Of a stretch of 64,000 nt of DNA, positions 1 to 64,000 are shown one piece after another. The notes below the pieces were generated by a model. The model had not been told where the DNA came from. It did no database searches and was given only the letters and a program-made list of their open reading frames with translations. Within the stretch, counting starts at the first letter, position 1. Each line of letters opens with the position of its first letter. This DNA comes from Nitrospirota bacterium (GTDB taxonomy: Bacteria; Nitrospirota; Thermodesulfovibrionia; Thermodesulfovibrionales; UBA6898): NCBI GenBank assembly GCA_016235245.1, contig JACRLO010000006.1:124001-188000 (forward strand), read 5' to 3'. The translations under genes and the position numbers were made by a program.

Positions 1-493
1 TGGAATTCCTGATATGGTATACAATCGTCTCCCTGACCGGAGACCACGGAAGTCCGATAAACAGGTAACCGGCTTCACCTTCCATGACCGGGAAGCTGAA
101 TTCCCATAACTCGCCGTATTCAGGTACATGTATGCGATTTCCCCTGCTGCCCTGGAGGAGCCCCTGGGGAGGAGGGCCTTCAAAGCTGCCGGCAAGGACT
201 CTCCCTCCCCGGTCCTTTACCGCACAGTAAGCAACCCAAGGTCTCTTTATGCAATCCCTCATGATCTCGTCCACCGTGATGACATCATTGAGAAGCAACG
301 GTTCAGCCGCTCTTTCGGCAATCGCAGTGCCGAGCACTTCGGCCCTCATTACCATCTCTTTTTTCAGGGAACTCTGAAGAGTGTACGCAATGTAAACCGT
401 TACCGCGCTTCCTGCCAGCGCCAAGGGAACAGCGAGGAGCAGGGAGAGTTTCCATTTTATACTCAGATTACCTAAAGACCTCCGGAGATTCAT
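1..493 (-). CDS. Sensor protein, N-terminal part (runs off window)
   Basis: Open reading frame without a stop that leaves the window at position 1; 164 codons are visible. The protein starts MNLRRSLGNLSIKW and has a hydrophobic segment at about residues 15-40, then a periplasmic-looking region with motifs such as AVKDRGGRVLAG that resemble Cache-type sensor domains. The neighbouring kinase at 2861-4339 has the same architecture, so this is probably the start of a second histidine kinase or other membrane sensor. Its ATG overlaps the TGA of the binding-protein gene upstream (ATGA at 493-490), so the two are translationally coupled. The output domain lies outside the window and cannot be judged. 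Confidence 0.75.
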   Translation of the reverse strand, partial: MNLRRSLGNLSIKWKLSLLLAVPLALAGSAVTVYIAYTLQSSLKKEMVMRAEVLGTAIAERAAEPLLLNDVITVDEIMRDCIKRPWVAYCAVKDRGGRVLAGSFEGPPPQGLLQGSRGNRIHVPEYGELWEFSFPVMEGEAGYLFIGLPWSPVRETIVYHIRNS

Positions 494-1329
494 CTCAGCT
501 TCTTCCTGTATAAATCCTTTGCCGGCGCCTCAAAAGACTCGACTCCGAGTTCCTCCAGAATGGCCCTGCCTTCCCTGTCCCCGCCCATATCCAGAAAGAG
601 TCTCTGTATCACGCCCTTTATCTCCCTGTCTGTTGTTTTTGAGGCTGCAAGCGGTGGAGCAGGAAATGGTCCGTATTTCTTTACAAGTGAGAGGCGCGAA
701 CGCAGTTCAGGACGTCCTTTCATGTATGCGTCAAAGACAACTCCGTCAACCGAGGCTGCATCAGCCAACCCCCGAGCCACAGCCATGATGGAACGGTCAT
801 GGGAACGGGTAAACAATGTTTTTGAGAAGAACGTCTTATGGGTAAACCCTTTTCCCCTGAGCAGCTCTTCAGGCAGAATAAACCCTGTCAGGGAAAGCTG
901 GTCCGTAAAAGCAAAGGACCTCCCCTGCAGGTCAATGAGGTCAGTTGCCCTTATATCAGGTCGGGCGATGAGATAGGCAAAATAGACAGGGCCTCCCTTG
1001 AATACCGGCACCGCGAGGGCCTCGGCCCATCCCTGCGCCAAACCCTTTTGAAAAGCCCCTGTGCATATAAACGCGACATCAACCTTTCCGGTCTCCAGGG
1101 ATTTGTTCATGGCGGCATAGCTTGTCGTTTGTACCAGATCGATCTTCCATCCCGTCTTCTTCGAGAGATAAGAGACCAGATCACGATATACTTTTATGTT
1201 TTCCCCTGGCGTTATCCGCGAGCCAAGGCCGATCTTCAGTTGGCCTTCCGTAGCATGGATTGATGGGGCCATAAAGAATAGGGCAATGATTACAAGCAGT
1301 CTCACATGTATTGCTCTGAACAGTGTCAT
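490..1329 (-). CDS. PhnD-like periplasmic substrate-binding protein
   Basis: 279 aa with a signal peptide (about residues 1-26, cleaved after SIHA). The body matches the phosphate/phosphite/phosphonate binding-protein (PhnD) fold: an early IGLGSRITPGENIKVYRDLV segment, then GKVDVAFICTGAF and LQGRSFAFTDQLSLTGFI. No permease or ATPase gene lies nearby. Instead it is followed, with a 4-nt overlap, by a membrane sensor and preceded by a two-component system. It is therefore more likely the ligand-sensing partner of a kinase than part of a transporter; that is inference. The ligand cannot be read from the sequence. A sigma-54 type promoter lies directly upstream (1350-1365). Confidence 0.85.
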   Translation of the reverse strand: MTLFRAIHVRLLVIIALFFMAPSIHATEGQLKIGLGSRITPGENIKVYRDLVSYLSKKTGWKIDLVQTTSYAAMNKSLETGKVDVAFICTGAFQKGLAQGWAEALAVPVFKGGPVYFAYLIARPDIRATDLIDLQGRSFAFTDQLSLTGFILPEELLRGKGFTHKTFFSKTLFTRSHDRSIMAVARGLADAASVDGVVFDAYMKGRPELRSRLSLVKKYGPFPAPPLAASKTTDREIKGVIQRLFLDMGGDREGRAILEELGVESFEAPAKDLYRKKLR

Positions 1330-1349
1330 GGTATATCCAACGCCGTTAT

Positions 1350-1365
1350 TACAATTACCTTGCCA
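1350..1365 (-). promoter_or_regulatory. Sigma-54 type -24/-12 promoter
   Basis: Read on the minus strand the sequence is TGGCAAG-GTAA-TTGTA. It matches the consensus TGGCACG-N4-TTGCA except for two bases (C to A before the G, and C to T in the -12 element). The predicted start is about 10 nt before the ATG at 1329. The adjacent upstream gene encodes a sigma-54 activator, which supports the call. Confidence 0.55.
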
Positions 1366-1490
1366 CTTGAAACATACGGTAATTAAGGGTTTATTTTTTT
1401 GATATGTTACAGAAAAGAAACCGTTACTTACTGAGGGAGGACTAACTTATTGTTTTTAATGAGAAAATATTTTGAGTGAAATAGCGCAGC

Positions 1491-1505
1491 ACGTTACCAT
1501 AACGT
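1491..1505. promoter_or_regulatory. Palindrome, candidate activator site
   Basis: ACGTTA-CCA-TAACGT is a perfect 6-3-6 inverted repeat. It lies about 130-150 nt upstream of the sigma-54 promoter at 1350-1365 and just after the end of the NtrC-type regulator gene. This is the usual distance for an enhancer bound by such a regulator. Binding by this particular regulator is inferred. Confidence 0.4.
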
Positions 1506-1523
1506 AACAACTTACAATTTTCT

Positions 1524-2864
1524 CTATTCTATTCCGTATGACTTGGCCTTTTCCCAAAGGGTCTTTCTGCTGACACCGAGAAGTTCCGCAGCCTTTGTCT
1601 TGTTGCCTTGCGTTGTCTGAAGAACCCGTTTGATATGCTCCTTCTCTGCATCCGCCGCCACGTCCGAAAGAGACAACCTGTCTGATTTCATTGACTCATC
1701 TGCACGCATTAGAGGAGGAAGCTCATTTTTGCTGATAACTTCATCGGTCGAAAGCGTAACGCATCGTTCAATGATATTTTCAAGCTCCCTGACGTTGCCC
1801 GGATAATCATACGCCAGGAGGGTATCAACCGCCTCTTTCGAAAACCGGACCTTCTTCGATAACCTGGACCGGAATTTATCCATAAAAAATTCCATAAGAG
1901 CGGGGATATCATTTCTTCTTTCCCTGAGCGGAGGGATAATGACGGGGATTACGTTCAAACGATAAAACAGATCCTCTCTGAAACGACCTGCCCTCACTTC
2001 CTCATCGAGATTCTTATTCGTCGCCGCAATGAGTCTCACATCAACTGTTATGCTCCCGGTGCCGCCCACCCGCTCGACCGTCTTCTCCTGCAGAACACGG
2101 AGGAGCTTCGATTGTGCCTGCAATGGCAAATCACCGATCTCATCGAGGAATATGGTCCCGCGGTCGGCAAGTTCGAACCGGCCTGACTTTCTTTTTACCG
2201 CGCCGGTAAACGCCCCTTTCTCATGTCCGAAGAGTTCGCTCTCGATAAGGCCCTCAGGAAGGGCAGCGCAGTTCACCTTGATAAGAGGCCTGCCCTTTCT
2301 GCTGCTCTGGTAGTGGATCGTCGAGGCAACAAGCTCCTTGCCTGTTCCGCTTTCGCCAAGGATGAGGACAGTCGCATCCGACGCAGAGACTTTTTCGATA
2401 AGGGAGAAGACCCTTTTCATCACGTCGCTGCTGCCTATGATATTAGGGCCGCCGTAGCATCTGCCGAGATCTTTTCTGAGTCTGATGTTCTCTTCCTTGA
2501 GCTTCTTAATTTCGAGGGCGCGCTCAACGAGCAGAAGAAATTCATCGAGGCTAAAGGGCTTGGTGATATAGTCAAAGGCGCCGAGCTTCATCGCTTCAAC
2601 GGCGTCCTTGATCGTGCCATAGGCAGTCATTACGATTACCGGCGTATCACTCCGCTGATGTATTTCCCTGACAATATCAAAACCGTCTATGTCAGGGAGC
2701 CTGACGTCAGTCACAACGACATCACAGGAATGACCCTTTATGTCCTGTAGGGCCGGGCCTCCTGTTTCGAAAGAAATGACTTCATAGCCGGCACCCTTGA
2801 GTGCATCTTCAAGGGTGACGCGCATGATCTTTTCATCTTCTATAAGCAGAATAGTTTCTTTCAT
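1524..2864 (-). CDS. NtrC-family sigma-54 response regulator
   Basis: 446 aa with the full three-domain layout. The receiver (about 1-120) has phospho-acceptor Asp53 in VVTDVRLPD and the conserved Lys in YITKPF. The AAA+ sigma-54 activation domain (about 140-380) has Walker A GESGTGKE (170-177), the sigma-54 contact loop GAFTGA (217-222) and Walker B TIFLDE (237-242). A Fis-type helix-turn-helix ends the protein (NKTKAAELLGVSRKTLWEKA). The start ATG overlaps the stop of the kinase gene (ATGA), so the pair is one two-component system. Downstream in the same direction lie a palindrome and a sigma-54 promoter, so it probably activates the binding-protein/sensor genes at 1-1329. Confidence 0.95.
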   Translation of the reverse strand: MKETILLIEDEKIMRVTLEDALKGAGYEVISFETGGPALQDIKGHSCDVVVTDVRLPDIDGFDIVREIHQRSDTPVIVMTAYGTIKDAVEAMKLGAFDYITKPFSLDEFLLLVERALEIKKLKEENIRLRKDLGRCYGGPNIIGSSDVMKRVFSLIEKVSASDATVLILGESGTGKELVASTIHYQSSRKGRPLIKVNCAALPEGLIESELFGHEKGAFTGAVKRKSGRFELADRGTIFLDEIGDLPLQAQSKLLRVLQEKTVERVGGTGSITVDVRLIAATNKNLDEEVRAGRFREDLFYRLNVIPVIIPPLRERRNDIPALMEFFMDKFRSRLSKKVRFSKEAVDTLLAYDYPGNVRELENIIERCVTLSTDEVISKNELPPLMRADESMKSDRLSLSDVAADAEKEHIKRVLQTTQGNKTKAAELLGVSRKTLWEKAKSYGIE

Positions 2865-4339
2865 GATTCCAGGACCGTGGGGAACCGCATGATGAATCTG
2901 CTGCCTTTACCCTCATCACTTTCCACGGAAATTTCACCATTGTAGTTCCTGATTATCTCATAGGTCAACCATAACCCAAGACCAGTCCCTTCTCCGACAG
3001 GCTTGGTCGAAAAAAAGGGATCAAAGATTCTGCCGATATTTTCCGGTGCAATGCCGCAGCCGGTGTCGGCAACCTCAAGGTATACCGCCGAGTCGTCTTT
3101 ATGTCCTCTGACCTCAAGGGTACCGCCTTCCCTCATGGCATGATTGGCATTGATAAACAGATTCAGCAGGAGCTGCTGGAAATCGTGCACGTCAAATATA
3201 AACTGCAGGTCCTCCGGGATTTCATTCCTGAATGTAATCTTTCTCTTCTTCAGCTTGTATTCAAGCAGGGAATATACTTTCCCTACAGAGTCCCTGATAT
3301 TCAGGTCGACGGGTGCATGTTCGGCCTTCCGCGACATCCATAAGAGCTTGCTGACGGTATTTTCTATCTTGTCCAGTCCTTCGTTTACAAGGTCAAGATA
3401 CTTCACCTTCAGTTCAGGGTTATCGCCGCTCTGCCTGAGCATCTGGAGACAATTGAATATTCCTCCGAGGGGGTTGTTGATCTCATGGGCAACGCCGGCA
3501 GCAAGAATACCGACCGAGGCAAGCTTCTCGGACTGGACAAGCTTCTCATGGGTCTTCTTCAGTTCCTCATTCGCCTGCCTGATCCTCTCGATCATGCTGT
3601 TAAACCTCTCTCCCAGGACAGCAAGCTCATCGTGCCCCTTTACCTCGACCTTGAGGTCCAGATATTCTCCGCTTGCTCTTTCCATGGTATTTGCAAGTTG
3701 GGTTATGGGGCTGATAAAACGCCTGCTCAAAAACAGGATAATCGCAAAACCTGCAATAACAAGCGTTATCGTAAGGGCAATGACCTTTCTTATTGTGGAG
3801 ATGATCTCATGGTCGGCCGTCTCAAGGGAGACCCCAAACGCAAGGGTACCCCACCTTTTCTTGCCTATGGAAAGAGGAACGCCGAAATCAAGGACATCGT
3901 GATCCTTCACCCCATAACGCTGCACGACTGTGCTGTCTGAGACAAAGGCACGTTCCGCCAACCGGGTGGAATATTCATAAACCTTGCCGTATTGGCTAAT
4001 ATCATTGTGAGATATTACCCTGCCTTCGTCGTCCAGGATCGCTATGAAGAGCAGGTCTATATCCTTTCTTTGAAAGATCTCCAGGATATAGTTATCAAGC
4101 AGCCCTCCCTCCTCCACAAGACCGAGCCTCTCATAGATCAGATCATTGATGATCGGTATCGCAAGGGTTTCGCCGAGCAACCGCCCTTCTTTTTCGACAG
4201 AGGCGTAGAGAAGGCTCCTCTCCCTCTGCACCGCCGCATAGCCGACAATGCTCATGACCACGATAATAGAGCTCGTAGTGAGCAGGATAAATTTGGATTG
4301 AAGCCCCAGTGAGGAAAATAAATGCAGAAGCGTGTTCAT
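2861..4339 (-). CDS. Membrane sensor histidine kinase
   Basis: 492 aa from the chosen start. An ATG 21 nt further upstream (4360) is also possible, but 4339 gives an ATGA overlap with the upstream gene, like the other junctions in this operon. The order is: transmembrane helix (about 13-35), periplasmic Cache-like sensor region, second helix (about 187-207), HAMP linker, dimerisation domain with phospho-acceptor His285 in GVAHEINNPLGG, and an ATPase domain with N-box LFINANHAM, DTGCGI and GEGTGLGL. It partners the regulator at 1524-2864. The upstream double binding protein is the obvious candidate for delivering its signal. Confidence 0.93.
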   Translation of the reverse strand: MNTLLHLFSSLGLQSKFILLTTSSIIVVMSIVGYAAVQRERSLLYASVEKEGRLLGETLAIPIINDLIYERLGLVEEGGLLDNYILEIFQRKDIDLLFIAILDDEGRVISHNDISQYGKVYEYSTRLAERAFVSDSTVVQRYGVKDHDVLDFGVPLSIGKKRWGTLAFGVSLETADHEIISTIRKVIALTITLVIAGFAIILFLSRRFISPITQLANTMERASGEYLDLKVEVKGHDELAVLGERFNSMIERIRQANEELKKTHEKLVQSEKLASVGILAAGVAHEINNPLGGIFNCLQMLRQSGDNPELKVKYLDLVNEGLDKIENTVSKLLWMSRKAEHAPVDLNIRDSVGKVYSLLEYKLKKRKITFRNEIPEDLQFIFDVHDFQQLLLNLFINANHAMREGGTLEVRGHKDDSAVYLEVADTGCGIAPENIGRIFDPFFSTKPVGEGTGLGLWLTYEIIRNYNGEISVESDEGKGSRFIMRFPTVLES

Positions 4340-6033
4340 AGCTTTATTTTCGGATGGCATCCCCCGCCGCAGGTCTGGGGGACAGCGTTGATCTTTGAAC
4401 GGATCTCAGCGTAATCGCCGTCCGAAGTCTCGCTGAATCCATTTCTAAAATCCTCATCGAGGCGCTTCAGTATCTTCTGGCCGTCCTTGTCCTGATTGAG
4501 TGCAAGGAGCGCCTTCTTGATAGTTTCTATGACCGCATATGGCGTTCCGGCACCCGCAACAAGCGGCCCGGTAGGGATCGCTTCAGACTCTGCGATGATC
4601 TCTATGCCAAGCTTCATATATTTCCTCGCGGTAGAGTCTCTCACCGCTCCGGCTGCATATTGCCCTTTTAAAATGGCCTTCACGACCGAATCATGATAAT
4701 CAAAATTGGCATACTTGGTGAGATTATTGAGATGTATCCCTGAATTTGCAAGAAGATACCGAGGGATTAGATTGCCGGAAGTCGACTTGGTCGAAGCAAA
4801 GGCAAAACTTTTCCCCTTTAACTCAGAGAGGCTGCTGACCGGTGAATCCTTCTTTTTTATGATCACACTTTTATAGCTTGTAGTGTTGTCGATGCCTCTT
4901 GATTTCAGAATACTGATCGCACCGTATTTCGAATGCGCCTCAAGGTAGGTTAATGGCCCCAGCAGTGCGAGGTCAACCTCCCCGCTGCCAAGAGAATTCA
5001 CGGTCTCCTCGTAGTTCTTCTTAAGGACAAGTTCATACGCATACGGTGTCTTTGCGGCCAGATAATCAAGGAGGGGCTGATACTTTTCATACAGGATCCT
5101 CGGATTGTCCCTGGGTATCACGCCGAAATAGACGGTTTTTTTGTCTTTGGACTTCACGGCAGCCCTTGAACTGTCCACCGTGCTGTTTTCCATCTGCCGG
5201 ATCGAATCATAGTTTTTGTCAGGGACCTCGACAAACCCGTCTATCATCATGGCCGAGAGGATCGCCTTTCCACGCGGGGTATTCTGCATGGCAAGAAAGG
5301 CGTCTTTCACCTTCTTCTTCAACATCGGATCGATGTCCTTTGTCACTACCACAGGAGGGATGCCATACGGAGGAGAGCGCTTGATAACCTTTGTCTGTTT
5401 GGCATAGGGAGAACCGGTCTTTATCATATGGTCATACACAATACTTTCGACCGCTGCCCCGTCAACGATCTTCTTGGCGACCATTTCGACCGATTTGTTA
5501 TGGCTGTAGCTGAAAAGGAATCTCTTGAAAAATCGTTCAGGTGTATAGCCCATGGTCTTCAGAAGATGGGTAGGATAAAGCTTCCCGGTATTGGACTTCG
5601 GGTCAGTAAAGGCAAAGGTCTTTCCCTTCAGCTCAGGAAAGGTTTTCAGGGGGCTCTCCAGAGGCACAATAATATAAGAGTGATAAAGAGGCTTGCCACT
5701 TACGCTCGGGGCGACAAGCAGCTCTACACCGAACTGCTCCCTGTTCTTCACATAGGGAGCGGAACAGATAAAGGCTATCTTGACCTCGCTCCTTTCGAGC
5801 AGGGAGTCCATTTCATCATAGGTCCTCCTGTGCACCATCTGGACAGGCTGGCCGATCTGCTCGCCAATGTAATCAATAACATCCTGGTAATATTTCACCG
5901 CATCGACCGGCGTTATCATCGAGGCAACACCTATCTTGACCGGACCTTCAGCAGACCCATGAGACGGTATGAGCATGCAAAGCACCGCTAAAAGGAGCGT
6001 TGCTGCCAGAAAGATCTTCAGATGACGCAACAT
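4336..6033 (-). CDS. Tandem PhnD-like periplasmic binding protein
   Basis: 565 aa from the ATG at 6033. An in-frame ATG at 6063 would add ten residues, but a TATAAT box lies inside that extension, so the shorter form is preferred. A signal peptide (cleaved near SHGSA) is followed by two PhnD-like domains, about residues 30-285 and 305-555; both contain the 'GxVDLAL/AFI' and 'LKGKSFAFxxxxSxxGxLxP' type motifs. The single-domain relative is at 490-1329. No transporter genes are nearby, so a sensory role with the downstream kinase is likely. The C terminus is CGGGCHPKIKL, a CX3CH arrangement that could be an unusual heme or metal site. The stop overlaps the kinase start. Confidence 0.85.
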   Translation of the reverse strand: MLRHLKIFLAATLLLAVLCMLIPSHGSAEGPVKIGVASMITPVDAVKYYQDVIDYIGEQIGQPVQMVHRRTYDEMDSLLERSEVKIAFICSAPYVKNREQFGVELLVAPSVSGKPLYHSYIIVPLESPLKTFPELKGKTFAFTDPKSNTGKLYPTHLLKTMGYTPERFFKRFLFSYSHNKSVEMVAKKIVDGAAVESIVYDHMIKTGSPYAKQTKVIKRSPPYGIPPVVVTKDIDPMLKKKVKDAFLAMQNTPRGKAILSAMMIDGFVEVPDKNYDSIRQMENSTVDSSRAAVKSKDKKTVYFGVIPRDNPRILYEKYQPLLDYLAAKTPYAYELVLKKNYEETVNSLGSGEVDLALLGPLTYLEAHSKYGAISILKSRGIDNTTSYKSVIIKKKDSPVSSLSELKGKSFAFASTKSTSGNLIPRYLLANSGIHLNNLTKYANFDYHDSVVKAILKGQYAAGAVRDSTARKYMKLGIEIIAESEAIPTGPLVAGAGTPYAVIETIKKALLALNQDKDGQKILKRLDEDFRNGFSETSDGDYAEIRSKINAVPQTCGGGCHPKIKL

Positions 6034-6039
6034 ATTTGC

Positions 6040-6045
6040 ATTATA
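6040..6045 (-). promoter_or_regulatory. -10 box of the tandem binding-protein gene
   Basis: TATAAT on the minus strand with 6 nt (GCAAAT) between it and the ATG at 6033. No Shine-Dalgarno sequence is present. The start site would coincide with the A of the ATG, giving a leaderless mRNA. No good -35 box was seen. Confidence 0.45.
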
Positions 6046-6289
6046 CCCAATTGCCCATTTCAAATGTTACCAGCGTTTCATCTCTACCCGATATAGATTT
6101 GTGTGTGAGGCAATGGGTATTGTGGCATCGATAACTTTCATGGGTCCATCCAGAAAGAAGATTCATTTTATCTTGAATTCGGGCTTCTTATTGAACTATC
6201 ATTTCATTCCTGGGGGAGTTGCGGCAATGATACCCTGCCACAAGTGGCGCAGAAAAACCCCGGACGATTAAAGGGAGGCAAGAGCATTA

Positions 6290-8929
6290 ATGCAGACATT
6301 CGATAAAATTGGCGAGACGATATTGCAGATAATTGAGAAGATCCCCGTTTTGAAAAATCTGCTTACCACACAGTTCCGTATAAAAATATTTGCCGGCGTG
6401 GCAGTTGTGATAGCGTCATTCATAAGCTTTAATGTGACGTATCTGGTTGTATCGTCGATCTATCGCAATTCGTTTATCAGGAATGCTGATGAGGTCTCCG
6501 ATGCGGTATCGCGGCAGATGTACGATTCAATGCTGCAGCTTATGGAGAGGGGCTGGAGCAGGGAAGAACTGAACAAGTTTCTTGAGTCGGCAAAAGGCAT
6601 GCGAGGTCAGCTGCCGTTAAAGGTGGAAATCTTCAGGGGGGAGACGGTAGAAAAGGAGTATGGCAGGATAGAGCAGCCAGAAATGGGCAGAAATATCGTA
6701 AATTCTTTCCGGACCGGCGATGCCATAACCTATAAAGCAGACCCCATTGTCATTAATATTTACCCGATCAAGGCGGAGGGCAGTTGCCTGAAGTGCCATG
6801 CCGAGGCGCGTGTCGGAGAAGTCCTCGGCGTAATGAAGATCCAGCAGGATATCAGTCCTGCGATCAGAGAGGCGAAGAGAAAATTCAACGTATATTTTTT
6901 CCTGATGTTGCCGATCCCCTTTATCCTGGCGGGGGCAGTGGCAACATTTCTGAATGCAAAGATAAAACGCTCTACCGCCTTTCTTCATGAAAGGGTGAGT
7001 GAAATAAATAGCGTCAGAGATCTGACAAAGCTGAACAACCTTGACTCCGTGGAGACCGGGTTTGTTGAATTCAACGTTCTTCTGCAGGAATTCACGAGTT
7101 TTGCAAATAGAATCAGGGACGTGGCTGTGGACCGCGAGGTCCTTGAATTCGAGCTCAGGCTGCTGGAGAAGTTCGTCATCACCTCCGAGGTCGTAAAAGA
7201 CTGGAAAGACCATGTTATGCATCTGCTCCTTGAAATCAACAAGGTCATAAGAGCCTATACTCTTTTTTCGATCTTCCAGGTCGACGAAGAAATTTATGAT
7301 TTGGAGGTCTTCTGGACTATCACCCCATCAGCAGAAATAAAGGAGCGCGTCGAGAGGATCATCCGGCAGAAAGTAACAAGCGAGAATATGCGGCTTGAAA
7401 ACATCACGCTGAAAATCAACCACAATATAGCCGACAGGTCACAGATGTTGAGTGGACTCATAGAAGACGACATAGAACTCCAGACCAAATCGATCATTCT
7501 TCAGAACCCGCAGATAGGCGGGGTGGTGGGCATAGGGGTTCAGTCGGAGATGACAAAAGACACCATCAGGTCCCTCGTAATCGACGGGGTCCTGACGACG
7601 CTGCTGAATGTGGTAGGGTCCATCAAGGCCATCGACAAATACACCAAAGACCTCGAATACTATGCCACGAGAGACCCGCTGACAAACCTCTACAACCAGA
7701 GACTCTTCTGGGAACTGCTCGGCTACGAAATCGGGCGGGCCGAGCGGCACAACGAAAAATTCTCTCTCCTGGTGATCGACCTCGACAATTTCAAAAACAT
7801 CAACGATTCCCACGGGCATATTTTCGGTGACCGCTTTCTGACCGGTATCGCCGACCGTATTCACGATACACTGCGGGACGGAGACATCCTTGCGCGGTAC
7901 GGCGGGGACGAATTCGTAGTAGTCCTGCCCGATGCCGATGAAGAGCAGGTCTTCTTCATCGCAACCAGGATACTGGGGAATGCCGGGTTGTTCGCCCTCA
8001 CGGCACAGGACGGCACGAAGGTCAAGGCCACGGTTTCGATCGGGTTTGCCGTTTACCCCGTTCACGCCGAGAGCGCAAAGGACCTCTTCATGTTTGCCGA
8101 CAACATGATGTACAAAGCCAAGAGCGAGGGTAAAAATACCATTCTCATCCCCACGGAAGAGGACGTGGTGGAAGTATTCAGGGAGACAGGAGAAAAGTCC
8201 GTTATGGTCATGAAGGCCATTGAAGAGAAGACTATAATTCCCTACTTCCAGCCTATTATCAATTTGGAGACCGGAAAAGCCGATGGCCACGAGGTCCTAA
8301 GCAGGATCAGGACGGACAAGGGGATACTGGACGCTGAAGAGTTCATCGAGCTTGCCGAACGCCTTGGCGTCGTGAGTAAACTCGACAACGTCGTCATGGA
8401 GAAGGTCTTCCGGAAGGTGAAAGACGAGGGATACAAGGGGTACCTTTTTATCAATCTTTCACCAAAGTCTCTCATCCTCAAGGAATTCATTCCTGGCGTT
8501 TTGAAACTGACCAACAAGTACAAAATAGACCACAGCAGCATCGTATTTGAGATAACCGAACGGGACACGGTAAAAAACATCATTCTGCTCGAAAAGTTTG
8601 TGCATGATCTGAAATCAGAGGGGTTCAAGTTCGCTATCGACGATTTCGGCTCGGGCTTCTCCTCCTTCAACTACATAAAACGTTTCCCCATCGATTTCGT
8701 CAAGATCGATGGGGAGTTTATAAGGAATATGATCAATGATAAAAAAGATCTGGTATTTGTCAAAACCATGGCGATTTTGGCCAGGGAATTCGGCATACAG
8801 ACCGTCGCCGAATGCGTGGAGGATGACAAAATACTGGAGACGATTAAACAGGTTGGCATCAACTACAGCCAGGGGTATCACACAGGCAGGCCATCACCGG
8901 AACTGATGCGTAGTGCAGATCAGCAATGA
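6290..8929 (+). CDS. Heme-motif GGDEF/EAL cyclic di-GMP protein
   Basis: 879 aa. A transmembrane helix at about 33-56 is followed by a periplasmic region ending in CLKCH (166-170), a c-type heme attachment motif, and a second helix at about 201-222. A long linker (perhaps GAF-like, 280-440) leads to a GGDEF domain with RYGGDEF (536-542) and an intact inhibitory RxxD site (RDGD, 529-532). The EAL domain at the C terminus has EVL in place of EAL (668-670) and keeps the metal and catalytic motifs NLSP, EITERD, DDFGSG and QGYHTGRP. Both synthesis and hydrolysis of cyclic di-GMP therefore look possible, gated by a heme or redox signal. The RBS is AGGGAGG, about 9 nt before the ATG. The gene is divergent from the binding-protein operon. 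Confidence 0.93.
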   Translation: MQTFDKIGETILQIIEKIPVLKNLLTTQFRIKIFAGVAVVIASFISFNVTYLVVSSIYRNSFIRNADEVSDAVSRQMYDSMLQLMERGWSREELNKFLESAKGMRGQLPLKVEIFRGETVEKEYGRIEQPEMGRNIVNSFRTGDAITYKADPIVINIYPIKAEGSCLKCHAEARVGEVLGVMKIQQDISPAIREAKRKFNVYFFLMLPIPFILAGAVATFLNAKIKRSTAFLHERVSEINSVRDLTKLNNLDSVETGFVEFNVLLQEFTSFANRIRDVAVDREVLEFELRLLEKFVITSEVVKDWKDHVMHLLLEINKVIRAYTLFSIFQVDEEIYDLEVFWTITPSAEIKERVERIIRQKVTSENMRLENITLKINHNIADRSQMLSGLIEDDIELQTKSIILQNPQIGGVVGIGVQSEMTKDTIRSLVIDGVLTTLLNVVGSIKAIDKYTKDLEYYATRDPLTNLYNQRLFWELLGYEIGRAERHNEKFSLLVIDLDNFKNINDSHGHIFGDRFLTGIADRIHDTLRDGDILARYGGDEFVVVLPDADEEQVFFIATRILGNAGLFALTAQDGTKVKATVSIGFAVYPVHAESAKDLFMFADNMMYKAKSEGKNTILIPTEEDVVEVFRETGEKSVMVMKAIEEKTIIPYFQPIINLETGKADGHEVLSRIRTDKGILDAEEFIELAERLGVVSKLDNVVMEKVFRKVKDEGYKGYLFINLSPKSLILKEFIPGVLKLTNKYKIDHSSIVFEITERDTVKNIILLEKFVHDLKSEGFKFAIDDFGSGFSSFNYIKRFPIDFVKIDGEFIRNMINDKKDLVFVKTMAILAREFGIQTVAECVEDDKILETIKQVGINYSQGYHTGRPSPELMRSADQQ

Positions 8930-8934
8930 TATCC

Positions 8935-9107
8935 TTATCGTTTTCTGATGCTCTCGACCACAAGAAGGCTCACCTGCCGGTGCAATTCAGAGGAACTACG
9001 CACGCCTCCTTCAATGCCCCACTCTGTCTTGGGGGATACCTCTTTTACCGGCTTTTTCCCTACACCCTCCTTAACGCTGAAACTAAGAGAACCTATTTCC
9101 CCTCCAT
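8935..9107 (-). pseudogene. Relic of a MOSC-domain protein
   Basis: The minus-strand translation contains SLSFSVKEGVGKKPVKEV, then HRQVSLLVVESIRKR before a stop. This matches the start of small MOSC-domain proteins, which typically read 'ISxKKGTxKxPVxEA...HRQVSLLAxESI'. Only about 45 residues of that domain remain. The likely start (ATGGAGGGGAAA at 9107) is out of frame with it, so there is at least one frameshift plus loss of the rest. MOSC genes often sit beside molybdenum cofactor genes, and moaA follows here on the other strand. The family match is from memory and the call is moderate. Confidence 0.5.
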
Positions 9108-9190
9108 GGCAAAACCTGCCATAAAGCCTGTGGCTGAAACAAGTAGCCCCCTTACAGCACTTATTCCCTTTTTGGGACTGTGAATGATAG

Positions 9191-9196
9191 TATGAT
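9191..9196 (+). promoter_or_regulatory. -10 box of moaA
   Basis: TATGAT lies 6 nt before the moaA ATG (9203). No Shine-Dalgarno sequence is present, so a leaderless transcript is possible. The -35 region is poor. Confidence 0.35.
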
Positions 9197-9202
9197 AACG
9201 AT

Positions 9203-10186
9203 ATGGAACTCAGGGATACTTTCTCTCGCGTCATAGATTATATGCGCATCTCGATCACCGACCGGTGCAATCTCAGGTGCGTCTACTGCATGCCTGAAAA
9301 GGGGCTAAGTCTTTTTGAACACAAGGACATACTGAGCTATGAGGAGATCGTAAGGGTAGTCACTATAGCCGCATCTCTTGGGGTAAGAAAGGTCCGGGTC
9401 ACCGGCGGGGAACCGCTGACAAGGAAGAATATCCTCTATCTGATATCGTCACTGAAGGCCATAAAGGGGATTGAAGATATCAGTCTGACCACAAATGGAA
9501 TACTCCTGGAACAATACGCCCAGGGACTTGCCGACTCAGGACTTAACAGGGTCAACGTCAGTCTCGATACTCTCAGGGCCGACAGATACAGGGAAATAAC
9601 ACGGTGCGGAGATATCGGTTCTGTGCTGAAAGGCATCGATGCGGCTGAAAAGGCCGGGTTGCTGCCGATCAAGATAAACATGGTTCCGATCCGTCATCTT
9701 AATGACGACGAACTGACCGATTTTGCCCTCATGACTCTCAATACCCGGCGGCATGTACGCTTCATTGAATTCATGCCGATCGGGTCCAGGGACCTTTGGA
9801 GCGATGAAAGATACATTTCGACTGAAGAGATCATGAAGTCTGTCGAAAAAATCGGGCAGCTCATCCCGGTAAGACTTCGAAAAGACGGGCCGGCACGCTA
9901 TTTCAGTTTTGAAGGCGCCCCCGGTGTGCTGGGCTTCATCAGCGCACTTACGCATCATTTCTGCGGTGAATGCAACCGGCTTCGTCTCACCTCAGACGGA
10001 AAGCTCAGACCCTGTCTCTTTTCAGAAACCGAGATAGACCTTAAACCCGCGCTGAGACCTCAGTCCTCGGATACTGAAATAGAACGGCTGCTTCGCATGG
10101 CAATAGCGGTAAAACCTGAAGGTCATAACATCGATCAACGGGATGATCTGAATGCGCTCAAAAATATGTCGAGAATCGGAGGATAA
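9203..10186 (+). CDS. moaA: GTP 3',8-cyclase MoaA
   Basis: 327 aa, the usual length. It performs the first step of molybdenum cofactor synthesis, converting GTP to (8S)-3',8-cyclo-7,8-dihydro-GTP by radical SAM chemistry. The N-terminal cluster ligands are Cys22, Cys26 and Cys29 (RCNLRCVYC). The C-terminal cluster ligands are Cys254, Cys257 and Cys271 ([11 protein letters not shown]...RPC). The protein ends in the conserved Gly-Gly (MSRIGG). moaC follows 1 nt after the stop, as in many bacteria. The start codon has no clear ribosome site but a -10 box just upstream. Confidence 0.97.
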
Positions 10187-10187
10187 G

Positions 10188-10661
10188 GTGCTGACCCATA
10201 TCGATAAAGATGGAAACGCCAGGATGGTGGATGTCTCTGAAAAGAAGGCAACGATGAGGGAGGCGGTGGCGCGTGGTTTCGTATCGATGCGGCCTGAAAC
10301 AGTTCATTTGATTCTCGATAAAAGCATACCCAAAGGAGATGTCATCGCCACGGCAAGGATCGCGGGCATTATGGCTGCAAAAAAAACCTGGGAACTCATT
10401 CCCATGTGTCATCCGCTGAACCTCACCTCTGTCTCTGTAGAGTTGACTGTAGAAGAGGGGAAAAGCAGGGTACGCATAGAGGCAACGGCAAAAACGTTTG
10501 GGCAGACCGGAGTTGAGATGGAGGCGCTGACTGCTGTATCAGTTGCGGCCCTGACAATTTACGATATGTGTAAGGCAGTAGACAAGGAGATGATGCTGTC
10601 AGAGATGGTGCTTGTTGAAAAACGAGGCGGCAAAAGCGGGGAATTCAGAAGAAAAGAATAG
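10188..10661 (+). CDS. moaC: Cyclic pyranopterin monophosphate synthase MoaC
   Basis: 157 aa starting at GTG 10188, with a good GGAGG 5 nt upstream that lies inside the end of moaA. An ATG at 10152 is in frame but would overlap moaA by 35 nt and add non-conserved residues. MoaC converts the MoaA product to cyclic pyranopterin monophosphate. Conserved motifs are seen: [30 protein letters not shown] and CKAVDKEM. It forms an operon with moaA. Confidence 0.96.
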
Positions 10662-10678
10662 GAACAGGACCTGAGCAG

Positions 10679-11299
10679 ATGATAAAAAAGCAGGGAATTG
10701 AACTGACCCGCTGTCCATGGGTTGATCTGTCCAAACCGGACTATGTCGAGTACCACGATAAGGAATGGGGTGTTCCTATCCATGACGACAGGACCATCTT
10801 TGAGTTCCTCACCCTGGAGGCAGCCCAGGCCGGTCTGAGTTGGTACACGGTTTTACGCAAGAGAGACCATTATCGTCGGATATATAGGGGATTTGATCCT
10901 GAGGAGGTGGCGCAGTTCAGGACGTCAGACATTAAACGGATGATCCAGGATCCCGGAATAATCAGAAATAGCCTGAAGATCGAGGCCTCGGTTAACAATG
11001 CCCGAAGATTTCTGGAGGTTCAGAAGGAGCATGGCAGTTTTTCGAACTATATCTGGGCATTCGTAAACAATAAGCCGAAGGTTCATACCATAAAAAAACT
11101 GACTGATTATGCCGCAACGAGTGATGAGTCTGATGCATTGAGCCGTGATCTGAAGAAAAGAGGGTTTAAATTTATGGGCTCCACAATATGCTATGCGCAT
11201 ATGCAGGCAACGGGGATGGTGAATGACCACTCAACCGACTGTTTCAGAAGAAGTGAAATAATTAAAGGCTATGCGTCATGCGCTGTCCAACCTCGCTGA
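10679..11299 (+). CDS. tag: DNA-3-methyladenine glycosylase I
   Basis: 206 aa. It removes 3-methyladenine from alkylated DNA in base excision repair. The N terminus RCPWVDLSKPDYVEYHDKEW and the following GVPIHDDRTIFEFLTLEAAQ are classic Tag motifs. The zinc ligands appear as the early Cys and His with the late HSTDC. It lies 17 nt after moaC and is probably co-transcribed, with no functional link to cofactor synthesis. Confidence 0.95.
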   Translation: MIKKQGIELTRCPWVDLSKPDYVEYHDKEWGVPIHDDRTIFEFLTLEAAQAGLSWYTVLRKRDHYRRIYRGFDPEEVAQFRTSDIKRMIQDPGIIRNSLKIEASVNNARRFLEVQKEHGSFSNYIWAFVNNKPKVHTIKKLTDYAATSDESDALSRDLKKRGFKFMGSTICYAHMQATGMVNDHSTDCFRRSEIIKGYASCAVQPR

Positions 11300-11343
11300 A
11301 AATATCCGTCCTGTTTTTTGCATAAAGGAGGAATACCCAATTA

Positions 11344-11372
11344 TTGACAAGCGACTGGCTTAATGATATAAC
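11344..11372 (+). promoter_or_regulatory. Strong sigma-70 type promoter
   Basis: TTGACA (11344-11349), a 17-nt spacer and TATAAC (11367-11372). This is near-consensus and drives the small exported protein gene at 11446. Confidence 0.75.
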
Positions 11373-11445
11373 GTGCATAAAACCTTACGGTACGTAATGT
11401 GCTCCTGGGAGCACTACAAAATAAGCAGCCAAGGGAGAAAAATTC

Positions 11446-11730
11446 ATGAAACGTATTGCGGTTTTCTGTATGGCACTTCTGCTGTTTGCATCATTTGCAT
11501 TTGCCGGTTCAAAGACCTATCAGGTTACCGGCCCGGTGTTGGATGTCAAGGACGACTCCATAACTGTTCAGAAAGGTGACGAAAAGTGGGAGATTGCCCG
11601 CGATAAAGACACCAAGATAACCGGCGATCTGAAAAAAGGGGCCAAGGTGACCATTCACTACACGATGAAGGCAACCGGCGTTGAGGTGAAGGGCGACGAG
11701 AAGAAGAAAGAAGATAAGAAGAAAAAATAG
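11446..11730 (+). CDS. Small exported lysine-rich protein
   Basis: 94 aa. A signal peptide (cleaved after FAFA) is followed by a short beta-rich region containing TYQVTGPVLDVKDDSITVQK and ends in a charged tail of Lys and Glu. The mature part resembles small OB-like (DUF5666-like) periplasmic domains, but the match is weak and no function is claimed. It has its own near-consensus promoter, a Shine-Dalgarno sequence (GGGAG) before the ATG and a hairpin downstream. It therefore looks like a monocistronic, well-expressed gene. Confidence 0.75.
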   Translation: MKRIAVFCMALLLFASFAFAGSKTYQVTGPVLDVKDDSITVQKGDEKWEIARDKDTKITGDLKKGAKVTIHYTMKATGVEVKGDEKKKEDKKKK

Positions 11731-11751
11731 GCATTCCATTTGGTTAATGCA

Positions 11752-11781
11752 GGGGTGGTTCCAGGCATCGGGAGCCACCCC
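11752..11781 (+). terminator. Hairpin, possible terminator
   Basis: GGGGTGG (11752-11758) pairs with CCACCCC (11775-11781), with further partial pairing inside. Only a weak T-rich stretch (CTATTTATC) follows, so termination efficiency is uncertain. Confidence 0.4.
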
Positions 11782-11935
11782 CTATTTATCCTCTCATATA
11801 GCGAAGCTGCTCTGTCACACCTGTCCCCGGCTCCTTTTATTAAAATCGTTATCAGTGCTCTTGCCGGGGAGAGTCTTCTTGGTTATCTTCAGCTTAGTGC
11901 GTGCCGATTCTCGGGAAGATTTCTCCATACAATTC

Positions 11936-12751
11936 CTAACGCTTATCCCCGGTCAACTCCTTCACAAACAATTCCAGAAGATAGGCAAGATACTCGATAT
12001 CTATATGGTCTTCCGCTGCGCTGTCAAACTGTATCTTGCAGTCAGGATCAAATTCTTCATCTGCCTGCCAGAAGGAAAGATAAAGCGGAACACGGGGAAG
12101 AAGGTCGAAACAAACAGTATAATCCGCCTTTATACTGCTTCCGATTTCGGTTCCTCCGATTTCAAGGCAGCGCTGCTTTAGACCATCAAGATCGTTTTTG
12201 AAGGTCTCGATCACGTTTCTTTCGGCGTTGGCCTGAAAGGCCTTGACGTGAGAGGCGGTATGGGGGAAATTGCCGAGGCTGATCCATTCTCCGGCAAGAG
12301 GCTTTCTGCCCTGCCTGCGGAGATAGTCATACACAATGATCTTTGTCCATGCATCGCTGCAGTATTCGTCGTCCATGAACAGACCGTCTTTATGGAGTTC
12401 GTAATCCCTGGTGAGCATCCTGAGCCTTATGACTTCACGGTTGTCGCAAGACTGATATTCTCCCCCCACCGCTTCCGCAGCTTCCCTGAAGTCGATCTTG
12501 AGCGCCTCTTTTTCAAGATCAGCACTCACCTGCTCATAATTACTGAATCCTGTTGTTGCCTGCTGCGGCTGCGTTTCCCCGGAGGTGCCGGCTTCAATAA
12601 AAGGGCAATCCCCCAGGCTTGCCTGCGCTTTCTTAACCTTCATCGCAAAGGCCATGCATGTGGCTTCTCCGCATTTGCCGCAATTCGTGCCCTGAAGTTT
12701 TTTGTAGATGGCTATCATTTCGAACTCGTAGAACTCTCGCCTCGTCGGCAT
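11936..12751 (-). CDS. Fe-S motif protein with DUF3786 domain
   Basis: 271 aa from the ATG at 12751. The open frame extends further upstream but would overlap the thioesterase gene. The N-terminal region MIAIYKKLQGTNCGKCGEAT is followed by a third Cys (TCMAFAMKVK) and a fourth (GDCPF), which is the 4Fe-4S 'Fes' domain seen in corrinoid and CO dehydrogenase-associated proteins. The remainder contains a DUF3786-like segment (LRMLTRDYELHKDGLFMDDE, then a dense aromatic C-terminal half). The family is common in anaerobes. The function is unknown; an electron-transfer or corrinoid-related role is only a guess. Confidence 0.8.
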   Translation of the reverse strand: MPTRREFYEFEMIAIYKKLQGTNCGKCGEATCMAFAMKVKKAQASLGDCPFIEAGTSGETQPQQATTGFSNYEQVSADLEKEALKIDFREAAEAVGGEYQSCDNREVIRLRMLTRDYELHKDGLFMDDEYCSDAWTKIIVYDYLRRQGRKPLAGEWISLGNFPHTASHVKAFQANAERNVIETFKNDLDGLKQRCLEIGGTEIGSSIKADYTVCFDLLPRVPLYLSFWQADEEFDPDCKIQFDSAAEDHIDIEYLAYLLELFVKELTGDKR

Positions 12752-12779
12752 GCATACACGAACTACTCCCGGACCGCTC

Positions 12780-13139
12780 TTAAAGCTTCGGCAGACCGGT
12801 CTTCCTGCCTTGCTCATCGAGGCAGACAAAGGTGATGGTTGTCGAAAATATCGCATCTCCTCCCCCTGTTCTGAGCTGGTCAGAAAAAACCTCGACAGCA
12901 TAATGGACAGAGGTATTGCCTGCCTTTGTCTTCTTCACCTCGAACCGAAGTATTGCTCCCTGACGTACGCTCTTTCTGAACTCAACCTTGTCCATAGCCA
13001 CAGTGACAAATCTGCAGGCAGGGTATTCGAGGCTTGCACAGATCCAGGCTGCCTCATCGACCCACTGAAGGAGATACCCGCCGAAGAGATATCCGTAATG
13101 GTTCAGATGCTCAGGAAGGACAAGCTTATAATTTTCCAT
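12780..13139 (-). CDS. Hotdog-fold acyl-CoA thioesterase
   Basis: 119 aa. The sequence [20 protein letters not shown] is the typical hotdog active-site loop and helix with the catalytic Asp (WVDEAA). The later strands [18 protein letters not shown] and [13 protein letters not shown] fit a YciA-like thioesterase. It hydrolyses acyl-CoA; the chain-length preference is unknown. An AAGGGAA Shine-Dalgarno sequence lies next to the ATG. It directly follows a tiny lysine-rich gene (5 nt apart) and precedes the DUF3786 gene. Confidence 0.88.
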
Positions 13140-13144
13140 TTCCC

Positions 13145-13261
13145 TTATTTCATTGCGCTTTTTGGCTCTTTGCCCTTTTTATTCTTCAGATCCTGTGCCT
13201 GCTTGGCCGACTTCTGTTTCTGGCCCTTCTCTTTGTCCTTCTTGCCGCCTTTGTCTCCCAT
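13145..13261 (-). CDS. Tiny lysine-rich protein (38 aa)
   Basis: The frame begins [18 protein letters not shown] and ends KEPKSAMK. It has a very strong ribosome site (AAAGGAGG, 6-7 nt before the ATG) and ends 5 nt before the thioesterase ATG, so it is a real operon member despite its size. It is almost entirely Lys, Gly, Gln and Ala, is expected to be disordered, and could bind nucleic acid. Similar tiny basic proteins are known from other bacteria; no function can be assigned. Confidence 0.65.
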
Positions 13262-13420
13262 GGTCTTCCTCCTTTCGTATCGCTGTTCATACGCAATGCT
13301 TTCGGGAATCATCATTCCCCTATGATGAATGCTATCAGAACCTTGGACCGAAGTCTATCTGCAACATTATCAGAGAGGTCTATTTCAATAAGTGCCGGTA
13401 AAACTAATAATGAAAATCCG

Positions 13421-13606
13421 CTATTCTTCCTCAGGGCTTCCGATCTTCTCAAAACAGCCGGCTGGACATCCTCTGCAATGGGCCGCAAGACCTGCAAGGT
13501 CCTTCTTCTTTTCCTCACTTGTGCAAATCCGCAGATGTTCTTTGGCCTCACCCACTGCACGCTGCCAGAAGTTAAACTTTTTCCCGCATCGGGGACACGT
13601 TTTCAT
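13421..13606 (-). CDS. Small Cys-rich zinc-finger-like protein (61 aa)
   Basis: It starts MKTCPRCGKKFNFWQRAVGE and contains a CxxC knuckle, then HLRIC, then CRGCPAGC. This arrangement of Cys and His pairs suggests one or two zinc sites. AGGTGAG lies directly before the ATG. It precedes the lysine-rich gene and thioesterase in the same direction. No function is known. Confidence 0.6.
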   Translation of the reverse strand: MKTCPRCGKKFNFWQRAVGEAKEHLRICTSEEKKKDLAGLAAHCRGCPAGCFEKIGSPEEE

Positions 13607-13791
13607 TTCTCACCTGTTTCTGCTTCGTTAATCCGGTATATGCATTATTCTCAGATTACCGAAAGCCATGGTAAATTCCTATGATCCGGATCATAGATAC
13701 TCTGTCAGCCGCGCAGAGGCAAAATTGCCCTTTGCATAATTGTGAGGCCCTGCACTGCAGGCTATTGCCGTGTTATATGCAGATCATCGTC

Positions 13792-13800
13792 TGGTATAAT
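13792..13800 (+). promoter_or_regulatory. Extended -10 promoter
   Basis: TGG-TATAAT is an extended -10 element; the -35 region is poor. The leader to the ATG at 13824 contains AAGGTG as ribosome site. Confidence 0.45.
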
Positions 13801-13823
13801 CTTCATGTAATGAACAGGATAAG

Positions 13824-14309
13824 GTGATGAATTTCAAAGGGATATTAGACAGGTCTTATAGAGTAAACCGTGCGGCAGGAAGGCTTTTTCTTGCCGTAAT
13901 GATAGCTGCCGCATATATGCTTTTTGTATCGGTAATGCCCACGTATGCCCAGGCTCTTGAATTTCCCGATTCTGCAAAGCAGACGGATAAGCCGGAAAGG
14001 GTTACCTTTAAAAAGGGCGCTGTTTCAGCTACGGTCAGCGGTCTAATCCATGGTTATGAAACAAAGGATTACCTGCTCCGTGCGCGGGCCAATCAGACAA
14101 TGACCGTACATCTGAAGTCTGCCAATATATACACTTACTTTATCGTAAGATTGCCTGACGGAAGTCAGATATCCAAAAGCGAAGAAACAGATTGGTCTAA
14201 TATTCTGCCTGAAACGGGAGATTACCTGATCAGGGTTTTCATGATGCGCGCCGGCGCCAGGAAGAAAGACTCGGTTGCAGATTATACGCTCAATATCTCA
14301 ATTAAATAG
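13824..14309 (+). CDS. Exported PliG-like / pre-peptidase-C-like protein
   Basis: 161 aa with an N-terminal hydrophobic export signal (about 18-45, ending TYAQA). The mature part contains VSGLIHGYETKDYLLRA, then YFIVRLPDGSQ, a Trp-Ser-Asn-Ile-Leu-Pro turn (DWSNILPETGDYLIRV) and a final ADYTLNISIK strand. This pattern matches the periplasmic inhibitor of g-type lysozyme (PliG) and related beta-sandwich domains. A lysozyme-inhibitor role is plausible but unproven. It is convergent with the mob gene. Confidence 0.65.
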   Translation: MMNFKGILDRSYRVNRAAGRLFLAVMIAAAYMLFVSVMPTYAQALEFPDSAKQTDKPERVTFKKGAVSATVSGLIHGYETKDYLLRARANQTMTVHLKSANIYTYFIVRLPDGSQISKSEETDWSNILPETGDYLIRVFMMRAGARKKDSVADYTLNISIK

Positions 14310-14404
14310 GCGGCATATGTAAACCTCAAAACAGCGGGAACGATACGCCGGACAACACTTCAACTGTAATCATCAAAGGCAGAATACAGTTTTTTGCATT
14401 TGCC

Positions 14405-15463
14405 TCAGAGCTTTTTTGTGCGCCAGAGGATCTTTTCCCATTCACCGGGAGTATTGACATTGCTCCAGGCGCAGGCGAGGGATTCCGGTATCGCCGGTGA
14501 AATGACCTTCCCGTGCTTCGCTATCTCCTGCAGCGATGTTATCCCTTCAGCAGCCAGTGACTCTACATACCCAAATATCATGGGCTCATATATCGCGCCG
14601 GTAGTCTCAAGACCTTTGCGTCCCTTTATCTTCGGCATTACAGCCCAAACACCCGGTTTCCGCTGACTCAGGAGCCATTTCCAGGCCTCTTTTTGCATCA
14701 ATGGCATATCTACCGAGGATATGAGCCATGTGTTTTGGGGCGCCCACCTGAAAGCACTGAGCATGCCGGCAAGCGGACCGCTTACCTCTGGCAGATCGGC
14801 AAGGCGATCAGCTGTTTTCAGGCTCGCGGGGATTTTCCCCGAACCGAGCAGTATGGTCTTCTCCGAAACGGCAGAAAGCATATCGAAAGACCTTGCAGCC
14901 ATGGTTCTGCCCTTTATCTTCAGCAGTGATTTAGGCGTTCCCATGCGCATGCTTTTGCCGCCGACAAGCAAACCGGCCATGACGGGTCGTCGCAAGTGGA
15001 ACCTCTCCAATACCTGCCGTATATGCAATAGGGCCTTGAGATGATATTTCGGATCGTCCCTGAATAGTATCGATCTGCTGCCATAACACAATCTCCCGGT
15101 CTCTCCTGCCGAAGATTTGGTCTCCAGCCAGATGCCGGGGATATCGATATCCTTATGCCCCTCGACAATTATTAAATCCAGCGAAGAAGGGAATCTCCGG
15201 ATACGCTCAGCGAGGGACATGGCGCCGCTCCGGTATCGCGCAAAGCCCTGATGATCGTCATGCGCAGAAACAAAATCCGCTCCTGCGCGATAAAAAATAT
15301 CGGTATCTTTTCCCCTGATATCGATGTTGAGCTTATGATGGATATGTTTGAGGACCCCGACAGCAAGCCCCTGCCCCTTCAATTCAGGAAGGATTTTTCG
15401 GATAAGGGTTGTTTTGCCTGAGCCTGAGTAGCCGGCAATGCCTATGGTGCAGACTGATTTCAT
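14405..15463 (-). CDS. Fused MobB-MobA molybdenum cofactor guanylylation protein
   Basis: 352 aa from the ATG at 15463. A TTG at 15484 would add seven residues and neither start has a strong ribosome site. Residues 1-160 are MobB-like: P-loop GYSGSGKTT and GVLKHIHHKLNIDIRGKDT. Residues 165-352 are MobA-like: GLLVGGKSMRMGTPKSLL (nucleotide binding), SSVDMPLM (metal-binding Asp) and the terminal SNVNTPGEW. MobA adds GMP to molybdopterin and MobB assists. The domain order is B then A. It belongs functionally with moaA/moaC at 9203-10661. Confidence 0.9.
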   Translation of the reverse strand: MKSVCTIGIAGYSGSGKTTLIRKILPELKGQGLAVGVLKHIHHKLNIDIRGKDTDIFYRAGADFVSAHDDHQGFARYRSGAMSLAERIRRFPSSLDLIIVEGHKDIDIPGIWLETKSSAGETGRLCYGSRSILFRDDPKYHLKALLHIRQVLERFHLRRPVMAGLLVGGKSMRMGTPKSLLKIKGRTMAARSFDMLSAVSEKTILLGSGKIPASLKTADRLADLPEVSGPLAGMLSAFRWAPQNTWLISSVDMPLMQKEAWKWLLSQRKPGVWAVMPKIKGRKGLETTGAIYEPMIFGYVESLAAEGITSLQEIAKHGKVISPAIPESLACAWSNVNTPGEWEKILWRTKKL

Positions 15464-15570
15464 GAATTCCAGACAGGGTGGCAATTCTCATTAAAAGGGT
15501 GGACTGCAAGAGAGATTATCTTCCCGGCCATGATCTAAATTACCACAAAGTCTGGAACGGGAACAAATAA

Positions 15571-15597
15571 AAAAGGCCGTGATAAACACGGCCTTTT
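15571..15597 (-). terminator. Strong intrinsic terminator after atpE
   Basis: A perfect 11-bp stem (AAAAGGCCGTG / CACGGCCTTTT) with a 5-nt loop, flanked by A and T runs, so it works in either direction. It ends the atpB-atpE transcript 23 nt after the atpE stop. Confidence 0.93.
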
Positions 15598-15619
15598 TTA
15601 TGATACAAGAAGGATATTC

Positions 15620-15982
15620 CTAGAAGAACATCTTTGCGTTGATCAGGATGCCGAGCGCTACGAGAAGCGCATAGATTGCAAGGGACTCGATCATGGCAAG
15701 ACCGATGATCAGGGTCGTCGTGATCTTGCCGGAAGCTCCCGGATTCCTTGCAATACCCTCGGTAGCACCCTTCAGGCCCATGCCCTGGCCAATGCCTGTG
15801 CCAAGAGCAGCGATACCGATCGCGATGCCTGCAGCAAGCGCGGCCATCCCCTTGCCTGAACCGGAATCTGCAGCAGGTGCAGCAGCCGGTGCAGCAGCCC
15901 CTTCAGTAGCAAAAACAGCTACCGGAGCGAGCAGACAGATAACAGCGAATGTGAGCAGTGCGAGAGAAAGAATTTTTTTCAT
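15620..15982 (-). CDS. atpE: ATP synthase subunit c with signal peptide
   Basis: 120 aa, longer than the usual 75-90 because of an N-terminal signal-peptide-like extension (cleavage likely after VFA at residue 25) and an Ala-rich spacer. Two membrane helices follow, with the loop ARNPGAS between them. The ion-binding carboxylate is Glu99 in [15 protein letters not shown]. Gln66 (GIGQG) and Ser100 match two more ligands of sodium-binding c-rings, though the residue after Ser is Leu instead of Thr; the coupling ion is uncertain. AGGAGG precedes the ATG. It is followed by a strong terminator; the F1 genes are elsewhere. Confidence 0.95.
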
Positions 15983-16015
15983 GTTGTTCTTTCCTCCTTT
16001 CTTAAAGACTTTGAT

Positions 16016-16702
16016 TTAATGTGCCTCTTCAACGGCACCAGCGAGATACAATGTCGTAAGCAGGGTGAAAACAAAGGCCTGGATAACACTCACCAGAGAG
16101 CCGAGCGCCAGGATAAGCGTCGGAACCAGCCAGGGTGAAAGTCCTGCAAGCACGAGCAGGATGATATGCTTGGCCACCATGTTTCCAAAGAGCCTGACCG
16201 AAAGGGTGACAGGCCTGACCAGATGGCCGATCAGTTCGATGATGAATATGAGCATCATAAGCGGCAGCGCAGGGAGTGACCGGATAGGCCCGAGGAAGTG
16301 CTTGAAATAGCCGATGCCGTGAACCCTCAGGCCGTAAACATGGGTCGCCAGAAAGATCGGAATCGCCAGGGCAACGTTGTTATTGATATTGCTGGTCGGA
16401 GAATAGAAGCCCGGAATAAGACCCATGAAATTACAGACAGCAACATAGAGGGCAACTGTGCCTATGAGCGGGAAGAAATGCTTTGCCCAGTGATGGCCTA
16501 TGTTATCCTCGCAGAGGCCCAGAACTCCCTCTGCAATGGTTTCCATAAAGTTCTGGAGGCCGGTCGGAACAAGCTTCAGAGACCTGTTAACCATAAAGGC
16601 AGTTACAATCAGAATAAGAGACGCAAGGAATGCATAAGAAACATAGTGTGGAACCGTATGAACATTTATGAAAATATCAGATAACAGTTTTTCTTCGTGC
16701 AT
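16016..16702 (-). CDS. atpB: ATP synthase subunit a
   Basis: 228 aa membrane protein. The essential stator Arg is Arg170 in LSVRLFGNMVAKH, and other family motifs (FMGLIPGF, LTTLYLAGAVEE) are present. Together with the c-ring it forms the ion path of the F-type ATP synthase. AAGGAGA is the ribosome site. It is followed by atpE after 33 nt. The pair is separate from the F1 operon, as in several deltaproteobacterial and Nitrospirota genomes. Confidence 0.97.
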   Translation of the reverse strand: MHEEKLLSDIFINVHTVPHYVSYAFLASLILIVTAFMVNRSLKLVPTGLQNFMETIAEGVLGLCEDNIGHHWAKHFFPLIGTVALYVAVCNFMGLIPGFYSPTSNINNNVALAIPIFLATHVYGLRVHGIGYFKHFLGPIRSLPALPLMMLIFIIELIGHLVRPVTLSVRLFGNMVAKHIILLVLAGLSPWLVPTLILALGSLVSVIQAFVFTLLTTLYLAGAVEEAH

Positions 16703-16774
16703 TGAAATCTCCTTGGGAGAAAAGTAGGCTAATATTACCTAAGAAAAATGAGAGAAGTCAAGGATTTGCAACGG

Positions 16775-16792
16775 TTTTATAGATCTATAAAA
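16775..16792. promoter_or_regulatory. 18-bp perfect palindrome, candidate operator
   Basis: TTTTATAGATCTATAAAA lies between the divergent atpB and MerR-type regulator genes. It is a perfect inverted repeat, and MerR-family sites are typically such palindromes. It could be the site of the adjacent regulator, controlling itself, atpB or both. It lies upstream of the -35 box of the regulator promoter, not between -35 and -10 as in classical MerR promoters. Confidence 0.4.
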
Positions 16793-16814
16793 AATGACAA
16801 TGAATACAAAAATC

Positions 16815-16843
16815 TTGCATTTTTCATTTCAAAAGTGTATTAA
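16815..16843 (+). promoter_or_regulatory. Promoter of the MerR-type gene
   Basis: TTGCAT (16815-16820), a 17-nt spacer and TATTAA (16838-16843). The ATG is at 16895. Confidence 0.5.
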
Positions 16844-16894
16844 TAACTGTGGTTAACAGAATGCCTTTCTACTCTACAGACAACGGAAACAGCG

Positions 16895-17335
16895 ATGGCA
16901 AAAGATAAAGTCAAAAAGGATCTTAGTGACGAGGAGAAACAGAGCCTTCCTCTTTATCCGATTGGCATTGTCGCCGAACTGATCGGAACAACTGATCAGA
17001 CACTCAGGCTTTATGAGAAGCACGGCCTGATCAAGCCGGCACGCAGGAACAAGAACCGGTTTTATTCCGAGAATAACATCAAGTGGCTGAGGTGCCTCAG
17101 GGACCTGATCCATAACCAGAAGATCAGCATTGAAGGTATCAAGAAGCTTCTTGATTATGCTCCCTGCTGGGAGATAACCAGTTGCCCTGAGGAGCGGAAG
17201 GGTAAGTGCTCTGCGTATATAGACAAGACCAAGCCCTGTTGGGAACTGAACCGTATGATCTGCAATACGGAGTCAGGCAGGATCTGCGAAGACTGCGTTG
17301 TCTTTATTTCAAAACAGGTATCAAAGAAAAAATAG
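16895..17335 (+). CDS. MerR-family regulator with Cys-rich 'two-CW' tail
   Basis: 146 aa. The N-terminal winged helix is MerR/HspR-like: LPLYPIGIVAELIGTTDQTL, RLYEKHGLIKPARR, NRFYSENNIKWL. The C-terminal half is unusual, with CWEITSC, GKCSAY, KPCWELN, MICN and GRICEDCVV: seven or more Cys and two Cys-Trp pairs. This tail resembles the two-CW domain found in sensory proteins of anaerobes and may bind a metal or Fe-S cluster, or respond to redox. The target is unknown; the divergent neighbour is atpB. Confidence 0.85.
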   Translation: MAKDKVKKDLSDEEKQSLPLYPIGIVAELIGTTDQTLRLYEKHGLIKPARRNKNRFYSENNIKWLRCLRDLIHNQKISIEGIKKLLDYAPCWEITSCPEERKGKCSAYIDKTKPCWELNRMICNTESGRICEDCVVFISKQVSKKK

Positions 17336-17419
17336 ACATTCCGTCTGTTTCTGCGCTTCCGTTGTCTGCCTAAACTCACTCCGGAGTAACCCTGAGACTA
17401 TCCACCTGAGCAGTTATCT

Positions 17420-19720
17420 CTAATCAAAGTTGAATTGGGTCGGATCTCTTATTTCCCATACGGATTTGGATGACGAATACTGTTTTGGTTGTGTGCCTTC
17501 CCTGAAATATTCTTTCAGGCCCGATTCATCCCGGGAAAGAAGCCCGGTTTTTGGGTCGATATAAAGACTGACGATGCCTTCAGGCTGCTGAAATCCCTCA
17601 GATTCTCCTTTGGCTGCACTGCCCATGAACATGGTCCAGATCGGTGCAGCAGCCTTTCCTCCGGTCTCCTGCGCCCCAAGCGTCTTTGCATTATCAAACC
17701 CTACCCAGATTGCAGCCACAAGGTTTGAGGTATAGCCGACGAACCATGCGTCTTTATAATCGTTTGTCGTTCCGGTCTTTGCGGCAACAGGCCTTCCCAG
17801 GGCCTTGGCCCGCCAGCCGGTTCCATATCTGACAACATCCTCCATCATGGAGGTTATGAGGAATGCTGTCTGGGGGCTGATCACCTGTTCAGGTTCAGGC
17901 TCGTTTGTCTCAAGAATCCTGCCTTTGCTGTCAGTCAGATATTTCAGGGCAAGAGGTTTCGACTTCATGCCGGTGCTTGCGAAAACATTGTACGTCATCG
18001 CCATTTCAAGTGGTGTAATGCTGAATGAACCGAGCGCAATGCTCAAGTTTCGCGGCATGTCGGCAGTAACTCCGATGGTACGCGAAAAGTTCATAAGTGC
18101 ATCGAGGCCCATGGTATCGGTAAGACGGATCGTCACGACATTGCGCGAAAAGGTCAGCGCTTCTCTGAGGCGTGTGGGGCCATAATATTTGTGGTCATAG
18201 TTTTCAGGAGTCCAGTCGCCTTTGGGACCTCCCGAATAGGTGACCGGCTCATCCACGATAAGACTTGCCGGCGTAAACCCATGGTCCATCGCAGCAGCAT
18301 AGATGATCGGCTTAAAGGATGAGCCCGGCTGCCGCTTTGCCATAACGGCACGGTTGAAATCGCTCCGGGAAAAGTCATACCCGCCGACCATTGCCCTGAT
18401 AAACCCGGTGTATGGCTCAACAGCGATAAGCGCACCTTCAACTTCCGGCTCCTGCTCAAGGGCAAGCAGAACGCTGCTTTTCTGGATGCTCTTGATGCTG
18501 ACCCTTACCACATCACCTGGCTTGAGGATCTGGGTCAGGCTGAAGTCCTTTATGACCTTGACACTGCCCGACTTGTTGAGTGTTTTCGATGCCCACTGCG
18601 CATCCTTGATCGAGAGCTTGCCAAGCAGCCCGCGGGTCTTGATCGTTGCCTCATGAGCAGCGACTTTCAGGACGAGGCCGGTGTAGATATCGCCGGGATT
18701 ATTCATGACCATTGTACTTAAGTCCCGGGTTTTCATTTCTTTATCGATGTCAATGCCCTTTTTAGTTTCGACTGCGCCGCGCCATCCCCTGCGCTTGTCA
18801 ACTTCTCGCAGACCGTTCTGCATGGCATTGACCGCAGAAAGCTGCATGGCCCTGTTCAGCGTGGTATATGCCTTGAGGCCTGTTTTGTACACTGCCTCTT
18901 CTCCGTATTTCTCTTCCAGATATTTTCTGATATATTCGACAAAATAGCTGTGCGCCTCAATTCCTTTTTTGAGGCTCGAAAGATACAGGGGCTGGTTGTA
19001 TGCGCTTTCCCGTTCCTGTTTCGTGATATATCCTTCCTCTTCCATTCTGCTTAAGACAATGTTCTGTCGTTCTTTTGCCCGTGTGAGATCATTAAAGGGC
19101 GAATAGGTTGTGGGGGCCTTGACCAGACCTGCGATCATGGCTGCCTCTGCGAGAGTAAGCTGTCGTGCAGACTTCCCGAAATAGGTGCGCGCCGCCATTT
19201 CAACGCCGTAGGCCCCGTGGCCGAAATAGACCTTATTAAGGTACAACTCAAGGATCTCCTGCTTGCTGAGACTCTTCTCGATCTTGAAGGCAAGGGCTGC
19301 TTCGAGAAGTTTTCGCTTCATGGTTTTTTCAGACGACAGAAATACTACTTTGGCAAGCTGCTGGGTGAGCGTGCTGCCGCCCTCCTTCAGGCTTACGTGA
19401 ATGATGTCTTTCACAACCGCACGTGCAATAGCGATGTAGTCTATGCCCTTGTGCTTGAAAAAACGTGAGTCTTCAACCGCAACAATAGCATTGGTCATCT
19501 GTTTTGGGATGCTGTTGATTGAAAGAAAAATGCCCTTTTCTGCCTTGAGTTCGCCGATCATAACGTCGTCGTCTGCGTAGATCTTCGTGCCGCCGCCAGC
19601 CTGGTAATGCTTGAGCTCGTCGATCGAAGGGATGCCCTTGGCGATTGCTACATAGCCGCCTGCAATGCCGCCGATAAGAATGGAAGACAGGACAAGGATA
19701 ATGATGAGCTTCGGTTTCAC
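17420..19720 (-). CDS. mrcA: Class A penicillin-binding protein 1A
   Basis: 766 aa, GTG start. A signal anchor at the N terminus is followed by the glycosyltransferase domain (EDSRFFKHKGID, EGGSTLTQQLAK, KILELYLN-type motif, GHGAYGVEMAA). The transpeptidase domain has the catalytic SxxK in RQPGSSFKPIIYAA, SRN in TFSRNVVT, and KTGTT in VAAKTGTTNDYKDAWF. It polymerises and cross-links peptidoglycan on the outer face of the inner membrane. It has its own promoter at 19731-19760. Confidence 0.95.
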   Translation of the reverse strand: MKPKLIIILVLSSILIGGIAGGYVAIAKGIPSIDELKHYQAGGGTKIYADDDVMIGELKAEKGIFLSINSIPKQMTNAIVAVEDSRFFKHKGIDYIAIARAVVKDIIHVSLKEGGSTLTQQLAKVVFLSSEKTMKRKLLEAALAFKIEKSLSKQEILELYLNKVYFGHGAYGVEMAARTYFGKSARQLTLAEAAMIAGLVKAPTTYSPFNDLTRAKERQNIVLSRMEEEGYITKQERESAYNQPLYLSSLKKGIEAHSYFVEYIRKYLEEKYGEEAVYKTGLKAYTTLNRAMQLSAVNAMQNGLREVDKRRGWRGAVETKKGIDIDKEMKTRDLSTMVMNNPGDIYTGLVLKVAAHEATIKTRGLLGKLSIKDAQWASKTLNKSGSVKVIKDFSLTQILKPGDVVRVSIKSIQKSSVLLALEQEPEVEGALIAVEPYTGFIRAMVGGYDFSRSDFNRAVMAKRQPGSSFKPIIYAAAMDHGFTPASLIVDEPVTYSGGPKGDWTPENYDHKYYGPTRLREALTFSRNVVTIRLTDTMGLDALMNFSRTIGVTADMPRNLSIALGSFSITPLEMAMTYNVFASTGMKSKPLALKYLTDSKGRILETNEPEPEQVISPQTAFLITSMMEDVVRYGTGWRAKALGRPVAAKTGTTNDYKDAWFVGYTSNLVAAIWVGFDNAKTLGAQETGGKAAAPIWTMFMGSAAKGESEGFQQPEGIVSLYIDPKTGLLSRDESGLKEYFREGTQPKQYSSSKSVWEIRDPTQFNFD

Positions 19721-19730
19721 GGTAAGGTAG

Positions 19731-19760
19731 ATTATACCCGCCTTATGAAAGGACTGTAAA
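19731..19760 (-). promoter_or_regulatory. Promoter of the PBP1A gene
   Basis: On the minus strand: TTTACA, an 18-nt spacer, then TATAAT 10 nt before the GTG start. The untranslated leader would be only about 4 nt and contains no Shine-Dalgarno sequence. Confidence 0.6.
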
Positions 19761-19766
19761 GGATTG

Positions 19767-21725
19767 TCAGAAGAGGGTCAGGACAAGATTTATTCCCCCG
19801 CCGACAATAAGGGCAAAGACCGTAATAAGTGCGAACATCAAAAGCGATGTCCTGAGCCCCCGTTCTTTTATGATCATAAAGAAGCTCGCCAGGCAGGGTA
19901 CAAAGAGTGAAAGGGTTATGATGCTCACGATCACCTGATGCTCGTTCATCAGCCCCTGCTTTGACAGCTCGAAGAGGCCTGCAGCGCCGTAGTCCCTTCT
20001 CAGAAATCCCAGAATAAATGCTGCAGTCGCCTCCTGGGGCAGACCGAGAAACCTCACCACCACCGGAGAGGCTGCCTGCTCTATCCAGTTCAGCATATGG
20101 GTCTTATCAAGCACGAAAAGAATAAGTGTTCCCAGGATAAAAAGAGGCACCGCCTCTTTCAGATACCATTCTATCCTGCCGATGGTCTTCATGAAAATAT
20201 TTCCCATACGCGGCATGCGCATGGGAGGTATTTCGAGGAAGAAATCTGCCTTGCTTCCCGGCAGCACTCTGGATGTGATGGTCCCCGCAAGCAGGAGCAC
20301 CAGAAGAAGCGTACCTATCCACCAGAGAGCGACTTTTATGGAATAGGGGCCAAGCATACCAAGGATCACTCCAAGCTGGGCAGAGCAGGGGATGGCCAGC
20401 GCAATAAGAAAGGTCGCAATGAGCCGTTCTCTTTTTGTCTCGAGTATCCGCGTGGTCATGGTTGCCATAGTTCCGCAGCCAAGGCCCAGCACCATTGGCA
20501 GCACCGCCTTGCCGTTGAGGCCGATCTTTGAAAATGCACCGTTGGTAAGGACCGCAATACGCGGCAGGTACCCGCTGTCTTCAAGGAAGCCGAAGGCGAT
20601 AAAGAAAGTTGCGGTAATCGGCAGGATAATGGCTACCGCATAGGTGAGCGCCATGGTGAAGAGACCATACTGGCCCACAAAAAAGTCCTGAATAAAGGGC
20701 GACGGTATCAGCGTTTTAACGGTCTTTGCAATGACAGGATTAAGATAGGTCTGAAATACCACATTTTGGAAAAAATCGACCAGGGTGCCGGCGCCGAACC
20801 TGCCGACGAATTCATAAAAACAGAAGAGTACGAAAAAGACAAAGAATAAGCCTGCGATCGGATGCATGGTCCATTTACCTAACCAGCGGGCAATATGCCC
20901 GGATTCGGGCTCATATCTCTCCTGGACTTCCAGCACGACCTTCTCCGCAGCCCCGATCCGCGCACGGGAAATTATGGAAGAGAGCGGCTCCTTTGCCCGC
21001 GTCTCGGCCTCGTACCTCAGGTCCTCGATCTTGTCGATAGTTTTTGGATCGAGGTGAGCTATGCACCATATCTTTAAACTCTCATCACCGGCCAGGATCA
21101 TCAGGCTGAGGGCACGCCTCGAGATGTGCGCTTCCGGCAACAGCGATGATATGGCAACGACATATTCCTCTATGACCTTTCCATAGTCAGTGGAAAGCCT
21201 CGGGGTTTGGGGCATTAGAATAGAGTCTCTGAGCTTGCCAAGCCCTTTGCGCTGCGGAGCGACCGTGCCGATCACCTTGATGCCTACCAACTCTTCCAGT
21301 CTGCGATAGTCAATATCTATGCCCCGTGCCTTTGCCTCATCTTCCATATTCAGAACAAGGATGCAGGGCAGAGCCATCTCTGCGAGCTGGATGAGGAGCA
21401 TGAGCGCACGCTTGAGGTTTTTTGAGTCAGCGACAAGTACAATATTATCGGATTTTTCGGCAAGGAGGATATCCCGCGTTACCCGCTCATCTTCACTCAT
21501 CGGGATGAAACTGTTGATGCCGGGAGAGTCAACGAGCAGGAACTTTTCGTTAGCGAGGGTAAGGTTGCCTGAGGCAACCTCAACCGTTGTGCCTGGATAG
21601 TTAGAGACTGTGACGTATTGCCCGGTCAGGAGTCCGAAGATGACGCTTTTGCCGACATTTGGGTTCCCCACCAGAACAATCCTGCGGTATGACTGCTTCT
21701 CGTCTCTTATGTTCTTTTTCTGCAT
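19767..21725 (-). CDS. feoB: Ferrous iron transporter FeoB
   Basis: 652 aa from the ATG at 21725 (a GTG lies 9 nt upstream). The N-terminal G domain has G1 GNPNVGKS (20-27), G3 VDSPG and G4 NMED. A membrane domain with two Gate repeats follows (GFLEDSGYLPR, GLGCGTMATMTTR, LALAIPCSAQLGV). It imports Fe2+ across the inner membrane. No feoA is present. The start lies inside the end of fur, so iron uptake and its regulator are co-transcribed. It ends about 40 nt before the PBP1A promoter. Confidence 0.96.
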   Translation of the reverse strand: MQKKNIRDEKQSYRRIVLVGNPNVGKSVIFGLLTGQYVTVSNYPGTTVEVASGNLTLANEKFLLVDSPGINSFIPMSEDERVTRDILLAEKSDNIVLVADSKNLKRALMLLIQLAEMALPCILVLNMEDEAKARGIDIDYRRLEELVGIKVIGTVAPQRKGLGKLRDSILMPQTPRLSTDYGKVIEEYVVAISSLLPEAHISRRALSLMILAGDESLKIWCIAHLDPKTIDKIEDLRYEAETRAKEPLSSIISRARIGAAEKVVLEVQERYEPESGHIARWLGKWTMHPIAGLFFVFFVLFCFYEFVGRFGAGTLVDFFQNVVFQTYLNPVIAKTVKTLIPSPFIQDFFVGQYGLFTMALTYAVAIILPITATFFIAFGFLEDSGYLPRIAVLTNGAFSKIGLNGKAVLPMVLGLGCGTMATMTTRILETKRERLIATFLIALAIPCSAQLGVILGMLGPYSIKVALWWIGTLLLVLLLAGTITSRVLPGSKADFFLEIPPMRMPRMGNIFMKTIGRIEWYLKEAVPLFILGTLILFVLDKTHMLNWIEQAASPVVVRFLGLPQEATAAFILGFLRRDYGAAGLFELSKQGLMNEHQVIVSIITLSLFVPCLASFFMIIKERGLRTSLLMFALITVFALIVGGGINLVLTLF

Positions 21726-22135
21726 GATCTGCACTTACCCCGTATCTCAAGTGTATGGCTTGTTCCTTCAAAACTGTACTTCGTGCAAATGTCATTCTGG
21801 ATCGTTTCAAGGTTTTCGGAATAAAATTCGATCACATCGCCGCAATCTGTGCATACCATATGATCATGGTGCTTGTGACCGAAAGTCAGCTCGTAGACAT
21901 TGCCCTTTTCGGAGCGCGAAATGCGCTCTACCAGTCCGCTTTCTACCAGGAGGTTCAGGGTCCTGTATACCGACGCACGCGATGCCTTGATGCCCGAGCC
22001 CCTGATCCTGAAATAGAGATGCTCCGGCTCAAAGTGGCCGTGCGTCGAAAAGATTTCGCCAACCACTGCCATACGCTCCTTGGTGAGTTTCAGGCCACGG
22101 CCAACAAGAAAATCCTGAAAGGTTCTGCATTCCAT
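21707..22135 (-). CDS. fur: Fur-family metalloregulator
   Basis: 142 aa from the ATG at 22135. Longer in-frame starts exist, but the promoter lies across them. The winged helix is seen at SRASVYRTLNLLVESGLVER. The metal-sensing His cluster is GHKHHDHMVCTDCGD, and a second Cys pair at the C terminus (CRSCRK) makes a structural zinc site. It shares a transcript with feoB, so Fe2+-dependent control of uptake is the natural reading. No clear Fur box was found near the promoter, and PerR-like specificity cannot be excluded. Confidence 0.9.
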   Translation of the reverse strand: MECRTFQDFLVGRGLKLTKERMAVVGEIFSTHGHFEPEHLYFRIRGSGIKASRASVYRTLNLLVESGLVERISRSEKGNVYELTFGHKHHDHMVCTDCGDVIEFYSENLETIQNDICTKYSFEGTSHTLEIRGKCRSCRKRT

Positions 22136-22142
22136 AACTGCA

Positions 22143-22172
22143 ATTATACCTGAAATTGAGATTAAGTTGCAA
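22143..22172 (-). promoter_or_regulatory. fur-feoB promoter, leaderless
   Basis: On the minus strand: TTGCAA, an 18-nt spacer, TATAAT, then 7 nt (TGCAGTT) to the fur ATG. There is no room for a ribosome-binding leader. Confidence 0.6.
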
Positions 22173-22336
22173 TTAGAAGGGTGTGTTATGAATCGCCCAT
22201 AACTGAAGGGATGCATTTTAGAAGTCATATTTTGCAAATAATTAGATTTTGTGCTATGTTTAATCCTCTTTGATAAGGTCATCATGACCCTGCAGTTTCA
22301 GTTACCGTTAATTCCCTGATATCACGGAGGCATACC

Positions 22337-23533
22337 ATGGTTAAGAAGATCGTGCTTGCGTATTCCGGAGGCCTGGACACTTCGGTTGCCATCGCATGGC
22401 TGAAAGAGAACTATCACGCGGATGTCATTGCATTCTGCGCAGATCTCGGCCAGAAGGAAGAGCTGAAGACCGTAAAACAGAAGGCCCTCAGGACCGGCGC
22501 TTCAAAGGTCTATGTCGAAGATCTGCGCGAAGAGTTCGTCAAAGACTATATTTTCCCGATGCTTCGTGGAAATGCCGTATATGAAGCGTTCTACCTTCTC
22601 GGCACATCCATCGCGCGTCCGCTGATTGCAAAAAAACAGATAGAGATCGCGATTAAGGAAAAGGCCGATGCAGTTGCCCATGGCTCAACCGGCAAGGGCA
22701 ATGACCAGATACGGTTTGAGCTTACCTACTACGCGCTTAAGCCGGACATCAAGGTGCTCGCTCCCTGGAGGGAATGGACATTCAACTCGCGGGAATCCCT
22801 TATTGACTATGCCGCAAAGCACAAAATACCGGTCACAGCCACCAAGACAAAGCCCTACAGCACGGACAGGAATATCCTTCATATCAGCTATGAGGGCGGG
22901 ATCCTTGAGGACCCGTGGCTTGAGCCTACCCGTGATATGTACACCCTGGCAGTGCCGATTGAAGAGGCCCCTGACAAGGCCGAATATGTCGAAATAGGTT
23001 TTGAGCAGGGAGATCCGGTCAGCGTAAATGGAAAAAGGCTTTCACCGGCCAAACTCCTTGAAAAACTGAATGAAATCGGCGGCAGGCATGGGGTAGGCAG
23101 GGTCGATATTGTTGAGAACCGGTATGTCGGAATCAAATCGCGCGGTGTTTACGAGACCCCCGGAGGAACGATCCTTCATGTGGCGCGCCGGGCGGTGCAG
23201 TCCATCACTCTTGATCGTGAGGTTACCCATCTTCTGGATTCTCTTATGCCGAAGTATGCAGAAATGATCTATTACGGGTACTGGTTTGCGCCTGAGCGGA
23301 TAGCGCTTCAGTGCATGATCGACTCTGTCCAGAAGGTTGTTACCGGTACCGCCAGGATAAAACTGTACAAGGGCAACTGCATCATTGCAGGCAGGAAGGC
23401 GCCTAAGTCATTATATAACGCAAAGCTTGCGACCTTTGAAGCTGAGGATGTGTATAACCAGAAAGACGCTGAAGGGTTCATCAAACTGAATGCATTAAGG
23501 CTTAAGGCGAACAGGTCACTCAGGGGCAGGTAG
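22337..23533 (+). CDS. argG: Argininosuccinate synthase
   Basis: 398 aa. It condenses citrulline and aspartate with ATP in arginine synthesis. The N-terminal P-loop-like motif [10 protein letters not shown] and the family signature [13 protein letters not shown] are present. A strong CGGAGG ribosome site precedes the ATG. The stop codon shares a base with the dprA GTG (TAGTG), so the two are translationally coupled. Confidence 0.97.
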
Positions 23534-24618
23534 TGTCTGACCTCAGATACTGGATCGGTCTTTCTCTGATCCCGGATATCGGGCCGATAACCGCAAAACA
23601 GCTCATAGCGCATGCCGGGGACGCTGAGCATGTTTTCAAAATGGATATGCATGACCTGCTTTCGGTCCATGGCATGGCCAGGATCAGGGCAGAGAATATC
23701 AGAACATTTTCGCGTTGGGACGATGTTGAAAAACAGGTGGCGGCACTGGAGAAAAGGGGACTTTCGGCTGTCTGCTATGGAGGTCCTGGCTATCCTGCGG
23801 CATTAAAAGAGATCCCTGACGCCCCGGTTGTGCTCTATGTCAAAGGAACGTATCAGCCTGAAGACCGGTATGGCATTGCGGTGGTAGGCTCCAGAAAGTA
23901 TTCCCCCTACGGCGAGGCAGTAACGCAGAAGATCTCCGGAGAGCTTGCTTCTGCCGGGTTCACGGTCATCAGCGGCATGGCGCGGGGTATCGACACCTTT
24001 GCGCACCGGAGCGCCCTGGCATCAGGCGGTCGGACTATTGCCGTATTAGGCTCAGGACTGGATGTCTTCTATCCTGCAGAAAACAGGGGGCTCATGGAAA
24101 AGATCGCCGCCTCGGGCTGTGCGATCACGGAGTTCCCTCTTGGAACAGAGCCCAGCAGGGAGAATTTCCCGCGAAGAAACAGGCTGATAAGCGGCCTTTC
24201 GATGGGGGTGCTTGTGATCGAAGCAGCAGAGGGCAGCGGTTCGCTCATTACGGCATCCATTGCTTTGGAGCAGAATCGGGAGGTCTTTGCTGTGCCTGGC
24301 AACATCACGTCAGCCAACGCTGCAGGCACGAATATGCTGATACGGCAGGGCGCCAGGATGGTGACCCGGGCGGATGATATTCTTGAGGAACTGGCACCTG
24401 TGCTGAAAGGCTTCATCAGGGGCGAGATAAAACAGGAAGTTCAACTCTCTGCAGAGGAAAAGGGACTCTGCGGCTGTATGACACGCGAGCCGCAGCATAT
24501 TGATGTATTATCCAGGGAGTTCAGGTTGCCAGTTCAGAAGATTCTTGATATACTCCTTTCCCTGGAGTTAAAGGGGGTTGTAAGACAGTCAGATGGAAAG
24601 AGGTTCTATCTTGCATGA
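23533..24618 (+). CDS. dprA: DNA processing protein DprA
   Basis: 361 aa, GTG start overlapping the argG stop. An N-terminal helix-hairpin-helix/SAM-like region is followed by the Rossmann-like DprA core: VVGSRKYSPYG, SGMARGIDTFAHRSAL, LGSGLDVFYPAEN, RNRLISGLSMGVLVIEA and GSLITASIALEQNREVFAVP. A short winged-helix domain ends the protein. DprA loads RecA onto incoming single-stranded DNA during natural transformation. The other competence gene in this window, comF (50711-51308), is broken. Confidence 0.96.
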   Translation: MSDLRYWIGLSLIPDIGPITAKQLIAHAGDAEHVFKMDMHDLLSVHGMARIRAENIRTFSRWDDVEKQVAALEKRGLSAVCYGGPGYPAALKEIPDAPVVLYVKGTYQPEDRYGIAVVGSRKYSPYGEAVTQKISGELASAGFTVISGMARGIDTFAHRSALASGGRTIAVLGSGLDVFYPAENRGLMEKIAASGCAITEFPLGTEPSRENFPRRNRLISGLSMGVLVIEAAEGSGSLITASIALEQNREVFAVPGNITSANAAGTNMLIRQGARMVTRADDILEELAPVLKGFIRGEIKQEVQLSAEEKGLCGCMTREPQHIDVLSREFRLPVQKILDILLSLELKGVVRQSDGKRFYLA

Positions 24619-24793
24619 AACAGAAACACTGACCCAGAAACTGCTGAGGATCCTGCGCATGATATCCACAGACAGGGACGATATCGAGATCGATTCCGAG
24701 AGGCTTCTTGAGTCTGTGGATTATGAGGAAGAGGACCTTGCCGAGATATGGGAAGAACTCGATGAGCTTGAATCGACTGAGCAGGTTGACTAA
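24593..24793 (+). CDS. Small acidic protein between dprA and topA
   Basis: 66 aa; a TTG at 24611 with AAGAGG upstream is an alternative start. The body contains ILRMISTDRDDIEIDSERLL and an acidic Glu/Asp-rich C-terminal helix. It overlaps the dprA end by 26 nt and precedes topA. It is predicted helical, and no homolog is recognised. The codon pattern is consistent with coding, but its short length keeps confidence modest. Confidence 0.5.
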   Translation: MERGSILHETETLTQKLLRILRMISTDRDDIEIDSERLLESVDYEEEDLAEIWEELDELESTEQVD

Positions 24794-24944
24794 GTTGAGC
24801 TTGACATTTTGAAAGCACTTCTTGTTTATATACTGATACGGGACAGTTCGTATGAGAAAGAGGATATATTCTCCTTTATCTTCGGCAACGGAAGAAGAAT
24901 CCTGTGGAACTGAGCTGTCTGGTTGGATGCATCAGGAGGGAAAA

Positions 24945-27206
24945 ATGAAATCGCTCGTTATAGTTGAGTCGCCGGCAAAGGCCAAGACGATCAGCAAAAT
25001 CCTTGGCAAGGATTTTACGGTCAAGGCTTCAGTCGGCCATATCAGGGACCTGCCTGCCAAAGAGATGGGCATTGATATAGAGAAGGGCTTTGCTCCCAAG
25101 TATATCATCATCCCCGGCAAAGAGACGGTGATCAAAGATCTGAAGAAGGCGGCAAAAGAGGCCGATACCGTGTTTCTTGCCCCTGACCCCGACCGGGAAG
25201 GAGAAGCGATTGCCTGGCATATCGCTGAGGAGATCAAGGGCAAGGCAAAAAAAGTCTTCCGCGTCACCTTTAATGAAATAACCAAGAGTGCAGTCCGGGA
25301 GGCGATGAACCATCCGACCGAGATCAATATCCAGAAAGTCGATGCACAGCAGGCCCGCAGGATTCTTGACCGGCTCGTGGGCTATGAACTCAGTCCTCTG
25401 CTCTGGAGAAAAGTGCGGAGAGGACTAAGCGCCGGAAGGGTGCAGTCTGTGGCGGTCAGGCTCGTTGTTGACCGGGAGCGTGAGATCGAGGCCTTCAAGC
25501 AGGAAGAATACTGGTCCATCAACGCCGAGTTCGAAGGTTCAAACAAACCGACCTTCTGGTCAAAGCTTGTAAAATATTGCGGGGAAAAAGTAGAGATCGG
25601 CAATGCAGAGCAGGCCGAGGCTGCGGTAAGTGATATCAGGGGCAGCAGGTTCATTCTTTCAAAGATCGACAGGAAAAAGAAAAAGAGAAATCCGTCCCCT
25701 CCTTTTATAACAAGCACGCTCCAGCAGGAGGCCTCCCGAAAACTTCGCTTCACGGCAAAGAAGACGATGATGATGGCGCAGCAGCTCTATGAAGGCATAG
25801 AGCTCGGCGAAGAGGGGGAAGTAGGACTTATTACCTACATGAGGACTGATTCCCTCAGGGTCTCTGCCGAGGCCCAGCAGGCAGCCAGAGAATATATTTC
25901 AGCCACCTATGGTAAGGATTTCGTGCCGGAAAAGCCGCCTTTCTACAAGAGCAAGGCATCGGCACAGGATGCCCATGAGGCGGTTCGACCGACCTATTTG
26001 ACCAATGTCCCTGAGGCAATAAAGCAGTATTTGAGCAAAGACCAGCTTGCGTTGTACAAACTCATATGGAACCGGTTTATCGCAAGTCAGATGGCCCCTG
26101 CGGAACTCGAACAGACGACCTTCGAAATCTCCTGCGCTGCTGAACCATGCAAGGGTGAGCCTGTGCTGAGGGCTTCAGGCAGTGTCGTGAAGTTCCAGGG
26201 GTTTATGGCGCTTTACACGGAAGGCACAGACGAGGTTATGGATGAAGGTGAAGCGCTCCTGCCCCTCCTTACTCAGGGAGAAGCACTTGCACTCCTTGAG
26301 CTTCAGCCAAAACAGCATTTTACCCAGCCTCCGCCTCGGTATACCGAAGCTACACTCGTCAAGGCGCTTGAGGAAAAAGGCATCGGCAGGCCGAGCACCT
26401 ATGCCGCAATCCTTTCGACCATACAGGACAGGAAATATGTGCAGAAGGCAGAGGGCAAGTTCTCTCCTACTGAGCTCGGAATCGTCGTTAACGATTTTCT
26501 TGTCGAGCGGTTCAGTGAACTGATGGATATCAGTTTTACCGCCAACATGGAAGAGAACCTTGACCATATTGAAGACGGCAAAAAGAAATGGGCAAAGATC
26601 GTGAAGGACTTCTACAAGCCCTTTCATGAAAAACTGACCGAAGCAGCAGCGGTAAAAGGCAAGGTAAAGCCTGAGGACATTGCTACTGAGCAGATCTGCG
26701 AAAACTGCGGCAAGCCAATGGTAATACGCTGGGGAAGGCATGGAAGGTTCTATGCCTGCACCGGGTTTCCGGAATGCAAGACAACAAAACCGCTTGAGGG
26801 TGAAGGCCAGGCAGCCGGCGAACCTGAAACGACCGCCGAGAAATGCCCGAAGTGCGAATCCCCCATGGTCATACGCACCGGAAGGTTCGGGAAATTCATT
26901 GCCTGCTCCAAATATCCGGAATGCAAGACAACAAAACCGGTCTCTACAGGCATGAAATGTCCGCTTGATGGCGGAGACATTGTGGAGCGAAGGTCAAAAA
27001 GAGGCAAGTTCTGGGGCTGCGGCAATTATCCGAATTGTACCTTTGTCTCCTGGTATAAACCGATTCCCGTGCCCTGCCCCAAGTGCGGTGCAGCCTTCCT
27101 GACCGAGAAGTGGGACAAGGCCGGCAATGTGACGCAGATCTGCGTCAATAAGGAATGCGGCCACAAGGCTGAGGTCAATAAAGAAGATACTGAAGCAGCA
27201 GGCTGA
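24945..27206 (+). CDS. topA: DNA topoisomerase I
   Basis: 753 aa from the ATG at 24945, which has AGGAGGG upstream; a more distal in-frame ATG at 24852 lacks one. The N-terminal Toprim domain has VESPAKAK and APDPDREGEAIAWH. The active-site Tyr is in LITYMRTDSLRVS. The C terminus holds Cys4 zinc fingers: CENCGKPM, CPKCESPM, a third that has lost one Cys (CPLDGGD), and CPKCGAAF. It relaxes negative supercoils. Two fingers share a near-identical DNA stretch around ECKTTKP, showing recent duplication. Confidence 0.97.
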   Translation: MKSLVIVESPAKAKTISKILGKDFTVKASVGHIRDLPAKEMGIDIEKGFAPKYIIIPGKETVIKDLKKAAKEADTVFLAPDPDREGEAIAWHIAEEIKGKAKKVFRVTFNEITKSAVREAMNHPTEINIQKVDAQQARRILDRLVGYELSPLLWRKVRRGLSAGRVQSVAVRLVVDREREIEAFKQEEYWSINAEFEGSNKPTFWSKLVKYCGEKVEIGNAEQAEAAVSDIRGSRFILSKIDRKKKKRNPSPPFITSTLQQEASRKLRFTAKKTMMMAQQLYEGIELGEEGEVGLITYMRTDSLRVSAEAQQAAREYISATYGKDFVPEKPPFYKSKASAQDAHEAVRPTYLTNVPEAIKQYLSKDQLALYKLIWNRFIASQMAPAELEQTTFEISCAAEPCKGEPVLRASGSVVKFQGFMALYTEGTDEVMDEGEALLPLLTQGEALALLELQPKQHFTQPPPRYTEATLVKALEEKGIGRPSTYAAILSTIQDRKYVQKAEGKFSPTELGIVVNDFLVERFSELMDISFTANMEENLDHIEDGKKKWAKIVKDFYKPFHEKLTEAAAVKGKVKPEDIATEQICENCGKPMVIRWGRHGRFYACTGFPECKTTKPLEGEGQAAGEPETTAEKCPKCESPMVIRTGRFGKFIACSKYPECKTTKPVSTGMKCPLDGGDIVERRSKRGKFWGCGNYPNCTFVSWYKPIPVPCPKCGAAFLTEKWDKAGNVTQICVNKECGHKAEVNKEDTEAAG

Positions 27207-27257
27207 GACAGAGCTGTCGCTGTTTATAGACAGAACCATTTCAATCAAGTGGCTCTG

Positions 27258-27583
27258 ATGAAACACCGGTTCCTTATCGAGATCACGACCTGCCCTGCAG
27301 CTCGGTCAGAATAACACGTGCAACGGCTGTCCTCAGGCACGATGCGGGTTACCCTGTCCGTCCCTCTCCATAATAGACAGCGGCAAAATTGAGTTTTTAA
27401 AGCCTGATACGGTAATATTTAAGCTGGTAAGGGAAGAAAACGCTGGGAGCTGCAACGGAAGGGCTCACAGCCGGAGCTGATGTTATCCTCGATGATTCCG
27501 AAGTCAGGCTCCCTTCAGACTCAGACCAAAAAGCTTTTCCCCGAAGCCTTTCAGGCGCGGAATATAAAGATTTTTTGGAATAG
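27258..27583 (+). pseudogene. Frameshifted small Cys-rich protein gene
   Basis: The ATG frame reads MKHRFLIEITTCPAARSE, then stops (TAA). The +1 frame continues without a gap as QNNTCNGCPQARCGLPCPS, then SIIDSGKIEFLKPDTVIFKL. A further shift gives LTAGADVILDDSEVRLPSDS and a final EYKDFLE stop at 27583. Together they make one plausible protein of about 105 residues with five closely spaced Cys. Either it is a decayed gene or the assembly has two indels here. The family is not recognised. It lies in the same direction as the small gene at 27599. Confidence 0.5.
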
Positions 27584-27598
27584 TGACCGGATGATTAT

Positions 27599-27769
27599 AT
27601 GAACGAAGAGCTTAAGCAGGAAATGATGAAAAAGGCAGATGACGGGAAGCTTTCCTGCTCAGATGCCAGAAAGATAGCAGAAAGCCTGAATATTTCATAT
27701 AAGGAAGTAGGCGATGCTGCCGATGATCTCGGCATCAGGATCAGGAACTGCCAGTTAGGGTGCTTCTGA
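27599..27769 (+). CDS. Small conserved-looking protein ending NCQLGCF
   Basis: 56 aa; it starts MNEELKQEMMKKADDGKLSC and ends RIRNCQLGCF. The middle (ARKIAESLNISYKEVGDAAD) looks like a helix-turn-helix-like helical bundle. The terminal CQLGC pair could bind metal. From memory, a similar ending occurs in small proteins of anaerobes. Its stop overlaps the ccsB ATG (ATGA-type junction), so it belongs to the ccsB-hemA-hemC operon. The function is unknown. Confidence 0.6.
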   Translation: MNEELKQEMMKKADDGKLSCSDARKIAESLNISYKEVGDAADDLGIRIRNCQLGCF

Positions 27770-28581
27770 TGGAGACGCTTCTTTTTGAGTTTGCGCTGAC
27801 CTGTTATTTTGCCGCAACGATCGTCTGCGGTCTTGAACTGTTCAAGGGCAACAAGACGACTTCGCGCATTATGTTCGGCCTTGTCGTTGCCGGGTTTGTC
27901 CTCCATACCATTCATATCCTTGCGCGGTATTTCATTTCAGGCCATATGCCGACCGCAAGTCTCCACGAGGCTTCTTCTTTCTTTTCCTGGTGCATTGTGC
28001 TGCTCTTCTTTTTCCTCGAATACCGGTACCGCGTCGGACTTCTCGGTTCGTTTATCATGCCGGTGGTTTTTGTCCTGATGCTCACGTCCTCCATGCTGCC
28101 CCGGAAGATAGAGAACCTGAGCCCGCTCCTTCAGAGTTCCTGGCTCTTTATCCATACCGCGTTCGCCTTTATCGGCGACGCTGCCTTTGCCATGGCGTTC
28201 GGCGTCGGTATCATGTATCTGGTGCAGGAGCATTACGTCAAGTCCAAGCATCTTGGCGGGCTCTTTAAAAGACTGCCGAGTCTCCAGATCCTCGATGAAA
28301 TGAATTATCGCCTGATCACGATCGGATTTCCGTTTTTAACGCTGGCCATCATTACCGGAGCGTTCTGGGCAGAAAGCGCTCTCGGCAGATTCTGGAGATG
28401 GGACCCCAAAGAGGTATGGTCCCTTATAACCTGGCTTATCTATGCCGCCGTGCTCCATCTCAGGCTCACAAAAGGATGGCGGGGGAAAAAGGCGGCGATC
28501 CTTTCGATCATCGGCTTCTGTATCGTTCTCTTTACGTTTTTCGGCGTTAATCTGCTGCTTAAGGGATACCATACGTTCTGA
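27769..28581 (+). CDS. ccsB: Cytochrome c assembly protein (CcsA/CcsB family)
   Basis: 270 aa membrane protein with about eight helices. The Trp-rich heme-handling motif is seen in FWRWDPKEVWSLITW, and conserved His residues lie near the membrane surface (HTIHIL, HEASSFFSW, HTAFAF). Such proteins deliver heme to apocytochromes (system II) or act as HemX near hemA. The gene is coupled to hemA by an overlap of one base (TGATG). An upstream in-frame GTG at 27760 is less likely. Confidence 0.88.
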   Translation: METLLFEFALTCYFAATIVCGLELFKGNKTTSRIMFGLVVAGFVLHTIHILARYFISGHMPTASLHEASSFFSWCIVLLFFFLEYRYRVGLLGSFIMPVVFVLMLTSSMLPRKIENLSPLLQSSWLFIHTAFAFIGDAAFAMAFGVGIMYLVQEHYVKSKHLGGLFKRLPSLQILDEMNYRLITIGFPFLTLAIITGAFWAESALGRFWRWDPKEVWSLITWLIYAAVLHLRLTKGWRGKKAAILSIIGFCIVLFTFFGVNLLLKGYHTF

Positions 28582-29858
28582 TGAAGATCGCAGTTGTCGG
28601 ACTGAACCATAAAACGGCTGATGTGGAACTCAGGGAGAAGCTCGCCTTTAACGGCCCGCGCCTTGAGGAAGGCCTGCTCAGCATAAAAGCTATCCCCGGC
28701 ATAAAAGAGGCTGCTATCCTTTCAACCTGCAACAGGGTAGAAATTTATCTGACGGTTGAGGACCTGCAGCAGGCGTTTGCCTCGCTCAAGGATTTCCTGG
28801 TGCAGTTCTTTGATCTCAAACGCGATTCTCTGGACTCTGCCCTGTATCTGCACGAGGATATGATGGCGGTGAAGCATATCTTCAGGGTAGCCTCAAGCCT
28901 CGATTCCATGGTTCTGGGCGAACCCCAGATCCTCGGTCAGCTGAAGGATGCCTTCGATTTCGCGCTCGAGAAAAAAGCGACTGGCGCGCTCCTGAACCGA
29001 CTTCTCAAGAAATCGATATCCGTTGCAAAACGGGTCAGGACAGAGACAAGGATCGCCTCAAGCGCGGTCTCGATCAGCTTTGCAGCGGTTGAACTCGCAA
29101 AGAAGATATTCACCGACCTTTCGGGCAAATCGTTCATGCTCCTTGGCGCCGGCGAGATGGCTGAGCTGGCTGCAAAGCATATGATGAATAACGGGGTGCA
29201 GGAGATCGCTGTTGCCAACAGGACCTATGAGCGCGGCTGCGAACTTGCGCATGAATTTAACGGTAAGGCGATCAGGTTCGAGGAGTTCCCTGATAAACTG
29301 GTCAATACGGATATCCTGATATGCTCCACAGGAGCTCCAGCGTATGTGCTGCTGAAGGAGCATATGCAGAAGGCCATGAAGGCCAGAAAACAGAAGCCCG
29401 TTTTTCTTATCGATATATCGGTGCCCCGGAATATTGAGCCGTCAATCAACGACATGGATAACGTGTACCTCTATAATGTCGACGACCTCAATGATGTTGT
29501 GGATACGAACAAGCAGGAGCGCCAGAAAGAGGCTGAAAAGGCAGGTGAGATCGTAGAGGAAGAGATCGAGACCTTCAAAAAATGGCTGTCAACGCTTGAT
29601 TCTGTACCTGCGGTCGTTGCCCTTCGTGAAAAGGCCGAGGCTATCAGGAAGGAAGAGCTGGAACGCTTTCTGAACCGGTTTCCCGGACTGGGTGACAAGG
29701 AACGGAAGGCGATAGAGGGACTGTCGAGCGCGATCATGAACAAACTTATCCATGGACCTACCGTGGCGCTGAAGGATGACTCGGAAGACAAAGATGTCAT
29801 GATAGCAGTGATCAAGAGACTCTATGGGTTAAACGGAGACGATGATGAAAAAAAATAG
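28581..29858 (+). CDS. hemA: Glutamyl-tRNA reductase
   Basis: 425 aa. It reduces glutamyl-tRNA to glutamate-1-semialdehyde, the first step of tetrapyrrole synthesis by the C5 route. The catalytic Cys is in LSTCNRVEIY. GEPQILGQLKDAF is the family signature and LLGAGEMAELAAKHM is the NADPH site. A C-terminal dimerisation helix is present. It overlaps hemC. Confidence 0.97.
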   Translation: MKIAVVGLNHKTADVELREKLAFNGPRLEEGLLSIKAIPGIKEAAILSTCNRVEIYLTVEDLQQAFASLKDFLVQFFDLKRDSLDSALYLHEDMMAVKHIFRVASSLDSMVLGEPQILGQLKDAFDFALEKKATGALLNRLLKKSISVAKRVRTETRIASSAVSISFAAVELAKKIFTDLSGKSFMLLGAGEMAELAAKHMMNNGVQEIAVANRTYERGCELAHEFNGKAIRFEEFPDKLVNTDILICSTGAPAYVLLKEHMQKAMKARKQKPVFLIDISVPRNIEPSINDMDNVYLYNVDDLNDVVDTNKQERQKEAEKAGEIVEEEIETFKKWLSTLDSVPAVVALREKAEAIRKEELERFLNRFPGLGDKERKAIEGLSSAIMNKLIHGPTVALKDDSEDKDVMIAVIKRLYGLNGDDDEKK

Positions 29859-30810
29859 TGTAGTAATCGGCACACGCGGCTCAAAGCTTGCGCTCTGGCA
29901 GGCCGAGTGGGTGAAGGCCGAGCTGCAGCGGTTGAATCCGGGACTTGAGGTCGGGCTGAACAAGATCAAGACGACTGGCGACAAGATTCTTGATGTGCCG
30001 CTCGCAAAGGTAGGAGGCAAGGGGCTCTTTGTGAAAGAGATCGAGGAAGCTCTTCTGAGGGGGGAGGCAGACCTTGCCGTACATAGCATGAAGGACGTTC
30101 CGACCGAATTCCCTGAGGGCCTCTACCTTGCGGTGATCTGCGAGAGGGAAGACCCGAGGGATGCTTTTATCGCACAGAGCAGCGGGCAGGCGGCAAAGAG
30201 CCTTAAAGACCTCCCTCAGGGAGCAACCATCGGGACAAGCAGCCTGAGACGGTCGTGTCAGCTTCTGAGCAAAAGACCGGATCTTACGATTGCCCAGCTC
30301 AGAGGGAATCTTGAGACGCGGTTCCGGAAACTTGACGAAGGCCAGTTCGATGCCATGATCCTTGCGGCAGCAGGCGTAAAAAGACTGGGCTGGCAACAGA
30401 GGATTAGCGAGGTTATAGAGCCGGGAATAAGCCTTCCTGCGATCGGTCAGGGTGCTGTGGGTATTGAGTGCAGGATCAATGACGAGTTCATCAATCAGCT
30501 TATTGCCCCTCTGAACCATACAGACACCTCAATCTGCGTCAGGGCCGAACGGGCGCTGCTCAAGAGGCTGCAGGGAGGCTGTCAGGTGCCGATCGCTGCG
30601 TATGCCACGATCAAAGACGGGAGATTGTTCATGGACGGGCTTGTCGGCAGTGTTACCGGAGACAGGATTATCAAGGAGCACCTTGAAGGGAAGATCGAGG
30701 ATGCCGAGACAATCGGCATAACCCTTGGCGAGAAGCTGCTCTCAAAAGGCGCGGACAAGATACTTGCAGAGGTTTACGGCAGAGAAATCGACCCTGTCGA
30801 TGCACCGTAA
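29842..30810 (+). CDS. hemC: Porphobilinogen deaminase
   Basis: 322 aa. It polymerises four porphobilinogens into hydroxymethylbilane. VIGTRGSKLALWQAEW opens the protein. VHSMKDVPTEFP and IGTSSLRRSCQLL are substrate-binding motifs. The dipyrromethane-cofactor Cys is in LLKRLQGGCQVPIAAYA. It starts inside the end of hemA (17-nt overlap). No further hem genes follow in the window. Confidence 0.97.
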   Translation: MMKKNSVVIGTRGSKLALWQAEWVKAELQRLNPGLEVGLNKIKTTGDKILDVPLAKVGGKGLFVKEIEEALLRGEADLAVHSMKDVPTEFPEGLYLAVICEREDPRDAFIAQSSGQAAKSLKDLPQGATIGTSSLRRSCQLLSKRPDLTIAQLRGNLETRFRKLDEGQFDAMILAAAGVKRLGWQQRISEVIEPGISLPAIGQGAVGIECRINDEFINQLIAPLNHTDTSICVRAERALLKRLQGGCQVPIAAYATIKDGRLFMDGLVGSVTGDRIIKEHLEGKIEDAETIGITLGEKLLSKGADKILAEVYGREIDPVDAP

Positions 30811-30842
30811 TTGTCAATCGGTAACTATTTATCTGCAACAGA

Positions 30843-31304
30843 CTACTTTTGAACGCAGGAATTTCCCGACATCTGCCCCATGTTGATCCGTGTTGATGAA
30901 ACGACAATGCAATCATAATCAGGCTCTGTCGTATGCGTAATGCTTATTGTCCTGAGCGGTGAGATAGTGCCCCTGCGGTTAAACTTGAAGGTAAGAGGAA
31001 TGCCGCCGCCATTGGCATCATTTGCAAACTCAACTGTTTTGGGTACCAGAACCGTATCGCCGGCTCCGACATTTATGGCGCTATTGTCGTTCGTATCTTC
31101 GACAATGCGATACGTTGTCGGACTGGTAAAATCTACAAAGTATTCCCGGCTTCTTTCCATGGCCATCATGCGTGCTGACATCATATCGGAATATATCTCT
31201 TTTGTCTGTTTCTCGACTTTATATCTGCCGATCCAGTCTGAATAGGCAAAGCCAAGCGAAACACCAAGGACGCCGACGATCATACATACGCAAAGAGTCC
31301 AGCC
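30843..31304 (-). pseudogene. 5'-truncated GspH/FimT-type pseudopilin
   Basis: The frame contains MIVGVLGVSLGFAYSDWIGR, then KVEKQTKEIYSDMMSARMMA and a beta-rich C terminus, which fits the GspH/FimT minor-pilin family. The prepilin leader is missing. Upstream in frame one reads GWTLCVCMIVG, where a normal gene has G-(F/Y)TLxE, and then homology stops at about 31304. The first ATG (31283) lies inside the membrane helix. From 31306 onward the other strand reads as a vapC fragment. The gene was probably cut by rearrangement and is not a functional pilin. Confidence 0.6.
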
Positions 31305-31305
31305 T

Positions 31306-31420
31306 ACTGTTGGATCAATTGATATGCTTATCGGCGCTCATCTCACCTCTAGGATTATTCTCATCACAAACAATACCAAGGAATTCGTGAGAATAAAAGG
31401 GTTGAAGATAGCCGACAGGA
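31306..31420 (+). pseudogene. Relic of a VapC (PIN-domain) toxin gene
   Basis: The plus-strand frame reads TVGSIDMLIGAHLTSRIILI, then TNNTKEFVRIKGLKI. PIN-domain toxins of the VapC family end with this pattern: an acidic SxD near the active site, 'IAAHA', 'LVTNNTREFxRVxGL'. Only the last 35-40 residues are present, with no promoter, no N-terminal part and no antitoxin. It abuts the broken 5' end of the pseudopilin gene on the other strand. Confidence 0.55.
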
Positions 31421-31538
31421 CAGGCGGATTTTGTCAGATTCGTACTGTGGCCGAAGTGCACCTTGCCCGGCCTATTGGGACTATTGGACGAGCTCAGTTA
31501 TTAAGCGTAAAAACAGAGCTCAAGGTTGTTTTTGGTTA

Positions 31539-31805
31539 TTAGTATACACTCGCGCCACCAATAGACTTCTGTTCAACAATTTCTACTGGAGCACCAATCT
31601 CGTCGAGTTCTCTCTTGAATCGATTAAATGCTGACGTGCTGCCAGACCGCATTAAGATCATAGTCTCTTCGCTTTCCACTCGCGCCTTCCACTGAGCGAA
31701 TGGAACATTCGGCCACAGTTGAGCCAGTCTCCTGGCACTGATATATTGAAGTCTCTTGTTTTCTATTGGTTTAAGAATAAGAATAAATTTTCCACTTTCA
31801 CTCAT
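31539..31805 (-). CDS. Hypothetical 88-aa protein in the pilus locus
   Basis: It starts MSESGKFILILKPIENKRLQ and ends PVEIVEQKSIGGASVY. An alternating strand-helix pattern (FILILKP; SARRLAQLWP; EETMILMRSG; AFNRFKRELDEIGAPVEIVE) suggests a small alpha/beta domain with a loose similarity to the ribosomal L7/L12 C-terminal fold. It lies 72 nt after the lipoprotein gene in the same direction. No function is assigned. Confidence 0.6.
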   Translation of the reverse strand: MSESGKFILILKPIENKRLQYISARRLAQLWPNVPFAQWKARVESEETMILMRSGSTSAFNRFKRELDEIGAPVEIVEQKSIGGASVY

Positions 31806-31877
31806 ATCTGCTCCACCAAAACTGATATTTCAACTGCAGTCCTTACTAGAAAAAATCTTATCCTCTCCGAGCAGATA

Positions 31878-32621
31878 TCACTGGCCGGACTGAGTTTCGG
31901 AGTTTCTCTTCCCAACCTCAACCGTAAAAGGGATGCTAACAACTGCCTCTGCACCATCGCTATCCTTGACAGATACCGCAACATCGTAAGTTCCCGAAGT
32001 CAATCCCTGCAAGTCAAGACTAATCCTGCCCGTATCTGAATCTATCTTCATGCCGTCTGGACCTTTCAATAGCGAGTAGGAGAGCTGATCACCGTCTGGG
32101 TCCTCTGCCTGAATATAGGCGGTATACCCCGTTAGCGTCGTATTCGCATTTACAAGATTAGCCTTTGCAACAGGCGGAGTATTTCCAATTAAGGCAAATT
32201 GTCGAAGCGAGACTCCCTTCACCGCACCGGCAACAGGAATAACTTCGACCTCTACCCTATCACCTTTTTTGAACGGCCCCCTAAAAATCGGCCCCTCCAC
32301 TTCCCTCGTCATTTCATCATTCAGCTTCCATGCATAGCGAAATGCTACTGCCCCTTCTTTTCCGGACTCGGCCTCAGCATATACCGACAGCTCATCGCCC
32401 TTGCGGGGCTGCTGAGGCGTCAGACGCAACCGTGCAATTCTTGGGACAAAGGTCATACCATCCATTTTCTTCATGGCTTGCTGTTGCGAAACCGGCAATA
32501 CAAGACCGGATTTCTGGTCGGCAGAAGAGCTGTCTGCTTTCTTTGATTCCTGCCGCTCACATGCCACAGCACAAAAAATGATAAGCAGGGCTACGAGAAA
32601 CGTTAGCGAGAGTCTACCCAT
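31878..32621 (-). CDS. Lipoprotein with cadherin-like Ig domain
   Basis: 247 aa. A hydrophobic signal ending CAVAC looks like a lipobox, so the mature N-terminal Cys would be lipidated. The C-terminal third has the dystroglycan/cadherin-like pattern DPDGDQLSYSLLKGPDGMKI followed by DSDTGRISL, and ends with a VSVKDSDGAEAVVSIPFTV strand pair. It overlaps the fimT gene by 19 nt and is part of the minor-pilin operon. It is probably an outer-membrane accessory protein of the pilus or adhesin. Confidence 0.8.
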   Translation of the reverse strand: MGRLSLTFLVALLIIFCAVACERQESKKADSSSADQKSGLVLPVSQQQAMKKMDGMTFVPRIARLRLTPQQPRKGDELSVYAEAESGKEGAVAFRYAWKLNDEMTREVEGPIFRGPFKKGDRVEVEVIPVAGAVKGVSLRQFALIGNTPPVAKANLVNANTTLTGYTAYIQAEDPDGDQLSYSLLKGPDGMKIDSDTGRISLDLQGLTSGTYDVAVSVKDSDGAEAVVSIPFTVEVGKRNSETQSGQ

Positions 32622-33304
32622 TGCGTTGCCCCCTTATCCCATTTACACATTCTTGTTAAGCCTGCTGAATTGATATTTACGGCAAACGCATCCTTGCCAT
32701 TACTGAGGTAAAATGTACCGCCAGCCACAGTGCCGTCAATTGGAAAACCATTTGAGTTCAAAGCCAGACACGGCATATTACTGCAGGGAGGGTCAGAAGC
32801 ACGAGTCTGTGTGCCAAGAGAAACGAAAGACGCCGGCGCCCCATTACCATTGCCGCAGGCGGCACCGCCTGATATAAACGCTTTTTTATTAATTGTTGCG
32901 GCATTGCCACTGTCATCCTCATAGGCTCCGCCAAAGACAACTCTGTTTTGCATGGCCTTAGCTGCTGCCCAGCCAGCCGGGTTTGTCACCTCGGCTGCGG
33001 TACGCACATTATTCCCGTTTGTATCTTCATAACGGAACACCTGATAGGTATTTGCCGTAGTGTTAAAAACCACAAAGACCTTCCGACGGCGAAGCGTTCC
33101 ATTAACAATGCTTCCGCTACCCTGGGCCGCAGCTTCATTCTGGGCAAATTTGAGGTCATCGACCAGCTGCCTTGCCGCAGCCTTCACCTTGTTCTCCGAA
33201 CTGATCATACTCAGGAACGCCGGAAACGCCAGCAGCGCAAGAATCCCAATGATAGCGACTACTACTATCAGCTCTACCAGTGTGACTCCATGCCTGTTCT
33301 GCAT
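32603..33304 (-). CDS. fimT: FimT/GspH-type pseudopilin
   Basis: 233 aa from the ATG at 33304, which lies 2 nt after the pilY1 stop; a GTG 21 nt upstream overlaps pilY1. The class III leader MQNRHG is followed by VTLVELIVVVAIIGILALLA with Glu at +5, so it is a prepilin peptidase substrate. The C-terminal domain contains Cys pairs (AACGNGNG, DPPCSNMPC) and a final MCKWD. It probably belongs to the pilus initiation complex together with PilV, PilW, PilX and PilY1. Confidence 0.85.
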   Translation of the reverse strand: MQNRHGVTLVELIVVVAIIGILALLAFPAFLSMISSENKVKAAARQLVDDLKFAQNEAAAQGSGSIVNGTLRRRKVFVVFNTTANTYQVFRYEDTNGNNVRTAAEVTNPAGWAAAKAMQNRVVFGGAYEDDSGNAATINKKAFISGGAACGNGNGAPASFVSLGTQTRASDPPCSNMPCLALNSNGFPIDGTVAGGTFYLSNGKDAFAVNINSAGLTRMCKWDKGATQWVDSR

Positions 33305-33306
33305 CG

Positions 33307-36300
33307 TCACTGCAACGTCCTCCACCAGAGCGTCTTAACCGGATTTTCTTGGACAGCGTTTGGAGTAAAGTTTCCATCGCCAAGCTGAATAAACTTACCA
33401 TCAAAGGAAAGAATCGACACGTGGTTATTCTCTATCGCGAGGCCACCCACAACAGGAGAGCCAATATCCTTAGACAGCGTCAGTACCGACTTCTTCCCAA
33501 TGTTCACTAAGTCATCAGTTGGCTTAAGAGACAACGCAAGAAACCTTCCGGTTGATACAGTCTTTACCAGATCAGGTTGACCGATATCGGTATAGCCCTT
33601 TGCAGTTCCTAAATATACGGTCCCGGAAGAGTCTACAAGAGGCTGAATCCATATCTTTTCCCCATCGTTTGTGGCAAAGCTCTTGTCGTCCAAGCTGGCC
33701 CAGAGGTTCGTAAGAGTTTTGTCGCTCTCAAATTGAAATGCAAACAGGTGATATTTTGTCGTTGCCTCATCCTGGAGACTCTCCCTGCCACCAGTGCCAA
33801 ATACAATTTTATGTCCGGAAATAGAAACCATTGATCCAATGGGTTCCTTCACGCCTGCCGCTAATGTTGACGTAGCTTCAGGCATTACAAGTGTGGTGAG
33901 ATTTGATGGAACATAAAAAGCCGGGCCATTACCCGCGGAACCATCTGCCGCAATACTCACCCCGTCGACCGCACGCAATATCCAAAGACGGCCCTGCATG
34001 TCACCGAAGAGAACATAATCATCCGTTCCATTGTTCCCATAATCCATCAGCGCTGGAATCGAAGGAGTGTAATTCACGTTTTCAGCATCTCCGGTATACA
34101 TGATTTTCGTCTCCCAAACCAAGTCCCCGGTGCGGAAATTAAGCCCGAAAACGCTAAGCCCCTGCACATTATGCGCTGCACCCAAGGGGTTAATATCCAC
34201 CGGCCGTAACCATGGGGCAGTTAGAATTATATTTGTATCGAGAGTAGTTCCAATCTGGACCCTACCAATCGCTACACCCTTTGAGTTACCCATATTGGGG
34301 TCAAAATGAAGCCCTATTGTCATTGCTTCCGCTGTAGTATAAGTGCTCGGGAAGCTACCCGTCGGATAGTAATTTCTCATAGGATTAGTCGAGCTTACAG
34401 GGTTAACCTTACTGCTGTAGGTCCTCTCCCAAAGCACAGACGGGGTATATGGGTCAGAGACATCGAGCGCAAAGACAATTCCTTCGCTAATCACGCCTGG
34501 TTGAGCAGTCGTTGCCGTAGCAACCAGAATAGTCCGCCACTGATTTGGCGTGCTAATATTATTATCATGATCCACAAAGAAATCACCAACGGCGGGTGAA
34601 CTATCAACGGAAACGGCATAAGAAAAGACCGGGCAGACACAGTGATTTGGATCCGTTGCGGGATCACAGCTAGTAATCGTCTCGCCAGGATTGCAGTCAG
34701 TAAAAGTCTGATTCTTTAAGGAAGTTAGAAGTGCTGATGGAATGTACGCCCAGATCTCTTTGCCGCTGCCCGTACTGTACGTCTTGGTAGTACTATTCCA
34801 AGCCCCGCCATAAAAAGCATGCAGCATTCCGTCATGCCCTCCCGCGAATATTATCTTATCCCTACTACCGGCTCCAGTAACAAGGTCGCTGCGGGTTAAG
34901 ACAGCCGGAGTGGAATGTTCGATTCCCCCAAGCCGCTTGCTTAATTCCTTATCTCCGGCGGGCAGGGTATCATCCGCATTTTTGCGGCCCCTTACTGAGT
35001 TAACCAGCGCCTTAACACCATTGAGCGTTTTTACAGCATCAGGATCAAGATAGTGCCAGAGCTTTGTCGCATCTGTCTGTACAGTGCCAATATTACCGAC
35101 CTCAAACCCCATTTTTGTCGTTGACCCAGGCAGCGTAGTGAAAATGTAGCGCGCTGCATTTGCATTTGTCGGATTTGCCGGATTCGCGCCACTGGCTCCG
35201 GCAGGGGGCATAACAGAATTTGCTCCCGCATCCCAAAGCTTAGTAGCAGGATTTGTTGTGACATCGATGGCATAAAGATGCCCCTTATACCCAGGAAATT
35301 CAAAGGTCGCCTTATACAGTATATTGTCTTTTTGAACTGCACCTGCCTTTACGTATTCATTCGGAACAATTTGCAATTGCAGTCCCAGAAGGGAATTCAG
35401 AATATATTTTGTGCCACATGTCGTGGAGCTATCCCAGTCGACATCGCAATTAGTCAAAAGCGGGCCGAATTGCATCCCAGTCGCCGTCGCAGAGCAGATG
35501 GCAACACCTCCCGTGTCGTATGTAATATTCTTTGTAGGGGTGCAAATCGACTGACTGGCTGTATTTGGCGAACAGACACTACAGCCTCCGGTCACGTCAT
35601 CCGTTACATCGACAACAGTTGTCAACTTCGGATCGGCGATCAGAGGCGGGCCAACTACACCTTTAGGAAACGTAACCCTAAGCTCTTTAATATTCAAATT
35701 AGCGCCAGGATCAGCAGTGCCACTGCCATAGGGTTGCAGACTGCCGATTTTGAGACCCATAAGTGTCTTTGTGGTGGGATTGTATGTGGTACCATCACTG
35801 CTGATATATACGCCGCATACCTGCGTTGTGATATTTTCAACAATATTGGTAAGGTCAATCTGAAGCTTCGGACAGGTGGAACCAACAACGCATGTACACG
35901 AGCCGGTCAAAGACGGATAATTAGGCGGATTCGGCGTATTTAAAACAGCCTCTATTGTTACGATATTGGGATTCGTTAGGTTAACCGCGCTAATATCCTT
36001 ATCAAATGTCAGATCCAATAATCTTTCACTCGGTGTAATCGTGGCAGCATTAGAACACTTCAGATATTTATGCCCGGCAATGTATGCAACATACCCTTGC
36101 GTAGCGCTGCCGTTGATCCTGCCACCAACAAAATAGTCGTATGCAGGTGGTGCAGCCTCTCGCGGACTTGAATAAGCAGTTGTGTCCTTGTCATGAATAA
36201 ATCTCGTAACCGTTGAATTCCACCCGTAATCAGGAGACGGCGTCAGAAGCGGTCGGAAGTTTTTGACATGTCCGCTTGCAGGCATATGCACCCAACCGGC

Positions 36301-37899
36301 ACATTGGTTGATAAAGTTAGTAGTACCTTCAACCGCTATTTTGGTCTGGTCACACGAGGATATATCATTACAGAGCCCGCCGTTTGTATCAAGCCTCGGT
36401 GGTGCGTATGTCTTGGCCGTCAGAAAACCTCCAGTTGTAACCGTGTTTCCAGCAGTTTTATTGCCATCATACTGATATGACCCTTCCATGCTTTCAAGTG
36501 ATGCGCACTCAAAAAGTGCAGCATTGCCTTTTTCGAGAAACCCCCTAATTTCACTCATAATTGTTGTTTGATCAGCAGGCGCTATTTTACAGCCTGTGCT
36601 ATACCCCGAGTAGTAGCATATATTAGGACTGGCAGGGCATTCTGTAGTGTTCACAACCCCGGTATTGCACGTCGGATTTACGCATTCCGCTATTGTTGCA
36701 GGGACAGAGCAATATTTTCTATGGCCAGTTGCATTAGTATCCGTACATGTCACTGTATCGGGAGTTCCAGAACTGCAAATCGGAGCCACACACGAATGCT
36801 GGTTTGGGGAATTACTTTTCTGGCATCTATTTGCACCTGTCGTGCAATAACTCGTACTAAAACTATACCCAGAGGGACAGCTCGCCGTATCACAGCTAGC
36901 TGCAACGGGTGCCTTGTAACAACTCGCTGGGCTTACGGGGCATAACGTAGTATTCATCGTGTATCCGGAAGGGCAGTTGCCGCTTGCTGAACATTTATCA
37001 CCACACCCGTCGTCTATGATCCAGTGCGGTGCCCATAGCAGCTGAAAGTTGTCCAGATCGCCCGCAATAACCTCTTCTTTTGTTATTGTGCTGAAAATAT
37101 CATAAACCCTCGAACCCAAACCGGAAGCCTTGAGATAGTCAAGCAGAATACTTGTAGCCCCTTCCCCAAGCACTGCCACTTTTGGGGGAGTACCTGTAAG
37201 CACTTTATCCACGGGGGCAGAAAAATCATAGTTAGCAACATGATACCTCATTGATGTATAGTAGCTTAGTGCAGCGTCAAATGACGCTTTTTTGGTTGAG
37301 TCCAAGGCATTATAATCATTAATGTCGATAACAAATGGGCCGCCCCTATAGTTTATCGGGGAGGTTGTCCCTGAGGTGGTAAGCGCAGAGCTGTGCTTAA
37401 TCTGTACTGCAGCATCAGTACCGCTCTTGCTGATGAAGAAATCGATCGCATGGCGCCCCTTAGTATTAGCCGTATCGGGAGCGGTAATGGTTCCTCCAGG
37501 GCCAACTTCCTTATCAGGATTAATTACCCAGTATGCGGGGACGCCAATCTTCAATAAATCATAGATAAAACCATATGCCTGAAAAGTTCCCTGATCGTTC
37601 AGGGCAGTATCGCATTCAGCATGGTACGTTGTAGTGCCTATTTTACCGTAAGCATAATCTTTGTACTCGGGGCATTTCGTAGTGTCGAGTGTAAAAGTGG
37701 CGGCATTTGAAAAACATTCCTTATTCGGCTGCCAGCAAGGGTCGAATGGTATGATAAACGACCCCTTTGGGAATGTTCTTGTGGCTGCGTCAGCAGTAGG
37801 CGCGAGTGCAAATAAGCAGGCAAAAATAAGCAGGCAAAATACCGCCGGTTTCACTAATGCTGTTTGCATCGTCGTCTTATTCACCTTCATCGTCTTCAT
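33307..37899 (-). CDS. pilY1: PilY1-type pilus tip adhesin with Cys-rich modules
   Basis: 1530 aa with a signal peptide (cleaved near TADAA). The C-terminal half (about 840-1480) is the PilY1 propeller: LSKRLGGIEHSTPAVL, IIFAGGHDGMLHAFYGG, ALDVSDPYTPSVLWE, and a Ca-loop-like DFFVDHDNNIST near 1106-1117. The N-terminal region lacks a vWA MIDAS. Residues 299-437 hold 18 Cys arranged in four modules of roughly C-x4/5-C-x9/10-C-x6/11-C (starting at Cys303, 336, 370 and 406) with recurring CPSGY and CY. More Cys pairs follow at about 510-830. PilY1 acts at the tip of type IV pili in surface sensing and adhesion. Two disulfide isomerase genes lie upstream in the same direction. Confidence 0.92.
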   Translation of the reverse strand: MKTMKVNKTTMQTALVKPAVFCLLIFACLFALAPTADAATRTFPKGSFIIPFDPCWQPNKECFSNAATFTLDTTKCPEYKDYAYGKIGTTTYHAECDTALNDQGTFQAYGFIYDLLKIGVPAYWVINPDKEVGPGGTITAPDTANTKGRHAIDFFISKSGTDAAVQIKHSSALTTSGTTSPINYRGGPFVIDINDYNALDSTKKASFDAALSYYTSMRYHVANYDFSAPVDKVLTGTPPKVAVLGEGATSILLDYLKASGLGSRVYDIFSTITKEEVIAGDLDNFQLLWAPHWIIDDGCGDKCSASGNCPSGYTMNTTLCPVSPASCYKAPVAASCDTASCPSGYSFSTSYCTTGANRCQKSNSPNQHSCVAPICSSGTPDTVTCTDTNATGHRKYCSVPATIAECVNPTCNTGVVNTTECPASPNICYYSGYSTGCKIAPADQTTIMSEIRGFLEKGNAALFECASLESMEGSYQYDGNKTAGNTVTTGGFLTAKTYAPPRLDTNGGLCNDISSCDQTKIAVEGTTNFINQCAGWVHMPASGHVKNFRPLLTPSPDYGWNSTVTRFIHDKDTTAYSSPREAAPPAYDYFVGGRINGSATQGYVAYIAGHKYLKCSNAATITPSERLLDLTFDKDISAVNLTNPNIVTIEAVLNTPNPPNYPSLTGSCTCVVGSTCPKLQIDLTNIVENITTQVCGVYISSDGTTYNPTTKTLMGLKIGSLQPYGSGTADPGANLNIKELRVTFPKGVVGPPLIADPKLTTVVDVTDDVTGGCSVCSPNTASQSICTPTKNITYDTGGVAICSATATGMQFGPLLTNCDVDWDSSTTCGTKYILNSLLGLQLQIVPNEYVKAGAVQKDNILYKATFEFPGYKGHLYAIDVTTNPATKLWDAGANSVMPPAGASGANPANPTNANAARYIFTTLPGSTTKMGFEVGNIGTVQTDATKLWHYLDPDAVKTLNGVKALVNSVRGRKNADDTLPAGDKELSKRLGGIEHSTPAVLTRSDLVTGAGSRDKIIFAGGHDGMLHAFYGGAWNSTTKTYSTGSGKEIWAYIPSALLTSLKNQTFTDCNPGETITSCDPATDPNHCVCPVFSYAVSVDSSPAVGDFFVDHDNNISTPNQWRTILVATATTAQPGVISEGIVFALDVSDPYTPSVLWERTYSSKVNPVSSTNPMRNYYPTGSFPSTYTTAEAMTIGLHFDPNMGNSKGVAIGRVQIGTTLDTNIILTAPWLRPVDINPLGAAHNVQGLSVFGLNFRTGDLVWETKIMYTGDAENVNYTPSIPALMDYGNNGTDDYVLFGDMQGRLWILRAVDGVSIAADGSAGNGPAFYVPSNLTTLVMPEATSTLAAGVKEPIGSMVSISGHKIVFGTGGRESLQDEATTKYHLFAFQFESDKTLTNLWASLDDKSFATNDGEKIWIQPLVDSSGTVYLGTAKGYTDIGQPDLVKTVSTGRFLALSLKPTDDLVNIGKKSVLTLSKDIGSPVVGGLAIENNHVSILSFDGKFIQLGDGNFTPNAVQENPVKTLWWRTLQ

Positions 37900-37969
37900 T
37901 TTCTTTCTCCTTCCATTATGACCGCGTTATTCTGAAATATTACTTGCTTGCTACGTAACCCTGTATCTA

Positions 37970-38557
37970 TTAAAGCGTCTGTCGAATAGTCCCAGGGGCA
38001 GATACGCTTCCAGAGGATTTTCCGGTTTTTTGAACGCCAGCACCAAGTTGAGCATAGGGACTGCCAGCGCCAGTATATAACAGCATCGCCTCAATCGTTG
38101 AGGTGGTTCCCGTAGAGCCGTCAGTGCCGGTGGCAACAGCAATAATAATTTGATCTCTATCATTCGTAAAATCATTGTCACCGTCATCATTGTCTTTAAG
38201 AAAGACAGTGTATCCCGCCGCGGCAAGATCATTCATTAAGTCACTTGAGGGTGTCGGCAGTATGCCGGTCCTATCTTTATATGCCGAATCATTTGTATCA
38301 AGAAGGTTACCCAACTGGCCACACCAGTTTGGCGGTATGCAGTTGTTCTGCCAGAGCTGATCCCTCATCTTCTCAACGCCAGCAGTCGCCACATAGTAGC
38401 CCTGAGTTTTTTCCCGGGCTGTGGCAAGCGCCTTGAAATAGGAAGCCATGGTGTAAATTAGAGCACTTGCTACAACCAGCAAAATAAGCGAGAAAAGCAT
38501 CGCCACTACAAGGGCAATACCCTTTTGATTTCTTATAACTAATCCGCTATTTTTCAA
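37970..38557 (-). CDS. pilX: PilX-type minor pilin
   Basis: 195 aa. The leader MKNSGLVIRNQKG is followed by IALVVAMLFSLILLVVASAL, a membrane helix with Val rather than Glu at +5, as is usual for PilX/GspK-like proteins. A Cys pair (NNCIPPNWCG) lies in the globular part, which also has a DNDDGDNDFTNDRD acidic loop that could bind calcium. It overlaps pilW by 11 nt. Confidence 0.82.
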   Translation of the reverse strand: MKNSGLVIRNQKGIALVVAMLFSLILLVVASALIYTMASYFKALATAREKTQGYYVATAGVEKMRDQLWQNNCIPPNWCGQLGNLLDTNDSAYKDRTGILPTPSSDLMNDLAAAGYTVFLKDNDDGDNDFTNDRDQIIIAVATGTDGSTGTTSTIEAMLLYTGAGSPYAQLGAGVQKTGKSSGSVSAPGTIRQTL

Positions 38558-39569
38558 GGTTCTTTACCTCCACCCGTTTTGAGAGCAGCATTCGCCTGAA
38601 TTGATCGTTAAACGCAGGTAGGGTAATGCCGGGTATCACGGTACCATCAGGGTTAGTCGCACCGCCCACCTTATAGATACTGCTGTTAGTATAGTCTTTT
38701 TCCGGAAAGTCAGAACGCACCAATATCCAGATATTGATCGCCTTAACATTCGTAATATCCGTTGCCGCAATTGTGTCCCTGATATTCCCGTCATTCATAA
38801 AATATTCGAACTGCAGGGCATCAACCCCACCCCAAGATGTGCCACCGGTCCTGTCATGGGCTTCGAGCAGCGATAGAGGCTCTTCACTGCAGTCAGACTG
38901 CCATCGCACAATGCGCAGATCACGGCCATTTACATCAAACCTCTTCCGCATGACAACATATACATTGCTTCCGTTATTTAAAGTCTGATCAAGCGATGGG
39001 CTGATCGCTAGTGACGTTCCACCGAAGGAAGTGACCTGATATGCCCTGTTCAGGATCGTCGGTGCAAGCGTATCAAAAGTGACAAAGGCTCTCGCATTCT
39101 GCGTTGCGTTTCCTCCCAGGCTCAGGCCGCTGACATTCGCATACGTGGCATTTACAGATATTGAAGCTGCTCCCGAAGCTGCGGCAGCATTCATGACTAG
39201 AAAGGGGATTGCAGCATTATCTGTTTTATTCACCACCTGTTCTGATGTCAGAAATAAAAGGCTATCGTATGGATTTCCATTTGTATGCGCAAGAGAATTT
39301 GTGGCTGTGCCTTCTCCGCATAGAGTCACATTTGGGGTAGCGCCGACAAACAAACCTGCAAGCCTTAACTCCTCTGCCATATAATTCAGTATTCTCTGGC
39401 CTTTCTGCGTCAGCTCCTGATTTGTCTGCACATCAGCCATACGCTGACCGAGAAAAGTAAATGTTGGATAGGCTACGCCCAAAAATATCAGAAAGATCGT
39501 TACCGCAATCATCAACTCAACAAGCGTTGTTCCTGTCCTATTTTTTAAGATATTGAGATGTTTTTCCAT
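38547..39569 (-). CDS. pilW: PilW-type minor pilin
   Basis: 340 aa. Leader MEKHLNILKNRTG, then TTLVELMIAVTIFLIFLGVA with Glu at +5. The helix and the ILNYMAEELRLAGLF segment are typical of PilW. It starts 2 nt after the pilV stop and overlaps pilX. It belongs to the minor-pilin complex that primes assembly and presents PilY1. Confidence 0.88.
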   Translation of the reverse strand: MEKHLNILKNRTGTTLVELMIAVTIFLIFLGVAYPTFTFLGQRMADVQTNQELTQKGQRILNYMAEELRLAGLFVGATPNVTLCGEGTATNSLAHTNGNPYDSLLFLTSEQVVNKTDNAAIPFLVMNAAAASGAASISVNATYANVSGLSLGGNATQNARAFVTFDTLAPTILNRAYQVTSFGGTSLAISPSLDQTLNNGSNVYVVMRKRFDVNGRDLRIVRWQSDCSEEPLSLLEAHDRTGGTSWGGVDALQFEYFMNDGNIRDTIAATDITNVKAINIWILVRSDFPEKDYTNSSIYKVGGATNPDGTVIPGITLPAFNDQFRRMLLSKRVEVKNLEK

Positions 39570-39571
39570 GG

Positions 39572-40012
39572 CTACAAACTCTTTTCCGTTACAAGTCTAA
39601 AAGTCTTCGTTTCTCCCTGGTATGTGTAAGTCGATGTAACCGTCAGTTTGCAAAGACCTGAAGCCGCATTCACTATAAGTGCGTTGGAAGTTCTCCTGAT
39701 TTCAAAAGGAGCTCCCGTAGTTGCAGCGCTCACCACATCAGTTTCAGCATTGACAAAGTTAACGCAGGTATTTCCTGGAGCAGCACCACAAGTCCAAGCT
39801 GCCCCATTGCAAGTCATAGAAGTCCCTGCGGCTAGAAGTTCGTCCATTTTATAAGCTGTCACAGCTTGAGATTTTGTTGTCAACAACGCCGTCTTGTCCG
39901 TGCTGACGGCAGTTGTAATGAGCGGTAGCAATGCAAAAAATGAGAGAGAGAGCACTGTGACCGCAATTAGCACCTCTATGAGCGTAAATCCTTTTTTGCG
40001 TCTGTTTTTCAT
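39572..40012 (-). CDS. pilV: PilV-type minor pilin
   Basis: 146 aa from the ATG at 40012, with GGAG 8-9 nt upstream. A longer in-frame start at 40066 would run across the sigma-54 promoter. MKNRRKKG is followed by FTLIEVLIAVTVLSLSFFAL, a perfect type IV prepilin site. Four Cys are present in the short globular part (TCNGAAWTCG, NTCVNF, GLCKL). It is the first gene of the operon pilV-pilW-pilX-pilY1-fimT-lipoprotein. Confidence 0.9.
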   Translation of the reverse strand: MKNRRKKGFTLIEVLIAVTVLSLSFFALLPLITTAVSTDKTALLTTKSQAVTAYKMDELLAAGTSMTCNGAAWTCGAAPGNTCVNFVNAETDVVSAATTGAPFEIRRTSNALIVNAASGLCKLTVTSTYTYQGETKTFRLVTEKSL

Positions 40013-40048
40013 TGATATATCTCCAAGCAAGATTTTCACTAGCTTACA

Positions 40049-40066
40049 ATGCAAAAAGGAGGCCAA
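40049..40066 (-). promoter_or_regulatory. Sigma-54 promoter of the minor-pilin operon
   Basis: Minus strand TTGGCCTCCTTTTTGCATT: the GG and GC dinucleotides are exactly 10 nt apart, with TTGC at -12. The predicted start near 40039 leaves a leader of about 27 nt with GGAG before the pilV ATG. PilR-type activators commonly drive pilus genes from such promoters. Confidence 0.65.
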
Positions 40067-40225
40067 AAAATGAATAAGTATAATTCAGCAAAATCAGCAG
40101 GTTGAAGATTAACGTCCAGGCATATCGGCTAAATTAGGCAATGAACTTCCTATTACATGTAATAGATGACTTAATTTCGCCAGATAATCTATTCTCCGCC
40201 CACGCCACTCAATCAAACAAACGAG

Positions 40226-40343
40226 CAGGTCGAAACCTGACCGAAATTAACCGAAATTCCCAAGTCGTGTTCGCCTATCTTTTACAGAGGATTACTGGTA
40301 AAAATCAGGTTTACTCTGATAGGCAGCCGGTCGCCTATCTTTT
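40226..40343. repeat. Short repeats upstream of the pilus promoter
   Basis: The 276-nt gap 40067-40342 holds an inverted repeat CAGGT-CGAA-ACCTG (40226-40239), a tandem ACCGAAATT pair just after it, and a 13-bp direct repeat TCGCCTATCTTTT at 40271-40283 and 40331-40343. No gene was seen. The inverted repeat lies about 190 nt upstream of the pilV transcription start and could be an enhancer site for a sigma-54 activator. Confidence 0.35.
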
Positions 40344-40954
40344 CACTTTGCTTCTGAAGACAAATCTATGATCGCCCGTTCCTCTTCGTTCAGCTTCGCT
40401 GCCTCATCATTAAAACCTTTTATCCTTGCATCAAGGTCTGCCATACGACCCCTTATTTCATCAAGCTGCGACTGTCTTCTGATCAAACCCAGGTTCTTTA
40501 CGTCCTCATTGAGTTGCTCCCGCTCTTTGTCAAGCCTTTCCCGTTCAGGTTTCAGAGCAGCCTTTTTTTCATTTATCTGGTCGAGCCGTGATATTTGATC
40601 CGGCGTCAGGCCGGTAACGACCTTCCCCTCGCTCCCCTTTACCACAGGCTTATCAGAAGGCAGAGGCTTTTCGTTTTCCGGCAGCTTGCCAGAGCCGGCC
40701 GGTTTGGGTTCATCGCTGACTTCCGCAGGCGTCTGCCTGAGCACCTTCGTATCCTGCATGCTGACAATCTCCTGCCGGTCAATCTCAAAAGTGCCTCCCT
40801 CAAGATCGCACAGGAGCTTCCCCTTCATATCCCGGCACGACTCGGCAGTAATGGTCCTGCCATTTTTCAGCGTTATCTTCACCCCGGCAAAAGACAGCCC
40901 GGCCATACATGCAATAAGTGCAGTCGCCAGGAAGACGACTATTGCCTTTTTCAT
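40343..40954 (-). CDS. Exported coiled-coil protein of unknown function
   Basis: 203 aa with a signal peptide (cleaved after LSFA). A short beta domain (VKITLKNGRTITAESC, then GTFEIDRQEIVSM) carries two Cys. A Pro/Lys-rich linker follows, then a long coiled coil (about 115-195) rich in Glu, Lys, Leu and Arg. Its ATG overlaps the stop of the upstream DsbC-like gene (ATGA), so the two are made together. Its position between the isomerases and the minor-pilin operon suggests a periplasmic role in pilus or disulfide handling; this is inference. Confidence 0.75.
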   Translation of the reverse strand: MKKAIVVFLATALIACMAGLSFAGVKITLKNGRTITAESCRDMKGKLLCDLEGGTFEIDRQEIVSMQDTKVLRQTPAEVSDEPKPAGSGKLPENEKPLPSDKPVVKGSEGKVVTGLTPDQISRLDQINEKKAALKPERERLDKEREQLNEDVKNLGLIRRQSQLDEIRGRMADLDARIKGFNDEAAKLNEEERAIIDLSSEAK

Positions 40955-41775
40955 TTCCCCTCTCCTTTTTTGGGAGGATTGGTCACAAGTTCTATGATCG
41001 CCCTGGCATCCTTGCCACCGACAACCACCATGCCATCCGGCAAAATGAGGGTCGGTGTTCCGGTGATGCCGAGTTCAGCGGCAAGCTTGATATTTGCCTC
41101 GACCTCCTGCTTATTGTCACAGTCTGGCTTCGGTATCTCTTTTTTCGCAAAATTATCCTCAAGCAACTGGACCGAACTCTTGCAGAGAATGCTCTGGGAT
41201 TTCCAGAACGCGTCCGGATGCATCGGAAGAGGCATGAGCTTGAGATAAAAAGCGATATCTTTTCTCTCTGCAGCAACCTTTTTTATCTCCTCATGGACCC
41301 TTGCGCAGTAGGGACAGTCCGGATCAGTAAAAACGATCACCTTGTATTTCGCATCCTTCTCTCCAATGATCAGAGACTTATCAAGTGGGATCTTCGAAAC
41401 GTCGACATATTTGACCAGATCACGGTTGACCTTCTCAAAGGTCTCCTGCGTCTTGTTCAGTCCGGTATCGACTTCAAAGATCGGGCCGGCAATCACATGC
41501 CGCTTCGAAAAACCGATATACATGACGCCCCTGGTACCCTTGTCCTCAATAATGACCTCCCAGAGCCCTTTTATCGGGCTGAGCCTGATCTCAACGGGCT
41601 TTGCCTCGGCAGCGCCGAGCTTTGTAAGTATCTGCTGTGCATCCTGCGTGCTCATGGCGTGGCACTTCATGCAGTCTTCCTCACACCCGCCGAAAGCAGA
41701 GGCCTTCATTGACTGCATACCCTGCAGGGCATAAAACATTACGACAAATAAGCCTATCATCAGGAATTTTTTCAT
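40951..41775 (-). CDS. DsbC-like disulfide isomerase with CxxCH motif
   Basis: 274 aa with a signal peptide. The mature N terminus contains CEEDCMKCHAMS, i.e. a CxxCH heme-attachment motif, before a DsbC-type dimerisation region (IKGLWEVIIEDKGTRGVMYI). The thioredoxin domain has the active site FTDPDCPYCARVHEE and the cis-Pro loop GITGTPTLILPDG. It is expected to reshuffle disulfides in the periplasm; a bound heme could couple it to electron flow. AAGGAGA lies upstream of the ATG. It is a close paralog of the Sec-containing protein at 41985-42752. Confidence 0.9.
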   Translation of the reverse strand: MKKFLMIGLFVVMFYALQGMQSMKASAFGGCEEDCMKCHAMSTQDAQQILTKLGAAEAKPVEIRLSPIKGLWEVIIEDKGTRGVMYIGFSKRHVIAGPIFEVDTGLNKTQETFEKVNRDLVKYVDVSKIPLDKSLIIGEKDAKYKVIVFTDPDCPYCARVHEEIKKVAAERKDIAFYLKLMPLPMHPDAFWKSQSILCKSSVQLLEDNFAKKEIPKPDCDNKQEVEANIKLAAELGITGTPTLILPDGMVVVGGKDARAIIELVTNPPKKGEGK

Positions 41776-41984
41776 AAAACCTTTCTTCTCCTTAACTCAA
41801 CATGTTTATATTTTTTCCGCCTGCACCGGTTGATTAGACTGTAGGTAGAGACTATAGACCAGCCAACTGAGCAGTTCTCTTTTTATATCACAACCAGCAT
41901 TATTTCGCAAAGGAAAGAGAGAGCCAATGAGTGATTATCAAATGGGATATGATACGGAAAAAGGTAAAAGGGGTAAGACCGGAA

Positions 41985-42752
41985 CTACTTCTTGTCGACC
42001 TGTTTAATGATCTCGGCAGAGTCAATGGCCCCCGGGATGAGCGTCCCGTTGGGGAAGATTACCGCAGGCGTGCCGCTTATGCCGAGCGTCTCTGCGAGCT
42101 TGATATTCTGATCGATCACCGTGGTCGCACAGCTTGGCGCAGGCAGAGGCTTCTTATCAAATGCAGCCTCAAGGAGCTCCAGCGACTGCTCGCAGATGAT
42201 CGCCTTTGATTTGCCATATGCCTCTTTATGCATCGGCAGGGGGAAGAGGATGTTATAGAAGGCTATATCCTTCCTCTCCTTTATGACCTTCTTCATCTCC
42301 TGATGAAGTTTTCCGCAGTATGGTCAATCGGGGTCGGAAAATACAATGACTTTGTTCTTGGCAGTCTTGTCACCAAGAACAAGAGCATCTTTGAGCGGGA
42401 TCTTTGATACATCAACCTTGTTGATCTTCTGGAAGCTTTCCTGGGTCAGGTTGGTCTTGGTCTTGATGTTAACGACATTGCCGGATACTAAATGCTTTTT
42501 GGCATGATCGATATAGAGTACAGCTTTTTTGCCATTGGTCTCTACGCCGACCTCCCAGAGTCCCGTAACCGGGGCTGGCTGAACATAGAGCACTTTCACA
42601 TTTGGACTGAGCTCGCTCAAAATGGTCTTTGCCTCTTCAGCACTAAGGGTATCTCCCTTTGCGGCCATACATGCCTGGGGCCCCAGAGAGAGGACAGATA
42701 AAAGGACAAATGTCATAAACCAAATCTTGCGCATGGGGAGACTATACCACAT
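41985..42752 (-). CDS. Probable selenoprotein: DsbC-like isomerase with UPYC active site
   Basis: Read through a TGA at 42326-42324, the frame gives 255 aa. A signal peptide leads to a DsbC-like dimerisation region (PVTGLWEVGVETNGKKAVLY), then VIVFSDPD-[TGA]-PYCGKLHQEM and the cis-Pro loop GISGTPAVIFPNG. In the paralog at 40951-41775 the same place reads VFTDPDCPYC, so TGA replaces exactly the first, nucleophilic Cys of CxxC. A perfect 7-bp hairpin with an AGGA loop begins 15 nt after the TGA and is absent from the paralog. Both halves are conserved around the codon, which argues against a plain pseudogene. The start may be the ATG at 42752 or 42734. The alternative is a TGC-to-TGA mutation or sequencing error. 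Confidence 0.8.
42291..42308 (-). promoter_or_regulatory. SECIS-like hairpin
   Basis: Minus strand CTTCATC-AGGA-GATGAAG: a perfect 7-bp stem with a tetraloop whose second base is G. The loop starts 22 nt after the TGA codon. Bacterial SECIS elements need a stem-loop close downstream of UGA with a G early in the loop, so the geometry fits. Confidence 0.65.
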
Positions 42753-42808
42753 CTTACCCTAAAGATGCTATACCATTTCGGCGGTCAGCATGCAGATATT
42801 CAGGAGCA

Positions 42809-43261
42809 TCAGAAATGAAGCGGCAGGCCCTCAGTCTTTGTGACGAGCCAGGCAGTTCGCTCTTTTTCGAGGGAGAACTTCATATGAAAAGGCTTTGAGA
42901 GGTCTCCTGCAATATAGCCGGTATCGCTGCCCTGGGTCGCCAATATCCGAAGATCCAGCTCAGCAGTGGCAGTGTTCTTTTTTATCTCTATGCGGGTGAT
43001 CTCATATTCCGCCCTGATATGTTCCATGTTCAGGAAAAGTTTGGTCAGCCCCTGCTTTAGGATAAGATAAGTCAGTCCGCTTTCATCCATATAATTGAAT
43101 GAAACCTTCGCCATTACCTCGTCAATCTTCTCCTGTTCAACCGCCTTTGCACCCTCCCTGAAAAGGTTGCGTATCCTGCTTTCGTCTGAGGGCCAAAGCA
43201 CATAGATAATGACCGGAGATATGATCAGGATGACGAGAGATATGATCGTTTTTCTGCTCAT
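42809..43261 (-). CDS. Small membrane-anchored protein, NTF2-like
   Basis: 150 aa from the ATG at 43261, which overlaps the bioA stop (ATGA). A single N-terminal helix (IISLVILIISPVIIYVLW) anchors a domain with a helix pair (RIRNLFREGAKAVEQEKIDE) and curved strands ending AWLVTKTEGLPLHF, which resembles the NTF2/SnoaL-like fold. No catalytic residues can be named. It is the last gene of the glycan/bioA operon. Confidence 0.7.
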   Translation of the reverse strand: MSRKTIISLVILIISPVIIYVLWPSDESRIRNLFREGAKAVEQEKIDEVMAKVSFNYMDESGLTYLILKQGLTKLFLNMEHIRAEYEITRIEIKKNTATAELDLRILATQGSDTGYIAGDLSKPFHMKFSLEKERTAWLVTKTEGLPLHF

Positions 43262-44640
43262 GCTGTTGCCGAGATTACCGCATCCCTGAGGACCGTAAGC
43301 AGCCGTCCGAGATTTTCGATGCTGATATTCAGCGGCGGCATGACCACAATAACATTGCCAAGCGGCCTGATGAATACGCCGTTGTCCAGCGCATGGTGTG
43401 CAACCTTCCATCCTATCTTCTCCTGCCAGTCATAGGGCTCCTTTGTCTTTTCGTCAAGAACAAGTTCAAGCCCTGCCATAAGCCCCCTGCTCCGGACATT
43501 GCCGACATGGGGAACTGCCTGCATCTGCCTGAGCCAGTCATCGAGGAGTTCAATCTTCGGCTTCATCTCCCTGAGCGTATCCTCCTTCGCAAATATATCA
43601 AGGCAGGCGACTGCTGCTGCGCAGGCAAGGGGGTTGCCCGTGTAGGAATGACCATGGAAGAAAGTCTTGAGGTCTTTAAACTCGCCAAGAAATGCCCGGT
43701 ATATTTCTTCTGTTGCGACCGTTGCCGCAAGGGGCATATATCCGCCGGTGATGCCCTTGGAAAGGCAGATAATATCAGGCACGACATTTTCGTGTTCAGA
43801 GGCGAACATCCTGCCTGTCCTGCCAAAGCCTGTCGCAACCTCATCCGCAATAAGGAGAAGGTCATAGGTTGAGCAGAGTTCGTGTACGCGTCTCAGATAC
43901 CCCGTAGGCGAAACGATCATCCCGCCCGCAGCCTGGACCAGGGGCTCTATGATCAGGCCTGCAATCTCCTGGTGATGGTTTTTCATTATCTCTTCGAGCG
44001 CATCTGCGCAGGCGAGATTGCATGCAGGATATTCCCTGCCGAGTTCACAGCGATAACAGTATGGAGACGGGGCTTTATAGGTCTGAAAGAGGAGCGGGCC
44101 AAATGCCTCATGGAATATAGCTACCCCTCCCACACTCACCGCCCCGAGCGTATCGCCGTGATAGGCATTGTTAAGAGACAGGAAGGACCGCTTCTGCGTT
44201 TCGCCCCGGTGCTGCCAGTATTGAAACGCCATTTTAAGGGCAACCTCAACCGCAGTTGAACCGTTATCCGAATAAAAGACCTTTGCAGGGGGAGGCCCTT
44301 CGGCCTGCCCGAAGGAGACATTCATCAGCGTGACCAGTTTTTCTGCCAGGCGGATTGCAGGCTCATTGCTCAGGCCCAGCAGTGTGCTATGGCTTATTCT
44401 GTCTACCTGTGCCTTTATGGCATCATCGATCTCTTTTTTTCTGTGGCCGAAAATATTGACCCAGAGCGATGAAACACCGTCGAGATACCATCTGCCGCAG
44501 CTGTCTTTGACAAAAGAGCCGCGGCCTTCCGTAATAATGACAGGGGTTGCCTCCTCCCACTCCCTCATCTGCGTAAAGGGATGCCAGATATACTTTCTGT
44601 CAGCGTCTTCGAGATGCCTGTTATCTTCCTGAAGCCCCAT
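43258..44640 (-). CDS. bioA: Adenosylmethionine-8-amino-7-oxononanoate aminotransferase
   Basis: 460 aa from the ATG at 44640, 5 nt after the upstream stop; longer in-frame starts run into that gene. It makes 7,8-diaminopelargonate in biotin synthesis using SAM as amino donor. KYIWHPFTQM is the BioA-type N terminus, YSDNGSTAVEVALKMA binds PLP phosphate, LIADEVATGFGRTGRMFA holds the conserved Asp, and the PLP Lys is in CLSKGITGGYMPLAA. No other biotin genes are in the window. Confidence 0.95.
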   Translation of the reverse strand: MGLQEDNRHLEDADRKYIWHPFTQMREWEEATPVIITEGRGSFVKDSCGRWYLDGVSSLWVNIFGHRKKEIDDAIKAQVDRISHSTLLGLSNEPAIRLAEKLVTLMNVSFGQAEGPPPAKVFYSDNGSTAVEVALKMAFQYWQHRGETQKRSFLSLNNAYHGDTLGAVSVGGVAIFHEAFGPLLFQTYKAPSPYCYRCELGREYPACNLACADALEEIMKNHHQEIAGLIIEPLVQAAGGMIVSPTGYLRRVHELCSTYDLLLIADEVATGFGRTGRMFASEHENVVPDIICLSKGITGGYMPLAATVATEEIYRAFLGEFKDLKTFFHGHSYTGNPLACAAAVACLDIFAKEDTLREMKPKIELLDDWLRQMQAVPHVGNVRSRGLMAGLELVLDEKTKEPYDWQEKIGWKVAHHALDNGVFIRPLGNVIVVMPPLNISIENLGRLLTVLRDAVISATA

Positions 44641-44645
44641 ATCTG

Positions 44646-45578
44646 TTATGCCGCCTTCTGCCGGTCGTGAAAGAAATAAAAGACGAGTCCCGGAAGACTG
44701 CCGACAAAAGTGGAAATGAACCACGCAAGAGAAAGCGAGGTTGCCGCCTCAGGCAAAACGCCGATTAGGCCAAGAAGTATGACAAAGGCCCCTTCACGGA
44801 CGCCAAGACCGGATATGGAAATGGGCAGGGCCACGATCGTTATAACGATCGGCAGAAATACGGCAAGCAGGAGCAGCGGGATCTTTTCGCCCATCCCGGA
44901 GGCAAGGATAAGCACACTCAAAAAATTGAGCAGTTGGACCACTACAGACAGAAGCAGCGCGTTCACAATGACAGCCTTCTGTTTTTTTATGACAGAAAAA
45001 TATTCATAGATGCCGCTCATGAGCTTAAACCTCTTTCCAAGCTGGAGCCCAAAAAACAGGATGCTGCCGGCAACAAAGGATACGAAAAAAACAGGCATGA
45101 GCCATCTGTGCGGCGAGTCACCAAAGACCTTAAGGCTGAAGGGAAAGGCAGCAATCCCGATTATCATAAGGGTAACAAAGCCAAGATAGCGGTCCATGAA
45201 AACAGCGGCCAGCGTCACGCTGATCTTCCTGGAGTCCTTGTTGAGATAATATGCCCGGACAGCATCGCCGCCAACAACGCCGGGCAGAAAGCTGCTGAAA
45301 AAAGCACCGATCATATACAGCGAGAAAAGTCTCTTCAGGGGATACGTATCGGGCAGGAGAAGCTGCCACCGCATGGTAGAAAAAACCTGGGACAGGATAT
45401 AGAGCGCCGATGCCCCCAGAAACGCAAAAAGCCCTATGCTTTTGAGGATATGGATCACCTGCCCCATGTCCGCCTTTCGGGAAATAAGATAAAACGAGAA
45501 AGAACTGACTAAAAGCTTGAGGACAAGAACGAGGACTTTCTTATTTTTTGCCAGGGCCAATGACTTTTTTGATAACAT
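44646..45578 (-). CDS. Flippase-like integral membrane protein (UPF0104 family)
   Basis: 310 aa from the ATG at 45578; the exact start is uncertain because the frame overlaps the upstream gene by 38 nt. Eight or more helices; the family motifs GAFFSSFLPGVVGGDAVRAY, DRYLGFVTL and ISGLGVREGAFV match the lysylphosphatidylglycerol synthetase membrane-region/YbhN family. Members are linked to lipid or lipid-linked glycan translocation. The neighbouring GT2 and PAP2-GT39 genes fit a lipid-linked sugar pathway. Confidence 0.85.
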   Translation of the reverse strand: MLSKKSLALAKNKKVLVLVLKLLVSSFSFYLISRKADMGQVIHILKSIGLFAFLGASALYILSQVFSTMRWQLLLPDTYPLKRLFSLYMIGAFFSSFLPGVVGGDAVRAYYLNKDSRKISVTLAAVFMDRYLGFVTLMIIGIAAFPFSLKVFGDSPHRWLMPVFFVSFVAGSILFFGLQLGKRFKLMSGIYEYFSVIKKQKAVIVNALLLSVVVQLLNFLSVLILASGMGEKIPLLLLAVFLPIVITIVALPISISGLGVREGAFVILLGLIGVLPEAATSLSLAWFISTFVGSLPGLVFYFFHDRQKAA

Positions 45579-46491
45579 AAATCGGTTTTTTCTGGGTCTC
45601 GTGATACACACGCACCATCATCTCGCCAAGCAGGCCCATGCCTATAAACTGAATGCCGACGATAATCAGCAGCGAACCGAGCAGAAGGAGCGGCCTGCCT
45701 CCAATATCCCTGCCCGCAAAAAGCTTCTCTATCGTGAGATAGACTGAGATCAGAAAGCCCAGCATGCCGCTTGCCAGACCAACGGGGCCGAAAAACTGTA
45801 AAGGCTTTGTTGAAAAGCTCTGGAGGAACTTCACCGTGATCAGGTCAAGCACGACCTTCATGGTCCGGGAAATGCCGTATTTTGACTTCCCGTGCACCCT
45901 CGGATGATGTTCTGTCTCGACCTCCGCAATGCGCACGCCATACCAGCTTGCAACCGCAGGGATAAACCGGTGCATTTCGCCATAAAGCTTCAGGTTCTTG
46001 ATGACATCCCGCTTATAGGCCTTGAGCGAACAGCCGTAGTCATGAAGATTTACGCCGGTGACTTTACTGATAAGCCAGTTGGCCATGATCGAAGGGAGCC
46101 TGCGCGAGAGGAAGGGGTCTTTTCTCTTTTTTCTCCAGCCGCTCACAAGGTCATTGTCCTTCATCTGCTCAATGAGCTTCGGAATATCATTGGGGTCATT
46201 CTGAAGGTCCCCGTCCATGGTGATGATAATATCGCCGCGCGAATAATCAAACCCTGCGGCAAATGCTGCAGTCTGGCCAAAGTTCCTCCTGAGACTCAGC
46301 ACAATCACATTGCGGTCCCCTGCCTGGATCTCCTGGAGATATTTCAGCGTATTATCACTGCTTCCGTCATCAATGAAGAGGATCTCGTAATCGGTCCCAA
46401 GCCTCTCCAGCACCGTCTTTAGGCGGCTGTGGAGCTCCTGCACATTTTCTTCTTCATTGTAAAGAGGTATTACGACAGATATGGTCATCAA
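45541..46491 (-). CDS. GT2 glycosyltransferase, DPM1/ArnC-like
   Basis: 316 aa. The N-terminal GT-A domain has VVIPLYNEEENVQEL, LFIDDGSSDNT and the metal-binding DGDLQNDP. Two C-terminal helices (FGPVGLASGMLGFLISVYL and a second near 265-290) anchor it. It transfers a sugar from a nucleotide to polyprenyl phosphate at the inner membrane. It overlaps the PAP2-GT39 gene by 4 nt. The product could be the donor used by the GT39 domain next door. Confidence 0.92.
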   Translation of the reverse strand: MMTISVVIPLYNEEENVQELHSRLKTVLERLGTDYEILFIDDGSSDNTLKYLQEIQAGDRNVIVLSLRRNFGQTAAFAAGFDYSRGDIIITMDGDLQNDPNDIPKLIEQMKDNDLVSGWRKKRKDPFLSRRLPSIMANWLISKVTGVNLHDYGCSLKAYKRDVIKNLKLYGEMHRFIPAVASWYGVRIAEVETEHHPRVHGKSKYGISRTMKVVLDLITVKFLQSFSTKPLQFFGPVGLASGMLGFLISVYLTIEKLFAGRDIGGRPLLLLGSLLIIVGIQFIGMGLLGEMMVRVYHETQKKPIYVIKKVIGPGKK

Positions 46492-48518
46492 AAAGTCTCC
46501 GGCTGCTGCGATTCAAAACCTTTGAAATCATAACATGCCGATACGCTAAATTTCAGGGTTTTCTGCTTCCGCGTCTTCACCTCAATCACCCTGTGATCGC
46601 AGGAGCTGAAGGCATTGGAGACCATTTCAGGGACGTTCTCTCTTTCCCTTGCCCTGATGAAGATGGCATTTTGACCTTTGAGATTTTCAAAGCCGGGCCA
46701 CAGGTCATACTGGTTCATCCTCCTGCCGAGATTGACACAATAGGTGACCGGATTATCTTTCATATAAAAGGCAAGCTCGCTCGCCACCTGGTAACTGTCG
46801 GAAAAAACAAAGACCGGCCCCTTGACGGACATATCCCTATAAAGGACCGACGCTTGCTGTCCCAGCTCTTTCCAGCCGACCAGCCTCATGGAAGGATCAA
46901 ATTTTTCCGGCAGTCTGAGCATTGAGGGGGCATGAATGAACAGTGTTATCAGGATGGACAGGCAGACGCCGAACGCCACCGTTATGCGAAGGGGCTTTTT
47001 GAAATCTTTCCACCGGTCCAGAAAAAAGGCTGAAAAGGCGACCATGCCGGTGATATACCCTGTCAAGGCCCAGTTTGCCTGCACCTTCCCCTGCATGCTT
47101 TTGAGAAGGAAAAAAGCGATTGTCGGCAGCGAAAACCAGAAGAGGAAGGCCCCTTTTTCTGTCTTGCGCAATTTCAGCACCGCAACGATTATCATCACAA
47201 AGAGCAGGGGAGTCACCACCCCAAACTGAGAGCCGAGAAATTCGGCAAAAGACCAGGCGGAGAGCACAAGCCCTTCCCGCAGATGGGCCTGTCCTGCTGT
47301 ATGCTTCAGCGTCACCCAGCCGCGTGAAGCGTTCCAGAATATAACCGGGCTGAAAACAAGCATACTGGTCAGAAACGCCAGATATGGGCCAAAGGTCCGC
47401 AGAAGCCTTCTTGCATCCTTCCGGAAAAGAAGATAGAGAAACGCCGACAGCAGAAAAAATACCATCGTGTATTTTGTGAGCAGTCCAAACCCTGCTGCTA
47501 TGCCTAACAGCACCCAAGACAGAAGGGATGATCTATTGTTTCCGGGAGAAAGCTCCTGCCTGAGGATGCGGTGGAAAAGATAGAGAGAAAGTGTCCAGAA
47601 AAAGATGAAGGGAGCATCTATGGTAAGGAGCATGCCGTAGACAGAAAAAAGCGGCACAACCTGAAGAAGAAAAGCAGAGGCAAGACCTGTCCTCTCATCA
47701 TAGAGCTCCTTGCCAAGCCGGAAGAGCAGAATACTGCTGAGTGCTGAAAGAACGACTGCAAAAGCACGAATCCCAAGGACCGTGCTGCCGAAAAAGAAGG
47801 TGCCGATCCGGATAAGCCAGGCTATCACAGGGCCTTTCGAATAATAGCTCCAGTCAAGACGGCGGGACCATTCCCAATAATGAGCTTCATCGGCCACAAG
47901 ATCAAACGGGCCCGTCACAATATAGTAGATGCGGAATATGCTCAGCATTGCGAGACCAAGAAAAAGGGCCTGCTCATAGGAGCGCGCTATGAATATCTCT
48001 TCTGCCCGCCTGTAAAGCCTGACAGCGCCGTAGGCCGCAGCTGTGCCGACAAGAGCTCCGGCAAGTACATCAAACGGATAGTGAACGCCCACAAAAACTC
48101 TCGAAATCCCGATCAGGCCTGCAACTGCCGGAAACAGCAGGCTATACCTGCTCCCAAGCATAAACCGGATGGTCATGGCAAAGGCAAAGGCATTCGATGC
48201 ATGGTTTGAGGGCATGGAGTAGGACTTGCTGCAGCCGACGAGGAGATGGACATGGTCGAGCGCATTGCAGGGCCTCTGCCTCATCACAAGCTCCTTCAGA
48301 ATATGTCCGCAGGCATCCGCAAAGGCAATGGCAAAAAGCCCGGCAACAAGAGCGGGCAGCGCCTGTTTCTTCTCCCTGAACCAAAGCAGCACGACAAAAG
48401 GAAGAAACACGAGATACGTCTGTGTCGTCACAAAGGGCATGACCCTGTCGAAAAAAGGGTTCTGCAGATTCTGGTTTATGAAAAAAAAGAGTGCGGTATC
48501 AAAATCAGGAAGGTTCAT
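46488..48518 (-). CDS. Fusion of PAP2 phosphatase and GT39 glycosyltransferase
   Basis: 676 aa. Residues 1-170 form a PAP2 lipid phosphatase with KELVMRQRPC, YSMPSNHASNAFAFA and SRVFVGVHYPFDVLAG, the three catalytic motifs (PSNH in place of PSGH). From about 190 it is an ArnT/PMT-type GT39 enzyme: DLVADEAHYWEWSRRLDWSY holds the acidic catalytic residues, followed by KGPVIAWLIRIG and many membrane helices. The PAP2 part could recycle polyprenyl phosphate released by the transferase part. It overlaps the GT2 gene and the receiver gene. Confidence 0.9.
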   Translation of the reverse strand: MNLPDFDTALFFFINQNLQNPFFDRVMPFVTTQTYLVFLPFVVLLWFREKKQALPALVAGLFAIAFADACGHILKELVMRQRPCNALDHVHLLVGCSKSYSMPSNHASNAFAFAMTIRFMLGSRYSLLFPAVAGLIGISRVFVGVHYPFDVLAGALVGTAAAYGAVRLYRRAEEIFIARSYEQALFLGLAMLSIFRIYYIVTGPFDLVADEAHYWEWSRRLDWSYYSKGPVIAWLIRIGTFFFGSTVLGIRAFAVVLSALSSILLFRLGKELYDERTGLASAFLLQVVPLFSVYGMLLTIDAPFIFFWTLSLYLFHRILRQELSPGNNRSSLLSWVLLGIAAGFGLLTKYTMVFFLLSAFLYLLFRKDARRLLRTFGPYLAFLTSMLVFSPVIFWNASRGWVTLKHTAGQAHLREGLVLSAWSFAEFLGSQFGVVTPLLFVMIIVAVLKLRKTEKGAFLFWFSLPTIAFFLLKSMQGKVQANWALTGYITGMVAFSAFFLDRWKDFKKPLRITVAFGVCLSILITLFIHAPSMLRLPEKFDPSMRLVGWKELGQQASVLYRDMSVKGPVFVFSDSYQVASELAFYMKDNPVTYCVNLGRRMNQYDLWPGFENLKGQNAIFIRARERENVPEMVSNAFSSCDHRVIEVKTRKQKTLKFSVSACYDFKGFESQQPETF

Positions 48519-48849
48519 TCAGATAAACCCTGACTTTTTCCCTCAATTCTTCCAGTTTAAAGGGTTTTTCGATGAAGTTATCAGCATCGGCCTCATACGA
48601 GCCGCCGCTCATGAACAGCACCTTGATGGCGGGAGAAGACTGTTTTACTCTCTTAATGATATTCTCTGCAGAATCCTCATCCATATGGAGGTCAGTGAGC
48701 ACGAGATCAAAGGGAGCATCCCTGAGCGCCGCACCGAGTTCCTCCATATTCTGCGCCTTGGCAACAGAGTACCCAACCCGTACAAGTGCTCTTTCGACCG
48801 TATTCAGGATAAGCAGTTCGTCATCGATAACAAGGATTTTGCCGGACAT
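48505..48849 (-). CDS. Receiver-only response regulator
   Basis: 114 aa, receiver domain alone. VIDDE holds the acidic pocket, phospho-acceptor Asp53 is in LVLTDLHMDED, and the Lys is in FIEKPF. There is no output domain, so it acts by protein contact, perhaps in a phosphorelay. Its end overlaps the PAP2-GT39 start by 14 nt, making it the first gene of the glycan operon. Confidence 0.9.
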   Translation of the reverse strand: MSGKILVIDDELLILNTVERALVRVGYSVAKAQNMEELGAALRDAPFDLVLTDLHMDEDSAENIIKRVKQSSPAIKVLFMSGGSYEADADNFIEKPFKLEELREKVRVYLNEPS

Positions 48850-48932
48850 ACCGATCTTACTTTAACATTTTTCAGGGTAGAGCGAAAACAGGGGACATTC
48901 TTATAGTCAGTCATAGTCTGGAATAAATTAAT

Positions 48933-49019
48933 TGGTGCCGGTGGGGAGAATCGAACTCCCACTCCCTTGCGGGAACCGGATTTTGAGTCCGGCGCGTCTG
49001 CCAGTTCCACCACACCGGC
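48933..49019 (-). tRNA. tRNA-Leu (anticodon CAA)
   Basis: An 87-nt cloverleaf including an encoded CCA. The acceptor stem GCCGGTG pairs with CACCGGC, the anticodon loop is CT-CAA-AA, and a long variable arm (GGTTCCCGCAAGGGAGTGG region) is typical of tRNA-Leu. TTCGATT forms the T loop. It decodes UUG. Confidence 0.97.
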
Positions 49020-49036
49020 ACGGTGTGAAGGTATTA

Positions 49037-49066
49037 ATTGTAAAGGAAGTCCCGGCATCCGGTCAA
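49037..49066 (-). promoter_or_regulatory. Promoter of the tRNA-Leu gene
   Basis: Minus strand: TTGACC, an 18-nt spacer, TACAAT, about 17 nt before the tRNA 5' end. Confidence 0.6.
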
Positions 49067-49322
49067 ACACCCTTGCGGGTATTACTTACCGTTGCAGTGA
49101 AATAACGGGCTTCAGGTGGACATGACAGGCATAGATCCTCCGTATTTTTCGCAGATAATGGTCATATAAATAACTGACGTATTGAACCCTGCCGCTTTTT
49201 CAGTGTCAAACTGCTCACAGGCATGACAATACCATGCAGGTTACTACCCGGTCTGTATGAGGGGCGGTCTTGTCTTTTCACATTCTGCCATGCTAAATTT
49301 CACTCGTGGGCGAATTTCATCC

Positions 49323-49955
49323 ATGCTTGAATTGACAGCCTATATCAAGATATTTACGACGCTCCTTGCGATCGTAAATCCACTCGGCGCAATCCCAATC
49401 TTTATCAGCCTGACAGGCACGATGGCGTCGGAAGAACGCAGGCGCATCATCAACACCGCAAGCATTACGGTTGTTGTAGTCCTGATCGTATCCGCGCTGC
49501 TTGGCAAACCACTGCTTGATTTTTTCGGCATCAGCATCGCCTCGTTCAAGGTGGGCGGTGGCATTCTGCTTCTGCTCATGGCGATCTCGATGATGCAGGC
49601 AACATACGCGCAGACGAAGCAGACCCGCGAAGAAGAGGCTGAAGCCGAAGAGAAAGGAAGCATCGCCGTAGTACCGATCGCCATGCCGCTTCTGGCAGGA
49701 CCGGGGGCCATATCGACCATCATAATTTACGCAGACGCCTCGCCCCATGTTCTTCATATCACCCTGCTCATTATAAGCAGTGTCCTGGTGGCGGGGTTAA
49801 CCTGGATTGCGCTGAATATCGCAAGCCCTCTCAGACGTGTGATGAGCAAGACTGCGATCAATATTGCGACCCGCCTTATGGGGCTGCTCCTGGCCGCTAT
49901 CGCCGTTGAATTTATTGCCGGGGGACTGACGGTGCTCTTTCCGGGACTCAGATAA
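49323..49955 (+). CDS. MarC-family integral membrane protein
   Basis: 210 aa from the ATG at 49323; an in-frame ATG at 49257 is possible but adds non-conserved residues. Six helices. IVNPLGAIPIFISLTG and the second-half repeat MPLLAGPGAISTIII are the MarC/UPF0056 signatures (internal duplication with NPxG and GPG). A charged loop (Glu-rich, about residues 98-112) separates the halves. The function of the family is unsettled. Confidence 0.92.
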   Translation: MLELTAYIKIFTTLLAIVNPLGAIPIFISLTGTMASEERRRIINTASITVVVVLIVSALLGKPLLDFFGISIASFKVGGGILLLLMAISMMQATYAQTKQTREEEAEAEEKGSIAVVPIAMPLLAGPGAISTIIIYADASPHVLHITLLIISSVLVAGLTWIALNIASPLRRVMSKTAINIATRLMGLLLAAIAVEFIAGGLTVLFPGLR

Positions 49956-50031
49956 CCGGCTTATGGTTACGCAATGGAACCGGGAGTCTGTTGACCGCGG
50001 CTTCCTTTCCCCTGTGGCATCCTGAAAACTG

Positions 50032-50562
50032 CTAAAGCATTCGCTGGAGAATGATCTTGTTAAGGCTGGTGCTGGTGGTCCGAATATTCTTTTCTGCCAC
50101 TTCGTTAAAACCCTGCCGGGTGAACAGGCTGGCTGACCGCCGGTTGCTGGTGAATATACTCGTCATCATCTTCTTGAAGTTCTTTGATCGGGCCCATTCG
50201 ACTGCGTAGGAGAGCATAGCAGAGCCAAGGCCTTCTCCCCGGTACCCATCCCTGAGGTGCAGGCCCACCTCAACGACACGGACCGAACGGTCCTCCCAGT
50301 CAGAGGCATTGAGCGCTGCGAGGCAGCCGACCACGGTATCGTCAGAAACTGCAACAAGCAGAAGGTTATTGCGGCGGTCGAGGCCTTCGATAAACGCGCG
50401 CTCAGATCCGATATTCTTGCCGTGCATTTCCAGAATCAGGGAACTCCTCTCTTCAGAGGTCGAACGGATGGTCCCCACAATGCCCTTTGCGTCGTCACCT
50501 GCGGCAGGCCGCAATGTGACTGCCGACCCGTTTTTCAGTTTAAAACTCTGCACCTCATTCAT
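50032..50562 (-). CDS. GNAT-family N-acetyltransferase
   Basis: 176 aa. The acetyl-CoA binding segment is LRDGYRGEGLGSAMLSYAVE (Q/RxxGxG/A type), followed by FTSNRRSASLFTRQGFNEVA. It is similar to the MnaT/YhhY-like enzymes that acetylate small amines or amino acids. The substrate is unknown. Its start has a GGAG site. It is monocistronic or read with the upstream broken comF. Confidence 0.88.
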   Translation of the reverse strand: MNEVQSFKLKNGSAVTLRPAAGDDAKGIVGTIRSTSEERSSLILEMHGKNIGSERAFIEGLDRRNNLLLVAVSDDTVVGCLAALNASDWEDRSVRVVEVGLHLRDGYRGEGLGSAMLSYAVEWARSKNFKKMMTSIFTSNRRSASLFTRQGFNEVAEKNIRTTSTSLNKIILQRML

Positions 50563-51268
50563 GGCATGCTCCTCCCCAACTATTTCTATTTATTGCGATC
50601 TGATGCGGGAATCTCTTTAAGCGCATTCATATAATTGTCGTTTTGCCGCCGACAAGTCAATGTATTCTGTACAAGGGGTGGCAGAGTTGCCGGCAGCAAT
50701 AAAATATTTCTTATATCATGCCAGCCCTGGCAAGCGTGAGGACAGAAACGCTTTTCGCGCCTGCGCTGAGGAGTACCCTGGAGCAGGCATTGACAGTAGC
50801 TCCGGTCGTCATAACATCATCGATCAACAGCAGATTCAGGCCTGTTACCGTGCCGCTGCAGTCAAAAGCCTTCCTCACATTGGCTGCTTTTCAGTCCGCC
50901 CGGACTGAGCGGGACCGGAACGATAGAATCTATGCCCTCAGTATCATGAAAGAGCAGAAACTCTGAAAGCGGTCCTGAAAGCCGCCGAATCCCAAGGAAC
51001 TTGAAATGATGAATTGCTAAAGCAATTGAGCCTTCATAGTGAGTAAAAGAATGGGCCCGTGCAAAGGCGGGGGGATCCTCAAGACAATGTTGGCATCGGT
51101 CAGCATGAACGGAGACAATAGGCACGCCGCAGATCCTGCATGCTGGACCAGCGTATTGCCCTATACTGCTCCAGCATTGCCTGCAAAATGGAGCATGGGA
51201 AAGACTGTCAGTCTGTTTACTGCACGTAGGGCATACAGAGGGGTATATGAAATTAACGAGACCGGCAA

Positions 51269-53133
<1,865 letters not shown>

Positions 53134-54548
53134 TTAGAGGCTGATCTGTTTAATGGATAAGATGTTCGGCAAAGCCTTGAGCTGGTCAAGGACTTCCGGG
53201 CCGGGCCTTGCATCAAGGCTTACCACAGAAATTGCCGTGCCGCCTGCGGATTCCCTTCCGAAGTGCATGCGTGCGATATTGATATTGTTTTTGCCCAGCA
53301 GATTGCCGATGTTGCCGATGACCCCCGGCTTGTCATTATTATACATGAGCAGGAGTTCACCTTCAGGGACAATCTCCACCTTGAAATTATCGATCTCAAT
53401 GACTCGAGGGTCCTTCTTGCTGTAAAGGGTCCCGGAGACATAACTTTCCTTGTGACCTGCCTTGATCCTGATCGTGATCTTGCTGAAAAAGTCGCCTGCA
53501 TCGCTGCTCTTGCTCTCTTTAACATCAATGCCGCGCTCTTTTGCAATAAAGGGAGCGTTCACGAAATTTACGGTCTCAAGCAGGATGGGGCTGAGATATC
53601 CCTTCAGCGCAGCTATGGTGACCGGAGCCGTATTGACCGTGGCAGCATCGCCATAGTACTCGACGCTGATCTCAGTTGCTCCGCCCTCGAAGATCTGGCA
53701 TGAGAAACTGCCAAGCTTTTCAGCGAGATTGATATACGGCTGAAGTCTCGGGACCTGATCACTCGGGATCGACGGGAAATTGACTGCATGTCTGATGGTG
53801 CCATGGACAAGATAATCAGCTATCTGCTCGGCAACGGCAAGTGCAACATTTTCCTGAGCCTCTTCTGTCGAAGCGCCCAGGTGGGGCGTGCATATGAGGT
53901 TGTCAAGCGTGAGAAGAGGGTTATTTTCGGGCGGCTCTTTTTCAAGGACGTCAAGGGCCGCAGCAGCAACCTTGCCGCTTGTCATCGCCTCATAGAGGTC
54001 CTGTTCATTGACAATGCCGCCGCGTGCGCAGTTGATCAGCAGCGCGCCCTTGCGGCACCGCGCCAGCGCGTCGGCGTCCAGCAGGCCCTTCGTGCCGCCG
54101 CCGCCGGGGACGTGGATCGTGATGACGTCGGCCCGCGCCAGCAGGTCGAACAGAACTTCTTCTTCTCCCACTTGCCGGCCTTCATGGAGGCCGTTGCCTG
54201 GGGGATCATGCGTGCCACTGAAAAGAGCATCGCAATAGTATGCTCAGCCGTCGTGACCGTGTTGCCGCCCGGCGTATTCATAACAACAATACCCTTTTTG
54301 GATGCGGCCACTTTGTCAACATTGTCAAGGCCGGAGCCCGCCCTGCCGATAACCTTGAGGTTCGTTGCGGCCTCGATGATCTCGGCAGTAACCTTGGTTG
54401 CTGAACGGATTACCAAGCCGCTGTACTGCCCGATACATGCCTTCAGCTCCTCAGGTTTCATGCCGGTCTTGACATCAACCTCGAGCCCCGCTTTTTTCAG
54501 TATCTCTACGCCTTTTGCCGATATGTTGTCGCTGACGAGCACTTTCAT
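53134..54548 (-). pseudogene. serA: serA (phosphoglycerate dehydrogenase), disrupted
   Basis: The frame from 54548 reads MKVLVSDNISAKGVEILKKA and is normal SerA up to SMKAGKWEKKKF, then goes out of frame. In the other frame the protein resumes at LARADVITIHVP and stays normal to the ACT domain at 53134 (GELLLMYNNDKPGVIGNIGN). About 57 codons are missing, including the whole GxGxxG NAD-binding loop. The resumed stretch at 54031-54150 is about three quarters G+C by hand count, far above its neighbours, and reads GGGGTKGLLDADALARC. The locus looks like a mosaic of native and foreign DNA, or an assembly chimera. It is paired with the aminotransferase upstream. Confidence 0.8.
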
Positions 54549-54563
54549 CGAATTTTCCCTCTC

Positions 54564-55703
54564 CTATACCATTAATAATTCTTGGGCAACGGCAACACCT
54601 GTGCCGAGTTTTAGCGGATACCCCAGGCCTTTAAGAACCATCTCAACGCCTGCAATTGCGGTGATCGTATCAAAGGTGCCTGCATAACCGAGATGGGCGA
54701 TCCTGAATATCTTGCCCTTTGCCTGCCCCTGTCCGCCTGCTGCGGTTATGCCATATTTCACCCGGAGGTTCTTGTATATCTCCTGGCCGTCAATATCCTT
54801 GGGAGCGCTGATAGCAGTAACCGAATTGCTCGGAGACTCTTTCGTGAACATCTCAAGCCCAAGCGCCTTTACCGCCTCCCTGGTTGCATGGGCAAGCTTT
54901 GCGTGGCGGTTGAAAGCATTTTCGAGCCCCTCGGCCTGCAGCAGCCTGAGACATTCGTTTAAGCCGATGATCAAAGAGACAGGAGAAGTGAAATTGGTCT
55001 GGTTGTCCTTGAGCTTCTTCCTCTCTGTCGTGAAGTTAAAATAAAATTTCGGAGACTTTGAGACCTCTGCGAACTTCCATGCCTTTTCGCTTGCGCCGAC
55101 AAAGGCAAGGCCCGGGGGAAGCATGAGGCCCTTCTGGGAGCCGCCGATAAGGACGTCAATGCCCCAGTCGTCCATCTTCAGGTCATGGGCCACAAGCGCA
55201 GAGATGGCGTCAACAACCAAAATGGTATTGTCAAAGTTCCTTACCACCGACGCGATAGCCTGAATATCATGATAAACGCCGGTGGAAGTCTCCGATGCCT
55301 GCACAAAGACACCTTTTATCGAAGGGTCTTTCTTGAGCGCCTTTTCGATATCTTCAGGCTTGACCGTATAGCCCCAGTCTATCTTGATCTCTTCTACGGA
55401 AAGGTTGTAGGCCTTGCAGATCTTGGTCCAGCGCTCCCCGAATTTTCCGGCATTGACAACAAGCGCTTTGTCGCCGGGGCTGAAGAAGTTATTTACTGTT
55501 CCGTCCATACCGCCTGTACCGGTTGAGCAGATGATCAGAACATCATTTTTGTTCTGGTATAGCCACTGAAGCCCTTTCTTTGCCGAGTCGAGTACCGGCA
55601 GAAAGTCAGGTGCGCGGTGATGAATGATCGGCATTGCCATGGCCAGCAAGGCTTCCGGAGGGACCGGTGTCGGTCCAGGCGCTAAAAGATAGCGTTTCAT
55701 CAT
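54564..55703 (-). CDS. Class V aminotransferase (serine/alanine-glyoxylate type)
   Basis: 379 aa from the ATG at 55703, preceded by AGGAGG; the longer open frame upstream is not conserved. RYLLAPGPTPVPPEAL is the family N terminus, IHHRAP and STGTGGMDG bind PLP, and the PLP Lys is in VLIGGSQKGLMLPPGLAF. Together with the following serA gene it would make serine from 3-phosphoglycerate (as the transaminase step) or interconvert serine and glyoxylate. Since serA is broken here, the pathway may be impaired or supplied elsewhere. Confidence 0.9.
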   Translation of the reverse strand: MMKRYLLAPGPTPVPPEALLAMAMPIIHHRAPDFLPVLDSAKKGLQWLYQNKNDVLIICSTGTGGMDGTVNNFFSPGDKALVVNAGKFGERWTKICKAYNLSVEEIKIDWGYTVKPEDIEKALKKDPSIKGVFVQASETSTGVYHDIQAIASVVRNFDNTILVVDAISALVAHDLKMDDWGIDVLIGGSQKGLMLPPGLAFVGASEKAWKFAEVSKSPKFYFNFTTERKKLKDNQTNFTSPVSLIIGLNECLRLLQAEGLENAFNRHAKLAHATREAVKALGLEMFTKESPSNSVTAISAPKDIDGQEIYKNLRVKYGITAAGGQGQAKGKIFRIAHLGYAGTFDTITAIAGVEMVLKGLGYPLKLGTGVAVAQELLMV

Positions 55704-55859
55704 AATAAGAAACCTCCTAAATGTTATATTACAGGGATATATTCTTGGGACTGAAACAGGCAGAAAAGACGACAATAAAGTAATCCCAACCCCTGGATTC
55801 CCAAGTATTATGAGCCTGAAAATTAGCATTAGAACAGGGTTTTTGTCAAGGTTAGACGC

Positions 55860-55888
55860 TTTACATCATATGGGCAGACTATTATAAT
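55860..55888 (+). promoter_or_regulatory. htrA promoter, leaderless
   Basis: TTTACA (55860-55865), a 17-nt spacer, TATAAT (55883-55888), then 5 nt (TAACC) to the htrA ATG. There is no space for a Shine-Dalgarno sequence. Confidence 0.65.
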
Positions 55889-55893
55889 TAACC

Positions 55894-57363
55894 ATGAAGA
55901 ATAAAATCGGGATTATAGTTCTTTTCCTGCTCATCGGCATTCTTATCGGCGGAGTTTCGTTCTATTTCCTTGAGAAAGTCACGGGGACACATAAAGGATA
56001 CGCGTCCTTTACCGCGCCAAATGTGCCGCGTCAGATCATCGACACAAGCAAGGCATTTTCAGAGATTGCAGGTTCTGTCTCGCCCTCTGTTGTAAACATA
56101 TCAACAACAAAGGTTATGAAGAGAGATTCAGGGTCCTCTCCTGAAGATCCGTTTTTTGACCTTTTAAACCCGTTTCGCAATTTCAAGATGCCCAAAAAGT
56201 GGAAAGAGCAGAGCCTGGGCTCAGGGGTAATTGTCAGCACAGACGGCTATATCATTACGAATAACCATGTCGTTGAACAGGCTGACGAGATCAGGGTAAC
56301 GCTCTTTGACAAGCGTTCCTTCAAGGCAAAGATTATCGGTGCAGACACCAAGACAGATATCGCTATTGTGAAGATCGAGGCAGACAATCTCAGGGCTGCG
56401 CAGTGGGGAGATTCTGACAAGCTGCAGGTCGGTGAGTTTGTGCTTGCGATCGGCAATCCCTATGGTCTGAGCCATACGGTTACCATGGGCATTATTAGCG
56501 CTGTGGGAAGGGCCAATGTCGGGATAGCAGATTATGAGGACTTTATCCAGACCGATGCGGCAATCAACCCCGGAAATTCAGGCGGCCCGCTTGTCAATAT
56601 CAAGGGAGAACTTATCGGCGTCAATACGGCGATTTTTTCGAGGTCCGGCGGATACCAGGGCATCGGGTTTGCGGTGCCGAGCAACATGACCCGTCTTGTG
56701 ATGAACCAGCTTGTTGATAAAGGAAAGGTAACGCGGGGTTGGCTCGGCGTAACAATCCAGGAACTGACGCCTGAACTATCGCAGAAGTTCGGGCTGAAGA
56801 GCGAGAAGGGTGCACTGGTAGGAGATATTGCCAAGGGAAGTCCTGCCGAAAAATCGGGCATCAAGAGGGGCGACATCATCCTTGAATATAACGGCAAGAA
56901 GATTTCTGATGTGGGGAACCTCAGGAACATGGTCGCCCAGAGCAAGGTCGGCAGCGAAATACCGATAACTATTCTGAGGGGCGGCAAGGAATATGCGGTA
57001 AAGGTTCTGATCGTAGAACTGCCAAAGGATATGGCAGAGGCAACTCCCGGCAACACACCTGAGGATGCGACCTTTGAAGGCCTCTCAGGACTGTCCGCCA
57101 TGGAACTCTCCCGGGAGATTGCCCGGCAGCTTGGCCTTCACAAGGATGAGAAAGGTGTTGTCGTTGTTCGGGTCGAAGCAGGAAGCCCTGCTGAGGAGGC
57201 CGGCATACGCAAAGGAGATGTCATCCAGGAAATTGACAGAAAGCGGATTGAAGGGCTCAACGACTACAATAAGGCCGTCTCAGGGATGAAGCCGGGAGAC
57301 GCGGCACTCCTTTTCGTCAACAGGGGCGGGAAGAAGTTTTACGTTACGATCAAGCCCTCTTGA
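55894..57363 (+). CDS. htrA: Periplasmic serine protease HtrA/DegP
   Basis: 489 aa. The N-terminal helix (about 5-27) is a signal anchor or signal peptide. The protease domain has catalytic His in ITNNHVVEQ, Asp in TKTDIAIVK and Ser in NPGNSGGPLV. Two PDZ domains follow (GWLGVTIQELTPEL and the second near residues 395-489 with AGSPAEEAGIRKGDVIQE). It degrades or refolds misfolded envelope proteins. It is followed by ispD after 30 nt. Confidence 0.95.
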   Translation: MKNKIGIIVLFLLIGILIGGVSFYFLEKVTGTHKGYASFTAPNVPRQIIDTSKAFSEIAGSVSPSVVNISTTKVMKRDSGSSPEDPFFDLLNPFRNFKMPKKWKEQSLGSGVIVSTDGYIITNNHVVEQADEIRVTLFDKRSFKAKIIGADTKTDIAIVKIEADNLRAAQWGDSDKLQVGEFVLAIGNPYGLSHTVTMGIISAVGRANVGIADYEDFIQTDAAINPGNSGGPLVNIKGELIGVNTAIFSRSGGYQGIGFAVPSNMTRLVMNQLVDKGKVTRGWLGVTIQELTPELSQKFGLKSEKGALVGDIAKGSPAEKSGIKRGDIILEYNGKKISDVGNLRNMVAQSKVGSEIPITILRGGKEYAVKVLIVELPKDMAEATPGNTPEDATFEGLSGLSAMELSREIARQLGLHKDEKGVVVVRVEAGSPAEEAGIRKGDVIQEIDRKRIEGLNDYNKAVSGMKPGDAALLFVNRGGKKFYVTIKPS

Positions 57364-57393
57364 AATACGGACGGCAGTTCAAAGGGTGTTTCC

Positions 57394-58095
57394 ATGCCGC
57401 ATAACGCCGTAGCAATTGTCCCTTCTGCCGGACTGGGAAGAAGGTTCGGAGAAGACAGGAACAAGCCTTTTGAGACCCTGGGCGGCAAACCCGTTCTGAT
57501 ATGGGCTCTCGAAACCCTTGAGAAGATGCCTGAAATATCTGAGATCATCCCTGTGCTCAAGGAGACTGACATGCAGGCAGCCACAGAACTCTTCAGTCAC
57601 TATACTATCTCCAAAGTAAAGCGCATAGCGCCGGGCGGCAAGGAACGGCAGGATTCTGTTTTTAACGGACTTCATTTCATAAAAGACAACGCAACCGTTG
57701 TCCTTATTCATGATGGGGCAAGGCCTTTTCTTAAAGCAAAAACCGTCAGAAGAGCTCTGAAGGCATTATCAGGATGTGACGGTGTTGTGATCGGTGTGCC
57801 TCCCAAAGATACGATAAAAGAGATCGAGGGGGGATTCATACGACAGACATTAAAACGGGATACCCTCATTGCAATACAGACCCCCCAGATCTTTTTTTAT
57901 CAGCCGCTCTTTGATGCCTATGCAAAGGCTATGAAAGAATCTTTTTATGCGACTGACGATGCAGCGCTTGTCGAGAGAAACGGCGGCAGAATCAGCGTAG
58001 TAGAAGGGGAGTATACGAATATCAAGATTACGACACCGGAAGACCTTGTGATTGCTGAAGCCTTTCTGAAGATGATGGGGGAAGAGAAACCATGA
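57394..58095 (+). CDS. ispD: 2-C-methyl-D-erythritol 4-phosphate cytidylyltransferase
   Basis: 233 aa. It activates MEP with CTP in the non-mevalonate isoprenoid pathway. The CTP-binding N terminus is AIVPSAGLGRRFGEDRNKPF, with VLIHDGARPF and IQTPQIF in the core. Its stop overlaps the ispF ATG (ATGA), the usual ispD-ispF pairing. Confidence 0.97.
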   Translation: MPHNAVAIVPSAGLGRRFGEDRNKPFETLGGKPVLIWALETLEKMPEISEIIPVLKETDMQAATELFSHYTISKVKRIAPGGKERQDSVFNGLHFIKDNATVVLIHDGARPFLKAKTVRRALKALSGCDGVVIGVPPKDTIKEIEGGFIRQTLKRDTLIAIQTPQIFFYQPLFDAYAKAMKESFYATDDAALVERNGGRISVVEGEYTNIKITTPEDLVIAEAFLKMMGEEKP

Positions 58096-58577
58096 GGATC
58101 GGCACGGGATATGACTCTCACCGCTTTGCGGATGGCAGGAGGCTTATCCTTGGCGGCGTCGAGATACCTCACGAAAGAGGACTGTTAGGCCATTCCGATG
58201 CTGACGTGCTCTGTCATGCCATTGCCGATGCGATCATCGGAGCGCTTGGATTAGGAGATATAGGCACCCATTTCCCTGATACTGATCCGAAGTGGAAAGA
58301 CGCCGTGAGCATCGAACTGCTGAAGTCCGTTGTTGAAATGGCAAGAATGAACGGCTATGCTGTTGCCTGGATTGACTCAACGATTATCACTGAAAGACCG
58401 AAGCTCTCTCCCTATATTGAGAAGATGAAGTCTGCAATATCTCTGGCCGGTATCTCTGCAGCGCAGATTAATATCAAGGCAAAGACAAACGAGGGCATGG
58501 GGTTTATCGGTCGGGGTGAAGGTATTGCGGTGCACGCGGTCTGCCTGCTTGAGAAGGAGGGGAAAACAACGCAGTAG
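58092..58577 (+). CDS. ispF: 2-C-methyl-D-erythritol 2,4-cyclodiphosphate synthase
   Basis: 161 aa. GTGYDSHRFADGRRLILGG carries the metal-binding Asp and His, LGHSDADVLCHAIADAIIGA the third His, and KAKTNEGMGFIGRGEGI the CDP site. It is coupled to ispD by a 4-nt overlap. It is convergent with the HD-domain gene, only 2 nt apart. Confidence 0.97.
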   Translation: MRIGTGYDSHRFADGRRLILGGVEIPHERGLLGHSDADVLCHAIADAIIGALGLGDIGTHFPDTDPKWKDAVSIELLKSVVEMARMNGYAVAWIDSTIITERPKLSPYIEKMKSAISLAGISAAQINIKAKTNEGMGFIGRGEGIAVHAVCLLEKEGKTTQ

Positions 58578-58579
58578 GC

Positions 58580-59161
58580 TTATGCCTCTTTTTTCCCTTT
58601 GACCCACCAGTCGCTCTTGTCTGAAAACCACCAAAGCGATGAATCTGTTTCGAGTATGGTCATGGCAAGTTCTCGGGCGATATCCGTCTTCAGCCTTTTC
58701 AGCGCAAAACCGAGCCACTCGTCTGCGTAGGTATTGCCGAGGTCTTTATGTTCCTTGAGGGCCACGATCATTTCGAGCTGATCAGCATCATACGCCAGTT
58801 GTGCCTCCAGGCTCTCACCCTTCATGAACTCGAATATCAGGTCCCTGATCTCATCCCCAAAAGGGAGCGTATCGGCAAGATCATTAACCGCTTTTACCTC
58901 GTCAGCCTTCACATATTTTTTGTTGACATAATTCAGGTCTCCTGTCCTGGCCTCAGGAAGATCGTGGAACAGGCACATCTTGAGGAGCTTGTCATGATCT
59001 GCATCCTTTGCAAGATGGGCGAGAGCAAACCCGATATACGCAGTCCTGAAAATATGTTCCGCAACTGACTCGGACCCTGATCCTAAAAACTGGAAACCGG
59101 TCCTTGGCGTGCGCTTGAGCATACCGGCTTCAAAGAGAAAATTTGCAATACGTTTCATCAT
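58580..59161 (-). CDS. HD-domain phosphohydrolase (YfbR-like)
   Basis: 193 aa. The HD metal site is spread over SVAEHIFRTAYIG (His), LFHDLPEARTGD (His-Asp) and AYDADQLEM (Asp). The layout matches YfbR-type 5'-deoxynucleotidases. A nucleotide clean-up role is likely but the substrate is inferred from family only. Confidence 0.88.
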   Translation of the reverse strand: MMKRIANFLFEAGMLKRTPRTGFQFLGSGSESVAEHIFRTAYIGFALAHLAKDADHDKLLKMCLFHDLPEARTGDLNYVNKKYVKADEVKAVNDLADTLPFGDEIRDLIFEFMKGESLEAQLAYDADQLEMIVALKEHKDLGNTYADEWLGFALKRLKTDIARELAMTILETDSSLWWFSDKSDWWVKGKKEA

Positions 59162-59182
59162 AACTCCACAAAAAAGAGATTT

Positions 59183-59581
59183 CTACTGAGCCTGCATCTG
59201 GGCAACTGCTTCCTGAGCAATGGTCCTGACACCCTCATGAGTATCCAGCAGGCACTGCTCAAGAAACGGGAGCGAACCCCTGTCACCGATAATGCCGATA
59301 AGGTTTGCAGCATCGCCCCGCACAACCGCTTCGGTATGGGCAAGAAGCGGCAGCAGGTTTTTCTGGGCAGAAATGACATTGTCAGGATCAAGCCTCTTCA
59401 GTTCTTCCATCAGCGCAGTAATGCCTATCCTTACTCTGACGCGCTCATCCTGTATCAACATGCCGACAAGATCATACAGCGAGCTGTCATGCCTGAACAT
59501 GTCAATGATGTTGTCAAGAAAGCCGTTCTCCATATAATCTGCGATCATCTGCGGAAGGTCCGATTGTGGGCTGATCTGCAT
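59183..59581 (-). CDS. HEAT-repeat protein
   Basis: 132 aa from the ATG at 59581. A GTG 15 nt upstream is possible, but an extended -10 (TGC-TATTAT) lies 5 nt before the ATG. Repeated helix pairs (RVRVRIGITALMEELKRL, VVRGDAANLIGIIGD, GVRTIAQEAVAQM) are HEAT/PBS-lyase-like. It is probably a small scaffold. It is divergent from cysE-cysS. Confidence 0.82.
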   Translation of the reverse strand: MQISPQSDLPQMIADYMENGFLDNIIDMFRHDSSLYDLVGMLIQDERVRVRIGITALMEELKRLDPDNVISAQKNLLPLLAHTEAVVRGDAANLIGIIGDRGSLPFLEQCLLDTHEGVRTIAQEAVAQMQAQ

Positions 59582-59586
59582 GAAGA

Positions 59587-59621
59587 ATAATAGCACAGTG
59601 GTTCTGCTTTTTATGTATAAT
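59587..59621. promoter_or_regulatory. Divergent -10 boxes for the HEAT gene and cysE-cysS
   Basis: Minus strand TATTAT (59587-59592) lies 5 nt before the HEAT-gene ATG. Plus strand TATAAT (59616-59621) lies 11 nt before the cysE ATG. Neither gene has a Shine-Dalgarno sequence. The -35 regions are weak. Confidence 0.4.
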
Positions 59622-59632
59622 ACGCTCTAAAC

Positions 59633-61756
59633 ATGGGCTTCTGGAGGGATATAAGGCAGGACTATAAGGCAGTTTTCGAAAGAGATCCTGCTGCACGCAA
59701 CAGTCTTGAGGTCCTCCTTGCCTATCCCGGATTTCATGCGGTCTTCATCCATAGAATTAACCATATTCTCTGGGTCGCCGGCATCCCCGTTCTCCCAAGA
59801 CTTCTTTCTCATGCTGCCCGGTTTCTCACCGGAATCGAGATCCATCCGGCAGCAATATTAGGCAGAGGTTTTTTTATAGACCATGGCATGGGGGTCGTAA
59901 TCGGCGAAACAGCAGAAGTCGGTGAAAACTGCCTTCTCTATCAGGGTGTAACCCTTGGCGGCACGGGCAAGGAAAAGGGCAAGCGTCATCCAACCCTTGG
60001 CAATAATGTGACGGTTGGCGCAGGGGCCAAGATATTGGGCGCAATTACAATCGGCAATAACGCTGTCATCGGGGCCAACTCGGTAATTCTGAAACCTGTG
60101 CCTGACAATGCCATATGTGTTGGGGTGCCTGGCAGGATCACAAAAAAGAAGATCATACGGATGACGACTGAAGACGGGCTTGTCGAGGTTATGGACTATT
60201 TTCCTGACCCGACGAACGAAAAGATAAAGGAGCTGGAAGCGCGGATTTCTGAGATAGCCAGAAAGATGGAGGCTCCCCAGAGTACAGTCCAAAAAGGAGG
60301 AAGAATGAAACTTTATAATACCCTTGGCGGCAAGAAAGAGGATTTTGTTCCTGTAACGCCGGGGCAGGTAAAGATGTATGTATGCGGCATAACCGTTTAT
60401 GACCATTGCCACATTGGTCATGCGCGGAGTTCGATCATATTTGATATCATGCGCCGGTATCTTGCCTACAGGGGATACCATGTTACGTTCGTAAAGAACT
60501 TCACTGATATCGACGACAAGATCATTAACAGGGCGAAACAGGAAGGCATTGCCTGGAACGAGGTTGCTGAAAAGTATATCGCTGAATACTATCAGGACAT
60601 GGATCAGCTTGGGGTTGGCAGAGCTGATATCGAGCCAAAGGCGACCGAGCATATTCAGGAGATTATCGAGATCACAAAAGGCCTTGTGGACAAGGGATAC
60701 GCCTATGCTTCGGATGGAGATGTCTATTTCCAGATCGAAAAGTTCAGTGATTACGGCAAGCTTTCAAAGCGCGATCTTGATGACATGATTGCAGGGGCAC
60801 GGGTAGACGTGAATGAGCGCAAAAGAAACCCTATGGATTTCGCCCTCTGGAAGGCGTCAAAAGAAGGGGAGCCTTCCTGGGACAGCCCCTGGGGGCCCGG
60901 CAGGCCAGGCTGGCACATAGAATGTTCTGCCATGTCAAGGAAGCACCTGGGAGACACGTTCGATATCCACGGCGGAGGGGCTGACCTGACATTCCCGCAT
61001 CATGAAAATGAGATTGCCCAGTCAGAGGCATTTACCGGTAAACCCTTTGCAAAATACTGGGTGCATAACGGCTTTATCACCGTAGATAAGGAGAAGATGT
61101 CAAAGTCTCTGGGCAACTTCTTTACGATCAAGGAAATCCTTTCAAAGTTTGATGCAGAACCGATAAGGTTTTTTCTCCTTTCAACCCACTACCGGAGCCC
61201 GATCGAGTTTTCCGACGAGCAGCTGAAAGAGGCCGAGGTATCCATAGACCGCTACTACACAACAGCGCTCCGTGTGCGCGATTTCCTTGCCCAGGATAAT
61301 GCAAAGGAAAAGGCAGGCACAGAAGAGAAGGCTTTCGGGGATATGCTGGATGCATTCAGGGGCAGATTTACCGAGGCAATGGACGACGACTTTAATACGG
61401 CACTTGCAATCGGGAATATCTTCGAACTGATCCGCATCCTCAATAAATATCTCGATGGAAAACCCTCTGGTCCCCGGGCAAAGGAATTGGTTGTCCGGGC
61501 ACAGGACCTTTTGAAAGAGATCGGGAATGCGCTGAATATTTTCGCACGCACGCCTGAGGAGTGGAACAGTGCTCTCATGCAGTTTAAGTGCCCGGATGTG
61601 ACGGAGGAGTTCATCCTGACAAAAATTGAGGAGCGGCAGAAGGCCCGGGTGAACAAGGATTGGGCTGCAGCTGATGCACTCCGAAAGGAGCTTGAAGGTA
61701 ACGGGGTGATCCTTGAAGACAAGAAGGAAGGCACTGCCTGGAAGGTCAAGGTGTAG
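59633..61756 (+). CDS. In-frame fusion: serine acetyltransferase and cysteinyl-tRNA synthetase
   Basis: A single 707-aa frame with no stop between two enzymes. Residues 1-220 are CysE: a left-handed beta-helix with [37 protein letters not shown] and VPGRITKKK. Residues 225-707 are Cys[17 protein letters not shown] (HIGH), the zinc Cys/His at GWHIECSAM and [11 protein letters not shown], and KMSKSLGN. The CysS part has its own Met225 (60305) with AAAAAGGAGG upstream, so free CysS could also be made by internal initiation. CysE makes O-acetylserine for cysteine; CysS charges tRNA-Cys with it. The usual cysE-cysS operon has here lost the stop codon. Confidence 0.9.
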
Positions 61757-61786
61757 TTTTTTGAAACGGGGAGAATAACGACACCC

Positions 61787-63355
61787 TTATTGCATATTGG
61801 CAGAATGGAGCTTTTCGTACATACGTGCGTTTTCGATAGCAATGCCGCACTGCTCTGCAAGGGCCATCGTGAAATCGATCTCGTCCTGGCTGAAGGTCCT
61901 GTGCACGTTGGTAAGCAGCCTCAGCACACCGATCACCTTTCCTTTCGCTATGATAGGAAGAGCGAGAACGCTCTTGATCCCCTCTGCCTCTGTCTCTTTC
62001 TTATAGGTAATCCTCTGATCAGTCATCACATCATAGATGGCAACGGGCTTTTCGTTTAAGGCCTCCCGGATGTTCTCCTCCGTATCGACAGGTCCCCTGC
62101 TTAGATACTGCTCTGACAGACCGTGAGATGCCTCAAGCACCAGTTTCTGGCCTGTTTCGTCAAGGAGCCGAATAGTCGCCGCCTTCAGCCTCATGACCGC
62201 AGGGATCATCCTCACGACCGTATTTAAGACCTCTTTCACGTTAAGCGTTGAACTGATCGTTTTGGTGACTGCCTTGAAGATATCAAGATACTCACGCTCC
62301 CGTGAGACGCTTTTTTCAAAATGGCGCGCATTCATGATCGCGATAGCAGCCTGTTCCGCAATTGCGGCAAGAAACTTCAGGTCTTCGTCTGAATAATCCA
62401 GCGGTTCTGCAGTGTACATTCGAAGCACGCCAATCACCTCATCCTTGAACCGAAGCGGTATCGAAAGGATCGTACGGATGCCCTCTTTCTCGGCCTCGTT
62501 CCGGTATTTTGACGACCTGTCCTCGGTGATGTCGTAGATCGAGACCGGCTTTCCTGCGAGGGCATCGTCTATGGAGCGGTCATATTCAACAGGGCCTTTG
62601 TTCACATAGCTTGAGCTCAGGCCGCAATGGGCAGCGATCTCAAGCTGATTCTTCTCCCTGTTGAGGAGTCTTACAAGGCTTGCCTTCATGTTCATTACCT
62701 TGACCACATTCGTAACAATGAGGCTCAGCACCTCCTCAACCGAAAGGCTGGTACTGATCGCCTTGCAGACATTCTGGTAGCTTTCGAGATAGATGCGTTT
62801 CGAAAATATCTTCTCTGCGCAGACAGGGCACATTGAATGCGTAAAATCACCGAACCCCTGCTCTGTAAGATAGGCTTCAAGCTGCTCCCACGTCTCATCA
62901 TCATGCCGGATCTTCTTGCACCAGCCGCAGATCGGGATCAGGCGCTCGAGTTTCTGCGTTTTAAGCTGAAACAGCCTGAGAGCAGCAAACTGAGAAATGT
63001 CCCTGAAGGTGATAATAATACCTTCCGGCTTTCCGGCCCTGAGCATCGGAGAAATACTGCCTTCCAGAAGGGCCCTGCTGCCATCTCTGAGCTTCAGGAA
63101 AAGATTCCTCTGCTCCGGCTTAGTCGTCGCAGCAAAAGAAGAAATGAGATCGCAGAGGGCATTGCCCTCCTCATCTTCAAACCTGATCATCTCATCGAAA
63201 CAGGATTTGCCAAGCAGTTCAAGCGAAGTCCTGCCTGTTATCGCCTCTGCCCCGCCATTCCAGAAGGTAATCCTGCCGTCAAGGGATACAAGGCAGACCC
63301 CGTCAGCCATCTGCTGCATGATCTGTTGATATATTTTCAGTTTTCTGTCAAACAT
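61787..63355 (-). CDS. PAS and tandem GAF sensor protein without output domain
   Basis: 522 aa from the ATG at 63355; the open frame continues upstream but overlaps ribF. The PAS domain (about 5-125) contains ADGVCLVSLDGRITFWNGGA. A Cys-rich linker follows (PICGWCKKIRHDDETWEQLE ... MCPVCAEKIF), of a kind often seen after PAS domains. Two GAF domains end the protein (about 195-345 and 365-520), with near-repeated motifs such as GIRTILSIPLRFKDEVIGVL and GIKSVLALPIIAKGKVIGVL. No kinase, cyclase or DNA-binding domain is present, so it must act through a partner. Confidence 0.88.
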   Translation of the reverse strand: MFDRKLKIYQQIMQQMADGVCLVSLDGRITFWNGGAEAITGRTSLELLGKSCFDEMIRFEDEEGNALCDLISSFAATTKPEQRNLFLKLRDGSRALLEGSISPMLRAGKPEGIIITFRDISQFAALRLFQLKTQKLERLIPICGWCKKIRHDDETWEQLEAYLTEQGFGDFTHSMCPVCAEKIFSKRIYLESYQNVCKAISTSLSVEEVLSLIVTNVVKVMNMKASLVRLLNREKNQLEIAAHCGLSSSYVNKGPVEYDRSIDDALAGKPVSIYDITEDRSSKYRNEAEKEGIRTILSIPLRFKDEVIGVLRMYTAEPLDYSDEDLKFLAAIAEQAAIAIMNARHFEKSVSREREYLDIFKAVTKTISSTLNVKEVLNTVVRMIPAVMRLKAATIRLLDETGQKLVLEASHGLSEQYLSRGPVDTEENIREALNEKPVAIYDVMTDQRITYKKETEAEGIKSVLALPIIAKGKVIGVLRLLTNVHRTFSQDEIDFTMALAEQCGIAIENARMYEKLHSANMQ

Positions 63356-63382
63356 AAGAATCTCTAAAAACCACTTCCTGTT

Positions 63383-63420
63383 ATTATATCCAGCCAAAGA
63401 AGAGTGAAAAACATTATAAT
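63383..63420. promoter_or_regulatory. Divergent -10 boxes for the PAS/GAF gene and ribF
   Basis: Minus strand TATAAT (63383-63388) is 27 nt before the PAS/GAF ATG. Plus strand TATAAT (63415-63420) is 43 nt before the ribF ATG. The -35 regions are weak. Confidence 0.35.
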
Positions 63421-63463
63421 TATACATGAGTTCACTGAAATCCTTCGACCGGCACAAAGACCT

Positions 63464-64000
63464 ATGCTGCTCATAACTGATCTGGGCAAAATTACCAGGC
63501 CCTTCACCAACAGTGTAATAACCCTGGGCAACTTTGACGGCATACACCTTGGCCACCAGGAACTTGTCCGTATGGTCATGAAGCGGGCTCAGGAGATCCA
63601 GGGCCAGAGCATGGTCGTCACCTTCAGGCCGCATCCTCTCAAAGTCCTGGCTCCCGACAAATGTCCGCCCCTCATCAGCATCTATGAAGAGAAGATCGAA
63701 CTGTTCAAAAAATTAGGCATTGACGTTCTGGTCAAGATACCCTTCTCACTTCATTTCGCTGAAATGTCGCCCCGGGAATTTGTGAAGAAGATCCTCTGTG
63801 ATCTTCTCGGCACAAAAGAGATCTTTGTGGGATGCAACTACCGTTTTGGCAAAGGGAGGGAAGGCACTACCGAGACCCTGAAGCAGATGGGTGAAGAATT
63901 CGGTTTCAGGGTGAACGAAGTGGAGCAGATTTTCCTGAAGAGCGAACTGATCAGCAGTACCAAGATCAGGCAGTTGCTACGCGCCGGAGAGGTAGAGCAT
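63464..64000 (+). CDS. ribF: Riboflavin kinase/FAD synthetase, N-terminal part
   Basis: 179 codons are visible and the frame runs off the window. MLLITDLGKITRPF is followed by SVITLGNFDGIHLGHQELV, the nucleotidyltransferase GxFDGxHxGH motif, then VVTFRPHPLKVL, VGCNYRFGKGREG and ISSTKIRQLLRAGEVE. This is the FAD synthetase domain; the riboflavin kinase domain would lie beyond 64000. It makes FMN and FAD. Confidence 0.95.
   Translation, partial: MLLITDLGKITRPFTNSVITLGNFDGIHLGHQELVRMVMKRAQEIQGQSMVVTFRPHPLKVLAPDKCPPLISIYEEKIELFKKLGIDVLVKIPFSLHFAEMSPREFVKKILCDLLGTKEIFVGCNYRFGKGREGTTETLKQMGEEFGFRVNEVEQIFLKSELISSTKIRQLLRAGEVEH

Follow-up and report, generated by a model that had tools for sequence, protein, structure and literature searches.

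The window, by which we mean the whole stretch of 64,000 nucleotides of a Nitrospirota genome that was analysed, carries on its reverse strand two neighbouring genes for DsbC-type proteins (Table 1). One of them has the active-site segment DPDCPYC, whereas in the other the first cysteine of this segment is replaced by an in-frame TGA, giving DPD-U-PYC when the codon is read as selenocysteine (Sec). The longest reading of the latter gene begins with the ATG of 42752, the first one in frame, and comprises 255 amino acids; the TGA at 42326-42324 is the sole stop codon within 42752-41985. A preliminary description of this DNA had placed the gene at 41985-42752, with an intact and conserved frame around a TGA that takes the place of the first Cys of the paralog's CPYC. 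The frame and the replacement were both confirmed, the latter being directly visible in the two sequences (DPD*PYC versus DPDCPYC), but the start had to be revised, the second ATG at 42734 being the more likely one according to the alignment with the starts of relatives. The same description had anticipated that gene callers would split the gene, and indeed a mechanical ORF caller shows two short ORFs in the window. Residue numbers 142 and 143 of the Sec protein are counted here from the first in-frame ATG (42752). When the whole window was scanned for TGA codons with coding-like flanks on both sides, the TGA at 42326 ranked first (tied). A second TGA of this kind, at 57361 on the forward strand, was discarded, as it looks like the ordinary end of a gene, with a further gene lying behind it in the same frame.

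Table 1. Features of the Sec gene, its Cys paralog and selD (positions in the window unless a contig is named).
Feature	Position	Strand	Remarks
Predicted Sec-containing DsbC-type disulfide isomerase	41985..42734	-	249 aa when read through; reading frame uninterrupted except for one TGA
Predicted UGA codon for Sec	42324..42326	-	Residue 143 (from first ATG); counterpart, by alignment, of the first CGYC cysteine in E. coli DsbC (1eej)
Putative resolving Cys, C146 of the UPYC active site	42315..42317	-	Invariant in 33 aligned sequences
Predicted SECIS apical hairpin	42291..42308	-	Stem of 7 bp (CUUCAUC/GAUGAAG), loop AGGA; begins 15 nt past the TGA
Possible lower SECIS stem, UGACC with GGUCA	42284..42326	-	Predicted in the RNA of the window; 79% of cells paired
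Cys187	42192..42194	-	Invariant in alignment; aligned with a DsbC cysteine (1eej)
Cys208	42129..42131	-	Invariant in alignment; aligned with a DsbC cysteine (1eej)
Cys paralog (DPDCPYC)	40951..41775	-	274 aa; immediately downstream of the Sec gene
CxxCH (CMKCH) c-type haem motif of the paralog	41659..41673	-	Sec form of the window without the motif
selD, predicted selenoprotein gene	contig C35, L016:1495-2538	+	In-frame TGA

The protein obtained by reading through the TGA has an N-terminus resembling a signal peptide, followed by DsbC_N and thioredoxin domains, which are recognised by Pfam as PF10411 (E 1.5e-12) and PF13098 (Thioredoxin_2, E 1.1e-18), respectively. DsbC structures headed the results of a sequence search of solved structures, and the AlphaFold model of the monomer, with a mean pLDDT of 92, aligns with DsbC/DsbG over both domains, pointing to a fold of the DsbC/DsbG type. 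Superposition of E. coli DsbC (1eej) on the model gave a Z of 18.0 over 203 residues with an rmsd of 7.1, a value due to a different angle between the two domains or to their flexibility, and UPYC aligned with CGYC of 1eej. The two proteins share the DsbC_N and thioredoxin domains, the position of the catalytic motif and a conserved, presumably structural, pair of cysteines. They differ in the replacement of the first Cys by Sec and in the motif itself (UPYC versus CGYC), and are approximately 30% identical in the structural alignment. The cysteines of DsbC aligned with Cys187 and Cys208 form its structural disulfide, and by analogy these two residues probably form the same bond in the Sec protein. 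The score against the NCBIfam equivalog model for DsbC (NF008129) was 80.6 bits, under the curated cut-off of 215; the protein is a DsbC-type relative and not an equivalog as defined by this model. The segment PMHKEA contains a histidine, His175, that all 33 aligned members of the family share and that E. coli DsbC lacks at the corresponding position.

The perfect 7-bp hairpin with an AGGA loop that the preliminary description had noticed 15 nt after the TGA was found at 42308-42291 of the reverse strand, and its suggested suitability as a bacterial SECIS was well supported by the comparisons described below. Published rules for bacterial SECIS elements comprise a loop of 3-9 nt, a stem of 4-16 bp, a G within the first two loop positions, a distance of 16-37 nt from the UGA and an MFE of <= -7.5 kcal/mol (PMC13188914). 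The hairpin falls within all these bounds, with a 4-nt loop, 7 bp, a distance of 22 nt from UGA to loop and a folding energy of -11.3 kcal/mol for the 50 nt that start at the TGA (z = -2.3 against dinucleotide shuffles). It resembles the bSECIS model of that study in having a small apical loop with a G, carried by a stem at 16-37 nt past the UGA, and shows no difference in kind from it; the stem is here almost sequence-invariant across the order.

The Cys homologues provide an internal control, as they represent the same protein without the hairpin. The complete 7-bp stem is present in all 84 distinct TGA sequences and in only 4 of the 92 Cys homologues. A similar bias affects the Leu codon CTT (84/84 TGA sequences versus 22/92 Cys) and the Lys codon AAG (84/84 versus 34/92), and position 2 of the loop is a G in each of the 84 TGA sequences, whereas the rest of the loop varies freely. 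Moreover, a compensatory change from U-A to C-G (CAT..ATG to CAC..GTG) was detected in 3 of 40 aligned sequences, and none of 500 shuffles gave as many double-change cells; this covariation involves one pair because most pairs of the stem are invariant. Altogether, the comparison of TGA and Cys sequences indicates that the hairpin is a SECIS. The possible lower stem listed in Table 1 was set aside as evidence, its conservation being only partial.

Relatives of the Sec protein (E <= 1e-20) were found in 146 of the 176 genomes of the same order, and at least one relative with a single internal TGA is present in 70 of the listed genomes of the order, as counted by hand. All eight genomes of the genus carry the TGA form, and the protein is up to 76% identical to its TGA-bearing relatives. 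In the 81 TGA-bearing loci taken from the order, the TGA is invariably located at the identical codon. Random stops elsewhere in the homologues, which had been named beforehand as contrary evidence, were looked for and none appeared in the conserved body of these 81 loci; three of them show a TAA or TAG at least 146 codons upstream, outside the protein. Inspection of the Sec site in homologues, also proposed beforehand, revealed TGA in 84 sequences, TGC in 58 and TGT in 34, and nothing else. These figures refer to a pooled set of distinct sequences comprising the loci of the order and those of named genomes, mostly Nitrospirae MAGs and some deltaproteobacterial ones, including one Syntrophaceae TGA form. 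A chance origin of the TGA and the hairpin is excluded because of this identity of codon across all loci together with the distribution of the stem between TGA and Cys sequences. On the branch of the window itself, dN/dS past the TGA was approximately 0.21 (12 synonymous and 9 non-synonymous changes), which is the pattern predicted by translation beyond the UGA and indicates that the codons following it are under purifying selection. A quick tree built from 156 sequences implies at least 22 changes between the Sec and Cys states at this site, 11 of them forced by supported branches.

The search for selA, selB, selC and selD that had been suggested had a favourable outcome, with one qualification. 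The genome possesses a tRNA-Sec with a UCA anticodon, identical over 94 nt to the copy of the sister species (genome G167), and a SelD that scores above the curated cut-off and has an in-frame TGA of its own in the active site (SSCAGUAAKF). On the other hand, the draft, which consists of 41 contigs and is 96% complete, yielded neither selA nor selB; the best selB match, at C24:38801, comes directly after two matches resembling tRNAs and probably represents EF-Tu. A selA gene is present in all 7 congeners, in 153 of the 176 genomes of the order and, by hand count, in 67 of the 70 listed genomes with the TGA form. In G166, one of the congeners, selB adjoins selA, and with both genes in one neighbourhood a single missing locus would explain the two absences. 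The selAB segment of both near relatives adjoins a block that is found inside contig C25 here, and in G167 it is also near the tRNA-Sec block, which here lies inside contig C7. Synteny is thus interrupted within contigs C7 and C25, suggesting that selAB is missing or has moved rather than having merely been cut at a contig end; contig ends as the cause of the absence are not supported, the flanking blocks being internal. Considering the tRNA-Sec, SelD, the selA of the congeners and the purifying selection past the TGA, we believe that it is the assembly, and not the cell, that lacks selAB, which leaves little room for a recent loss. The genome also contains a 94-nt tRNA-Cys with a GCA anticodon (contig C1, 168864-168953; L002:1501-1594), with a long variable arm and an acceptor stem of 8 bp, whose score exceeds the tRNA-Sec cut-off and which matches the description of the selC*-type tRNA-Cys reported from Nitrospirae (PMC7609411).

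The pair formed by the Sec gene and its Cys paralog is kept in the two nearest relatives, and the two proteins of the window lie on separate branches of the quick tree of 156 sequences. The CxxCH motif seen in the paralog occurs in 124 of these 156 homologues, in Sec and Cys forms alike and often as CxxxCxxCH, between the signal peptide and the DsbC_N domain. To judge from the motif, it is possibly a site of covalent haem attachment, and to our knowledge such a site is not part of E. coli DsbC. The window also contains, at 33307-40066 of the reverse strand, a cluster of minor pilins of a type IV pilus, including a PilY1-like protein of 1530 aa that is rich in cysteine. The tie to a pilus adhesin locus drawn in the preliminary description proved weak, as only one close relative (G166) retains the whole cluster next to the DsbC pair and the more distant Sec forms have unrelated neighbour genes. 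Since PilY1/pilin genes adjoin only in the nearest relatives and are unconserved beyond them, a role as a dedicated pilus-assembly enzyme was rejected as a general explanation.

In the light of these results, what looks like a stop almost certainly encodes selenocysteine, placed in the active site of an enzyme that is exported and shuffles disulfides, and software that splits or discards the gene errs. We are highly confident that the product is a thiol-disulfide isomerase of the DsbC type, periplasmic and with selenocysteine as the nucleophilic residue (UPYC). Comparison among genomes and structures shows the conserved UGA and hairpin, the tRNA-Sec, SelD, the downstream selection and the predicted DsbC fold with its residues; the actual insertion of Sec and the existence of selA and selB in the living organism are inferred. 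According to the mechanism proposed here, SelB bound to the hairpin CUUCAUC-AGGA-GAUGAAG would bring Sec-tRNA-Sec to the UGA at 42326-42324, and translation would proceed past this codon to 41985. By analogy with the DsbC family, the product would be exported and would dimerise via its N-terminal domain, acting as an isomerase rather than as an oxidase or reductase. Its selenol would attack wrong disulfides of secreted proteins, C146 would resolve the selenenyl-sulfide in the manner of the CGYC cysteines of E. coli DsbC, and the active site would be reduced by a partner of the DsbD/CcdA type. Without Sec, the product would stop after 142 residues, keeping the dimerisation domain and losing the active site.

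Other explanations of the in-frame UGA deserve consideration. If selA and selB had recently been lost, the UGA would now be a true stop and the gene a relic, while relatives would still make the selenoprotein. The draft without both genes and the rearranged syntenic site of selAB are compatible with such a loss, but it is difficult to reconcile with a tRNA-Sec identical to that of the sister species, purifying selection past the TGA on the window's branch, a SelD that retains its own in-frame TGA and a perfect hairpin. Besides, the adjacency of selA and selB in G166 allows one missing locus to account for both, and we regard a recent loss as improbable. Decoding of the UGA as Cys or another ordinary amino acid might be mediated by a tRNA such as the tRNA-Sec-like tRNA-Cys of this genome, and selC*-type tRNA-Cys with a UCA anticodon are found in some bacteria (PMC7609411). 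Nevertheless, the anticodon is here GCA and not UCA, a tRNA-Sec with UCA is present, and the codon is followed by a predicted bacterial SECIS. Furthermore, 13 of the window's 29 long ORFs end with UGA, which shows that the codon has not been generally reassigned. This decoding appears very improbable. Least credible of all is a sequencing error or an ordinary pseudogene, an explanation for which nothing speaks beyond the in-frame stop codon itself, and which is refuted by the presence of TGA at the same codon in 81 loci of the order whose conserved body is otherwise free of stops.

A different alternative accepts the selenoprotein and concerns its function, which might mainly be that of a periplasmic reductase or oxidase, or be specific for cytochrome c or pilus proteins, instead of that of a general isomerase. 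The divergence of UPYC from the CGYC of E. coli DsbC, the CxxCH of many homologues and the cysteine-rich PilY1-like protein nearby in the window are in line with this possibility. However, the combination of DsbC_N and thioredoxin domains suits dimeric isomerases, and the neighbourhoods vary between genomes, indicating no fixed client. We consider these other functions unlikely and favour the general isomerase with Sec in its active site.

Selenoproteins that combine a UxxC motif with a thioredoxin fold are well known as a class, and periplasmic disulfide isomerases are textbook Cys enzymes. Predicted families with a UxxC motif include a 'DsbG-like' selenoprotein (NF041057) from Symbiobacterium and the Sargasso Sea (PMC13188914, PMC1794560, PMC1088965), and a 'thiol:disulfide interchange protein' (PF13098, WP_011366075.1) from Geobacter and Syntrophus (PMC13188914, PMC1794560). 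With the former, the Sec protein of the window shares a Sec in the UxxC of a Dsb-class protein, and NF041057 was absent among its NCBIfam matches (E up to 0.001). With the WP_011366075.1 family it has in common UxxC, PF13098 and the nature of a thiol-disulfide selenoprotein. A pattern search for the site DP[DE]-UGA-P[YF]C gave no hit among 277 genomes belonging to the same class as G177, a deltaproteobacterial genome with a Geobacteraceae title, and the DPxUPYC site was found twice in 23 genomes of the class to which the Syntrophaceae locus belongs. Given this absence from the 277 genomes, the Geobacter protein WP_011366075.1 probably represents a different subfamily, identity of the two being the less probable alternative. 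A TGA reported in a DsbC relative of genome G186, from the order of G177, was discarded, since it lies upstream of the protein and the active site has Cys. The selenoprotein literature searched contained no mention of a DsbC-class selenoprotein of Nitrospirota.

The Sec DsbC protein is a lineage-wide addition to the known UxxC selenoprotein class. Beyond this, we tentatively raise the possibility, to which we give less than even chances, of an undescribed selenoprotein family, that is, a DsbC-class Sec isomerase representing the usual form within one Nitrospirota order, many members of which would bear haem and be wired to the periplasmic cytochrome pool. If true, the members with CxxCH beside the dimerisation domain would be selenium-and-haem disulfide isomerases. 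As the Sec gene is presented by a mechanical caller as two short ORFs, the selenoproteomes of uncultured Nitrospirota are probably under-counted. Finally, the near-invariant hairpin with its clean Cys controls offers a testable SECIS rule for the lineage, and the order-wide Sec form, with at least 11 supported swaps between Sec and Cys, constitutes a natural experiment on the worth of selenium in an exported enzyme.
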